Notes under the pieces: generated by a model | What the model was told of the DNA's origin: nothing | What the model saw: the letters and a program-made list of their open reading frames with translations, nothing else | The model's database searches: none | Assembly: GCA_022509005.1 (NCBI GenBank) | Contig: JAFLUC010000010.1 | Coordinates: 1-45,790, forward strand | DNA: 45,790 bases | DNA from: Oscillospiraceae bacterium | GTDB taxonomy: Bacteria; Bacillota; Clostridia; UBA1381 | Direction of reading: 5' to 3' | Position numbers and translations under genes: made by a program | In this document: piece by piece, positions 1 to 45,790 of the stretch | Position numbering within the stretch: position 1 is the first letter of the stretch | Layout of the letters: every line of letters begins with the position of its first letter

Positions 1-38
1 AACATGCCATCCCGGCACACAGAACGCATGAATACCTA

Positions 39-67
39 TTGCAAACCGGCAGCCCTTCTGCTATAAT
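39..67 (+). promoter_or_regulatory. Promoter for IS110 leader RNA / transposase
   Basis: The -35 box is TTGCAA (39-44) and the -10 box is a perfect TATAAT (62-67), with a 17-base spacer. Transcription would start around 74, at the 5' base of the closing stem of the leader RNA. Confidence 0.65.
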
Positions 68-218
68 AAAATTGGCAGGTAGATCGAGGGACGGTTTGCT
101 ACCTCGAGTGCGTTTTTTAGAACTTGATCGGGCGGTCTTTGAGTACACAGAATTGTCACTTGATGACGTACACTAAGCTTCTATTTTTTTTAGACCGCCT
201 TTACCTGCCAATTTTTTT
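68..218 (+). ncRNA. Candidate IS110 bridge RNA
   Basis: A 14-bp perfect inverted repeat (68-81 with 202-215, extendable to 16 bp with one G-U pair) closes a roughly 150-nt domain. Inside are a hairpin with stem 84-89/102-107 and a 12-base loop, a linker, and a second arm with stem 131-138/192-199 that carries a smaller hairpin at 155-158/164-167. A run of seven T follows the closing stem at 212-218, just before the transposase ribosome binding site (GGAGG, 222-226). IS110-family elements are known to encode a bridge RNA in a non-coding end, whose loops specify target and donor DNA. The structure and position match. The assignment is inference from folding by eye. Confidence 0.55.
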
Positions 219-232
219 ATTGGAGGTCTGAT

Positions 233-1399
233 ATGAATATTATTCTACCTTGTGCTTGTGGTGTTGATGTCCACGAAGGTATGATTGAAGCTTGTATTCT
301 TTCAGTGACAAATGATTCTGTTACTGCCATCAGAAAACAATTCTCTACTTTTCCCGAACAGCTATCCCAATTTGTGAATTGGTTATATGAAAATGATTGT
401 TACCATATAGCTATGGAAAGTACCGGCGTTTATTGGAGACCTGTTTATGAAGCTATTGAGCGCAATTCGCCATATTATGAGAACATTATTGTAGGTAATG
501 CTCATCATATGAAAAATGTTCCCGGCAGAAAATCCGATATTAAGGATGCCGAGTGGATTGCAACTCTTGTCTTACATGGTCTTGTTCAAAAAAGTTTTGT
601 TCCCAATCAAACTATCCGATTACTCCGTGAATCTGCTCGTACCTACAAAAAGTTTGTCGGCGAAAACAATCGCTACAAAAATCGTATTGATAAATTTCTC
701 CAAACTCATGGTTTTAAATTATCTAACGTACTCAGTGATATTTTCTGCGTTACCGGTCGTAATATATTAAAACAATTAGCCCAAAGAGGCTCTCTGACAT
801 TAGATGATATCGCTTCATGTATGTGCGGTAATTTAAAATCCACAGCAGAAGAAATTTATTCTGCTATGAATATTACAATAATACCTTTAGAATGTCAACT
901 CTTAAAAATGCTGATAGATCGTCTCACTCAATCCGAAAAAGATCTTAAATCAATTATTGACCTGATGATTGAAATATCAGAACCATACAAACGTCAATTA
1001 GAGATTTTAGATTCTATTCCAGGCATTGATAAGGTTTCAGCGCTACTTATTCTTGCTGAAATCGGCAATGAGCCGTTCAAAGATTTTGGAACAGCAGAAC
1101 GGCTTTGCTCGTGGGCAGGCGTAGTGCCACGAAATGATGAAAGTGCCGGAAAGATATATTCTAAAAAAATTCTTGCCGGCAATCAACATCTTAAACCTGT
1201 ACTTATTCAGGTTGCATGGGTTGCAGTAAAACAGAGAAATACACCGTTTCATCATTGGTTCTGGAGTCACCAAAAGAGACTGGGACAAAAGAAAGCTATT
1301 ACTGCTGTTTCACGGAAGATATTAAAATTAATCTTTAAGCTATTGAGTGACAATATTACATATGACAACACTGTTGCTATGTCTAACATAAAAGATTAA
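233..1399 (+). CDS. IS110-family transposase (DEDD recombinase)
   Basis: This 388-residue protein has both halves of an IS110-family recombinase. The N-terminal RuvC-like DEDD domain shows D12 (GVDVH), E62 (MESTGVYW) and D102/D105 in GRKSDIKDAEW. The C-terminal Transposase_20 domain begins around residue 258 (LDSIPGIDKVSA), and the candidate catalytic serine S304 sits in NDESAGK. The gene is full length with no frameshift, so the element may be active. GGAGG lies 6 bases before the ATG. Members of this family move through a circular intermediate guided by a structured RNA from the element's own end, and the leader here fits that. It is one of only two protein genes on the plus strand. Confidence 0.93.
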   Translation: MNIILPCACGVDVHEGMIEACILSVTNDSVTAIRKQFSTFPEQLSQFVNWLYENDCYHIAMESTGVYWRPVYEAIERNSPYYENIIVGNAHHMKNVPGRKSDIKDAEWIATLVLHGLVQKSFVPNQTIRLLRESARTYKKFVGENNRYKNRIDKFLQTHGFKLSNVLSDIFCVTGRNILKQLAQRGSLTLDDIASCMCGNLKSTAEEIYSAMNITIIPLECQLLKMLIDRLTQSEKDLKSIIDLMIEISEPYKRQLEILDSIPGIDKVSALLILAEIGNEPFKDFGTAERLCSWAGVVPRNDESAGKIYSKKILAGNQHLKPVLIQVAWVAVKQRNTPFHHWFWSHQKRLGQKKAITAVSRKILKLIFKLLSDNITYDNTVAMSNIKD

Positions 1400-1416
1400 T
1401 TCAATCATAATTTTTT

Positions 1417-1433
1417 ACCAATTCGGGATTGGT
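1417..1433 (+). terminator. Weak hairpin after the transposase
   Basis: A 6-bp stem (1417-1422 with 1428-1433) with a 5-base loop lies 18 bases after the transposase stop. Only a short T-rich stretch follows, so termination would be weak. It may instead be part of the element's right end. Confidence 0.3.
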
Positions 1434-1466
1434 TTATTTGGTATGCCATCAATTATTTTGTTGATA

Positions 1467-1541
1467 TCGGTATTCACACTAACCGTCCCCTTGTATTGGT
1501 ATTCAGTAATTGTCGGTATTCACACTAACCGTTCCTTTGTG
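1467..1541. repeat. Direct repeat of a REP-like sequence
   Basis: Two identical 20-base copies (tcggtattcacactaaccgt) lie at 1467-1486 and 1513-1532. They are followed by similar tails (ccccttgt and tcctttgt). A shorter partial copy (ggtattca) lies at 1498-1505. Read on the minus strand they give the GGGGACGGTT-type word common in Clostridia intergenic repeats. They sit between the insertion sequence and the stop codon of the next gene. Confidence 0.75.
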
Positions 1542-1542
1542 T

Positions 1543-2046
1543 TCAAAATAAATCTTCTAAACCCTCAATTATACCTTTATTAGGATTTTTTATTCTGTAA
1601 AGTCTGTCGGCCTGTAAATCTTTTATGAATACTTCTCCGTATATGATATAATTTTTTAATATATTGCCCTCTTTGTCATAATACGTAATAAACGTATCCG
1701 GGCTTTGGTTTGGTAATTCATCCTCATATGCCACAGCCAGTCTCATATGTTTCAAATATTTATTTATTTTTTTTATATTGTCCGTTGTGTTATATATCGC
1801 TCTATCTCCGTCTTTTTTATCGTAGGTGTTTAGGTCTATTACTCCTTTAACCTCTATATAGATATTATCCGATTGAGGTATATCAGACAAATGCTTTGTT
1901 AGCCTGAATTTTGCCTTATATTCGGCAAGATCTAACTCACGATTCGGATTTGAGGGATTCATAATGAGTGCAATATACACGCCCTGATATATTATAAATA
2001 ATCCGGCTATAACTGAAAATATTATAATTATAATTCGCTTTACCAT
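1543..2046 (-). CDS. Small membrane-anchored protein, function unknown
   Basis: This 167-residue protein was not recognised. It begins with a positively charged MVKR and a strongly hydrophobic stretch (about residues 5-28), giving one N-terminal membrane anchor or an uncleaved signal. The remainder is polar and would lie outside the cell. The C-terminal half has alternating beta-like segments (YYDKEGNILKNYIIYGEVFI). The gene has its own promoter (2168-2196) and a leader of roughly 110 bases containing a REP-like hairpin. Its stop codon (1543-1545) directly abuts the repeats at the edge of the insertion sequence, so its C-terminus could have been altered. It is more AT-rich than the genes further right. 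Confidence 0.65.
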   Translation of the reverse strand: MVKRIIIIIFSVIAGLFIIYQGVYIALIMNPSNPNRELDLAEYKAKFRLTKHLSDIPQSDNIYIEVKGVIDLNTYDKKDGDRAIYNTTDNIKKINKYLKHMRLAVAYEDELPNQSPDTFITYYDKEGNILKNYIIYGEVFIKDLQADRLYRIKNPNKGIIEGLEDLF

Positions 2047-2070
2047 ATTCCTTAATTCCTTTTAACAAAA

Positions 2071-2138
2071 CACGAGGGAACGATTCTATTGTGCTTTTCA
2101 CAAGCAATTTTAGTGCACAAGAGAACCGTCCACCTGTG
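2071..2138 (-). repeat. REP-like inverted pair in the leader of the 1543-2046 gene
   Basis: The arms 2071-2094 and 2115-2138 pair over 21 of 24 positions when read as minus-strand RNA, including three G-U pairs. The right arm contains the same ACGGTTCTCTTGTG-type word that characterises REP-like repeats near 1480 and 1527. It lies between the promoter at 2168-2196 and the start codon at 2046, so it would form a hairpin in that messenger's leader. Confidence 0.6.
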
Positions 2139-2167
2139 TTACCTGTTAACAATCTTCCTTTAATTAT

Positions 2168-2196
2168 ATTATATCACACTTTGGTGATTGGTTCAA
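2168..2196 (-). promoter_or_regulatory. Promoter for the 1543-2046 gene
   Basis: On the minus strand, TTGAAC (2191-2196), a 17-base spacer and a perfect TATAAT (2168-2173). Confidence 0.6.
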
Positions 2197-2281
2197 TCTT
2201 GTAATTATACACGAATTTAAAAGAGTGATTTTGTCGGATATATCTAACCGCATATCAAACCAAGAAAATGCGCTTCAAAAA

Positions 2282-2321
2282 AAGAGGGATATGAAAATTA
2301 ATTAGTTTTCATATCCCTCTT
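2282..2321 (-). terminator. Intrinsic terminator of the EF-G-like gene
   Basis: A 16-bp perfect stem (2282-2297 with 2306-2321) with an 8-base loop, followed on the minus strand by a run of T. It lies 16 bases after the stop codon at 2338. Confidence 0.85.
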
Positions 2322-2337
2322 GGATTTACTTAAGATA

Positions 2338-4389
2338 TTATTTTGTATTTGCAGCTGCAATGATCTTGTTTGCGATCTCCATCGGCGCTCTTTCATAGCG
2401 TACAAATTCAAACGTGAAGCTGCCGCTGCCGCCGCTCATTGCGCGAAGGTCTGTTGCGTATTTGTGCATTTCGGAAACAGGTACTTCAGCTTCTACCAGG
2501 TTAAGCCCCGGCTTATCACTCTCACCCATTCCCATTATTCTGCCTCTGCGCTTGTTTATATCACCAATAACGTCACCCATGATATTTTCCGGCACATAGC
2601 TCTTGAGCCAGCCTATCGGTTCAAGTATTACCGGACCTGCCTGCTTCATGCCTTCTTTATAGGCAAGTGATGCAGCAGTCTTGAACGCCATTTCAGATGA
2701 ATCTACCGGATGATATGATCCGTCAAGAAGTGTCGCCTTCAGATTCACTACCGGATAGCCTGCGAGAACACCATAATCAGCACTTTCACGCAGACCCTTT
2801 TCAACTGCCGGGAAGTAGTTTCTCGGCACACTTCCGCCGAATACCTTCTCCTCGAACATAAGCTCTTCGGTGAGACCCGGTGTAAACTCGATCTTAACAT
2901 GACCATACTGACCATGTCCGCCTGACTGTTTCTTATGCTTTCCTTCAACAACAGCCGTCTTTGTAATTGTTTCTCTGTAAGGTGTTATCGGTTCTTCAAG
3001 AACAACATTTACGCCATATTTATTCTTCAGCTTGCTTACGATAACATCAATATGCTGCTCACCCTGACCGTTAATCAGTGTCTGCTTTGTTTCAACATTA
3101 TTTGTAACGCTGAAAGTAGGATCTTCGTCCATCAGCTTTGCCAGACTGCCTACAACCTTTTCCTCATCACCCTTGTTTTCAGGACGGATACCCATTGAAA
3201 GCGACGGTGTCGGGAACTCGATACCGGTAAGAATTATATTCTTATTCTTATCACAGAGCGTGTCTCCTGTTCTTGTATGCTCAAGCTTTGTTACGCAGCC
3301 TATATCTCCTGCCTTAACCGACTTAACCTCGGTCTGCTTCTTGCCGCAGAGTGAATAAAGCTTTCCTATTCTTTCGTTCTCACCCTTATTCGGATTATAG
3401 TAGTTTGAATCAGCCTTGATCTCGCCTGAATATACTCTGAATATTGACATTCTGCCTACAAACGGGTCAGCGATCGTTTTGAATACAACTGCCGCCGTTG
3501 TCTCGTCCGGCGACTGTACAAGCTCAACCGGCTCTGCCGTATCCGCTTTTCTTGCCGTTTCTGTAATCTCATCAGGAGCAGGAAGGTATTTTCCGATACT
3601 GTCCATAAGTGAACGTATACCTATATTCTGCTCGCCGCTGCCGCAGTAAACAGGGTAAATGCTTCCGTCCTTAACACCGTTTCTTATTGCCTTCTTGATC
3701 TCATCGAACGTGAACGGCTCCTCGTTAAAGTACTTCATCATAAGCTCTTCATCAGTGCCGGCAATAGCCTCCATGATCATTTCGCGAAGCGGAGCAACTG
3801 TTTCCTCCATTCCCTCCGGAACCGGAATATCAATACGCTCTGTTCCCTCATAGCGGCGCGCTGTCATGTCTATAATATCAACATATCCCTGGAATCCGGT
3901 GTCGTCCTGAATAGGATAAACGAACGGTGTTATGGACTTGCCGAAAGTCTCTTTAAGATCCTCAAGCGTCTTTTCATAGCTTGCATGCTTATCATCGATC
4001 TTATTTACAAAGAACATAATCGGGATATCCTTTGTCTTCGCGTATTCATATACATGCTTTGTTCCTATGCCCACGCCTGTTCTGCCGCTCACTACGATAA
4101 CCGCACTATCTGCCGCTCTTACGCCTGCCTTTACGTCTCCCGCGTAATCAAAATATCCCGGTGTGTCAATTATATTGTATTTATATTCCTTCCATTTGAA
4201 ACTCTCAATTGTTGTGTTTATTGAGCACTGTCTCTTAAACTCCTCAGAATCATAGTCTGAAACAGTTGTACCCTCAGTAACAAGACCGATACGCTTGATC
4301 TGACCTGCGTTATAGAGCATAGCTTCAACCATAGCTGTTTTTCCGCACTTTCCGTGACCCATTAAAACAATGTTTCTTGTGTTTTGCAT
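2338..4389 (-). CDS. Elongation factor G-like translational GTPase
   Basis: The gene encodes a 683-residue EF-G paralogue. GTPase motifs are present: G1 GHGKCGKT near residue 12, DTPG near residue 78 and NKID near residue 130. They are followed by the beta-barrel domain II, domain III, domain IV and a C-terminal domain ending in the EF-G-type GSFTFEFVRYERAP. The G1 loop differs from the canonical AHIDAGKT, which marks the EF-G-like subfamily rather than housekeeping fusA. The start at 4389 is preferred over one at 4437 because GGAGG sits 9 bases upstream and the protein then begins MQNTRNIVLMGHG, as in the family. The exact role of these paralogues is not settled. The gene is monocistronic. 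Confidence 0.9.
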   Translation of the reverse strand: MQNTRNIVLMGHGKCGKTAMVEAMLYNAGQIKRIGLVTEGTTVSDYDSEEFKRQCSINTTIESFKWKEYKYNIIDTPGYFDYAGDVKAGVRAADSAVIVVSGRTGVGIGTKHVYEYAKTKDIPIMFFVNKIDDKHASYEKTLEDLKETFGKSITPFVYPIQDDTGFQGYVDIIDMTARRYEGTERIDIPVPEGMEETVAPLREMIMEAIAGTDEELMMKYFNEEPFTFDEIKKAIRNGVKDGSIYPVYCGSGEQNIGIRSLMDSIGKYLPAPDEITETARKADTAEPVELVQSPDETTAAVVFKTIADPFVGRMSIFRVYSGEIKADSNYYNPNKGENERIGKLYSLCGKKQTEVKSVKAGDIGCVTKLEHTRTGDTLCDKNKNIILTGIEFPTPSLSMGIRPENKGDEEKVVGSLAKLMDEDPTFSVTNNVETKQTLINGQGEQHIDVIVSKLKNKYGVNVVLEEPITPYRETITKTAVVEGKHKKQSGGHGQYGHVKIEFTPGLTEELMFEEKVFGGSVPRNYFPAVEKGLRESADYGVLAGYPVVNLKATLLDGSYHPVDSSEMAFKTAASLAYKEGMKQAGPVILEPIGWLKSYVPENIMGDVIGDINKRRGRIMGMGESDKPGLNLVEAEVPVSEMHKYATDLRAMSGGSGSFTFEFVRYERAPMEIANKIIAAANTK

Positions 4390-4583
4390 AATCTTTTTCC
4401 TCCAATCATTCTTTGACGCCCATTCTTTGACGTACAATTTTATTCATTCCGCATCATTGTCCATACCGCAGAATAAACCTCATAGTATATATTTACCACA
4501 AAATTAAACAGTTTAACCATAAATTTTATAGTGATTTTGCACTAAGTTTTTGAGTTGTTTTGTTGCTATTGCACTAAAAAAGA

Positions 4584-4607
4584 AAAAAGGCTACGGAACG
4601 CCTTTTT
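4584..4607 (-). terminator. Terminator at the end of the murD-peptidase operon
   Basis: An 8-bp stem (4584-4591 with 4600-4607) of AAAAAGGC/GCCTTTTT with an 8-base loop, about 18 bases after the stop at 4625. The A and T flanks let it work in both directions. Confidence 0.8.
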
Positions 4608-4624
4608 ATTGTTCCTATAGCCTG

Positions 4625-6766
4625 TTAATATTGAGCTTGTATAAAGCATGCTGCAAGCTTTGCCGCTTCAGCGCGGGTCGTATTATCCTGAGGCGCGATT
4701 GTGTTGTTATCTCTGCCCGAAACGATATCGTTTGTAATCGCCCATGCCATAGGCAGCTCCGCCCAGTCCGAAACAAGCTCCGCATCATCAAATCCCGAAA
4801 CCAATGCGTCATCAACCTCACTGCTGTTTTCAAGCGCATTTAATCTGTACAGAATCGTTACAAGCTGTTCGCGCGTGATTTCATCATCGCCGCCGAACTT
4901 TCTGTCGCTGTAGCCTGTTATTATTCCGTTTCCGCTCGCCCACATTATATATCTTGCGTCAGGATCATCATATGATACGTCATCAAAGACAAGTGTATAG
5001 CTTCCATCTATACCTTCATAGTAATCATACATTCTTCCGATAAGTCCGGCAAATTCGGTTCTGGTAATGTTGCTGTGCGGTTCAAACGCATTCATCCCGC
5101 GTCCATTAAATATATGCGAAACCTGATACAGGTACGGCTCGTACCAGCAGCTTCCGTAATCTACATCACTGTATGACAATGCGAATTCCCTGCGTATTGT
5201 ATCCGAAATATCACGTATTACCTGCGTATCAAAGACACTGTCAAGTCCGGCGGCATTAAGCGCAGTATCAAAAGGTACATATCCGCCCGCCGAAGAGATC
5301 CTCATGTATTTATCGACTGCCTCATCATAATCATCAACGGAAACAGCATACAGCTCCAACGCAGCCGCACCGGATAATGAGTATGATATGTAATACATCG
5401 GCGAATGGAAATTATGTGGTGTTGATGTCCACATATTCTGCGCCGAGCTTTTTGTCATTTTCACACCGTAATACTTTTCCGTAAGCTCTGACGCAATCTC
5501 GTTTGCACGATCAACTGTCAGTCTTGGCTCTTGATATATCCTCGTCTGCCACTCGTTATAAAAGCAGCCGTCAAGAACATTGTTTATGATCCCGTAAATC
5601 TCTGAAATACGCTCATATGACGCATCGCTGCCGAATAATTTTCCATAATATTTCTCGGTAAGCACTTCGAGTCCCTGCGAGTGGATCTCACATGTGTCAA
5701 CATACATCGTTTCAAGTTCCGGCTTTAAACTGCTGTCTGAAAGAGTGTTTAAAAGCGAACAGAAATGTCCTGTTTCATGAATGAATCCTCTTAAACGCAT
5801 ATTGCTCTCGCTGCTGTATGCCATAAACAGATACGGTACTTTATATGTAAAAAGCTGAGCGGTATATGCTCCGGCAGTTTTCGCTTTGCCGTCACGGCAC
5901 TCTATATCGTATAGGTCATTATTTATCATATAGTCATATGATGACCGCAGTTCATCGTTAATGCTTCCTAAAACCTCTCCGACCAGTGTCGTAATCTCAG
6001 CGTCACTTTTGATTTTATAGTTCCCCTGCATCCCTGTGTACATCTGCAGCATAGGCTTGTAGAGCGGCGTAAGATAATCTGACACAGCTTCACAAAAGCC
6101 CTGTATTTCTTCATCAGTGTATTCTCTTCCATATATAACCTGTGAGGCATAATCAGCATAGTTATCATAGCCCTCAATTGCAGCGATTTTATTTCTGACA
6201 CGCACAAGCTTAATAAACAGATTAGCACAGGAGTCACTGTTGCCGAACGCTCCGCTGTATCTGCCTATCAGATCATTTTCCTCTCTCATAAGCTCATAAT
6301 ACTCATCACTGTGTCTTGAGCTTATATAGCTTTCCGTCTTATCCTCACCAAACAGGTTTGTAAGCGTTTCCTTGTAATCACTGTTATAAATATCGAGCAC
6401 CATGCCGTCAAAAACTCTGAATGCTTCAAGAGCTATCGCCTCTGCTTTTACTGCGGCATTCCCGGTTTCCTCACTGTAATTGCGATCCGCTTCAAGCTGC
6501 GCGAGTGAGCTTGCGTCATATGCGGATATCACTTCTTTATATGCGTCATCAAGTTTAACAGAAAGCTCTAAATCATTGCCCGGCTCTACTATAAGCCGCT
6601 CGGCGGAATGGACAATATCAGTAAGCACTGAAATGTCATACTCGCTATAGCTGAGCGATTTACCCGATACCTGCGGCAGACTTGTTTTGCCGTAATACTC
6701 CGCCGATACGGCGGTATTTACAGCAAGCACAATAGCCGCGGCAGCGGAAATAATTTTCTTTACCAT
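4625..6766 (-). CDS. Secreted M3-type metallopeptidase with C-terminal SLH repeats
   Basis: This 713-residue protein has a signal peptide (MVKKIISAAAAIVLAVNTAVSA). A long helical middle region carries the zinc motif HETGH (about 330-334), with a likely third ligand Glu in DTCEIHSQG about 26 residues later. This is the arrangement of the oligopeptidase M3/PepF family. From about residue 545 there are three SLH motifs (for example EPHSNITRTEFAGLIGRMY and DDEITREQLVTILYRL), which bind secondary cell-wall polymer and hold the enzyme on the surface. The ATG at 6766 is chosen over a GTG at 6790 because GGGG lies 8 bases upstream and the signal peptide then starts properly. It is the last gene of the run starting at murD, so it may digest peptides outside the cell while the M42 enzymes act inside. 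Confidence 0.87.
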   Translation of the reverse strand: MVKKIISAAAAIVLAVNTAVSAEYYGKTSLPQVSGKSLSYSEYDISVLTDIVHSAERLIVEPGNDLELSVKLDDAYKEVISAYDASSLAQLEADRNYSEETGNAAVKAEAIALEAFRVFDGMVLDIYNSDYKETLTNLFGEDKTESYISSRHSDEYYELMREENDLIGRYSGAFGNSDSCANLFIKLVRVRNKIAAIEGYDNYADYASQVIYGREYTDEEIQGFCEAVSDYLTPLYKPMLQMYTGMQGNYKIKSDAEITTLVGEVLGSINDELRSSYDYMINNDLYDIECRDGKAKTAGAYTAQLFTYKVPYLFMAYSSESNMRLRGFIHETGHFCSLLNTLSDSSLKPELETMYVDTCEIHSQGLEVLTEKYYGKLFGSDASYERISEIYGIINNVLDGCFYNEWQTRIYQEPRLTVDRANEIASELTEKYYGVKMTKSSAQNMWTSTPHNFHSPMYYISYSLSGAAALELYAVSVDDYDEAVDKYMRISSAGGYVPFDTALNAAGLDSVFDTQVIRDISDTIRREFALSYSDVDYGSCWYEPYLYQVSHIFNGRGMNAFEPHSNITRTEFAGLIGRMYDYYEGIDGSYTLVFDDVSYDDPDARYIMWASGNGIITGYSDRKFGGDDEITREQLVTILYRLNALENSSEVDDALVSGFDDAELVSDWAELPMAWAITNDIVSGRDNNTIAPQDNTTRAEAAKLAACFIQAQY

Positions 6767-6786
6767 ATTTAAATCCCCATTATATA

Positions 6787-7767
6787 TCACCAGTTATATT
6801 CACAGGCCATCTTGACCAGTTTTACGCAAGCCTTTATATCCTCGGTATTTGCAAGCTCTGACGGTGAGTGAATATAACGTACCGGGATTGAGATTCCGCC
6901 GGCTCTTACTCCGCTGCCAGTGAGAGCGATCGCTCCGGCATCGGTGCCGCCATCCGCCATAATTTCTGTCTGGTGCGGAATCTTCCCTGTCTCGGCAAGC
7001 TTTCTCAATACTCTTACCACGTTAATGTCACACATAACTGAGTTGTCCATAACCTTGATTGCAGCACCGCCGCCAAGCTTGACTTCCATAACCTCGCATG
7101 ACGGTGTATCACCCGTATCGGTAACATCAACCGCAATCGCATAGTCAGGCATAATACCGAACGCCGCGGTCTTTGCGCCGCGAAGACCTACCTCTTCCTG
7201 AGAGCTGAACACAAAATACAAATCATTGCCCGATTTCTTTATCTGCTCCATTGCCTTTAAAAGAACGTAGCACCCTGCCCGATTATCGAGCGCCTTTGAA
7301 ATAATCGTGCTGCCCTGCTTACGGAAGCTCCCGTCAAATACAGCTGTATCGCCCGGCTTTACAAGCTTTTCAGCTTCACGCTTGCTGCGAGCGCCAATAT
7401 CAACATACAGCTTTGATATTTCAGCCTTTTCATCAAAGCTCTTCTCTTCGGCGCCTATAACTCCGATCGTACCGTTTTCAAAACGAACGCGCCTCTTATG
7501 CAGCTCTTTTATATACAAGCCGCCTACCGCGCCGAAGCGGATAAAGCCGTTATCATCTATATATGTCGCAATTATTCCTATTTCGTCAAGATGCGCGTCA
7601 AGCATGACCTTCCTGCCTTTTCCCGGTCTGTGCGCAATGATTGAGCCTAACGCGTCCTCACTGACTTCATAGCCGAGCTTCTGTGCTTCAGCCTTAATTA
7701 TATTACGGATCTCTCCTTCTCTGCCTGACGGCGCATCTGTCTCAGTCAGTCTTTTAAGAAGCTTCAT
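6787..7767 (-). CDS. M42-family aminopeptidase, intact active site
   Basis: This 326-residue M42 metallo-aminopeptidase (FrvX/YsdC/PepA-like) is cytoplasmic and probably assembles into a tetrahedral dodecamer, as the family does. Metal and catalytic residues are all present: H59 and D61 in AHLDEIG, bridging D161 (KALDNR), catalytic E191 and ligand E192 (SSQEEVG), D214 (VDVTD), the GGTDAG loop near 273 and H300 (RYIHSPSE). It overlaps the upstream M42 gene by 14 bases and is followed after 20 bases by the SLH peptidase. It most likely releases N-terminal residues from peptides; specificity cannot be read from the sequence. Confidence 0.92.
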   Translation of the reverse strand: MKLLKRLTETDAPSGREGEIRNIIKAEAQKLGYEVSEDALGSIIAHRPGKGRKVMLDAHLDEIGIIATYIDDNGFIRFGAVGGLYIKELHKRRVRFENGTIGVIGAEEKSFDEKAEISKLYVDIGARSKREAEKLVKPGDTAVFDGSFRKQGSTIISKALDNRAGCYVLLKAMEQIKKSGNDLYFVFSSQEEVGLRGAKTAAFGIMPDYAIAVDVTDTGDTPSCEVMEVKLGGGAAIKVMDNSVMCDINVVRVLRKLAETGKIPHQTEIMADGGTDAGAIALTGSGVRAGGISIPVRYIHSPSELANTEDIKACVKLVKMACEYNW

Positions 7768-8788
7768 TTATAATCACATCACTTTCCTTAACTACTGCCG
7801 AGCACAATGCCGTAACAGCGTTAATATCATTTTTATTCATAAAACTCACCGGCGTATGAGAATATCTGCATGGAATTCCGATGCATGCAATAACCGTTCC
7901 CGCCGATGCCTGCGCCGCCGCTCCGGCAATTGAAGTCATTACCGAGGATGTTTTGCTCTGTGTTTTAATACCGTTTTTTGCCGCAAAACCTGCGACTGCC
8001 GCAGTGAACTTCGCATCGGCAATGCTTGTCTTATCCATATACTCAATTACCGCGCCGCCGCCCAGAGCAGCATTCGGCTTTTTGGATTTGTATCCGTCAG
8101 CTGTATCTATCGTGTCTATAATAAACGCATAATCCGGCTTTATGCCAAATGCCGCAACCCGCATTCCCCGACCCGCAATGCCGGATGGGATTTCACGCTG
8201 CGCGGAGAATACAAAATAGGTATCATACGCCGGCGGCTGATCCATGGCCTCCATAAGACACGCCGAACCGAAACGATCAAGCGCCTTGCCTCTCACACAT
8301 TCGCCTATGCTCCCGAATTCAGTATTAAAGGTGATATAATCGCCTTTCTTAACCTTCTTCTGCGCCTTTTTCTTATTCTTTGCGCCTATATCTATATACA
8401 TATCCGAAAGCTTGACTGCCTTCTCGCGTTCATCCTTTGTTGTGAGGTGTACTGCCTTAATACCTATGATACCTTTGACCGCATCATTGCCGATAACAAC
8501 GCGCTTAGCAATGACCGTTCTCGGATCAATGCTGCCCACAGCCTTGAATTTGATATAGCCGGTCTCTGTAATATCGCTTACTATAAAACCTGCTTCGTCC
8601 ATATTTGTACCGAGAAGGATTTTTTTCTCAGATGAAATACCGCGTTTGAATGCGATTATGTTTCCGATTGAATCCACGGATATGCTGTCGCACTTTTCAG
8701 TGATCTCGGAAATGATATATCTGCGCGCCTCATCTTCATTTCCTGCAACAGCATTGAGCTCGCTCAGTCTTTTCAAAGTGAAAGCCAT
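7754..8788 (-). CDS. M42-family paralogue with degraded active site (likely pseudo-enzyme)
   Basis: This 344-residue protein aligns with its two neighbours along its whole length but has lost key residues. The first-metal His is Asn (N62 in TNMDEAG). The catalytic Glu is Arg (R198 in SAQREIP). The GGTDAG loop is replaced by SVMTSIAG, and the Glu after the final His is gone (YSHTPVS). D171, E199, D225 and H311 remain. The frame is open throughout and overlaps both neighbours (16 and 14 bases), so it is translated rather than decayed. Because M42 enzymes form large oligomers, a structural or regulatory subunit role is plausible but is inference. Full catalytic activity is unlikely. Confidence 0.88.
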   Translation of the reverse strand: MAFTLKRLSELNAVAGNEDEARRYIISEITEKCDSISVDSIGNIIAFKRGISSEKKILLGTNMDEAGFIVSDITETGYIKFKAVGSIDPRTVIAKRVVIGNDAVKGIIGIKAVHLTTKDEREKAVKLSDMYIDIGAKNKKKAQKKVKKGDYITFNTEFGSIGECVRGKALDRFGSACLMEAMDQPPAYDTYFVFSAQREIPSGIAGRGMRVAAFGIKPDYAFIIDTIDTADGYKSKKPNAALGGGAVIEYMDKTSIADAKFTAAVAGFAAKNGIKTQSKTSSVMTSIAGAAAQASAGTVIACIGIPCRYSHTPVSFMNKNDINAVTALCSAVVKESDVIINEAS

Positions 8789-9801
8789 GATACATCCTCC
8801 TCCAATCCCTTTATGAATTCCGCAAGAAGGTCAGCAACCGCCTTGACATCCGAAATATCAAGAGTTTCAACAGGTGTGTGCATATATTTTAACGGGATCG
8901 ACAAAAGCGCCGTTGCAATGCCTCGTCCCGATACCTGTATTTCCCACGCGTCTGTTCCCGTGTTTCCGCCGTCAACATCTATACTGTATTTAATGCCCTT
9001 ATCTTTTGCCGTGGCTATGATCCGTTTTGCCAGATTCGGATGAATATTCGGACCAACAGAAATAACCGCTCCTGAACCTACTGCAAACGCGCTCCTGCTG
9101 TTATCCGGTGTTATTCCGTGAGTAACATCGACCGCAATCGCTATGTCAGGCTCAATGCCGAAAGAGGTGGTCTTTCCACCCCTGCAGCCGACCTCCTCCT
9201 GAACGGCGGCGGCTGCGTAAACATCGCAGCACAGCTTTTCTCCGCGCAGCTTCTTCATGCACGCAATAAGCGCCGCAACGCTTGCGCGGTCATCCATCGT
9301 CTTTGCGCTCATCTGCTTTTTGCCGAGCATTCCTACCGATTGCGGCAGCGTTATGCTGTCACCCACAGTTACAAGAGATTTTACAGTTTCGGCGTCAAGC
9401 CCCGTATCAATCGCAAGTATATCACGCTTGAAGCTCGAATCAGACTCCGCCGCCTCCGGAGGCGGTGTTCCTATCACGCCGCGGACATCCATTTTACCAT
9501 GGATTATAACCTCTGCCGATGGGAGTATTCTCTGATCCACTCCGCCGACATCGGAAAAGGTTACAAAGCCCTCATCTGTGATTGATGTCACCATAAGCCC
9601 AATTTCATCAATATGCGCCTCTATCATCACCTTTGGCGCGTTTTCTATTCCGCATTTACGGCATGCAATTACAGAGCCGAGACTATCAATTTCTACACTG
9701 TCTGAAAACGGCTTAAAAAGGCGCGCGATCTCACGGTTAATACGGTATTCGTGCCCCGATATTCCTCTCAGATTGCTGAGATGCCATATAAGCTTCTGCA
9801 T
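8773..9801 (-). CDS. M42-family aminopeptidase, intact active site
   Basis: This 342-residue M42 metallo-aminopeptidase is the first of three in tandem. Active-site residues are present: H63/D65 (AHIDEIG), D170 (TMDDR), E202/E203 (VQEEVG), VDVTHG, the GGNTGTDAW loop and YMHTPVE near the C-terminus. GGAGG lies 6 bases before the ATG. It begins 29 bases after the murD stop and overlaps the next M42 gene by 16 bases, so translational coupling is likely. It differs clearly from the other intact copy at 6787-7767, suggesting different peptide preferences or mixed oligomers. Confidence 0.92.
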   Translation of the reverse strand: MQKLIWHLSNLRGISGHEYRINREIARLFKPFSDSVEIDSLGSVIACRKCGIENAPKVMIEAHIDEIGLMVTSITDEGFVTFSDVGGVDQRILPSAEVIIHGKMDVRGVIGTPPPEAAESDSSFKRDILAIDTGLDAETVKSLVTVGDSITLPQSVGMLGKKQMSAKTMDDRASVAALIACMKKLRGEKLCCDVYAAAAVQEEVGCRGGKTTSFGIEPDIAIAVDVTHGITPDNSRSAFAVGSGAVISVGPNIHPNLAKRIIATAKDKGIKYSIDVDGGNTGTDAWEIQVSGRGIATALLSIPLKYMHTPVETLDISDVKAVADLLAEFIKGLEEDVSWLSL

Positions 9802-9830
9802 AGTAATCCTCCATTTCGCCGCTTCTCCTG

Positions 9831-11192
9831 TTATTTTAATTCGTTTACCAGTTTCTTAAACAGATTTCCGCGTTCCTCAAAGTTTCTGAACATATCAAAA
9901 CTTGTTGAAGCCGGTGAAAGCAGAACCACATCACCCTCCGCGGCCTTGCTTCTCGCGGCATTTACCGCGTCCTCGTATGATTCTGCTCTTATAACTTCAA
10001 CCTCATCCGCTCTACCTGTCGCTTTTAATGAATCCTCAATCTTATCACTTGTCGCGCCTATAAGTATGAGCGTCTTAACGTGATCTGCCACAGGCTCGCC
10101 CATAGCATCGTAAGGAATTCCTTTATCCTTTCCGCCGCTTATCATTATAACCTTTTCGCCGAATACATTAAGTGTATTAATTGTTCTGTTCGGACTCGAG
10201 TCAATTGAGCTGTTATAGTAGCGAACACCGTCAAGCGTTCTCACCAGCTCTATTCTATGCGGCACTCCACCAAAAGTTTTTGCGGTGTTCACAATCACAT
10301 CATCCGGTACAAGTCCGTCAACAGCTCCGATTGCCGCCATATAGTTTTCAACATTATGCATACCCGGAATCTTAATATCATTTATATTAAGCACTGTTCT
10401 GCCCTTGCATACAATAGCTCCGTCTGAAATACCGATTTCAGTATCATCGCCGCGCGAGAAATACTCTACCTTTACATATTCCGGCGGGATAAGAGCTGCG
10501 CTGTCAGGATTTCCGGCATTTAAAATAAGCTTACAGCCCTCTGTCATATTATTATATATGTTCGTTTTTGCTTCAATATATTCATTGTAATCCGTATGCC
10601 AATCGAGATGGTTCGGACTGAGATTTGTTATAACCGCGATCTCCGGTGAATATTTCATTGTATGGAGCTGGAATGAGGAAAGCTCCAGTACAACATAGTC
10701 ATTCTCAGTCATGCCGTCAACCTCGGAAAGCAGCGGATGACCTATGTTTCCGCCAAGCCATGTCTTGTATCCGGCATCGGTGAGCATCTTATGAATAAGC
10801 GTCGTTGTAGTCGTCTTTCCATCTGAGCCTGTAACTGCAATTATATGCGATGGGCAGAGCTCAAAAAATGTTTCCATTTCCGATGTGATCCTCGCGCCTC
10901 TTTCCGCCGCCTTAACAAGCTCCGGCTTATCTATCCTCATACCCGGTGTTTTAAAAATTATATCGTCTGTAAGGTTATCAAGATAACCATCTCCAAGACA
11001 GGTCTTTACACCAAGCTCCGCGCAGATCTTGTAGTTATCGCCAAGCCACTCAGCATCATGCGCATCACAAGCTGTAACAACTGCTCCTGCCTCCGTAAGA
11101 TACTTTATAAGCGGCAGATTTGATATACCTATACCTATAACCGTAACATTTCTGCCCTTTATGTTTTCCTTAAATATATCAGCCTTAGTCAT
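9831..11192 (-). CDS. murD: UDP-N-acetylmuramoyl-L-alanine--D-glutamate ligase
   Basis: This 453-residue cytoplasmic Mur ligase adds D-glutamate to UDP-MurNAc-L-Ala in peptidoglycan synthesis. The N-terminal Rossmann domain (VTVIGIGISNLPLI) binds the substrate. The ATP loop is TGSDGKTTTTTLI near residue 117, followed by NLSPNHLDWH and the C-terminal ligase domain (YNSSIDSSPNRTINTL, SGGKDKG). The length is normal. GGGAGG precedes the ATG. The gene is first after a strong promoter (11228-11256) and leads into three M42 peptidases rather than lying in the usual division and cell-wall cluster, which is unusual. Confidence 0.96.
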   Translation of the reverse strand: MTKADIFKENIKGRNVTVIGIGISNLPLIKYLTEAGAVVTACDAHDAEWLGDNYKICAELGVKTCLGDGYLDNLTDDIIFKTPGMRIDKPELVKAAERGARITSEMETFFELCPSHIIAVTGSDGKTTTTTLIHKMLTDAGYKTWLGGNIGHPLLSEVDGMTENDYVVLELSSFQLHTMKYSPEIAVITNLSPNHLDWHTDYNEYIEAKTNIYNNMTEGCKLILNAGNPDSAALIPPEYVKVEYFSRGDDTEIGISDGAIVCKGRTVLNINDIKIPGMHNVENYMAAIGAVDGLVPDDVIVNTAKTFGGVPHRIELVRTLDGVRYYNSSIDSSPNRTINTLNVFGEKVIMISGGKDKGIPYDAMGEPVADHVKTLILIGATSDKIEDSLKATGRADEVEVIRAESYEDAVNAARSKAAEGDVVLLSPASTSFDMFRNFEERGNLFKKLVNELK

Positions 11193-11227
11193 TGTAAGCC
11201 TCCCGAAAAAATATCATAGATATTTAT

Positions 11228-11256
11228 ATTATACTAAATTTTCCGCAAAATGTAAA
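11228..11256 (-). promoter_or_regulatory. Promoter of the murD-peptidase operon
   Basis: Minus strand: TTTACA (11251-11256), 17-base spacer, perfect TATAAT (11228-11233), about 36 bases before the murD start. Confidence 0.75.
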
Positions 11257-11267
11257 GGTTCTATACG

Positions 11268-11295
11268 AAAAAAAGTCACTCGCGTGACTTTTTTT
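11268..11295 (-). terminator. Terminator after the zinc-ribbon/YARHG gene
   Basis: A 12-bp perfect stem (11268-11279 with 11284-11295) of seven A, GTCAC, loop TCGC, GTGAC, seven T. It is symmetrical and can act in both directions. It separates the 11301 gene from the murD promoter. Confidence 0.9.
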
Positions 11296-11300
11296 CATTA

Positions 11301-12413
11301 TCATATATATTTATGTGACTTTTCGTATTGGAGTATGAACTTAGCGTTAGCCTGCTCAATGTTGTTAAGGTTTGCAGCATCATCGCTGTAATTATAACTG
11401 CCGTTAACACTGTACCATGGACATTTATTGAAATAATTCTGCAATGACGCATCCTTGAACTTTCTTCCGTGACGCGCATATATTTCATTACGCGCTATGC
11501 GAAGCTCATCGGCGCTCTTTCCGGCAAGATCTGCTTCTGTCAGCAGCCTTGACGATGAATCACCGAACACATAACCGTCCTCTCCTACTTTAACACCGGA
11601 ATAATCCTTCGCTGCAGATGCTGCGGGAGCCGTATTGACCGCTGCTCCGCCCTGGGCTGAGGAGCTTGCACCGCCCGATGCGCTGCCGGAGCTCGTGCTG
11701 CCGCCCGATACTGATCCGCTGTTTGCGCTTCCGCCTGATGCTGAACCACCGCTTGCAGCCGGAGCTCTGTTTGTTCCCGCCGAACCGCTGCTCGTGCTGC
11801 CGCTTGCACCTGAAGAGCTGCCCGATGATCCGGCTGCACCGCCTGACGCCGAACCGCCGCTGCCGCCTGACACACTGCCGGAGCTTGTGCCGGATGCTGG
11901 AGTCTGGGTTGCTGCTTCCTCTGTCTCCGCCGGAGCTTCTGTTTCTTCTTCGTCAGGAACAACAGTAGGCAATGGAGCCTCTGTCGCTTTATTATCTTCA
12001 ACCGTTATCTCTGTATCGCCTTGATTTTGAGATATATAATATATCCAGCCGCCTATGCCGCCGAGTGCAAGAATTATTATGATTATTGCAATAATTCTGT
12101 TTCTTTTCTGTTTTTTCTTTTTTTCATTTCTGCGTTTTTCAATCTCATCAAGCTGCTGCTGCTTCTCTGCTTGCAGCCGATTGATCTGCATTCTGCGCTT
12201 TCTCTCATTTTCATCAAACAGCGCGTCTGTTTCATCCGGCTCATCAACACCCAGAGCTTCCTCCGGTAAAGCTTCCTCTGCATCCTCATTTACAGCATTC
12301 GTATCTATAACTGTTGTTTCCTCATCTTCTGAAATTCCTTTCAGAACTGCTCCGCAAAAGTTGCATTCTGTTGAATTATCGTCTATCTGTGCGCCGCATT
12401 TTTTACATATCAT
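11301..12413 (-). CDS. Zinc-ribbon membrane protein with low-complexity stalk and YARHG domain
   Basis: This 370-residue protein has a modular layout. An N-terminal zinc ribbon (CKKCG and CNFCG, Cys pairs within residues 3-21) is followed by an acidic stretch and a charged, probably coiled segment (about 72-105). One transmembrane helix follows (about 106-128, RNRIIAIIIIILALGG). Outside comes a Ser/Gly/Ala-rich flexible linker of roughly 100 residues with repeated SGGSASGG-type units. The C-terminal YARHG domain contains ARNEIYARHGRKF and CPWY. YARHG domains are extracellular and thought to bind cell wall or ligand, but their role is unknown. The gene has its own promoter and terminator. A surface sensor or wall-binding role is inference. 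Confidence 0.88.
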   Translation of the reverse strand: MICKKCGAQIDDNSTECNFCGAVLKGISEDEETTVIDTNAVNEDAEEALPEEALGVDEPDETDALFDENERKRRMQINRLQAEKQQQLDEIEKRRNEKKKKQKRNRIIAIIIIILALGGIGGWIYYISQNQGDTEITVEDNKATEAPLPTVVPDEEETEAPAETEEAATQTPASGTSSGSVSGGSGGSASGGAAGSSGSSSGASGSTSSGSAGTNRAPAASGGSASGGSANSGSVSGGSTSSGSASGGASSSAQGGAAVNTAPAASAAKDYSGVKVGEDGYVFGDSSSRLLTEADLAGKSADELRIARNEIYARHGRKFKDASLQNYFNKCPWYSVNGSYNYSDDAANLNNIEQANAKFILQYEKSHKYI

Positions 12414-12472
12414 AGTTTATTCCTCCGATATATCCCAAAACAGGATTTATTTTCACCAGTTTATCCACTAAA

Positions 12473-12502
12473 ATTATACTTTACATATCCGTCTAAAGTC
12501 AA
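12473..12502 (-). promoter_or_regulatory. Promoter of the zinc-ribbon/YARHG gene
   Basis: Minus strand: TTGACT (12497-12502), 18-base spacer, TATAAT (12473-12478). A 32-base palindrome starts 12 bases further upstream (12515-12546). Confidence 0.65.
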
Positions 12503-12514
12503 CAACACCGCACT

Positions 12515-12546
12515 AACATTTGCTTTACAATTGTTAAGCAAATGTT
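12515..12546. repeat. 32-base palindrome upstream of the YARHG gene promoter
   Basis: The two 16-base arms (12515-12530 and 12531-12546) meet without a loop and differ at one position only. It lies between the stop of the 12589 gene and the -35 box at 12497, so it could be an operator or the end of the preceding transcript. No T run follows, so it is not a standard terminator. Confidence 0.6.
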
Positions 12547-12588
12547 ACAGTTCATAAAACTGTTCAGGGAATGGTATATCTGAATATA

Positions 12589-13176
12589 TTATTCGTCGTC
12601 TTCGTCCTTTTCAAACGTCAAAGCATCAAGTTTTTCCAATACATCAAACTTTGCTATACCTGCATAGTACCCTAATGTACTCATAATAATAGGGAGAAAT
12701 GTAAATATTGCAACGAGATAAAGCGGAACAGAGCCGTAGCATTGCTGTGCAAAACCAAAAAACGGTGCGATCCATGCAAAGAACAGCAGATTAAGCGTAG
12801 AAGCAAAAACATTTGTAAAGCCGTCACCATTACTCCAAAACTTCCATACACCTATATGAATCGCAACAAAAAACAACATTGCAGCTGAGAGCATGATACC
12901 CCAGAATATACCCCATTTAAGCTTCTGCTTAAGCGGCGTATACGGCTTCCCGTCAAAATCCGAAAGCTTCTTTGCGCCGCTGTATATCATCCCGGCATAT
13001 ACGAGCGCGAAAATTGTGCCCACTATATATTTTCCGGGTGTAAGACCCAAAAACTTCCAACACGCTACCGCCTGAAAAACGATACATACGCCCACAGCCT
13101 TTAAGTGCTGCAAAAGCATATATCCAAACTGATATTTTCTTGTTATTTCAACTGAATTTCTCATTGTTATTACCAT
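12589..13176 (-). CDS. Four-helix membrane protein, function unknown
   Basis: This 195-residue integral membrane protein was not assigned to a family. Four hydrophobic helices can be seen: about 22-40 (LKAVGVCIVFQAVAC), 46-66 (PGKYIVGTIFALVYAGMIY), 86-110 (WGIFWGIMLSAAMLFFVAIH) and 145-172 (VPLYLVAIFTFLPIIMSTLGYYAG). A shorter hydrophobic segment near 125-140 is also present. The tail is acidic (FEKDEDDE). AAGGA precedes the ATG at 13176; a second ATG four codons later is possible. Upstream is the long inverted repeat at 13196-13302. No partner genes point to a function. Confidence 0.7.
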   Translation of the reverse strand: MVITMRNSVEITRKYQFGYMLLQHLKAVGVCIVFQAVACWKFLGLTPGKYIVGTIFALVYAGMIYSGAKKLSDFDGKPYTPLKQKLKWGIFWGIMLSAAMLFFVAIHIGVWKFWSNGDGFTNVFASTLNLLFFAWIAPFFGFAQQCYGSVPLYLVAIFTFLPIIMSTLGYYAGIAKFDVLEKLDALTFEKDEDDE

Positions 13177-13195
13177 TAAATCCTTTCATAAAACT

Positions 13196-13302
13196 TAAGT
13201 TTGAGAGAAAATCGTTCAGATTGTGCGACCATGCGAACGAGGCTATATGCCGATATGCGAGTGAGCATGGTCGTGCAAGATGGGCGATTTTATCCAAACT
13301 TA
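13196..13302 (+). repeat. Long near-perfect inverted repeat (about 107 bases)
   Basis: The arms 13196-13234 and 13265-13302 pair almost throughout. The outer stem is 13197-13214 with 13285-13301, with one bulge and one mismatch. The inner 9-bp perfect stem is 13226-13234 with 13265-13273, continued by further pairs. Four of the pairs are G-T in the plus-strand sense, which would be A-C mismatches in minus-strand RNA. It fills the whole gap between two minus-strand genes and overlaps the stop codon of the 13300 gene. It could be a miniature mobile element or a structured RNA read from the plus strand. Confidence 0.6.
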
Positions 13303-14490
13303 TTTTGCTGCTGCGGTTCCGGCAAGGTAACCGCTGCTCCATGCCCATTGCAGGTTATAACCGCCGCAGTCGCCGTCAATATCAAGCACCTCGCCGCACG
13401 CATATAAGCCATTTATAAGCTTCGATTCCATTGTCACCTTATCAAACTGCGCCGTAACGGCACCGCCTTTCGTGACCTGGGCATTGTTCCACGACATCGT
13501 ACCCTCAATCTTAAAGCTCCATTTTTTTATTGCCGCAGCAAGCTGTTTTATCTCAGTCCCGGAAAGCGATCCCGAAAGTCTTGAAAGCGGCGCAATTCCC
13601 ACTGATTTTAACAAAGCCTGTCCGACGCGTTTATTGAGCATACCGGTAAAGTAGTCCTCTAAAGGAACATTGCACAGATATGCGCATCTGTCTGAAAGAA
13701 TGGAGTGAACATCTGTATATTTATATTCCGGCATAAGATCAAGTTCGGCTGTTTTGCAGCCAGCCATATACGCAGAAAGAAAAAATACAGGCGGACCGGA
13801 AAGTCCGTAATCGGTAAACAGGATTTCTCCTGTTTCGCATCTTCCGCCCAGCGTAAGAGCAGCATTCACTTTTATTCCCTTAAGCTTTTTTACAATATCG
13901 GTTTCTGTTTTTATCTGAACAAGCGACGGATAAATCGCTGTTATCGTATGTCCAAAGGATTTCAGAATTTCATAGCAGCTTCCGTTTGATCCAAGCGCAG
14001 GCGAAGCCTTTCCGCCTCCCGCTATTACAACTCTGTCACAGACTTCTTTTCTGCCTCTGTAATCCTCAATTATAAACTCTCTGCCTTTTTTCTTTACCGA
14101 TTTTACATCAAATCCGCATTCGACTGAGATGCCTTCCGTATCAAGTCTGCGCCTTAAAACATCCAGCACTGAAGATGCAGTATCGGAATATGGGTAAACC
14201 TTTCCGCCATCTTCCTCCTTCCAAAGAATACCGCACTCAGTAAAGAAATCAAGAGTCCTATCAACCCAGAATCGTTTTATTGCTCCGTCAATAAATGAAA
14301 TATCAAAACCGTGATAATTATCGGGCGACGCAGTTGTATTCGTCATATTACAGCGTCCGTTTCCGGTTGCAAGAATTTTCTTGCCGACTCTCTTTTCACG
14401 TTCATATATGGTTACATCCGTATTTTCATTCTTAGCCGCTATAGCAGCCATCAGCCCCGACGCGCCGCCTCCTATTATTCCGATTTTCAT
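13300..14490 (-). CDS. YhiN/HI0933-family FAD-dependent flavoprotein
   Basis: This 396-residue flavoprotein carries the FAD-binding dinucleotide motif IIGGGASGLMAAIAA at residues 4-18. The family hallmark GKKILATGNGRCNMTN follows near 36-51, and a C-terminal FAD motif (GLYACGEVLDIDGDCGGYNLQWAWSSG) comes near the end. The family is often labelled aminoacetone oxidase-like or BaiN-like. The E. coli member YhiN has been reported to make dihydrouridine in 23S rRNA, so an rRNA modification role is the best current guess. Its ATG overlaps the stop of the upstream AI-2E-family gene by 4 bases, so the two are co-translated. Its own stop lies within the large inverted repeat. Confidence 0.9.
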   Translation of the reverse strand: MKIGIIGGGASGLMAAIAAKNENTDVTIYEREKRVGKKILATGNGRCNMTNTTASPDNYHGFDISFIDGAIKRFWVDRTLDFFTECGILWKEEDGGKVYPYSDTASSVLDVLRRRLDTEGISVECGFDVKSVKKKGREFIIEDYRGRKEVCDRVVIAGGGKASPALGSNGSCYEILKSFGHTITAIYPSLVQIKTETDIVKKLKGIKVNAALTLGGRCETGEILFTDYGLSGPPVFFLSAYMAGCKTAELDLMPEYKYTDVHSILSDRCAYLCNVPLEDYFTGMLNKRVGQALLKSVGIAPLSRLSGSLSGTEIKQLAAAIKKWSFKIEGTMSWNNAQVTKGGAVTAQFDKVTMESKLINGLYACGEVLDIDGDCGGYNLQWAWSSGYLAGTAAAK

Positions 14491-15695
14491 TTGTTCTCCT
14501 CGGCTTCTTCGGGATTACCGATATCCGCCTCTGCTTGATCTTCATTCGCATGACGAGCAGCCTTTTCACGCGACTGAACATACTCGGTGAATATCGCTCT
14601 TATTATCGCCACAACCGGTACGGAAACTAACATTCCGATAAATCCGAACAGACTTCCGCCAACCGTTACCGCAATGATTATCGCAAGCGGTCTTACTTCC
14701 AAACGGCTTCCCATAACTCTCGGCGCAAGCACATTTCCGTCAATCTGCTGCATGACAAACATGGCAATAGAACACCATATCGAGTGGAACAGTCCGCCTG
14801 ATACCGTCATAAGCACGAAGCCTACTGCCCATGAAATGATTGAGCCAAAATACGGTATCATATCCATTACACCAATAAATAAACCAAGAATCAACGCATA
14901 CTGCTCACCCATAAGCGCAAGAACTATCGAACACGCAACAGCCATTATAACACAGCAAATGAGTCTTGAATATATATATTGCGTAAAAATCTGGTTTACA
15001 CTTGCAAGATGGCCAAGCACTTTTTCAAATCGACTATTTCTTGAAAAAATTTTCGCATTGCGTTTGATAGAGCGTATTATGCGATCTTTATCCATAATCA
15101 TATAAATGGACGCGATTACTCCTATAAAGGTGTTCATTACTCCTGAAGCGAATGACATAATACTTGATGTTATTGAAAGCGCTCCTGATGCATATTTACC
15201 GACCATACTTGAATTCATACTCTGCACCCATTTATTGATCGCACTTTGAAGGTCGTTTATGTTTATATTGATTCCAAGCCGCTTGATCACATCGAGATTA
15301 TTTATATATTCTATGATCTGTTCAATGATCCCGGGCATATTTTTGATCATATCCATACAGTTTTTGTACAGCATCGGCACTACGGAGCAAAATACAATAA
15401 CAAGTATTATAACCATCATTACGTATACAAACGCAACAGACATAGCCCATGAGTGTTTTTGCAAAAATCCTGTCTTGGCCTTTTTTTGCACCAGATTATT
15501 AAGATGCTTTGCCGGAATATTTATAACATACGCTATTACAAACGCAAGAATAAATGGTTTTATCGCTTTCATTACAACTGAGATGATGCCCTTTAGCTCA
15601 GCAAAGCTGTTAAATGTCTTATAAACCGCGATCAGCGCAGCGCCTAAAATAAACAGCGTTACCCATTTGGAATATTTTCTTATCCAATTCAACAT
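14487..15695 (-). CDS. AI-2E-family (PerM/YtvI-like) membrane transporter
   Basis: This 402-residue polytopic membrane protein of the AI-2E transporter superfamily has a pair of helices near the N-terminus (about 13-60), one near 78-100, and a long amphipathic region (about 105-180). A cluster of helices follows between about 185 and 370, including ALMGEQYALILGLFIGVMDMIPYFGSIISW. That family-typical segment and the QIDGNVLAPRVMG motif near 310 support the assignment. The substrate cannot be inferred, since family members include exporters and sodium/proton antiporters. The C-terminus is charged and cytoplasmic. It overlaps the downstream flavoprotein gene by 4 bases (ATGA). Confidence 0.88.
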   Translation of the reverse strand: MLNWIRKYSKWVTLFILGAALIAVYKTFNSFAELKGIISVVMKAIKPFILAFVIAYVINIPAKHLNNLVQKKAKTGFLQKHSWAMSVAFVYVMMVIILVIVFCSVVPMLYKNCMDMIKNMPGIIEQIIEYINNLDVIKRLGINININDLQSAINKWVQSMNSSMVGKYASGALSITSSIMSFASGVMNTFIGVIASIYMIMDKDRIIRSIKRNAKIFSRNSRFEKVLGHLASVNQIFTQYIYSRLICCVIMAVACSIVLALMGEQYALILGLFIGVMDMIPYFGSIISWAVGFVLMTVSGGLFHSIWCSIAMFVMQQIDGNVLAPRVMGSRLEVRPLAIIIAVTVGGSLFGFIGMLVSVPVVAIIRAIFTEYVQSREKAARHANEDQAEADIGNPEEAEENK

Positions 15696-15767
15696 ATATC
15701 CGAATATTCTCCTTTATTTATTATATGCCCTTACTTTTATATATAGCATAAGCGCAAGAGAAGGATT

Positions 15768-15802
15768 GAGGCTGAACATACTCAATGAGTCTGATCAGCC
15801 TC
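15768..15802 (-). terminator. Nested hairpin after the SLH protein gene
   Basis: An 8-bp stem (15768-15775 with 15795-15802) encloses a second small hairpin (actca/tgagt, 15780-15790). It lies 23 bases after the stop at 15826, but no T run follows on the minus strand, so it is a weak or factor-assisted terminator at best. Confidence 0.4.
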
Positions 15803-15825
15803 TCTTTTAAATCGTCTTGAATTTA

Positions 15826-17673
15826 TCAGTCTGCCTGTGTTACGATTACAAGGCTTGCCACGAATGCGCCGTTTGTTGTTGTACCGCGGCATTCTACCTT
15901 ATCACCGGTCTTTATGCTCTTGAAGTCGATCGGCTTACCTGCAGCTGTAATGAAGGTTGTCTGGTTTGATGTCTTATAGACAGGAACCGGAATATCATAT
16001 CCTTCAACAAGAACGCTTATGAATCCGTATGCCGTATTCACAGCTGTTACCGTACCGTTTACGGAACCGGTACCATTACCGGCGTCATTGATGATAGCTG
16101 TGGAAACCTGAATCTTTGTTACAGCTGATGACTGCGTTGTAAGAGTTACGCTGTCACCTACTCTGAAATCATAGAGTGAACCTTCCTTCTGATTTACGAT
16201 TATAATGCAGTCTACAGGGATCTGGTATTCCTTTTCCTTACCCTCCGCTCTTACTGTTATTGACGGATTATTTGAAATCTTTACCTCGACAATTGAACCC
16301 GATACAGAGCCATAGGTCGAGGTCGCCTCTGCCTTTATTATCTTCCCGTATCTGAGAGTAAGCGTAACCTTATCGCCAACATATATATCCGACATATCAC
16401 ATTCTTTGCTTGCCTTTGTTGCGACCGCATCACTTGCCACCTCATAGGTCTTGCCGTTATATGCGCTGTTTGCGGATGAAATTGTCATTTTCACGCTTTC
16501 TCCGTCAACCTCGATCTCATCAACCGTAGCACCTGTTATCGTCTCGGTCTTTTCCGATCCGACAATGCTAAGAACCTTTCCGTCTACGATCTCAATTGTG
16601 ATAGAATCGCCGTCGCTGAAGTTTTTCACAGTTGCCGGTGCTCCCTTATATGTAACGGGAACATTGTCTACACAAGGATAGCTCTTTGTTGTTGATGATG
16701 TTGCCGACTCCTTAACTTTTATATATGTTATTCCGTTAGACGTGCTGTAGCTTGAGAATATAGCTGTAATTGTAGCTTCAGGCTGATCTGACAGACCATC
16801 AATGCTGACAACCTTATCGCCCGAGAGCTGAATAACAACGCCGGCATCTATTGTCAGTTTTTCGGGAAGCTCATACTCACCTTTAAGCGTGAATTGTGTA
16901 TTCTCATCATATGAATATGTTGTTTCTTCACCGTGAACTGATATTGTAAATGTAGATTCGTCCTCATCCACATTTTTAAGCTTCCCTCTGATGAACGAAT
17001 AGTCACAATGATTAGCCACTCTGTAAAGCATAACGGCAATCTGCGCTCTTGTAACTGTACCGCCCGGCTGGAACTCGTCGTCAATACCGTTCATTATTCC
17101 CTGTTCCGTTACATAATCAACATACGGAAGAACGTTTGACGGTATTGATGATTTATCGGCATAATCAACAGTTATGCTGCTTACCTGCTTCAGGCTCTGC
17201 CCTCCGCCCATTGCTTTTGTAATAATTACCGCAGCTTCGCCTCTGGTAAGCGGCTGATTTTTAAGATCGCCTTTCAGGTATGTATCAAGATCCGAAATAC
17301 TGAGCGCATTCTTGTAAAGCAGATATGTGGCCTCATCATCACCCCATGACAGACTATATGACTTTAAAGCTGAATCATACTGCGAATGAGCGAGCTCCAA
17401 AACCTCTGTGTTTTCTGGTGTGATCTCTGTATCACTGCCCATTGCTCTTGCAAAAAGCGCGATACCTTCGAGTTTTGTTACCTGATTATCCGGTTTGAAG
17501 GTTCCATCATCATATCCGTGTACATATCCCGCATCAGCCATAGCCCTGATCTGCGGCGCACACCACGAATAGCTGCTTCCACTAATATCACTGAATGAAG
17601 ACGCGGCAAACGCAGGAGCTGTAATACACAGAGCTGCAGTCGCTGCAATAACCGATACGATAGTTTTCTTCAT
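15826..17673 (-). CDS. SLH-domain surface protein with repeated beta modules
   Basis: This 615-residue exported protein has a clear signal peptide (MKKTIVSVIAATAALCITAPAFA). Three N-terminal SLH motifs lie at about residues 25-80, 110-155 and 165-220 (for example DGTFKPDNQVTKLEGIALFARAMG and TVTRAQIAVMLYRVAN). They bind secondary cell-wall polymer. The rest (about 225-615) is built from several similar beta-rich modules with a recurring pattern of a GxV start, a charged strand and a GDxVTLT/TLTLRYGKI strand, resembling DUF5666-like repeats. This suggests an S-layer or S-layer-associated structural protein. It has its own strong promoter. No enzymatic motif is visible. Confidence 0.88.
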   Translation of the reverse strand: MKKTIVSVIAATAALCITAPAFAASSFSDISGSSYSWCAPQIRAMADAGYVHGYDDGTFKPDNQVTKLEGIALFARAMGSDTEITPENTEVLELAHSQYDSALKSYSLSWGDDEATYLLYKNALSISDLDTYLKGDLKNQPLTRGEAAVIITKAMGGGQSLKQVSSITVDYADKSSIPSNVLPYVDYVTEQGIMNGIDDEFQPGGTVTRAQIAVMLYRVANHCDYSFIRGKLKNVDEDESTFTISVHGEETTYSYDENTQFTLKGEYELPEKLTIDAGVVIQLSGDKVVSIDGLSDQPEATITAIFSSYSTSNGITYIKVKESATSSTTKSYPCVDNVPVTYKGAPATVKNFSDGDSITIEIVDGKVLSIVGSEKTETITGATVDEIEVDGESVKMTISSANSAYNGKTYEVASDAVATKASKECDMSDIYVGDKVTLTLRYGKIIKAEATSTYGSVSGSIVEVKISNNPSITVRAEGKEKEYQIPVDCIIIVNQKEGSLYDFRVGDSVTLTTQSSAVTKIQVSTAIINDAGNGTGSVNGTVTAVNTAYGFISVLVEGYDIPVPVYKTSNQTTFITAAGKPIDFKSIKTGDKVECRGTTTNGAFVASLVIVTQAD

Positions 17674-17729
17674 AAATAATTCATCCTCCCTTGCCCGTCC
17701 GAAATAACAGGCATATTTGTATATTCAAT

Positions 17730-17758
17730 ATTATAACATATTTCATTATCCCTATCAA
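17730..17758 (-). promoter_or_regulatory. Promoter of the SLH surface protein
   Basis: Minus strand: TTGATA (17753-17758), 17-base spacer, TATAAT (17730-17735). GGGAGG precedes the start codon. Confidence 0.7.
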
Positions 17759-17828
17759 GATTTTTTTTGTTACATTTTCATGACAGTTATATGTATATTA
17801 TGATATATATTACAGCAAATACAATAAA

Positions 17829-17857
17829 ACAGCGGCTGTTATTTTAGCTGCCGCTGT
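17829..17857 (-). terminator. Terminator after larB
   Basis: An 8-bp GC-rich stem (17829-17836 with 17850-17857; ACAGCGGC/GCCGCTGT) with a 13-base loop, followed on the minus strand by TTTTATTG, eight bases after the larB stop. Confidence 0.8.
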
Positions 17858-17865
17858 CTGTATTA

Positions 17866-18615
17866 CTATATATGATTTATCATGCTTGCGAGATATCCTG
17901 CACCGAATCCGTTATCAATATTTACAACGCTCACGCCGCTCGCACATGAATTCAGCATTGAAAGAAGCGCCGAGATTCCGCCAAATGACGCGCCGTACCC
18001 GACACTGGTCGGGACAGCAATAACAGGGCAGTCCGCCATACCGCCGATAACGCTCGCAAGCGCGCCCTCCATTCCCGCAATCGCAATTATCACCTTCGCG
18101 CTCATGATCTTATCCGAATTCGCGAGCAGTCTGTGTATTCCGGCAACACCGACATCATAGAGACGCACAACACGATTTCCGAGAGCTTCGGCGGTAATTG
18201 CCGCTTCTTCTGCAACAGGCATATCGCTTGTGCCGCCCGTTGCGATTACGATATTTGATTCAGATTCCGGCTCCGGCATTTCTCCTGCAACACCTATCCG
18301 CCCCATATCATGGTACTTAAACGGCATTCCCGAATTCTTCATATATTCTGCCGCTTCACTGCTCATTCTTGTTATAATTACAGTCTTTTGCCCGGCATCA
18401 AGTAAACGCGCTGTTATTTGAGCAATCTGCTCCGGCGTTTTGCCTGCTCCGTAAATGACCTCGCCTGCGCCCTGTCTTATGCCGCGGTGATGATCCACTT
18501 TCGCGAAGCCTATATCCTCAAACGGGTGAGCGCGAAGCTTAGTCATCGCCTCGTGAACAGTTACATCACCGGATGCAATTTTATTCAAAAGCTCTTTTAA
18601 TTCATTCTGCTCCAT
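17866..18615 (-). CDS. larB: Pyridinium-3,5-biscarboxylic acid mononucleotide synthase (nickel-pincer cofactor)
   Basis: This 249-residue LarB has an N-terminal helical segment (LLNKIASGDVTVHEAMTKL) and the conserved FAKVDHHRGIRQGAGEVIYGAGKT near residues 38-60. The C-terminal half is PurE-like (IVIATGGTSDMPVAEEAA, IAGMEGALASVIGG, VPTSVGYGASFGG). LarB carboxylates and hydrolyses nicotinic acid adenine dinucleotide, the first step in making the nickel-pincer nucleotide used by lactate racemase and related epimerases. The length and motifs are complete. It stands alone between its own promoter and terminator; the partners larC and larE are not in this window, nor is a recognisable target enzyme. 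Confidence 0.92.
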   Translation of the reverse strand: MEQNELKELLNKIASGDVTVHEAMTKLRAHPFEDIGFAKVDHHRGIRQGAGEVIYGAGKTPEQIAQITARLLDAGQKTVIITRMSSEAAEYMKNSGMPFKYHDMGRIGVAGEMPEPESESNIVIATGGTSDMPVAEEAAITAEALGNRVVRLYDVGVAGIHRLLANSDKIMSAKVIIAIAGMEGALASVIGGMADCPVIAVPTSVGYGASFGGISALLSMLNSCASGVSVVNIDNGFGAGYLASMINHI

Positions 18616-18670
18616 CAGCCTTCACCTCAAAATTCTACTGTTATCTGCCGGGAAATTAATTTGCCATTCT

Positions 18671-18699
18671 ATTATATATATCTGACAAAAGATTGTCAA
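18671..18699 (-). promoter_or_regulatory. Promoter of larB
   Basis: Minus strand: perfect TTGACA (18694-18699), 17-base spacer, perfect TATAAT (18671-18676). Confidence 0.75.
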
Positions 18700-18752
18700 C
18701 CTTTTAAATGTAAACTTTTATGCTGAAAAGCAAAATTTTTCAAGAAAAAAAC

Positions 18753-18781
18753 TTGACAAACTGATATAATTATGGTATTAT
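18753..18781 (+). promoter_or_regulatory. Promoter of tRNA-Lys
   Basis: Plus strand: perfect TTGACA (18753-18758), 17-base spacer, TATTAT (18776-18781), 29 bases before the mature tRNA. Confidence 0.75.
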
Positions 18782-18810
18782 ATCTTCTGTGTTAAAAATA
18801 CATAGAATAT

Positions 18811-18886
18811 GCGCTATTAGCTCAGTTGGTAGAGCACCTGACTCTTAATCAGGGTGTCCGGGGTTCGAGCCCCCGATGGCGTACCA
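18811..18886 (+). tRNA. tRNA-Lys (anticodon CTT)
   Basis: A 76-base cloverleaf with the CCA end encoded. The acceptor arm is gcgctat with atggcgt (7 pairs, two of them G-U), the D-arm is gctcagttggtagagc, and the anticodon loop CTCTTAA gives anticodon CTT. The T-arm is cgggg-ttcgagc-ccccg. It has its own promoter and terminator and is transcribed opposite to its neighbours. tRNA genes are common insertion points for accessory genes, and the ATPase/TOPRIM pair follows directly. Confidence 0.97.
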
Positions 18887-18926
18887 AAGAAAACCCTACA
18901 GCCATGCGGTTTGTAGGGTTTTCTTT
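18886..18926 (+). terminator. Terminator of tRNA-Lys
   Basis: A 15-bp perfect stem (18886-18900 with 18912-18926), 11-base loop, followed by a T-rich run. It begins at the last base of the tRNA. Confidence 0.88.
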
Positions 18927-19003
18927 TTTCTCAATCGTCTGTATATTAGTAGTTATACAGCTATTATACAGCTATTGGTATTATAATTTTAAATTAAACC
19001 AAT

Positions 19004-19720
19004 TTATTCAATAAATTCCGGATTATAATCCGCAATATAAAATACACATGTACACATTACCCAAACAAATTGATCGTTCTGTAGTTCATCCAATTGCTTC
19101 TGTAATATTAAACCGTTATCCGGCGTATTATTATAGTCACAGGCTTGTCTGATTATAGCATAAGCTTTTTCAATATTCTGCTTTATAACTATATTGCACT
19201 CATTCTTATCCACAGCAAACTTAGTATAATCATGATTCCTATTCTCATGATTCACCCTTTGTTTGTAGGTTCCTTCTTTTAACTCATCCATAGTTACAGT
19301 ATAAGACATATACATATCATCCGGTATATCTTTCATGTGATAAAAAGCTTCAACCATAGGATAATTAATATATAGCTTTCCCATATCAGAGGATTCTTTG
19401 AAATATTCAGCCATCTCAATGATTTTATAATCAGCATATAAATGGTCTTGCGGATCTAAATCAAAGATAAGAAGTATATCAGAATATCTTTCATCAAATA
19501 TCTTCTTTTTGTCTGCATCCGGTTCGCGCTCTTTTAAAAGCTGCAATAAATCTATTGAATCGGGATCTCCGTCCTCAAACATCTCTCTGTACAATTCATA
19601 TATGTTAGTATTATACGAGATAAGCTCGTGATTATCGCTTATCCCATATATATCAAGCAGCTTTTCCATTAATCTGACATCCGTTTTTGCACCCTCGACA
19701 AGCATTAATATTTTACTCAT
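19004..19720 (-). CDS. TOPRIM-like protein, partner of the adjacent ATPase
   Basis: This 238-residue protein belongs to no family I can name with certainty. It shows a TOPRIM-like pattern: a first strand ending in an acidic residue and glycine (ILMLVEGAKTD, E9), then a strand with a DxD pair (DILLIFDLDPQD, D87/D89), then NYPMVEAFYH near 120. This arrangement is seen in nucleases coupled to AAA-type ATPases such as OLD, RloB, AbiL and PARIS partners. The ATG at 19720 overlaps the ATPase stop by 8 bases and has GGTGA upstream, so the pair is translationally coupled; a GTG at 19729 is the alternative. The region is clearly more AT-rich than its surroundings. A nuclease effector role is inference. 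Confidence 0.7.
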   Translation of the reverse strand: MSKILMLVEGAKTDVRLMEKLLDIYGISDNHELISYNTNIYELYREMFEDGDPDSIDLLQLLKEREPDADKKKIFDERYSDILLIFDLDPQDHLYADYKIIEMAEYFKESSDMGKLYINYPMVEAFYHMKDIPDDMYMSYTVTMDELKEGTYKQRVNHENRNHDYTKFAVDKNECNIVIKQNIEKAYAIIRQACDYNNTPDNGLILQKQLDELQNDQFVWVMCTCVFYIADYNPEFIE

Positions 19721-20810
19721 TAAACTCACCGCTCATATACAGTTTTTCGAGATTGTGTCCTTCTCTCAACTCTCTTGTGGTTGCGTTTGCAAATGATGTT
19801 ATCTTGTCCTCTGTCATAATTAAATAGCAGTCCGGACGCATTATCTTATTTGATAAGAGATTTGTATTATGTGAGGTCAATATAACCTGTGTATTTTTCA
19901 TTTTTTCTATAATATCAACAATTGTCTCTGCTAACTCAAAATGATAGAACGCGTCAAATTCATCGATAAACATCAATGAAACGTCTTTCGCTGTCTTATA
20001 CCAATAGAAAAAGGTATATAATACCTTTGTTCCGCTTGATGCTACTCTAAAGAACGGCAGCGGTGTATTACCATCAAAGTATAATCTTTTTACACCATCT
20101 ATATCTTTATTGACCACTAAATGTTCATTGATTCCTGATTTTTTCAGAAAGCTTTCAAATTCGCTCAAAACACTTTCATCAAATATAAACTCGTAATAAT
20201 CATCACTTTTATTCTTATATCCAATATATCTATTTTCATCAAGACTTCTGAACCACAGCATATTTGATATAAAGTTCATCATTTGACTCAGGGGATGATG
20301 TCTATCAAGTACGGTATTATTCATAACATATTTTAATATTGAATCTACATCATTATATACCCAGTTCAGAGTAGGAGCGATAGCACTCAAACCATCTGTA
20401 TTACCTGACTTATTGATATAATCATATTCAAAAAGAATCGTATCATCTATCGAAAGCTTTTCATATGCTAATTCTCTCTTAGCATTCTTTTTATAATAAT
20501 AATCTACTACACGCTCTCCAAACTCAAATTGATAATGAAAATCAGCAACTCCGTTTCGCAAGTCAGAGTTGATATAATAATCATATAAATTCGGTGTTAC
20601 ATTCTTTGTCGTGAGATGAGATACAATATCAAAAATTGCTAATCCGAGATTCGTCTTACCTACAGAATTCTTTCCGTAAACAATAACTTTGCTAAGTAAA
20701 CCGTTTGATATACATTCATTATTAAACTTGTAATCTCTGACATCAGAAAAATTAATTGTCATTTCATCCTTAAAGTTTTTAAATCCTGACACTTCAAATA
20801 GTTTAAGCAT
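19713..20810 (-). CDS. AAA15/AAA21-type ABC-like ATPase, likely defence component
   Basis: This 365-residue ATPase has the SMC/OLD-like layout of AAA15/AAA21 proteins. FEVSGFKNFKDEMTINF opens the protein, Walker A is GKNSVGKT (46-53), and a long insert (about 70-250) separates the halves. The ABC-type signature is VASSGTKVLY (257-266), Walker B is LMFIDE (279-284) and the switch His lies in LTSHNTNLL (H314). Such ATPases pair with TOPRIM or other nucleases in phage-resistance systems (OLD/Gabija-like, RloAB, AbiL, PARIS). The gene starts with GAGGGTGA upstream and is driven by a promoter overlapped by a perfect palindrome. It is AT-rich and sits beside tRNA-Lys, consistent with horizontal gain. 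The exact system type is undetermined. Confidence 0.82.
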   Translation of the reverse strand: MLKLFEVSGFKNFKDEMTINFSDVRDYKFNNECISNGLLSKVIVYGKNSVGKTNLGLAIFDIVSHLTTKNVTPNLYDYYINSDLRNGVADFHYQFEFGERVVDYYYKKNAKRELAYEKLSIDDTILFEYDYINKSGNTDGLSAIAPTLNWVYNDVDSILKYVMNNTVLDRHHPLSQMMNFISNMLWFRSLDENRYIGYKNKSDDYYEFIFDESVLSEFESFLKKSGINEHLVVNKDIDGVKRLYFDGNTPLPFFRVASSGTKVLYTFFYWYKTAKDVSLMFIDEFDAFYHFELAETIVDIIEKMKNTQVILTSHNTNLLSNKIMRPDCYLIMTEDKITSFANATTRELREGHNLEKLYMSGEFNE

Positions 20811-20840
20811 ATTATCACCCTCATGTCTATATTTTACTTT

Positions 20841-20869
20841 ATTTTATCACATACAATATATTTAGTCAA
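20841..20869 (-). promoter_or_regulatory. Promoter of the ATPase/TOPRIM module
   Basis: Minus strand: TTGACT (20864-20869), 17-base spacer, TAAAAT (20841-20846). The -35 box overlaps the end of the 41-base palindrome at 20865-20905. Confidence 0.65.
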
Positions 20870-20905
20870 TAGTTGTCCGTAATTTTTTTACGGACAACTA
20901 TTGAC
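20865..20905. repeat. 41-base perfect palindrome over the ATPase promoter
   Basis: Two perfect 18-base arms (20865-20882 and 20888-20905) flank a TTTTT spacer. One arm overlaps the -35 box of the ATPase promoter, so it could be an operator, or a hairpin at the end of an incoming transcript. No terminator T run follows the stem. Confidence 0.8.
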
Positions 20906-20922
20906 ATTATTTCACAAACGAA

Positions 20923-21137
20923 GGTTATGGGACATTTGTATTCTTTCCCATAAACCTATTTCCAAAACTATAAAAACCGTTCCAAAACGCATCTCAAAAT
21001 CAATGTTTCATATAAAACTGAAAACAGACCCAAATGGCAAGGAGCTGCCGCAAAACATCAGTTTTGCAACAGCTCCATTAAATTATTAGGTGTACCACGA
21101 ACAAACCGCTTAAACACTTCGTTTAAGCGGCTTGTTC
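20923..21137 (-). other. Gene-free stretch with three further hairpins
   Basis: This is most of the 343-base gap between the ATPase and purA. Hairpin A pairs 20923-20932 with 20946-20956 (one bulge). Hairpin B pairs 21041-21056 with 21061-21076 (16 bp). Hairpin C pairs 21099-21115 with 21121-21137 (17 bp). The only imperfect pairs in B (two) and C (one) are G-U when read from the minus strand and mismatches from the plus strand. None is followed by a proper T run. Hairpin C lies 16 bases after the purA stop and may still help end that transcript. I see no credible protein gene here. Confidence 0.55.
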
Positions 21138-21153
21138 TTTAACCTTAAAGGCT

Positions 21154-22428
21154 TTATTTCATAATGATGTCGTGCCTTGCAGGACCGACAGAAACTATCT
21201 TAATCGGAACCTCAAGCTCACGCTCGATAAACTCAATATAGTTGCGGCAGTTCTCCGGCAGATCCTCGTACTTCTTTATTCCGCGGATATCCTGCTTCCA
21301 TCCCGGAAGAACCTTCAAAACAGGCTTAGCTCTTTCAAGTCTGCCCGTGGTCGGGAAATCCTTTGTTACTTCGCCGTCTATATCATAACCCACGCATACC
21401 GGAATCTCATCAAGATAGCCCAAAACATCAAGAACCGTGAATGCAACGCCGGTTGTGCCCTGAACACGGCAGCCATAGCGTGATGCCACGCAGTCAAACC
21501 AGCCCATACGTCTCGGTCTGCCTGTTGTTGCGCCGTACTCACCGCCATCTCCGCCGCGGCGTCTTAATTCGTCAGCTTCTTCGCCGAATATTTCTGAAAC
21601 AAACGCACCTGCGCCTACTGCAGATGAATATGCCTTAACAACAGTGATGATCTCCTTAATCTCATAAGGCGGAACACCAGCGCCGATTGCGCCATATCCG
21701 GCAAGAGTTGATGATGATGTCGTCATCGGATAGATACCGAAATCCGGATCCTTTAATGAGCCGAGCTGTCCTTCCAATAGAACGGTCTTACCCTCCTTCA
21801 AAGCATTATGCATAAACGATACCGAATCGATAACATACGGTCTGATCATTTCTGCATACTCCTTGCAGGTAGCATAAAGCTCCTCTGCATCAAGCAGCGG
21901 CTTATGATATATATGCTCTAACATGAGGTTCTTTACCTCAAGCACATTCTTGATCTTTTCCTTTAAGCTATCCTCTTCAAACAGCTCCCATACCTGGAAA
22001 CCGATCTTTGAGAACTTATCTGAGAAGAACGGTGCTATACCCGACTTTGTTGAACCGAACTGACGGTCTGAAAGTCTCTCCTCCTCGTACTGGTCAAAAA
22101 GCTTGTGATACGGCATAAGAACCTGCGCTCTTTCCGAAACCACGATATTCGGGCGCGGAACACCCTTTGAAACCACTTCTTCTATTTCCTTAACGAGCTG
22201 TGGAATATCAAGAGCAACGCCGTTGCCTATCATATTTGTCACGTTCTGATTGAATGAACCGGACGGAAGAAGATGGAGCGCGAACTTGCCGTAATCATTT
22301 ACGATTGTGTGACCGGCATTTGCGCCGCCCTGGAAGCGTACAACGATATCCGCCTCCTCCGCGAGCATATCGGTAATCTTACCCTTACCTTCATCGCCCC
22401 AGCATGCTCCTACTACTGCTTTTACCAT
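21154..22428 (-). CDS. purA: Adenylosuccinate synthetase
   Basis: This 424-residue enzyme joins IMP and aspartate with GTP to make adenylosuccinate, the first committed AMP step. The GTP loop GACWGDEGKGKI lies at residues 7-18. It is followed by VRFQGGANAGHTIV, the IMP-binding region (STLAGYGAIGAGVPP) and GATTGRPRRMGWFD near 300-315. The length matches the family. It begins 14 bases after purB and is last in the purC-purB-purA run. Confidence 0.97.
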   Translation of the reverse strand: MVKAVVGACWGDEGKGKITDMLAEEADIVVRFQGGANAGHTIVNDYGKFALHLLPSGSFNQNVTNMIGNGVALDIPQLVKEIEEVVSKGVPRPNIVVSERAQVLMPYHKLFDQYEEERLSDRQFGSTKSGIAPFFSDKFSKIGFQVWELFEEDSLKEKIKNVLEVKNLMLEHIYHKPLLDAEELYATCKEYAEMIRPYVIDSVSFMHNALKEGKTVLLEGQLGSLKDPDFGIYPMTTSSSTLAGYGAIGAGVPPYEIKEIITVVKAYSSAVGAGAFVSEIFGEEADELRRRGGDGGEYGATTGRPRRMGWFDCVASRYGCRVQGTTGVAFTVLDVLGYLDEIPVCVGYDIDGEVTKDFPTTGRLERAKPVLKVLPGWKQDIRGIKKYEDLPENCRNYIEFIERELEVPIKIVSVGPARHDIIMK

Positions 22429-22442
22429 TTTACCTGCTCCTT

Positions 22443-23876
22443 TTATACGTTAATTTCAACTTCTATTCCTAACAAATCTTTGTTTGCTTCAAGGATCGGG
22501 TTTACAACTTCATCGAGGAAGTCGGTTACCTGCTCCGGTGAACGACCGACAAAATTGATCGGTTTCATAACAGCATTGATCTCATCGAGCGAAAGACCGA
22601 AAGACGGATCATTTGCGATAAGCTCCGCAAGATTATTTTCAAGACCCTCAACCTTTACGTTTCTCCCGGCTTCCATTGAATACTGTCTTATCTTCTCATG
22701 AAGCTCCTGGCGGTCGCCGCCTTTCTTTACGGCATCCATCATAATATTCTCAGTTGCCATAAACGGAATCTCAGCCATAAACTGCTTTGTGATAACCTTG
22801 TCATACACAACCAGACCGTCAACTACATTTATATAAAGACTCAATATTGCGTCAACGGCTAAAAACGCCTCAGGAACGCTGATACGCTTGTTCGCGCTGT
22901 CATCCAGCGTTCTTTCAAACCACTGCGTTGAAGCTGTTATAGCCGGATTTAACGCGTCTACAATCACATAACGCGCAAGTGAGCCAATTCGTTCTGAACG
23001 CATTGGATTACGCTTATATGCCATAGCGGATGAGCCTATCTGTGACTTTTCAAACGGCTCCTCTATCTGCTTCAAATGCTGCAAAAGTCTTATATCGTTC
23101 GAGAACTTGTACGCGCTCTGTGCAATATTACTCAACACAGTAAGCATCTGCGTGTCAAGCTTTCTCGGATATGTCTGACCGCTTACCGGGAATGTACTCT
23201 GATATCCCATCTTTGCGGCAATTTTCCTGTCAAGCTCCTTGCACTTCTCATGATCACCGTCAAACAGCTCCATAAAGGATGCCTGCGTGCCTGTTGTGCC
23301 CTTGCAGCCCAACAGCTTCGCCTTTGACAGCTGATATTCAACATCTTCAAGGTCCATAACAAGATCCTCAAGCCAAAGCGTTGCACGCTTGCCCACCGTT
23401 GTAGGCTGCGCCGGCTGAAAATGCGTGAATGCAAGACACGGCAGCGATTTATTCGCATCAGCAAACTTTGCAAGCTCGCCAATAAGGCATACAAGCTTTT
23501 TCTTGATGAGCTGCATTGCCTCTGTCATTATAATTATATCCGTATTGTCACCCACATAGCAGCTTGTAGCGCCGAGGTGGATAATCGGTTTTGCCTTCGG
23601 ACAAAGCACGCCATATGCATAAACGTGCGACATTACGTCATGGCGCACTTCCTTTTCGCGCGCTTTTGCAACGTCATAGTTGATATCATAGATATGCTCC
23701 TTCATTTCGGCGATCTGCTCATCCGTGATACCCAGTCCGAGCTCCTGCTCACTCTCAGCAAGCGCTATCCACAGCTTGCGCCATGTTGAAAACTTTTTAT
23801 CCGGTGAGAAGATATACTGCATTTCCTTTGATGCATATCTTGAATTCAAAGGGCTTTCATATGTATTTGTTGCCAT
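22443..23876 (-). CDS. purB: Adenylosuccinate lyase
   Basis: This 477-residue member of the fumarase/aspartase superfamily cleaves both SAICAR and adenylosuccinate in purine synthesis. The family signature GSSAMAYKRNPMRSERIGSL lies near residue 285. The catalytic histidine regions (HLGATSCYVGDNTD near 100, FTHFQPAQPTTVGKRA near 155) are intact. The length is typical of the longer, eukaryote-like lyases found in Clostridia. It lies 14 bases downstream of purC and 14 upstream of purA, which matches its two steps in the same pathway. Confidence 0.97.
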   Translation of the reverse strand: MATNTYESPLNSRYASKEMQYIFSPDKKFSTWRKLWIALAESEQELGLGITDEQIAEMKEHIYDINYDVAKAREKEVRHDVMSHVYAYGVLCPKAKPIIHLGATSCYVGDNTDIIIMTEAMQLIKKKLVCLIGELAKFADANKSLPCLAFTHFQPAQPTTVGKRATLWLEDLVMDLEDVEYQLSKAKLLGCKGTTGTQASFMELFDGDHEKCKELDRKIAAKMGYQSTFPVSGQTYPRKLDTQMLTVLSNIAQSAYKFSNDIRLLQHLKQIEEPFEKSQIGSSAMAYKRNPMRSERIGSLARYVIVDALNPAITASTQWFERTLDDSANKRISVPEAFLAVDAILSLYINVVDGLVVYDKVITKQFMAEIPFMATENIMMDAVKKGGDRQELHEKIRQYSMEAGRNVKVEGLENNLAELIANDPSFGLSLDEINAVMKPINFVGRSPEQVTDFLDEVVNPILEANKDLLGIEVEINV

Positions 23877-23890
23877 TAATATATTTCCTT

Positions 23891-24601
23891 TCAGATTAAT
23901 CCCATTCTCTTTGCAACTTCTATATACGCTTCCTCAACGTCACCAAGGTCACGGCGGAAACGGTCTTTATCAAGCTTTGCGTGCGTTGTAGCATCCCAGA
24001 GACGGCATGTATCGGGTGATATCTCGTCAGCCAAGATAATCTGACCGTCCGGAGTCTTACCGAATTCAATCTTGAAATCAACAAGCTCTATATTGAGCTT
24101 TGCAAAATAGTTCTTTAAGAAATCATTTACCTTGAATGTGAGGTCTGCAATCGTATCAAGATCCTCTTTTGTTGCCGCACCGATCGCTGTGATGTGGTAA
24201 TCATTTATCATAGGATCATCAAGCGCGTCATCCTTTAAACAATATTCAAGAGTCGCATTCTTAAGGTTCGTGCCCTCAGGAACGCCGAAACGCTTCGAGA
24301 AGCTGCCTGCAGCAATATTTCTGATGATAACCTCAAGCGGTACTATTGTAACCTTCTTAACAACAGTTTCTCTGTCTGAAATCTCCTCAACAAAATGTGT
24401 AGGAATACCTTCCTTAGCCATAAGCGACATGAGATAGTTTGACATTCTGTTGTTGATTACACCCTTGCCGGCAATAGTGCCCTTCTTCTTACCGTTAAAC
24501 GCTGTGGCGTCATCCTTATAGTCAACAATATAGAGATTCTCGTCCTCAGTTTTGTAAACCTTTTTGGCCTTGCCTTCATAAAGCATTTCTTTCTTTTCCA
24601 T
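23891..24601 (-). CDS. purC: Phosphoribosylaminoimidazole-succinocarboxamide synthase
   Basis: This 236-residue SAICAR synthetase joins CAIR and aspartate using ATP. Both family signatures are present: [19 protein letters not shown] near residue 90 and [14 protein letters not shown] near 190. The N-terminal [13 protein letters not shown] is also typical. The ATG at 24601 is chosen over an upstream one at 24682 because it gives the normal family N-terminus and length, and AAAGGA precedes it. The longer version would put an unlikely hydrophobic 27-residue extension in front. It is first in purC-purB-purA. No purine riboswitch or clear PurR box is visible upstream. Confidence 0.96.
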
Positions 24602-24670
24602 CTTAAAGTCATTCCTTTCAAAATAAACATGAATGTATAATAGATATTTACAAATAATATCACATGGTAT

Positions 24671-24699
24671 ATTATATACCAATTCATTGATAAAATCAA
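24671..24699 (-). promoter_or_regulatory. Promoter of the purCBA operon
   Basis: Minus strand: TTGATT (24694-24699), 17-base spacer, perfect TATAAT (24671-24676). A 15-base palindrome (GGTATATTATATACC, 24666-24680) covers the -10 box and could be an operator. Confidence 0.65.
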
Positions 24700-24717
24700 G
24701 AAAAATTTGAAAACTTC

Positions 24718-24746
24718 TTTACCTTTATTGCGAAATATGTTAAAAT
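24718..24746 (+). promoter_or_regulatory. Promoter of the 73-residue cysteine protein
   Basis: Plus strand: TTTACC (24718-24723), 17-base spacer, TAAAAT (24741-24746). It diverges from the pur promoter with about 20 bases between the -35 boxes. Confidence 0.5.
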
Positions 24747-24787
24747 GACTATAAAAAAGGTTAAAAATATCGAATAGGGGCTGCAAA

Positions 24788-25009
24788 ATGATATATAGCA
24801 ATGACATAAACAAGATCTGCGCGCTGTGCAGAAACGCCGAAACAATAGAAAACAACGAGAACGAAATGTTCTGCACGTTAAAAAAACAGTCCGTACCCAT
24901 ATCAGCCGGAAACTGCAAAAAATTTGATTATGATATTTTTAAGAAGGTGGTCCACCGCAAGAAACGACTGAAAACCAATTTCTCGGCCGAGGATTTCAGT
25001 CTTGAATAG
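24788..25009 (+). CDS. Small cysteine-containing protein, function unknown
   Basis: This 73-residue protein is transcribed divergently from the pur operon and is the only ordinary protein gene on the plus strand. It contains four cysteines, C11 and C14 (CALC) then C29 and C43, spaced so that they could bind a metal or form a small Cys cluster, followed by a basic tail (VVHRKKRLK). GGGG lies 7 bases before the ATG, a promoter lies at 24718-24746, and a terminator shared with ksgA follows. These support a real gene. I do not recognise the family; a zinc-binding regulator or adaptor is possible but unproven. Confidence 0.75.
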   Translation: MIYSNDINKICALCRNAETIENNENEMFCTLKKQSVPISAGNCKKFDYDIFKKVVHRKKRLKTNFSAEDFSLE

Positions 25010-25016
25010 AGCAAAA

Positions 25017-25042
25017 AAATAACCGTTCGTAAACGGTTATTT
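25017..25042. terminator. Shared terminator between the small Cys protein and ksgA
   Basis: An 11-bp perfect stem (25017-25027 with 25032-25042) with loop CGTA and A/T flanks on both sides. It stops converging transcripts. The ksgA stop codon (25037-25039) is inside the stem. Confidence 0.85.
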
Positions 25043-25882
25043 CAATGCGTCTGCAAGTCTTGCAAATTCTTCAAGCGAAAGTGTTTCGCCCCGTCTTTTC
25101 GGGTCGATACCGACACTATTCATTATTTCCACAAGCTTCTCACGACCATGTGTGAAATTTGATAAAAGACAGTTTAAAAGTGTTTTTCTTCTTTGCGAGA
25201 ATGCCGCCTTGACTGTTTTGAAAAACATGTTTTCATCCTTGACCGATACCGCAGTGGTTTCCCTGAATTTCATTCTGAGTACCGCGCTATCCACCTTCGG
25301 GGCTGGCACAAAAAGCTCTGCCGGAACGGTGCATATAATTTCAGGCTCCGTATAATATTGGCATAATACCGAGATTGCACCATAATCCTTTGTTCCGGGC
25401 TTTGCGCCCAATCGCAGTGCTACCTCCTTCTGTACCATTACCACAAAATTATCTATCGGCAGCTTCGATTCAAGCACCGTTGTGATGATCGGCGTTGTGA
25501 TATAATATGGCAAATTCGCGGCAATGCTTATCCGTTCGCCGTCAAATTCCTTTTTTATAATATCTGAAATATCGGTTTTCATAATGTCACGGTTTATGAT
25601 AGTGACATTATCATACTCTGAAAGAGTATCACCAAGAATAGGGATCAGCCGCTCGTCAATTTCGAGTGCGACAACCTTTTTCGCCTGCTTGGCAAGCTCG
25701 TTTGTAAGAACACCGAAACCGGGGCCTATCTCAAGCGCGTTTGCGCCGCAGATCCCGGCCGCATCGGCAATTTCTTCAAGTATCTCCTGCGAGGACAAAA
25801 AGTTTTGCCCCAGTCCCTTTTTAAATTTAAAATCATATTTCGCCGCAATGCGCTTAATCATTGACGGTGATATAAAATCCAT
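25037..25882 (-). CDS. ksgA: 16S rRNA (adenine1518/1519-N6) dimethyltransferase
   Basis: This 281-residue KsgA/RsmA dimethylates two adjacent adenines near the 3' end of 16S rRNA. It contains KKGLGQNFLSS, the SAM-binding ALEIGPGFGVLTNELA near residue 45, and the adenine methylase motif NLPYYITTPI near 115. A C-terminal helical domain ends in RRGETLSLEEFARLADAL. The ATG at 25882 is preferred over 25915 because GGGGAG lies 9 bases upstream and the family length fits. It lies 16 bases after the secreted transglutaminase-like gene, probably in one transcript. Confidence 0.96.
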   Translation of the reverse strand: MDFISPSMIKRIAAKYDFKFKKGLGQNFLSSQEILEEIADAAGICGANALEIGPGFGVLTNELAKQAKKVVALEIDERLIPILGDTLSEYDNVTIINRDIMKTDISDIIKKEFDGERISIAANLPYYITTPIITTVLESKLPIDNFVVMVQKEVALRLGAKPGTKDYGAISVLCQYYTEPEIICTVPAELFVPAPKVDSAVLRMKFRETTAVSVKDENMFFKTVKAAFSQRRKTLLNCLLSNFTHGREKLVEIMNSVGIDPKRRGETLSLEEFARLADALK

Positions 25883-25898
25883 ATGCTGATACTCCCCT

Positions 25899-27341
25899 TT
25901 AATTAACCTCCACACGCTTCACAGCAGTGAGCGGCTGCAGGCGGTTGTTTAATATAAATGCCTTTATTTCCACTGTATTCTTTTCAGGCACAACAGTCAC
26001 GCTCTGCTTTGATTTTTTCACTTTGATTAGAGCGCCTTTGCTGTCATACTGCGCAACGTATAAATCGTAGTTTTTTGGAATCTCTTTATCCGGACCGATA
26101 TTATAGCTTCCACCCGTTTGGGTTATAGAAGTATAAACATAGTCAGTCGCTGAAATTTCCGGCAGACCACACTGGAAGTATGGTACAAAGTCCAATCCAT
26201 AATATGCAACCATATCCATAAGCTCTTTATAATACGGATAGTGCAGTGTGTTGCTCTCATCGTCCATCATGCCGGGATATGCTTTTCCGTCATAATAGAA
26301 GTCATAGTTTTCAAATGAGATTCTGCCGGCAAAGCCTGTCGAACCCTTAGCAAAAAATCCGAGACTATCAATCCCGTCATCCCATGTCACATCAAAGTAA
26401 TAATACCTGCCATCATCAAGCATTGCGGCATTCCATACATGGTTACCGTAGTTTGCCTCTCCATTTACGAGGATATTAGGAATTCCCACCGCGTTCATAA
26501 GCAGCTGCGCTGTCTTTGCATAGCTTTCACATACAGAATCAGCCTCTCCGTCTCCATCAAGCACACCCTGTATATTATGCGCCGGTGATTCTTCAAGCGG
26601 GATCCATGCTTCGATATCCTCCCAGCCATAGTCGGTCGCGGCGCAAATATCATCATGAATCTGTTTTATTGTCATATATCGATCCGGCATTTTCTTTGCA
26701 TTGGCAAGCATTGTTTTGAAGTTTTTGTCCATGACATCATTCAGCTTGCTTCTTGTGCTGAATTTCACATACTCCGAATCTACAAGCGGTACGAGAATAG
26801 CACGACCTTCGTATGTTTCTGCGTATAGCAATTCCGATGAAAGCCAGTAGTATCCCGGATGATCCTGTCGGAATGTATAATATACGAAAATAGCATCATT
26901 TACCAAAAGCTCGTCAAATTTCATTTCAAATGCTTCAAAGGAAAGCGAATATACCACATCATCGGGGCCGCCTAAAACGTATCCTATAGCATCGTCCGTG
27001 CTTCCGGCAAATGTTATGCTCATGTCTTTAAGCTTGTTGTAGCAGTCCTGCATTGCGGCACCGTTCTCAAGCGTTCCGAGATAATTATATCCGTAATCTG
27101 ATCCATATTCATAAAACGATGGCAGCGAACCGGCACTCTGCGTTGTCATTTCAGCTCTTTGCGGTGATACCATTACCCGGTCCTGAAGTTCCTCCTCGGT
27201 AAGCTTAATAGCCTTATAATCCGAAAAGCCCGTTGGGAGCATTCTTTCGTTTCCTTTATCATCAGCCGGTGCCGCGCATACAGCTATACCGTTTAAGGCA
27301 AGCGGCAGCGCAAGCAATAGTCCGAATACTTTTTTATGCAT
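25899..27341 (-). CDS. Secreted transglutaminase-like protein
   Basis: This 480-residue protein has a signal peptide (MHKKVFGLLLALPLALNGIAVCA). A transglutaminase-like fold shows the full Cys-His-Asp triad: DSVCESYAKTAQLLMNAVGIP (Cys near residue 269), NHVWNAAMLDDGRYYYFDVTWDD (His near 301, Asp near 316). The N-terminal roughly 150 residues are unassigned, and the C-terminal part is beta-rich without a recognisable anchor. Such proteins in Clostridia may be proteases or wall-modifying enzymes rather than true cross-linkers. It is followed directly by ksgA, with which it shares no obvious function. Confidence 0.82.
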   Translation of the reverse strand: MHKKVFGLLLALPLALNGIAVCAAPADDKGNERMLPTGFSDYKAIKLTEEELQDRVMVSPQRAEMTTQSAGSLPSFYEYGSDYGYNYLGTLENGAAMQDCYNKLKDMSITFAGSTDDAIGYVLGGPDDVVYSLSFEAFEMKFDELLVNDAIFVYYTFRQDHPGYYWLSSELLYAETYEGRAILVPLVDSEYVKFSTRSKLNDVMDKNFKTMLANAKKMPDRYMTIKQIHDDICAATDYGWEDIEAWIPLEESPAHNIQGVLDGDGEADSVCESYAKTAQLLMNAVGIPNILVNGEANYGNHVWNAAMLDDGRYYYFDVTWDDGIDSLGFFAKGSTGFAGRISFENYDFYYDGKAYPGMMDDESNTLHYPYYKELMDMVAYYGLDFVPYFQCGLPEISATDYVYTSITQTGGSYNIGPDKEIPKNYDLYVAQYDSKGALIKVKKSKQSVTVVPEKNTVEIKAFILNNRLQPLTAVKRVEVN

Positions 27342-27412
27342 AACTTATCACTCTCCTACGCCATGTGCCCTCTTCGACAACATGACTATCGAATCTCTTT
27401 TTATCATCCAAT

Positions 27413-28333
27413 TTATTTCGTAAAATTTTTCTCAAACGGAGCTTCCACCTCAATAACTTTTCCGTTAAGATACCCTATGCCGCAATCCGTATCACGGAAT
27501 GCAAACTGTATCCTTATGCTCCAGAGCGATTGGCGGAACATACTGCCGTGACCACCGTATTTTGTATCACCGGCAAGCGGATATCCTGCCGCCGAAAACT
27601 GCGAACGTATCTGATGGGTGCGCCCTGTGTGCAGTTCTATCTCCACAAGCGAATACCCGTTTTTCTCGGCAAGCACTCTGTAATCCAGTGAAACCGCCTT
27701 TGAATCGGCGGAAAATCTTTCCGAGACCGTTGTTACATTATTTTTACGACTGGTATAGCCTTCAAGATGTCCCTCTTTTTCCGGATAACCCTCTACCACA
27801 GCCATATAAAACTTCCTAACCTCGCGGCTCCTCAGTTTCTCGTTCATTTCCCGCAACGCTTTCGCATTCTTTGCCGCAATTAAAAGACCGCCTGTATTCC
27901 GGTCAAGACGGTTGCACAATGCCGGTTTAAATGTATTTTCAGTTTCCGGATCATACTCGTTATTTTCAAATAAATAACTCTGCACCATATCTACAAGCGT
28001 ATTTCCGGTATTTTGCCCGTCGGAGTGGACAACGATCCCGACTGCTTTGTTTATAACAATAATGTTCTCATCCTCATAGACAATATCAAGATCCGGCTTT
28101 ATATACCTGAATTCCTTTTCCGGCTCAAAAAACTCGTCCTTAAAATATAGCCGGAGTATGTCTGCCTCGTCAATAAATACCGCCCCATCCCGTATATGTC
28201 TGCCGTTAAGCTTAACGCAGTTTTTACGCAGCCCCTTATAGAGCATGGACTTAGGCAGCCTCGGCATAAGCTTTGCTATAAACTTATCTATCCGCTGTCC
28301 CGCATCATTTTCGTTTATTATAAACTCCCGCAT
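27413..28333 (-). CDS. RluA-family 23S rRNA pseudouridine synthase
   Basis: This 306-residue pseudouridine synthase has an N-terminal S4 RNA-binding domain (QRIDKFIAKLMPRLPKSMLYKGLRK). The RluA catalytic motif NRLDRNTGGLLI holds the catalytic Asp near residue 144. It differs from the usual HRLDxxTSG by Asn for His and Gly for Ser, which is tolerated in the family. The motif GRTHQIRSQFSAAGYPLAGD lies near 240. RluC or RluD type cannot be separated here. It has its own promoter (28362-28391). Confidence 0.92.
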   Translation of the reverse strand: MREFIINENDAGQRIDKFIAKLMPRLPKSMLYKGLRKNCVKLNGRHIRDGAVFIDEADILRLYFKDEFFEPEKEFRYIKPDLDIVYEDENIIVINKAVGIVVHSDGQNTGNTLVDMVQSYLFENNEYDPETENTFKPALCNRLDRNTGGLLIAAKNAKALREMNEKLRSREVRKFYMAVVEGYPEKEGHLEGYTSRKNNVTTVSERFSADSKAVSLDYRVLAEKNGYSLVEIELHTGRTHQIRSQFSAAGYPLAGDTKYGGHGSMFRQSLWSIRIQFAFRDTDCGIGYLNGKVIEVEAPFEKNFTK

Positions 28334-28361
28334 ATATTTCTCTCCATATGTTACTTTTTAT

Positions 28362-28391
28362 ATTATATCATATCAGCAATAGTGTTGTCAA
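28362..28391 (-). promoter_or_regulatory. Promoter of the RluA-family gene
   Basis: Minus strand: perfect TTGACA (28386-28391), 18-base spacer, perfect TATAAT (28362-28367). Confidence 0.7.
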
Positions 28392-28394
28392 CCA

Positions 28395-28421
28395 AAAAGA
28401 CTGTCTTAATGACAGTCTTTT
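28395..28421 (-). terminator. Terminator of the cobalamin operon
   Basis: An 11-bp perfect stem (28395-28405 with 28411-28421) of AAAAGACTGTC/GACAGTCTTTT with a 5-base loop, 14 bases after the last gene of the operon. Confidence 0.88.
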
Positions 28422-28434
28422 CATTATATTTGTA

Positions 28435-29862
28435 TCATAACATATCAAGCGCTGCTATTATTTCATTGTTTGTCACAGACCGCTCCGGTTCGAAACTGCC
28501 GCCGTTTAAATCAAACACACCGTTATCCACAAGAATCTGTACAATCCTTGAATTATCGCACTCTGACAAATCAGAAACCGGAGTGTCTTTTCCGTTTGAC
28601 GCAAAATCGCCGAGCACAAATACCGCTTTTGCAAGCTCCTCGCGCGTTACAGATTTATCGGGATGGAAATATTCCTTGTCTCCGTCCTTTGTCCACAGGA
28701 CAGCGCCGCTGTATACCGCGGTTTCGATGTAGTCAAAGTCGTTGTCCTGCCATTTCACATCCTCAAATAAGCCAAAGGTATGCCCCTTTGCCGGGGTATC
28801 ATAATACTTTGACGAACTCGGTATATATATCGGCATATGCTCATGCTTTACGATAAGATTTGCAAAATCTTTACGCGTTGCTTCTTTGTCATTTCTGTAT
28901 TCATCATAATTATCCATTATATCCGGGCACAAATACCGCGCCATTTCACGTACACCCTTCACATAGCGGAAGGTCGGCGATGAAATCAGCTTTTCGTTTA
29001 TTGTGTATACGCGTTTATTCTTTACCGCCTTAATAACATCATAGCCGTCTCGCTCCGCTATTGATTCAAGACTCCCTCCCGAATTCATTGCGCCGCGCTG
29101 CGAAACGTAAACGTCAATATCATCTGCCTTTTCCAGAACTCTTTCTATGCCATACTCGGCAATCGTGCCGCCCTTCTCAGAGGAAACAGCATCAGACGCG
29201 ACATTTATGCCGCCTGCCATTGTGATAGCTTGTCCCGCCATTGAATCAGGTGTGGTTGTGCGGATATTTGTTTCGGTTGACTCAAAGAATACCGATTGCT
29301 TAGGTTCTGAATCCTTCGTCAGAGCGGTTATTTCCTGAAGCTCAGAATGGAATTTATCAAGCAGTTCACTCGCTTTCTCCTCTGTGCCGGTGAGGGCTGC
29401 GAGCTTATTTATATAATCATCAAATTTATCAAGACTGTCAGGGTACAGAGACACAACGCATATCCCCGCATTTAGAAGCGCCTCCACGAAATCCGGAGCT
29501 GTTCTTGATATGTGCGGACGAATTATTACAACATCCGGATTTGCCGTTATGATCTTTTCAGGGTCTGCGGAGTAATCATACATATCAAGCTTTGCCGCCT
29601 CGGGTGGATAAACTGCGGTATGATAATTACCTATCAACCTATCTTCTGCACCCAATGAATACAGATTTTCCGTATGCGCGCTGTACAATGAAATTATACG
29701 CTCGGCAGGCGCGTCAAGCGAAATCTCTTTCCCTGCGTCATCAGTAAAATAAATTGCCGCATTACGGTTTACCTGTTTTTTTGAATTGTTTGCGCACGCT
29801 GCAAGCACCGTTATCATAACGACACTTAACAGCGCGCATAAAATACGTTTAGCCCTTATCAT
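28435..29862 (-). CDS. Lipoprotein substrate-binding protein (BtuF/FepB type) with SLH-like repeats
   Basis: This 475-residue binding protein for a cobalamin, cobinamide, metal-chelate or haem ABC importer has a lipoprotein signal (ALLSVVMITVLAAC, lipidated Cys near 23). The type-III binding-protein fold starts at GKEISLDAPAERIISL and includes ADPEKIITANPDVVII and GTIAEYGIERVLEKADDIDVYV. After about residue 310 come SLH-like segments, including EYFHPDKSVTREELAKAVFVLG and GSFEPERSVTNNEIIAALDML. It would thus be held both by lipid and by wall polymer, which is unusual. Its ATG overlaps the cbiK stop by 1 base (TAATG). It is the last gene of the riboswitch operon. Confidence 0.87.
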   Translation of the reverse strand: MIRAKRILCALLSVVMITVLAACANNSKKQVNRNAAIYFTDDAGKEISLDAPAERIISLYSAHTENLYSLGAEDRLIGNYHTAVYPPEAAKLDMYDYSADPEKIITANPDVVIIRPHISRTAPDFVEALLNAGICVVSLYPDSLDKFDDYINKLAALTGTEEKASELLDKFHSELQEITALTKDSEPKQSVFFESTETNIRTTTPDSMAGQAITMAGGINVASDAVSSEKGGTIAEYGIERVLEKADDIDVYVSQRGAMNSGGSLESIAERDGYDVIKAVKNKRVYTINEKLISSPTFRYVKGVREMARYLCPDIMDNYDEYRNDKEATRKDFANLIVKHEHMPIYIPSSSKYYDTPAKGHTFGLFEDVKWQDNDFDYIETAVYSGAVLWTKDGDKEYFHPDKSVTREELAKAVFVLGDFASNGKDTPVSDLSECDNSRIVQILVDNGVFDLNGGSFEPERSVTNNEIIAALDML

Positions 29863-30761
29863 TATTCTTCCTCACCATCGCCGTTAATCGCATCCTCGAC
29901 ATGGCTGACAAACAGCTGCTGTATTCCTGCATATTCGCCAAGACCCTTCTTTACGGCTGTAACCTCATAGCCTTCCTTTTTAAGCTCCGTATACCATGAG
30001 CCTTCCTCCTCGCCGCATATATCATTTGAAGCATGATCGCCGGCAACTATCATAAACGGAAAAAGCGCGACCTTTGAGACACCGCTATTTTCAAGCTTCG
30101 CCTTGACCTCGTCCATGCCCGGATATGCCTCAACTGTGCCTACAAAGGTCTTGCTGTATCCTTCAGCCGCCAAACGGTACGCGAGCGCTGAATATGCAGC
30201 GTTCGCAAAATGCTCTGTGCCGTGACCCACAAACACAACCGCAGTGTCTTCCGCTGTCATATCAGGAGTCTCGTCCGCGAGGAGCTTTACTACAGCTTCA
30301 TAGTCCTCATCAGATGAGAGCGCCGGCTTGCCGTATCTGAGATTTTCAATCTTATCCTCATACGGCGCGCACGCTTCTATCATCTCGTCATACTCATACC
30401 CGTTCATGATATGGGTAGGCTGAACGATTACAGTGCCGTATCCGTCTGAAACGAGCCTGTCCATAGCCTCCGTCACGTTGTCTATTTCCTCTCCGTCACG
30501 ATCCTTGAGCTTATTGATAATTGTCTGGCTCGTGAACGCTCTTCTTACATCATAATCCGGGAACGATGCTTCGATCGCTTTTTCTACTGCACCGATTGTT
30601 TTTTCCCTTGTGTCATTGTAGCTTGTTCCGAAGCTTACAACAAGGATCGCCTGCTTTGACACGTCACCCTTGGTTTCTACCGTTGAATTTGCCGTACACG
30701 CGCAAACACCCGTTAAAACTGCTCCGGCTAAAGCTGCCGCTAAAATTTTTTTGATTTTCAT
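29862..30761 (-). CDS. cbiK: Exported lipoprotein CbiK-type chelatase
   Basis: This 299-residue anaerobic-type sirohydrochlorin cobaltochelatase carries the family motif VVSFGTSYNDTREKTI near residue 42. Metal-ligand histidines lie in VQPTHIMNGYEYDEM and PFMIVAGDHASNDI. CbiK inserts cobalt into sirohydrochlorin, the step before CbiL. Unusually, it begins with a lipoprotein-type signal (LAAALAGAVLTGVCAC) and would work outside the membrane. Exported CbiK proteins are known in Desulfovibrio, and related periplasmic chelatases have been linked to metal removal from haem. Its position next to an importer suggests handling of incoming tetrapyrrole or metal. The cytoplasmic chelatase for synthesis may lie elsewhere. 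Confidence 0.88.
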   Translation of the reverse strand: MKIKKILAAALAGAVLTGVCACTANSTVETKGDVSKQAILVVSFGTSYNDTREKTIGAVEKAIEASFPDYDVRRAFTSQTIINKLKDRDGEEIDNVTEAMDRLVSDGYGTVIVQPTHIMNGYEYDEMIEACAPYEDKIENLRYGKPALSSDEDYEAVVKLLADETPDMTAEDTAVVFVGHGTEHFANAAYSALAYRLAAEGYSKTFVGTVEAYPGMDEVKAKLENSGVSKVALFPFMIVAGDHASNDICGEEEGSWYTELKKEGYEVTAVKKGLGEYAGIQQLFVSHVEDAINGDGEEE

Positions 30762-30779
30762 TATGAAAACCTCCTTATG

Positions 30780-31538
30780 TCATTTTATATTAATAATGCT
30801 AAAGCGGTCATTTTGTATTTCCGTTTTCACATTAAAAATATCGCTGAAAAATTGTTCTGTCAGAAGCCTCTCGGGCTTGTCGTTATACATCAGGCTTCCG
30901 TTTTTCATTGCGAGTATTCTGTCACTGTCTCTGAATGCCGTTTCGATATCATGACGAATATATATAACGCTCATGCCTGTATCATGAATAAACTGCTTTA
31001 AGAGAGTAATCATTTTAAGACGTATGGATATATCAAAGCCCGACATCGCCTCGTCAAGCAGCAGAAGCTTCGGTTTCTGCACCAATGCCCGCGCAAGCAG
31101 TACACGCCCTGCCTCGCCGCCTGAAAGCTCGGTTATGAGCTTATCCTTAAACTGTAGTGTATCGGTTTTGTCCATAATTTCATATATGAATTCAACATCC
31201 TCGTTATCTGGCTTCGGCTTGTGCGGATACAATCCCATTTCCGCTACCTCATAGCAGGTGAACGGAAACGCGCAGCTTGTGCTTTGGTATATGCACGCAA
31301 TTTCCCGCGCCCGCTCCTTTTGCGGCATGGAATGTATGTCTTTGCCGTTATAGAGTACCGCTCCGCTCTGCGGTTTTGCCGCTCCGCTTAAAAGCTTAAG
31401 CAGTGTGGATTTACCGCTACCGTTTGCGCCGAGCACCGACACAAGCTCGCCCGCCTTGATCTGAAACGAAAGCCCGTTTATAAACGGTTCCTTTGTGTAT
31501 GAAAATGTAATGTTATTTACTTCAAGCATATTAATCAC
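30780..31538 (-). CDS. FecE/BtuD-type ABC transporter ATPase
   Basis: This 252-residue ATPase of an iron-siderophore/haem/cobalamin-type importer has Walker A GANGSGKST near residue 36, a Q-loop (CIYQST), the signature LSGGEAGRVLLARAL near 140, Walker B LLLLDEAMSGFD and the switch His in IYIRHD. It overlaps the permease gene by 4 bases and precedes cbiK by 18. With the permease and the lipoprotein binding protein it forms one importer under the B12 riboswitch, so a cobalamin precursor or cobalt chelate is the likely cargo. Confidence 0.93.
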   Translation of the reverse strand: MINMLEVNNITFSYTKEPFINGLSFQIKAGELVSVLGANGSGKSTLLKLLSGAAKPQSGAVLYNGKDIHSMPQKERAREIACIYQSTSCAFPFTCYEVAEMGLYPHKPKPDNEDVEFIYEIMDKTDTLQFKDKLITELSGGEAGRVLLARALVQKPKLLLLDEAMSGFDISIRLKMITLLKQFIHDTGMSVIYIRHDIETAFRDSDRILAMKNGSLMYNDKPERLLTEQFFSDIFNVKTEIQNDRFSIINIK

Positions 31539-32539
31539 CGTTTTTTCAAAAATACGTATATAAAGAACGGTCCGCCTATCAGTGTTGTAAGCACGCCGAC
31601 CGGTATTTCGCCCGACGGCATCAAGCGGGTTACGTTATCCGCAAGCGTTAAGAGCACCGCGCCTGTGACGCACGACGCATACAGGAGAACTCTGTTTTTT
31701 GCGGTTAATCTCATTCTTAAAAGATGCGGGATAACAAGTCCCACAAATCCTATCACGCCGCTCGTCGATACACATACGGCTGTAATGAGCGCGCCGAGAA
31801 CAAGAAATATAAGCCTAGTTCTTGACGTGTTAATGCCTAACGACTCCGCGTTCTGATCCCCAAGCGCCATTATATCAAGCCGCCGCGCAATCATTCCGGC
31901 AATTATTACAGCCGAAATCACCACCGGCGCGAGAATATAAACATCCGACCATGTCGATGCCGTAAGGCTGCCCATTATCCAGAACACAATTGCGCCGACA
32001 TTCTCTCCCGACATCAGCTTAAGCATACTCACACCCGACGAAAGCACAGCGCTTACTATTATTCCGCCGATAATGAGATTAGAGCTTTCAAAGGATGAGC
32101 CTCGCTTTGAGATCGCAATGACCGCTGCGAGCGTCACAAGCGATGCTGTAAGCGCGAACAGCGTTATCGGCATATACAACCCCGACACGATATTTATATA
32201 TATTGCAAGAGCCGCGCCGAATGACGCGCCTGTTGATATTCCGAGCGTGTACGGGTCTGCCAGCGGATTTTGCAGTATACCCTGAAAAATCACGCCCGCC
32301 GCCGCAAGACCGCAGCCGACAAGCATTCCGCATAAAAGCCGCGGCAGACGTATATTCCACACGACCGCCGTTACATTATCCGCTATCCCCTCCGCGCTGC
32401 CGCCCGTGAGTTTTGCCGCAATCACACAAATCGTGTCCTTTGGATTTATTTTCATTGCGCCGCTGTTTATGCCGAAAAGCATCACCGCACATGCCGCGGC
32501 AATCATTATTATATAGAATAGTATGTATTTTCGTTTCAT
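31535..32539 (-). CDS. FecCD/BtuC-type ABC transporter permease
   Basis: This 334-residue permease has about ten transmembrane helices. It carries the family motif RLPRLLCGMLVGCGLAAAGV near residue 67 and the LQNPLADPYTLGISTGASFGAA loop that follows. The segment GFVGLVIPHLLRM near 270 contacts the ATPase, and DNVTRLMPSGEIPVGVLTTL lies near the end. It overlaps cbiC and the ATPase gene by 4 bases each. Its place in a cobalamin-riboswitch operon favours corrinoid, cobalt chelate or related tetrapyrrole import over siderophore uptake, though sequence alone cannot decide. Confidence 0.94.
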   Translation of the reverse strand: MKRKYILFYIIMIAAACAVMLFGINSGAMKINPKDTICVIAAKLTGGSAEGIADNVTAVVWNIRLPRLLCGMLVGCGLAAAGVIFQGILQNPLADPYTLGISTGASFGAALAIYINIVSGLYMPITLFALTASLVTLAAVIAISKRGSSFESSNLIIGGIIVSAVLSSGVSMLKLMSGENVGAIVFWIMGSLTASTWSDVYILAPVVISAVIIAGMIARRLDIMALGDQNAESLGINTSRTRLIFLVLGALITAVCVSTSGVIGFVGLVIPHLLRMRLTAKNRVLLYASCVTGAVLLTLADNVTRLMPSGEIPVGVLTTLIGGPFFIYVFLKKR

Positions 32540-33156
32540 CTTTTGATCTTATATAATAATGCGTTGCAGATTGCCGCAGCAACATTGCTGCCGCCCTTTC
32601 GCCCCTGTGCGACTATGTACGGAACGCCGCTTTGCATTATTAACTCCTTTGCCTCAACCACGTTTACAAATCCTACGGGAACGCCTATTATAAGCTTTGG
32701 CTTTATCTTTCGACGTTTTATCATTTCATCAAGTCTCATCAAAGCTGTCGGTGCATTTCCTACCGCAAAAATAAGTTCATGCTTTAACGTGCATGCCTTT
32801 TCTATCGAGACAGCAGCTCTTGTAACGCCCCTCGCCTTTGCCTGTCCTGCCACATCCGGGTCCGCCATAAAGCAGTGTACATCTCCTCCAAGGCTTCGCA
32901 CAAGCCTTTTATTTATGCCTGAAAATGCCATGTTTGTATCGGTAACGATATGCGCGCCGTTTTTTATCGCCTCTATCCCTGCCGCAACAGCACCATCGGA
33001 AAATTTCAGATTTTCTACATAATCAAAATCCGCTGTCGTATGAATAACGCGCATAAGAACATCACGGTTTTCCGGCGGTATTTTTATCCCTCGAAGCTCT
33101 TCCGAAATTATTTCCATACTGCGCTTTTCAATTTCCATAGGTTTTAAATATTCCAT
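32536..33156 (-). CDS. cbiC: Cobalt-precorrin-8 methylmutase
   Basis: This 206-residue enzyme moves the C11 methyl group to C12, giving cobyrinate. Hallmarks are RVIHTTADFDYVENLKFS near residue 46 with the catalytic His, GAHIVTDTNMAFSGINK and VGVPVGFVNVVEAKE, plus the GRKGGSNVAAAI tail. The length is normal. It begins 3 bases after the cbiJ stop and overlaps the permease gene by 4 bases, so it is translated with both. Confidence 0.95.
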   Translation of the reverse strand: MEYLKPMEIEKRSMEIISEELRGIKIPPENRDVLMRVIHTTADFDYVENLKFSDGAVAAGIEAIKNGAHIVTDTNMAFSGINKRLVRSLGGDVHCFMADPDVAGQAKARGVTRAAVSIEKACTLKHELIFAVGNAPTALMRLDEMIKRRKIKPKLIIGVPVGFVNVVEAKELIMQSGVPYIVAQGRKGGSNVAAAICNALLYKIKR

Positions 33157-33159
33157 TTT

Positions 33160-33870
33160 TCAATCCTTCTTTAACATCGTTTTAAGTTCTGCTAAACTGT
33201 ATCCGCCACGCCCTGTGTCGGGACGCTCTATCATAACAACCGTCATTCCGAGAGCCTTTGCCGCACTTAGTTTCTCTGAAGTTCCGCCCGCAGTTCCGCT
33301 GTCCTTTGTGACGAGATATCCCGAGCTTTTAAAGTCTTTTAAATTATCCTCATATGAATACGGCGGCATTTTATACATTATACAATCTATTGCCATGCCC
33401 GCGCATTTTTCACGAACTGCCGCCGTATCAAGCACACGCGCCGTTACCCTGTCACCTACAGGTTCAAACGCCGCAAGCTCCTTACTGCCGGTCGTCACGA
33501 AAATCCTGCCGCTTGTATTTTTTAAATACTCCGCCGCCGCTCCCGCATCCAATACCGAAATACAGCCCTCATACTCTGTTTCCTCACGCGCAAGCCTTAA
33601 ATATTTAATATTTGCTTTTTCACATGCCGCCCTTATGTTACGTGTCGCCTCTGCCGCATATGGATGAGTTGCGTCAATCACAACATCATAGCTCAAAACC
33701 GCTACAGCCATTTCAGCTGCATTGAGCCTTCCGACATGAACCGTTATTCCGCTCATAAGCGACGCGCCGTATTCAGTCGCGACATAAACCGATACATCAT
33801 GACCATTTGCGGCAAGAAACCCGCAAAGCTCTCTGCCGTCGCTCGTTCCCGAAAATACCGCTATTTTCAT
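33160..33870 (-). CDS. cbiJ: Cobalt-precorrin-6A reductase
   Basis: This 236-residue CbiJ/CobK-type reductase uses NAD(P)H to reduce precorrin-6A. The N-terminus (KIAVFSGTSDGRELCGFLAANG), DATHPYAAEATRNIRAACE near residue 68 and TKDSGTAGGTSEKLSAAKALGM near 190 are family motifs. It overlaps cbiH by 4 bases and leaves 3 bases before cbiC, in keeping with its step just before ring methyl rearrangement. Confidence 0.93.
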   Translation of the reverse strand: MKIAVFSGTSDGRELCGFLAANGHDVSVYVATEYGASLMSGITVHVGRLNAAEMAVAVLSYDVVIDATHPYAAEATRNIRAACEKANIKYLRLAREETEYEGCISVLDAGAAAEYLKNTSGRIFVTTGSKELAAFEPVGDRVTARVLDTAAVREKCAGMAIDCIMYKMPPYSYEDNLKDFKSSGYLVTKDSGTAGGTSEKLSAAKALGMTVVMIERPDTGRGGYSLAELKTMLKKD

Positions 33871-34595
33871 ATGTCTCTGTAACCCCTTTGCGTTACTATT
33901 TTACCATTTATAATCTTCGTTCTGCTGCTGCCTATAAACACGGTTGTAAACATATTTGTCCGCGCGTCTTTAAGCTCGCCCAGCGTGCATATCGTGTAAT
34001 TTTCACCGTCCCGACCTATATTTTCAACGTAGGCGCAGGGCGTGTCGGGCGATCTGTATTGAAGTATGTAACCGCACGCCTTTGCAAGATAATCGGCACG
34101 CTTTTTGCTTGACGGATTGTATATGCATATCGAAAAATCAGCTGCCGCCGCCGATCTAATCCGCTTTTCTATTACCTCCCACGGAGTGAGCAGATCGGAC
34201 AGGCTTATCACCGCAAAATCGTGTGTGAGCGGCGCTCCTACCACCGCCGCCCCGCTGCATGCCGCGGTTACGCCGGGTATTACTTCTATCTCCACATTTG
34301 GATGATCTTTGCACACCTCATATATAAGTCCTGCCATGCCGTAAACGCCCGTGTCACCGCTCGATACCATCGCAACCGTTTTTCCGCTTAATGCGTATTG
34401 AAGTGCTTTACGGCAACGCTCGACTTCCTTTGTCATCGCCGATGAAAATATCTCCTTACCTTTCAGCATATCTGAAATAAGGTTTATATAATAAGTATAT
34501 CCTGTAACAACCTCGGCATTCTTGATGGCGCGGACTGCTCGTATTGTCATATCATCTTTTCCGCCTGGCCCCAGCCCCACAACATAAATTTTCAA
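33867..34595 (-). CDS. cbiH: Cobalt-factor III (precorrin-3B) C17-methyltransferase
   Basis: This 242-residue SAM-dependent methyltransferase performs ring contraction and C17 methylation. It begins LKIYVVGLGPGGKDDMTIRA and includes GDTGVYGMAGL and VIPGVTAACSGAAVVGAPLTHDF. No ATG fits: the best start is TTG at 34595, with GGAG 9 bases upstream, overlapping the cbiG stop as TTGA. Starting further upstream (34700) would add 35 non-family residues overlapping cbiG by about 108 bases. The TTG start could lower its translation relative to its neighbours. Confidence 0.92.
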   Translation of the reverse strand: MKIYVVGLGPGGKDDMTIRAVRAIKNAEVVTGYTYYINLISDMLKGKEIFSSAMTKEVERCRKALQYALSGKTVAMVSSGDTGVYGMAGLIYEVCKDHPNVEIEVIPGVTAACSGAAVVGAPLTHDFAVISLSDLLTPWEVIEKRIRSAAAADFSICIYNPSSKKRADYLAKACGYILQYRSPDTPCAYVENIGRDGENYTICTLGELKDARTNMFTTVFIGSSRTKIINGKIVTQRGYRDI

Positions 34596-35581
34596 AAGCT
34601 TACACTCCAATCCTTTACGGCAGCAGCAATTGTAACTCCGTCGCCTTTTGTTTTGTGTATCACAATCATTCCTCCCGATGCCGCCGCTGCTCTTTCGCAC
34701 ACGTTATCGGTGCCTGTAGTTTTTTTTACAAATTCTGATACTTCAAATTCACCCGGTACACGGTTCAGCTCCTCTGTTGTATATAATTTCAAACCAGTGT
34801 CAAGTTTTTCTGCTAACGCGCGTATTGATTTTTCATTTTTCTTTATATCTATAGTTGCCACCGAATCAACAGCTTTTTCATTTATACCAAGACCCGAAAA
34901 AAGCTCTATAAGCGCGTTTTCATCGGCATCCCTTCTGCTTCCCGCGCCAATAACATACCGCTTCGGTATAAGGTTTAATGTATGAAGGAACGGCTTTTTT
35001 ACCTCGTCCGAAATACAGATGCCGCATTCATGATCCGTACCCTGCTCTATTCCTTCCGGTATTCTGCCGCTGATTTTAAAATCGCTCACAAGCCCGACTG
35101 TTTCACCACCAAGCAGCGCGCCGGAAATATGCTTTATTTCATCAATATTATCTATCGCATAGCCGCTGTTTACCGCCCATGTATCAACCGCAAAAACACC
35201 GTTTATATCCGTTGCTGTCGTTATAACTGCGCACGAACCAAGCTTATCTGCAAGCTCTTCTGCAAACGCGTTTGCGCCGCCTATGTGACCCGATAAAAGC
35301 GGAATAACAAACCGCGCCGCCTCATCAATACATATAACAGCCGGATCGGTATCCTTTTTTCCAACATACGGCGCGATTGCTCTTACGGCGATCCCCACAG
35401 CGCCGATAAATATCACAGCATCGCTTGCGGCAAATGCCTTCCCTGTCCACTCACCGAGATAACACCCTTTCGGATTAAAGGTTTTTCCGTTTGCTTCGAC
35501 CTGCTCATTACGAATGAGTTGCTCTATTTTTTTATTTAATTCATCACCTTTTGCGGTGAAGGATATAATTGATACTTTCAT
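34592..35581 (-). CDS. cbiG: Cobalt-precorrin-5A hydrolase
   Basis: This 329-residue enzyme opens the lactone ring of cobalt-precorrin-5A and releases acetaldehyde. Family motifs include IFIGAVGIAVRAIAPYV, the catalytic region LLSGHIGGANAFAEELA near residue 92, TTATDINGVFAVDTWA and the C-terminal CbiG_C domain from about 205 (LIPKRYVIGAGSRRDADENAL). It overlaps cbiF by 4 bases and cbiH by 4. Its place between cbiF and cbiH matches the anaerobic cobalt-early route. Confidence 0.94.
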   Translation of the reverse strand: MKVSIISFTAKGDELNKKIEQLIRNEQVEANGKTFNPKGCYLGEWTGKAFAASDAVIFIGAVGIAVRAIAPYVGKKDTDPAVICIDEAARFVIPLLSGHIGGANAFAEELADKLGSCAVITTATDINGVFAVDTWAVNSGYAIDNIDEIKHISGALLGGETVGLVSDFKISGRIPEGIEQGTDHECGICISDEVKKPFLHTLNLIPKRYVIGAGSRRDADENALIELFSGLGINEKAVDSVATIDIKKNEKSIRALAEKLDTGLKLYTTEELNRVPGEFEVSEFVKKTTGTDNVCERAAAASGGMIVIHKTKGDGVTIAAAVKDWSVSF

Positions 35582-36327
35582 TCTTTTCCTTTTCTGAATT
35601 CATGCGAGAATCCGGGGTCATATAGCTTCGATCTGTCATAGCTGCCTTCTAAAAATCCGCCTACGGTAATAAGCGCGATTTTTGTGATTCCATGCTCCGC
35701 CGCTGCATCCGCAAGCTCTGCCACGCATGTTCTTATAACCTTTTCATCCTCATGTGTTGCCTTATATACAATAGCCGCAGGCGTTTGGGGCGCATAGCCT
35801 CCGTCAATAAGCCGCTTTGACAGCTCTTTCAGCATCCCGGCAGAGAGGAATATAACCATTGTCGCGCCATGCGCCGCAAAGCTTTCTATGCTTTCCTTCT
35901 CCGGCACAGGTGTACGTCCTGCCATGCGTGTTATGATAACACTCTGGCTCACGCCCGGCAGCGTATATTCCGCCTTTAGCGCGGCTGCTGCGCCGAACAT
36001 TGAGCTTACCCCCGGGCATACATCATACTTGATCCCTAGCCGGTCAAGCGCATCCATCTGCTCGCGTATCGCTCCGTAAACCGCAGGATCGCCTGTGTGC
36101 AGCCTTACAACCGATTTGTCACGGTTGCGCTCCATCACCGAAATAACCTCTTCAAGCGTCATTTTTGCGCTGTCATATATTTCGCAATCCTGACTTGCAT
36201 ATCCTAAAAGCTCCTTATTTACCAAAGACCCGGCATATATGATCACATCCGCCGCCTCCAGCAGCTTCATTCCCCTCACGGTTATGAGATCCGCCGCGCC
36301 CGGTCCGGCTCCGACAAAATTAACCAT
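35578..36327 (-). CDS. cbiF: Cobalt-precorrin-4 C11-methyltransferase
   Basis: This 249-residue SAM-dependent uroporphyrin-III C-methyltransferase-like enzyme contains VNFVGAGPGAADLITVRGMKLL at the N-terminus, RLHTGDPAVYGAIREQMDAL near 96 and PGVSSMFGAAAALKAEYTLPG near 125. The segment YKATHEDEKVIRTCVAEL near 187 is typical of CbiF/CobM. It lies 12 bases after cbiL and overlaps cbiG by 4 bases. Confidence 0.95.
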   Translation of the reverse strand: MVNFVGAGPGAADLITVRGMKLLEAADVIIYAGSLVNKELLGYASQDCEIYDSAKMTLEEVISVMERNRDKSVVRLHTGDPAVYGAIREQMDALDRLGIKYDVCPGVSSMFGAAAALKAEYTLPGVSQSVIITRMAGRTPVPEKESIESFAAHGATMVIFLSAGMLKELSKRLIDGGYAPQTPAAIVYKATHEDEKVIRTCVAELADAAAEHGITKIALITVGGFLEGSYDRSKLYDPGFSHEFRKGKE

Positions 36328-36339
36328 AGCATTAACTCC

Positions 36340-37020
36340 TTACTTGACAATTATAATAGAAAAATAACTCGACTTATCATCTACATCATCAAGATTTTTG
36401 TAAATACGCTCATTCTCCATGCCGCAGCATTCCACCATGACCGCGTTTTGCGCAAGCCCCTTTTCCTTTATCACGTCACGAACCGCGCCAATTTTACGGC
36501 TTGCCTTCATGAGCACCTTTGTGCCGTGCATATCAAGCATTGCTTCTGTTTGGTCATAGCTTGCCGGCAGAATTATAAGCGGCTCATCGCGCTCGCACAG
36601 CGCCATATTAAGCCGAGCTGCCGCCGCGGAGAACGATGTTATCCCCGGCACAAGCTCCGTCTCATACCCCCGCGCCTGTAGTATTCTGTTGATCTGCATA
36701 TATGTGGAGTATATCGTGACATCACCGAGCGTTATAAACGCAATGTCTTTTCCCTCCGTTAAATGGCTCTCAATACTATCGGCAATTGCGGAGTAGTTCT
36801 TTTCAAGCTCGTCAAAATCCTTAGTCATCGGCATAAAAAATTCGATTATTTTCTTATCCCTGACATGCTCTTCGATTATTTCATATGCCGTTCTCGCGCC
36901 GTTCTTCATGAGCGGCACCGCTATTATATCCGCCTCGCGCAGCACACGCAGTGCCTTTAGCGTTAACAGCTCCTTATCACCCGGACCTACTCCTACGCCA
37001 TACAGCTTACCATTTTTCAT
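36340..37020 (-). CDS. cbiL: Cobalt-precorrin-2 (cobalt-factor II) C20-methyltransferase
   Basis: This 226-residue SAM-dependent methyltransferase is first in the operon. Motifs are GVGVGPGDKELLTLKALRVL, IAFITLGDVTIYSTYMQIN near 95 and ELVPGITSFSAAAARLNMAL near 120. It adds the C20 methyl to cobalt-factor II, the first step after chelation. AAAGGA lies 9 bases before the ATG, directly after the riboswitch terminator, so translation depends on read-through. Confidence 0.95.
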   Translation of the reverse strand: MKNGKLYGVGVGPGDKELLTLKALRVLREADIIAVPLMKNGARTAYEIIEEHVRDKKIIEFFMPMTKDFDELEKNYSAIADSIESHLTEGKDIAFITLGDVTIYSTYMQINRILQARGYETELVPGITSFSAAAARLNMALCERDEPLIILPASYDQTEAMLDMHGTKVLMKASRKIGAVRDVIKEKGLAQNAVMVECCGMENERIYKNLDDVDDKSSYFSIIIVK

Positions 37021-37045
37021 GTGTCATATCCTTTCATACATAAAG

Positions 37046-37073
37046 AAAAAAACTGTTCCCGAAAGAACAGCTT
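37046..37073 (-). terminator. Riboswitch expression-platform terminator
   Basis: A stem of ten pairs (one G-U) formed by 37064-37074 and 37048-37058 around CTGTTC/GAACAG with a short loop, followed on the minus strand by a T-rich run and then the cbiL ribosome binding site. Confidence 0.8.
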
Positions 37074-37350
37074 TTGCACCCAAACAAAACGCTGACGCAT
37101 ACAGCGTCTACGTCTCTTTGCGATTCGCCCGTTCTCGCAGGTTATTACGCAGACCTCATGCGCCTGTATCCGGACTTATACATCAACACCTATACGCGCC
37201 TTCCCGGGAGGGCATACATGAGCGTAAAAATTTTATACACTCTACTCCCAGTGGCATATTGCGTACAGATTCCGTAAATACCGTAGCGGAACTGTGCCGG
37301 ATTCTCACCGGACTTCCCGGGGATAACAATCCCCACGCATGAAATCATCT
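37046..37350 (-). promoter_or_regulatory. Cobalamin riboswitch with terminator
   Basis: Transcribed leftward. Near the 5' end (about 37283-37319) it has the conserved GGGAA...GGTGAGAATCC...ACAG segment of the B12 aptamer. The B12 box (AAGTCCGGATACAGGCGC on the minus strand) lies at 37160-37177. An intrinsic terminator follows at 37046-37073, just before the cbiL ribosome binding site. Such elements bind adenosylcobalamin and switch off biosynthesis and uptake genes when it is plentiful. The precise 5' and 3' ends are approximate. Confidence 0.92.
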
Positions 37351-37362
37351 GTATTCATTTTT

Positions 37363-37368
37363 ATTATA
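37363..37368 (-). promoter_or_regulatory. -10 box of the cobalamin operon
   Basis: A perfect TATAAT on the minus strand directly after the stop codon of the HAD gene. The matching -35 position falls inside that gene and is weak (TGGTGC), so only the -10 box is supported. Confidence 0.45.
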
Positions 37369-38211
37369 CTAGTTTATCATATCAAGCACCACTGCCGCGC
37401 CGTCCTCCTCATTTGACAGCGTAATCATATCCGCGGCAGCCTTTGCGGCCTCGTCGGCATTTGCCATTGCGATTCCTACTCCGGCCTTTTTCAGCATATC
37501 CGAATCATTCTCGCTGTCGCCGATTGCGGCTGTAGCCTCGGGAGCTATACCCAAGAGCTTCGCAATTTTGAGAAGCGCGTAACCCTTGCCTGATTTTCTG
37601 TGGTTTATATCTATATTCATATCGCCGCCGTAAACGCAGCCTACATCGTATTTTTTCACGATTTCAATAATATTTTCCTGCGCCGCCTTATCCTCGGGTC
37701 TGAACGCAAGTGTTATGACGCGAACCGGCTTATTGCATTCCATTACGAATTCCGGCAGACTGTCTACCATTATCCTGGTGGTTTTAAAATACTCAATTGC
37801 ATGATGGGGCAGTCCCATCTCTATCGTTTTTTCAAATCCTCTGTTCTCCATATATCCGCAGCCGTCGAGATATGCCGCGGTGATTACAGAATTTCTGTCA
37901 AATTCCGATATTATTGCCGATGCCGTGTCGCACGGAACGGCGCGCTCGTAAACGAGACTGCCGTCAGTTTTGTACACCGCCGCGCCGTTGCTGGTTATGA
38001 GATAATTAACGCCCGGCATCGCTTTGAGCTCATCAGGTATTCCGTTAAAAGCTCTCCCCGTTGCCGGTACAAGCTCAATCCCCCTGTCCGCCGCAGCATG
38101 AAGAGCATCGCGGACGCGCGGTGAAATCGTCTTATCGTCTTTGAACACCGTTCCGTCAAGATCAAACGCTATAATTTTGATATGTTTAAGTTTATCACTA
38201 TTCATTCTCAT
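37369..38211 (-). CDS. Cof-type HAD-family phosphatase
   Basis: This 280-residue HAD hydrolase of the Cof/YidA type is probably a sugar-phosphate or nucleotide phosphatase. Motif I is IIAFDLDGTVF (nucleophile Asp near residue 17). Motif II is LITSNGA near 72. A large cap domain follows, and motif IV is AIGDSENDSDML near 232, preceded by NHRKSGKGYALL. The start may be 38211 or the ATG two codons later. It lies 37 bases after the cyclophilin gene with a hairpin between them. Substrate is not predictable. Confidence 0.9.
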   Translation of the reverse strand: MRMNSDKLKHIKIIAFDLDGTVFKDDKTISPRVRDALHAAADRGIELVPATGRAFNGIPDELKAMPGVNYLITSNGAAVYKTDGSLVYERAVPCDTASAIISEFDRNSVITAAYLDGCGYMENRGFEKTIEMGLPHHAIEYFKTTRIMVDSLPEFVMECNKPVRVITLAFRPEDKAAQENIIEIVKKYDVGCVYGGDMNIDINHRKSGKGYALLKIAKLLGIAPEATAAIGDSENDSDMLKKAGVGIAMANADEAAKAAADMITLSNEEDGAAVVLDMIN

Positions 38212-38220
38212 AATCGGATA

Positions 38221-38242
38221 GGACTGCCCATTTGAGCAGTCC
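38221..38242 (-). other. Hairpin between the cyclophilin and HAD genes
   Basis: A 7-bp perfect stem (GGACTGC/GCAGTCC, 38221-38227 with 38236-38242) with an 8-base loop. No T run follows on the minus strand, so it may be a processing or stability hairpin rather than a terminator. Confidence 0.45.
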
Positions 38243-38248
38243 GAAAAA

Positions 38249-38722
38249 TCATGCCATTCTTATTGTTTTAATGACCTGCGGTACTATCGGCTGATCTCTG
38301 AAATCAGTCTGGGTCTCGGCAATTTTATCGACTACATCCATACCCTCTGTTACCTTGCCGAACGCCGCATACTGACCATCAAGATGCGGAGCATCCTTAT
38401 GCATGATGAAGAACTGGCTTGACGCGCTGTTGGGGAACATTGTTCTTGCCATTGAAAGAACGCCGCGCGTATGCTTCAGATCGTTCTTGACTCCATTCGC
38501 GTCAAACTCGCCCTTTATAGAATCCGCCTTCTTCTGCGCTCCCGTCGCGTCCATGCCGCCGCCCTGGATCATAAATCCTGCGATTACTCTGTGGAATACA
38601 AGACCCGCAAAGAAGTCCTCTTCTATAAGCTTCTTGAAATTTTCAACCGTTATCGGCGCTGTCTCCGGATATAATTCGGCTTTGATTATCCCGCCGTCCT
38701 GCATTTCTATTTCTATATTCAT
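38249..38722 (-). CDS. Cyclophilin-type peptidyl-prolyl isomerase
   Basis: This 157-residue cytoplasmic cyclophilin has no signal peptide. It shows the family core: FAGLVFHRVIAGFMIQGG near residue 37 with the catalytic Arg, RGVLSMARTMFPNSASSQFFI near 85 and LDGQYAAFGKVTEGMDVVDKI near 113. It accelerates proline cis-trans turns during folding. GGAG lies 9 bases before the ATG. It starts 15 bases after gyrA, so it is probably transcribed with it. Confidence 0.95.
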   Translation of the reverse strand: MNIEIEMQDGGIIKAELYPETAPITVENFKKLIEEDFFAGLVFHRVIAGFMIQGGGMDATGAQKKADSIKGEFDANGVKNDLKHTRGVLSMARTMFPNSASSQFFIMHKDAPHLDGQYAAFGKVTEGMDVVDKIAETQTDFRDQPIVPQVIKTIRMA

Positions 38723-38737
38723 GTTTAAATTCTCCTT

Positions 38738-41257
38738 TTATTCCTCTGTCTCCTGAACCTCTGCTTCGGCTTCCTCGCCCTCGACATCCTCTGATTCTTC
38801 CTTATACCGCTCCGTAAGCGCAGCGCTTACGACCTTTACATCGTCCGCCACCTTAACAAGCCTTACACCCTGCGTGTGACGTCCGAACTTGCTTATTTCG
38901 TCGGTGTGCATTCTTATCACAACGCCCTCTGATGTTATGAGCATAAGATCACTGTCCTCCGGCGCCGATATAAGTCCTGCCATTTTTCCGGTCTTTTCGC
39001 TAAGCTTATAGGTGAATATACCCTTTCCGGCTCTTGACTGGGGTCTGTATTCCTCAAGCTCGGTGCGCTTGCCGTAGCCGTTTTCGGTTACCGCAAGAAT
39101 TGTTTCCTTCGGATCCGCAATAACAGCCGAAACGACCTCGTCGCCCTTTCTCAGGTCAATCGCCTTAACGCCGCGTGTCGTTCTTCCCATAACTCTGCCC
39201 TCACGCTCGGCAAAGCGTATCGACATACCGTCCTTTGTAGCAACAATAATATCCTTCTCACCGTCTGTAAGATTAACGCTTATCAGCTCATCACCCTCAA
39301 CAAGCTCAATCGCTCTTAAGCCGCTCTGACGTATTCTCGAATAGTCCATAATATCAGAACGCTTTATAAGTCCGCCGCGCGTTACAAATGTGAGATAATC
39401 ACCGTTGTTAAACTCGCGAACCGGAATCATCGCGCTGATCTTTTCATCATTTTCAAGCGGGAGAAGGTTTATGATCGCCATGCCCTTAGCAGTTCTGCCC
39501 GCCTCCGGGATCTGGTATCCCTTGAGCCTGTACACAATTCCGCGAGTGGTAAAGAACAGGATATGATCGTGCGTTGACGCTGTGAATATGCGCTCCACAA
39601 AGTCCTCTTCGCGCGTTGTTACGCCGGTTATACCTCTTCCGCCTCTGCGCTGCGACTTATATGTGTCAACAGGAACTCGCTTTGCATAACCTTTATGGGT
39701 GAGAGTGAATATGCATTCCTCTTCCTCGATCAGATCCTCGTCCTCAAGATCGCTGTAGTCCATAGCGATCTCTGTACGGCGTGAATCGCCGTATTTATTC
39801 TTCATCTGTATAAGATCTTCCTTTATGATCGCGCAGACCTTCGATTCATCTGCAAGAATAGCTTCATATTCGGCAATCTTTGCAATAACCGCTTCATATT
39901 CCTCCTCGATCTTTTCACGCTCCATGCCCGATAAACGTCCGAGCTGCATTCTCACGATCGCGGTTGCCTGAACATCATCAAGCGCAAAACGCTCACAAAG
40001 ATTTGCTTTTGCGTCCTCAACCGATTTTGAGGAACGGATTATACGTATAACCTCATCGATATTATCTATAACGATCTTGTAGCCTTCCAAGAGATGCGCT
40101 CTCTCGCGCGCCTTGTTCAAATCAAATTTTGTGCGGCGGATTATTACATCCTCCTGATGCGCGATATAATAATCTATCATCTGGCGGAGATTTAAAATCT
40201 TCGGAACCTTGTCAACAAGCGCGAGCAAAATTATACCAAACGAATCCTGCATCTGTGTCTGCTTGTACAAATTATTAAGAACAACGTTCGCGTTCGCGTC
40301 GCGCTTAAGATCGATTACAAGTCGTATTTCCTCTGTTGACTCATCTCGCGTTCCTGCTATGCCGTCAATCTTTCCGTCGCGTACAAGCTCATTTATATGC
40401 TTATCCATCTGCGCCTTATTTACCTTGTACGGGATCTCCGTTACAACGATACGCTGCCTGCCGTTATCAAGCTCCTCGATCTCAGCCTTGGCGCGGAGAA
40501 TGATCTTGCCGCGTCCTGTAGTGTAAGCCTGCCCTACACCGCGCTTGCCCATAATTATGCCGCCTGTGGGGAAGTCCGGTCCTGGGATATAATTCATAAG
40601 CTCATCAACTGTGATCATCGGATCATCGATCGTTGCTATGATCGCGTCTATACACTCCGTCAGATTATGCGGCGGTATATTTGTCGCCATACCGACAGCA
40701 ATACCGTTTGAGCCGTTCACAAGCAGGTTCGGGAATCTGGACGGAAGAACATCCGGCTCCTTGAGCTTATCATCAAAGTTCGGTACAAAATCAACGGTGT
40801 CCTTTTCAATATCGGTAAGCATCGATGCCGATATTTTAGACATCTTCGCCTCTGTGTAACGATATGCAGCCGGCGGATCGCCGTCAATCGAACCAAAGTT
40901 ACCCTTTGGCTGCACAAGCGGATATCTTAGCGAGAAGTCCTGTCCCAATCGTACCATCGCATCATAAACGGATGCGTCACCGTGCGGATGATATTTACCG
41001 AGAACGTCTCCGACAGTCGTTGCCGACTTACGGAAATCAGCCTCGTACAAGAGTCCTCCCTCGTACATATCGTAAAGAATACGTCTGTGCACAGGCTTCA
41101 GACCATCTCGTACATCGGGAAGCGCGCGGCTTACGATAACGCTCATGGCATAATCTATATATGCCTTTTTCATCTCATTGTTAAGATCCACTCCGACAAT
41201 CTTCTGGTTTTCGATAACCGACATATCAAGAGCTAATTCCTTTGACTTTTTAGCCAT
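38738..41257 (-). CDS. gyrA: DNA gyrase subunit A
   Basis: This 839-residue type IIA topoisomerase subunit introduces negative supercoils with GyrB. The catalytic Tyr is Y134 ([13 protein letters not shown]). The GyrA box QRRGGRG in the C-terminal beta-pinwheel (near 545) separates it from ParC. The tail is acidic ([20 protein letters not shown]). The start at 41257 has AAGGAGG 5 bases upstream and is preferred over 41296. At the quinolone-contact site the sequence is [10 protein letters not shown], so the residue equivalent to E. coli Ser83 is Ala95 while Asp87 is kept as Asp99. gyrB is not in the window. Confidence 0.97.
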
Positions 41258-41316
41258 ACTTTCCTCCTTGAGTTCCTGAATTTGAACTCTCTGCAATTAA
41301 ACCTTATATACTAATC

Positions 41317-41345
41317 ATTATATCATAAATCAGCAAAAATTGCAA
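41317..41345 (-). promoter_or_regulatory. Promoter of gyrA
   Basis: Minus strand: TTGCAA (41340-41345), 17-base spacer, perfect TATAAT (41317-41322). Confidence 0.7.
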
Positions 41346-41358
41346 GCAAATACCAATA

Positions 41359-41385
41359 AAAAAACCGCTCATAGAGCGGTTTTTT
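41359..41385 (-). terminator. Terminator after the PrsA-like gene
   Basis: A 12-bp stem (41359-41370 with 41374-41385) of AAAAAACCGCTC/GAGCGGTTTTTT with loop ATA, 19 bases after the stop. Its A and T flanks make it work in both directions. Confidence 0.9.
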
Positions 41386-41404
41386 ATTGCGATTTTAGCC
41401 AAAC

Positions 41405-42412
41405 TTATTGTACGGGTTCGGGTGTTACTAACTCATTCTCTGTATAAGCGTCAATAACAGCCTGGTTTCTCTTTACCTCTATACCGTTCTTCTTGCAAAG
41501 AACCTTGTATACAAGATCAGACTTGTTATCTTCTACCCAAGTCACGAAATCAGTCTCAGTGCCGTCAAGCGGAAGTCTTTGGATTACATGATAGCCATAG
41601 CTTGTCTTTGCAATACCAAATTCACCCGGCTGAAGCTCCTTAACGCATGCCTCAAACTCCGGAACCATAGCTCCGTCTGTAAATACATAACCGTCAGGAT
41701 TCTGAGCCATGCCCGGATCAGTATTATACTTTTTGATCATTTCATCAAAATTCTCGCCCTTCTTTGCCTTTTCAAGAACAAGATTTGCAAGCTCTTCACC
41801 GGTCTTGCCGTCTTCCTCTGTTACAACCTCTGATTCCGGATCTGCTGCCGCATCTTCACCCTCTGACGGTTCGGTTATAAGTATGTGCTTTGCGCGATAG
41901 TAATCACTCTTTAATACCTCACCCATTTCAGTAGTTGTTGCAGTTATATCTTCGTCCTCTCCTGCCATCTTCTCTTGCAGCTTGTTCGCATAGACAGAAG
42001 CAGTAGCATAATCTTTAATGAAATCAATGCTTGATCCTGCGCTTTCAAGATACTTCTTGTACTCCGAAAGTGTCTGCCCGCCTCTTGTAGCTAAGCTTGC
42101 CTTCTGCATGATGATGTTATCCTTATCCTCATCTGTCAGCTCAATATTCATCTTCTTTGCAAGAGCTTCGCGCTCGAATACATCTTCGATTCCCTCTAAA
42201 GCTGTTTTCTTTGCAGTATCAAAATCATAGTAGCCCATATATGACTGTATAAATACCGACGCATCGGCCATTGTAATCTTATGGTCGCCAACTTCTATCG
42301 CAACATCACCTGATGCCTTCTTTGCTGCCTTATTAGTACCGCAGCCTGCGGATGACAGCATAACAGCACCTGCTGTCAATAATGCAAATAAACCTGTTTT
42401 TTTCATTTTCAT
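41405..42412 (-). CDS. PrsA/SurA-type extracellular foldase lipoprotein
   Basis: This 335-residue exported lipoprotein has signal and lipobox LLTAGAVMLSSAGC (lipidated Cys near 24). An N-terminal chaperone-like region (about 35-165) is followed by a parvulin-type rotamase domain from about 175 (RAKHILITEPSEGED through EFGIAKTSYGYHVIQRLPL). It would help exported proteins fold at the outer face of the membrane. GGAAGGA lies before the ATG, and it has its own strong promoter. It follows mfd on the same strand, a pairing common in Firmicutes. Confidence 0.92.
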   Translation of the reverse strand: MKMKKTGLFALLTAGAVMLSSAGCGTNKAAKKASGDVAIEVGDHKITMADASVFIQSYMGYYDFDTAKKTALEGIEDVFEREALAKKMNIELTDEDKDNIIMQKASLATRGGQTLSEYKKYLESAGSSIDFIKDYATASVYANKLQEKMAGEDEDITATTTEMGEVLKSDYYRAKHILITEPSEGEDAAADPESEVVTEEDGKTGEELANLVLEKAKKGENFDEMIKKYNTDPGMAQNPDGYVFTDGAMVPEFEACVKELQPGEFGIAKTSYGYHVIQRLPLDGTETDFVTWVEDNKSDLVYKVLCKKNGIEVKRNQAVIDAYTENELVTPEPVQ

Positions 42413-42450
42413 GTTCCTTCCTTTATTGTTAAAATAAATTTACATTCCCT

Positions 42451-42479
42451 ATTATACATCATTTATTTCAATTTTGCAA
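42451..42479 (-). promoter_or_regulatory. Promoter of the PrsA-like gene
   Basis: Minus strand: TTGCAA (42474-42479), 17-base spacer, perfect TATAAT (42451-42456). The -35 box lies just inside the last codons of the mfd region. Confidence 0.7.
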
Positions 42480-45400
42480 CTCTTTTATGAAAATTAATAA
42501 GTTATTAATAAATTCAAGCACATTTTTATCTTTTTCAGTCATTGTTATTCGTATTGACGGTTTCTCCTCAGAGAGAAGCTTGACTCTGCCGGGACATTTA
42601 TTATCCAGTCCGAATATAACCTCAGGTGTGAGCTTTTCCGGAACAAAGGTCATTGTTACCACGCGCAGCTTCTCTGTTATCTCCGTTATTCCGACCTCGC
42701 GTGCCGGAATCTTTGCCACCGCGACGGCGATTATATTCATAACAGGCTTGGGCGGTTCACCGTAACGGTCGATAAGCTCATCCTGGATCTCAAACTGATC
42801 TTCCTCAGTTTCAATCGCCGCTATCTTTTTATACATATCGATACGCTGGTTTGATGACGGGATATACGTTTCAGGTATATAAGCGTTTACGCTTATATCA
42901 AATGACACATCAGTTACCGTGCTGCTCGTTATTCCTCTCGCCTCATCAATACTTTCCCGCAGGATTTTGCAGTACATATCATAGCCGACATTATCCATAT
43001 GCCCGTGCTGTTCCGCTCCGAGCAGATTTCCCGCGCCTCGTATTTCCAGATCGCGCATAGCTATTTTAAAGCCCGAACCGAACTCGGTAAATTCACGAAT
43101 TGCGCTCAGCCTCTTCTGAGACACTTCTGAGAGTATCTTATCGCGCTGATATGTCAGATACGCGTATGCCGCGCGGTTTGACCGTCCAACACGTCCGCGA
43201 AGCTGGTATAGCTGAGCGAGCCCCATTCTGTCAGCATTTTCGATTATCATTGTATTAGCATTCGGGATATCAAGCCCCGTTTCGATAATCGTTGTACACA
43301 CAAGCACCTGCGTTGTGCCGTTTACCATGTCGTACATTATATCCTCAAGCTGACCCTCGTTCATCTTTCCGTGCCCCACTGCGACGTTTATATCAGGAAA
43401 ATGCTCTTCTATCCATGCCGCCTTATGATAAATACCCTGAACGCGGTTATACAGATAAAACACCTGACCGCCTCTTGCAATCTCACGGCGAATCGCGTCA
43501 AGTATAACCATCTCATTAAACTCAAGCACATATGTCTGCACCGGGTACCTGTTTTCCGGCGGCTCTCCCAGAACACTCATATCACGAACCGATGTCATAG
43601 CCATATGCAGTGTTCGCGGTATCGGAGTTGCGGTCATCGTCAGAACGTCAACATTCGTTTTAAGCTCCTTTAACCGCTCCTTATGGGCAACACCAAAGCG
43701 CTGCTCTTCATCTATAATAAGCAATCCCAGATCCTTGAACTGTATATCCTTTGACAGCAACCTGTGCGTTCCTACAACAACATCAACTCTGCCATCCTTC
43801 AGCTTCTTTATGATCTCCTTCTGCTGCTTCGCAGTTCTGAATCTTGAAAGCATCTCAACCGTGATAGGGAAATCCGACATACGATTTAAAAAGGTCTCAT
43901 AATGCTGCATGGCAAGAACTGTTGTCGGGCACAAATACGCAACCTGCTTACTGTCACATACCGCCTTGAACGCGGCGCGCAGCGCAACCTCTGTTTTACC
44001 AAAACCCACATCGCCGCAGAGCAGCCTATCCATGGGCTGCGGCTTTTCCATATCAGCCTTGACCTCCTCGATTGAGCGCAGCTGATCCTCGGTTTCGCTG
44101 TACCCGAAATTATCCTCAAAATCACGCTGCCACGGTGTGTCCTCGCTAAAGGCGTGACCCTTTGCCGTTTCACGCTCGGCATAGAGCTTGATAAGTCCCT
44201 TTGCAAGCTCATCAGTTGAAGCCTTGACCCTTGCCTTTGTTTTTGTCCACTCCTGTGTTCCGAGCTTATTGAGCTTTACGACCTTATCATCACTTTTGCC
44301 ACTGTATTTATACAGCATATTAAGCTGATCCACAGGAACATAAAGAACGTCTGTTCCTTTATATTTTATTTTAAGATAATCCTTTGCGATCCCGTCAACA
44401 ACAATTTTTTGTGTTCCCGCGTATTCACCCACGCCGTGCGCGGAATGAACCACATAATCGCCCGGGTTTATATCATTATACGACTTGATCCTGTTCTCGT
44501 TCTTCTCGCGTCGTCTATCTCTTGAACGCCTCGATTCAAAAATCTCGCGCTCTGAAACGAGAGCAAATTTAATTTCCGGATACTCGTATCCGCTTCCGCC
44601 GCTTCCGCGGATTATTACAATTTCGCCCTTCTCAAAGCTTCCGTCCTCAGATATTCGAGCTTTTATATTGCGCTCATTGAACACGCCGCACAGATTTTCA
44701 GCACGACCCCTTGTCGCGGCAAGCACAACCACCGTATATCCGTCGCTTTGCCATTTCTTGAGATCCTCGTACAGATATTCGATCTTACCATGAAATGATA
44801 TGGTCGTTTTAGTAACCATCATTTCAAGATGTTTAAAGCGGAAATCATTTTTCGTATGCGACAGCATTTCAAGCGCGATGAGCCGCATACCGGCGAGCTC
44901 TGATATGATCTCTGTTCCGGATCGATATAGCGCGGTCTTTGCGTTGCCTATTATCTGCTTCATTTTAAGCTCGGTAATAATCTCGCCGGTCTCCCACTCA
45001 AAGGTTTTTATCCGCTCTGAGATACGCTTGGGATCAATTATAAACACTGCGTCATCGGCTTTAAAATAATCAAGCAGCGACGGGATCCTGCCGTAGATCA
45101 TCGAAATATATTTATCTACTGACGGGAAATGGTAGCGCTCATTAAAAGCTTCAACATCCGCGTTCAGATTCTTAATGTATTCCGTCATGTCAGCCTTGCT
45201 GCGCTCCGCCGACTTTATCCGCCTCTTTAATTCGAGCACGATTTCCTCTCGCCGCTTTGCCGTATACAGTACCTCGGTAACAGGTATTATCCTGACTGAT
45301 TCTATGTTTTCAACAGCTCTCTGGCTCTCAACGTCAAAGCTTCTTATTGAGTCGATCTCATCATCCCAAAGCTCAATTCGCACAGGCGTATCGCAGTTCG

Positions 45401-45790
45401 GCGAAAAAACATCTATTATTCCGCCGCGGATCGAAAACTGACCCGGACCCTCTATCATATCCTCGCGCACATAGCCCATAGCGGTGAGCTTATCGGCAAG
45501 AGATGATATGTCGTACACCCCGCCTGTTTCAAACACGATCATGCTGCTTTTGAACCGTTCATACTCGGCGGTATATGTCATGAGCGCGTCAACCGACGCC
45601 GTTACTACTACGTTTTTATTCCTGATTATTCTATCCAGCACAGAAAGCCTCGCATTATAATTTGCGCGGCCTGTAGTTTCAATATTATAAAATATATATT
45701 CCTTTGACGGAAAAACAGCGACATTCTCAGAATAAAGCCGCAAATCATCCGCAAGCGCCCGCGCCTCCATATCCGAATATGTCACCACAA
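42468..45790 (-). CDS. mfd: Transcription-repair coupling factor (partial, N-terminus off the window)
   Basis: About 1,106 residues are visible; roughly the first 50-70 of a normal Mfd lie beyond the right edge. Mfd removes RNA polymerase stalled at DNA damage and brings in UvrABC. Seen in order are the UvrB-like N-terminal domain (AVFPSKEYIFYN, SIRGGIIDVFSPN), the polymerase-interaction domain (GDYVVHSAHGVGEYAG near 450), and helicase motifs: Walker A LLCGDVGFGKTEVALRAAF, DEEQ in IIDEEQRFGV, TATPIPRTL, QLRGRVGRSNR. The C-terminal TRCF domain ends at 42468. No break is seen in the frame. Confidence 0.95.
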   Translation of the reverse strand, partial: VVTYSDMEARALADDLRLYSENVAVFPSKEYIFYNIETTGRANYNARLSVLDRIIRNKNVVVTASVDALMTYTAEYERFKSSMIVFETGGVYDISSLADKLTAMGYVREDMIEGPGQFSIRGGIIDVFSPNCDTPVRIELWDDEIDSIRSFDVESQRAVENIESVRIIPVTEVLYTAKRREEIVLELKRRIKSAERSKADMTEYIKNLNADVEAFNERYHFPSVDKYISMIYGRIPSLLDYFKADDAVFIIDPKRISERIKTFEWETGEIITELKMKQIIGNAKTALYRSGTEIISELAGMRLIALEMLSHTKNDFRFKHLEMMVTKTTISFHGKIEYLYEDLKKWQSDGYTVVVLAATRGRAENLCGVFNERNIKARISEDGSFEKGEIVIIRGSGGSGYEYPEIKFALVSEREIFESRRSRDRRREKNENRIKSYNDINPGDYVVHSAHGVGEYAGTQKIVVDGIAKDYLKIKYKGTDVLYVPVDQLNMLYKYSGKSDDKVVKLNKLGTQEWTKTKARVKASTDELAKGLIKLYAERETAKGHAFSEDTPWQRDFEDNFGYSETEDQLRSIEEVKADMEKPQPMDRLLCGDVGFGKTEVALRAAFKAVCDSKQVAYLCPTTVLAMQHYETFLNRMSDFPITVEMLSRFRTAKQQKEIIKKLKDGRVDVVVGTHRLLSKDIQFKDLGLLIIDEEQRFGVAHKERLKELKTNVDVLTMTATPIPRTLHMAMTSVRDMSVLGEPPENRYPVQTYVLEFNEMVILDAIRREIARGGQVFYLYNRVQGIYHKAAWIEEHFPDINVAVGHGKMNEGQLEDIMYDMVNGTTQVLVCTTIIETGLDIPNANTMIIENADRMGLAQLYQLRGRVGRSNRAAYAYLTYQRDKILSEVSQKRLSAIREFTEFGSGFKIAMRDLEIRGAGNLLGAEQHGHMDNVGYDMYCKILRESIDEARGITSSTVTDVSFDISVNAYIPETYIPSSNQRIDMYKKIAAIETEEDQFEIQDELIDRYGEPPKPVMNIIAVAVAKIPAREVGITEITEKLRVVTMTFVPEKLTPEVIFGLDNKCPGRVKLLSEEKPSIRITMTEKDKNVLEFINNLLIFIKELQN

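Follow-up and report, generated by a model that had tools for sequence, protein, structure and literature searches.

A probable bridge RNA in the left end of an IS110-family insertion sequence, with traits of both the IS110 and IS1111 groups

The non-coding leader ahead of a transposase gene at the start of contig JAFLUC010000010.1, from an Oscillospiraceae bacterium, raises the question of whether it is a bridge RNA that guides recombination, as the initial annotation of this DNA proposed. The window analysed here is the whole 45,790-nucleotide stretch. Its positions 1-1482 very probably form an IS110-family insertion sequence whose left end (LE) contains a predicted promoter and specifies a roughly 136-nt bridge RNA (seekRNA). 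The gene, the RNA and their signals are arranged as follows.

39-67, + strand: predicted sigma-70-type promoter, TTGCAA-N17-TATAAT (best sigma-70 match on this strand; conserved -10 box)
74-209, + strand: predicted bridge RNA (seekRNA), closing stem 74-81/202-209 enclosing two arms (fold, covariation, covariance model)
82-129, + strand: arm 1, predicted target-binding loop, outer stem 82-85/126-129 and inner hairpin at about 98-111 (compensatory changes in both stems)
130-199, + strand: arm 2, predicted donor-binding loop, outer stem 130-138/192-199 and inner hairpin 155-158/164-167 (compensatory changes)
222-226, + strand: ribosome binding site GGAGG (sequence)
233-1399, + strand: IS110-family DEDD transposase/recombinase, 388 aa (PF01548 and PF02371 above cut-off; catalytic residues)

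The protein belongs to the IS110 family, with a DEDD RuvC-like domain (PF01548), PF02371 and the conserved serine; its reading frame is intact and carries D12, E62, D102, D105 and S304, as first described. The near-consensus promoter that had been placed at 39-67 also stands: it ranks first among sigma-70 matches on the + strand, carries an extended TG, and its TATAAT is identical and in the same position in 9 of 12 relatives. The stretch 74-209 lies between this conserved -10 box and the transposase gene, and transcription would start from this internal promoter. The leader has a minimum free energy of -42.5 kcal/mol (z = -3.1 against shuffled sequences) and folds into two stem-loop arms inside a closing stem, the arrangement originally described and recovered both in the fold and in relatives. 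The closing stem (GGCAGGTA/TACCTGCC) had been put at up to 16 bp; the stem itself holds, at a shorter length of 8 bp inside the transcript, or 14 perfect base pairs when bases upstream of the start are counted.

Conservation of this fold was assessed in related elements. Single-sequence searches of genome and viral contigs found no close relatives, and an alignment-based scan retrieved 80 relatives at 34-72% identity; one relative was taken from a plasmid record (L011) and one from a genome search (L013). These last two have internally deleted or truncated transposase genes and an intact RNA and right end. The leaders of the 12 closest relatives can be aligned end to end, and RNAalifold gives two arms, each composed of an outer stem, an internal loop and an inner stem. 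Pair cells are kept at 98.1%, compared with 34-46% in slid controls, and 16 of 27 pairs are altered on both sides. The closing stem, which MAFFT misaligned and which was compared in a hand-anchored alignment, pairs in all 12, with a single mismatch in one. A covariance model built from these 12 found 43 further loci at E <= 0.01; with a single exception these lie immediately upstream of, and in the same orientation as, the transposase of a relative. The model matches the RNA in most other relatives, where it ends shortly before the transposase start. The covariance comparison that the initial annotation had proposed as its check thus favours the RNA strongly. Among 398 genomes of the phylum, 10 carry the RNA (E <= 1e-7), and some of them have 7-8 copies. 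The model matched none of IS621, ISEc11 and IS4321, and the leader had no match in Rfam 15 at E <= 1, so the family is absent from that collection. That these stems are chance inverted repeats has a negligible probability: the window is AT rich and holds many imperfect inverted repeats, but the z score and the massive compensatory change in relatives speak against it. We conclude that a conserved RNA structure containing two internal loops occupies this non-coding end.

A structured leader could instead be a cis-acting RNA that regulates the transposase gene, by attenuation or at the level of translation, with no guide function. Its position directly before the ribosome binding site suits such a role, as does the T run that follows the closing stem in the window copy. 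This T run, which had been read as ending the domain, is absent from the relatives compared and was rejected as a terminator. In a Bacteroidetes relative (L089), moreover, an RNA of the same family (4197-4323) comes immediately after the transposase (2962-4200) and so cannot be a leader there. Regulation also leaves unexplained the covariation of the loops with host target sequences described below, and we regard it as highly improbable. The bridge-RNA reading requires loop segments that match target and element ends, and four such segments are predicted.

88-96, + strand: predicted right-target guide GGGACGGUU, pairing with top-strand AACCGTCCC at 1481-1489 (antisense covariation)
118-123, + strand: predicted left-target guide UAGAAC, equal to the left target AGAAC of relatives (sense covariation; multicopy relatives)
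145-152, + strand: candidate arm-2 5' guide ACACAGAA, matching LE 17-24 (covariation)
170-176, + strand: predicted left-donor guide ACACUAA, matching the right end at 1476-1482 (covariation)

Each loop segment was compared with the DNA of its own element and with swapped partners from other elements. For all four matches none of 10,000-20,000 swaps scored as high, although these counts, like the permutation counts below, ignore relatedness and are therefore inflated rather than true probabilities. In arm 1, the right-target guide scored 6.14 of 7 in antisense against its own flank and 5.04 against swapped ones (22 elements with different targets; 0/20000). Close relatives all share one target, and this covariation therefore depends on more distant elements. 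One example of paired change is ACAUUG with flank CAATGT (L048) against ACCUUG with CAAGGT (L024). The left-target guide scored 6.09 in sense against 5.04 for swapped partners (23 elements; 0/10000), and the 3' side of arm 1 equals the left flank in individual elements, for example AAATAAAAC in L055, TACGAAAAC in L046 and TACACAAAAC in L063.

Multicopy genomes offer the cleanest case for the predicted left-target guide. In genomes with 8, 7, 3 and 2 copies, the left flanks are AAATAAC, TACTAAC, TCTAAC and CATTAAC and the RNA guides AAAUAAC, UACUAAC, CUCUAAC and CAUUAAC, respectively. Copies at different sites thus have in common a short left flank, the one expected from their RNA, and between the four element types flank and guide change together; the exceptions are one copy that deviates in its flank (L210, genome G489) and one in its guide (L203, genome G835). 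Such shifts of the left-target guide between multicopy relatives would represent natural reprogramming.

The donor guides of arm 2 are read against the ends of the element, which are placed as follows.

1-2, + strand: left core dinucleotide AA (AA or AAC; junctions of a seven-copy relative and other relatives)
3-73, + strand: proximal part of LE (homology with L014 and other LEs)
17-24, + strand: LE subterminal site ACACAGAA, equal to the arm-2 5' loop sequence, with a bottom strand able to pair with RNA 145-152
29-36, + strand: left subterminal inverted repeat TGAATACC (inverted match to 1469-1476)
1469-1476, + strand: right subterminal inverted repeat GGTATTCA
1476-1482, + strand: right end, predicted left-donor sequence ACACTAA, which includes the core AA at 1481-1482 (covariation; multicopy junctions)
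1483-1490, + strand: right target flank CCGTCCCC (covariation with the guide; target repeat counts)

In the seven-copy genome the left junctions read TAAC and the right junctions diverge after TTAA, and the core was therefore placed at AA. The contig starts at this core, so the left target flank of the window copy is missing. The subterminal inverted repeats (STIRs) flank the donor; the pair TGAATACC/GGTATTCA measures 8 bp, compared with 6-11 bp among relatives, and the two halves covary in 16 elements (0/20000 permutations, inflated by relatedness in the same way).

Several fragments resembling these ends were observed. A second right-end-like copy, TCGGTATTCACACTAACCGTTCC, occupies window positions 1500-1543, 46 bp past the true right end, and may be left over from a previous insertion. 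Another contig of the same genome carries an identical 103-bp right-end remnant without the gene (L002:1285-1387). One relative (L015, about 2686-2789) contains, in tandem with a full element, a mini element of about 100 bp with an LE motif, a right end and an 8-bp STIR pair of its own; it has neither RNA nor gene and looks like a non-autonomous derivative.

The left-donor guide scored 6.71 in sense against its own right end and 5.03 against swapped ends (21 elements; 0/20000), with a poor match in L017. For the other donor guide, a segment close to the core was sought on both strands and not found. The 5' side of arm 2 instead matches the LE site, scoring 7.05 of 8 in sense for own partners and 5.68 for swapped ones (32 elements; 0/20000); the match occurs on the sense strand only and is confined to LE positions 13-34 nt from the core. 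A reading of this segment as a left-target guide was dropped because the ACACAGAA segment matches LE in relatives. We predict that the right-donor guide is displaced from the core and reads the strand that the left-donor guide also reads; of the four assignments this is the least certain. Alternatively, the likeness between loop and LE site could stem from an ancient duplication or from a protein-binding site common to both, leaving only three real guides. The match indeed shares its strand with the left-donor guide and lies about 15-22 nt off the core, and the right-donor guide of IS621, in the published description of its pairing (PMC11208160), pairs with the other strand, unlike this match. 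Against this, the match covaries in close and distant relatives, in sense only and within one LE interval, and we consider the alternative unlikely, though a serious contender. A displaced same-strand donor guide would make the way such elements recognise their own ends directly testable.

The targets of these elements appear to be dispersed repeats. L013 targets a palindromic repeat that several hosts carry in abundance: GAACCGTCCCC occurs 81, 121 and 163 times in the hosts of L013, L018 and L019, while the reversed pattern occurs 0-2 times. It is often found as inverted pairs about 30-45 bp apart, and a copy examined over its whole length forms a perfect palindrome with 30-bp arms. The left flank AGACAGAAGAAC and right flank CCTCCCCTTGTCT of L013 rejoin to the repeat palindrome, one base off. 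The window's own genome holds one other exact target site. A literature search for the repeat sequence returned nothing relevant, and matches to the pattern TCGAGGGACGGTTTG in viral contigs were discarded as chance occurrences in unrelated sequence. Genomes G344, G471 and G472 carry REP-like dispersed palindromes with GGGGACGGTTC...GAACCGTCCCC (for example L139:1493-1555), at 81-163 single-site matches per genome. A degenerate palindrome of the same kind lies at window positions 2069-2140, about 0.6 kb to the right of the element.

In the mechanism we propose, the RNA folds into two arms, each with an internal loop and both enclosed by the closing stem, arm 1 reading the target and arm 2 the element. 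The DEDD recombinase, bound to this bridge RNA, would excise the element as a circle, which would insert at AGAA^CCGTCCCC sites that form part of the palindromic repeats dispersed in several host genomes; the predicted target sequence is AGAACCGTCCCC, with insertion at AA. Comparison among relatives shows the fold, the matches of all four loop segments, where the elements of relatives end, and which target they use. The window copy may still be functional; its genome holds one full copy only, which gives no sign of recent activity. Loop segments that appear complementary to target and donor ends, and that covary with them, display the defining property of a bridge RNA, and the element is therefore assigned to the bridge/seekRNA elements, in a layout other than the standard IS110 one. 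Covariation of stems and loops thus bears out the bridge-RNA layout first proposed. The initial annotation did not foresee the IS1111-like order of the guides, the presence of STIRs or which sequence serves as target.

The published split (PMC11208160, PMC11187229), as outlined there, assigns to the IS110 group an upstream RNA, the bottom-strand match first and no long STIR, and to the IS1111 group a downstream RNA, the top-strand match first and a long STIR. The window element has the long upstream non-coding region of the IS110 group (RNA at 74-209, transposase from 233). Its target matches run top strand, then bottom, instead of bottom first, and its 8-bp STIR exceeds the absent or 2-3-bp repeat of that group and falls within the 7-17 bp of the IS1111 group. 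Among these relatives, the IS1111 arrangement of non-coding region and RNA downstream of the transposase occurs only in the distant L089, whose loops, judged by eye, still match AAAAGAAAC in its left flank, CAGAAGAAAA at its right end and CAAACAA in its LE, an apparent move of the RNA between element ends. In a tree with few references and some long branches, ISEc11, IS4321, ISKpn2, ISPsy16 and ISShdy1 group together (100/100) to the exclusion of the window transposase, which thus probably lies outside the IS1111 clade. The mixture of traits, together with the downstream RNA of L089, implies that the position of the RNA, the order of its guides and the length of the STIR can be separated from one another.

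It is an evenly balanced question whether this large clade, mostly of Bacillota, represents a third bridge-RNA architecture, in which IS1111-like target-guide order is combined with a left-end RNA, a single loop recognises the two element ends on the same strand, the LE site is displaced beside a subterminal repeat, the RNA from left-target guide to arm 2 is ordered as the integrated left junction, and the RNA module can occupy either end (L089). Such a clade would combine traits of both published groups, and some such layouts may already be drawn for single elements in the two key papers.

Compared with IS621, as presented in the published descriptions (PMC11208160, PMC11208158), the element shares a left-end RNA that precedes a DEDD recombinase, a pair of arms whose internal loops read the target (first) and the donor (second), a short core, and palindromic repeats as target. 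It differs in several respects. The 5' loop sides of IS621 pair with the bottom strand and the 3' sides with the top, whereas the 5' side of loop 1 here pairs with the top strand; both predicted donor guides are on the same strand, one displaced from the core; the STIR is 8 bp rather than the 2-3 bp of the IS110 group; the promoter lies inside LE instead of being rebuilt in the circle; and a closing stem holds both arms. Like the IS1111 seekRNAs of ISEc11, ISKpn4 and ISPa11, as described in PMC11187229, it places the top-strand match 5' of the bottom-strand match and has subterminal inverted repeats of useful length, whereas those seekRNAs lie downstream of tnp and their transposases in a separate clade. 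ISEc21 of the IS110 family, as treated in the same paper, shares the upstream non-coding region and a transposase of similar size class (the 345-385 aa group), with the two target matches in reverse order to those of the window element.
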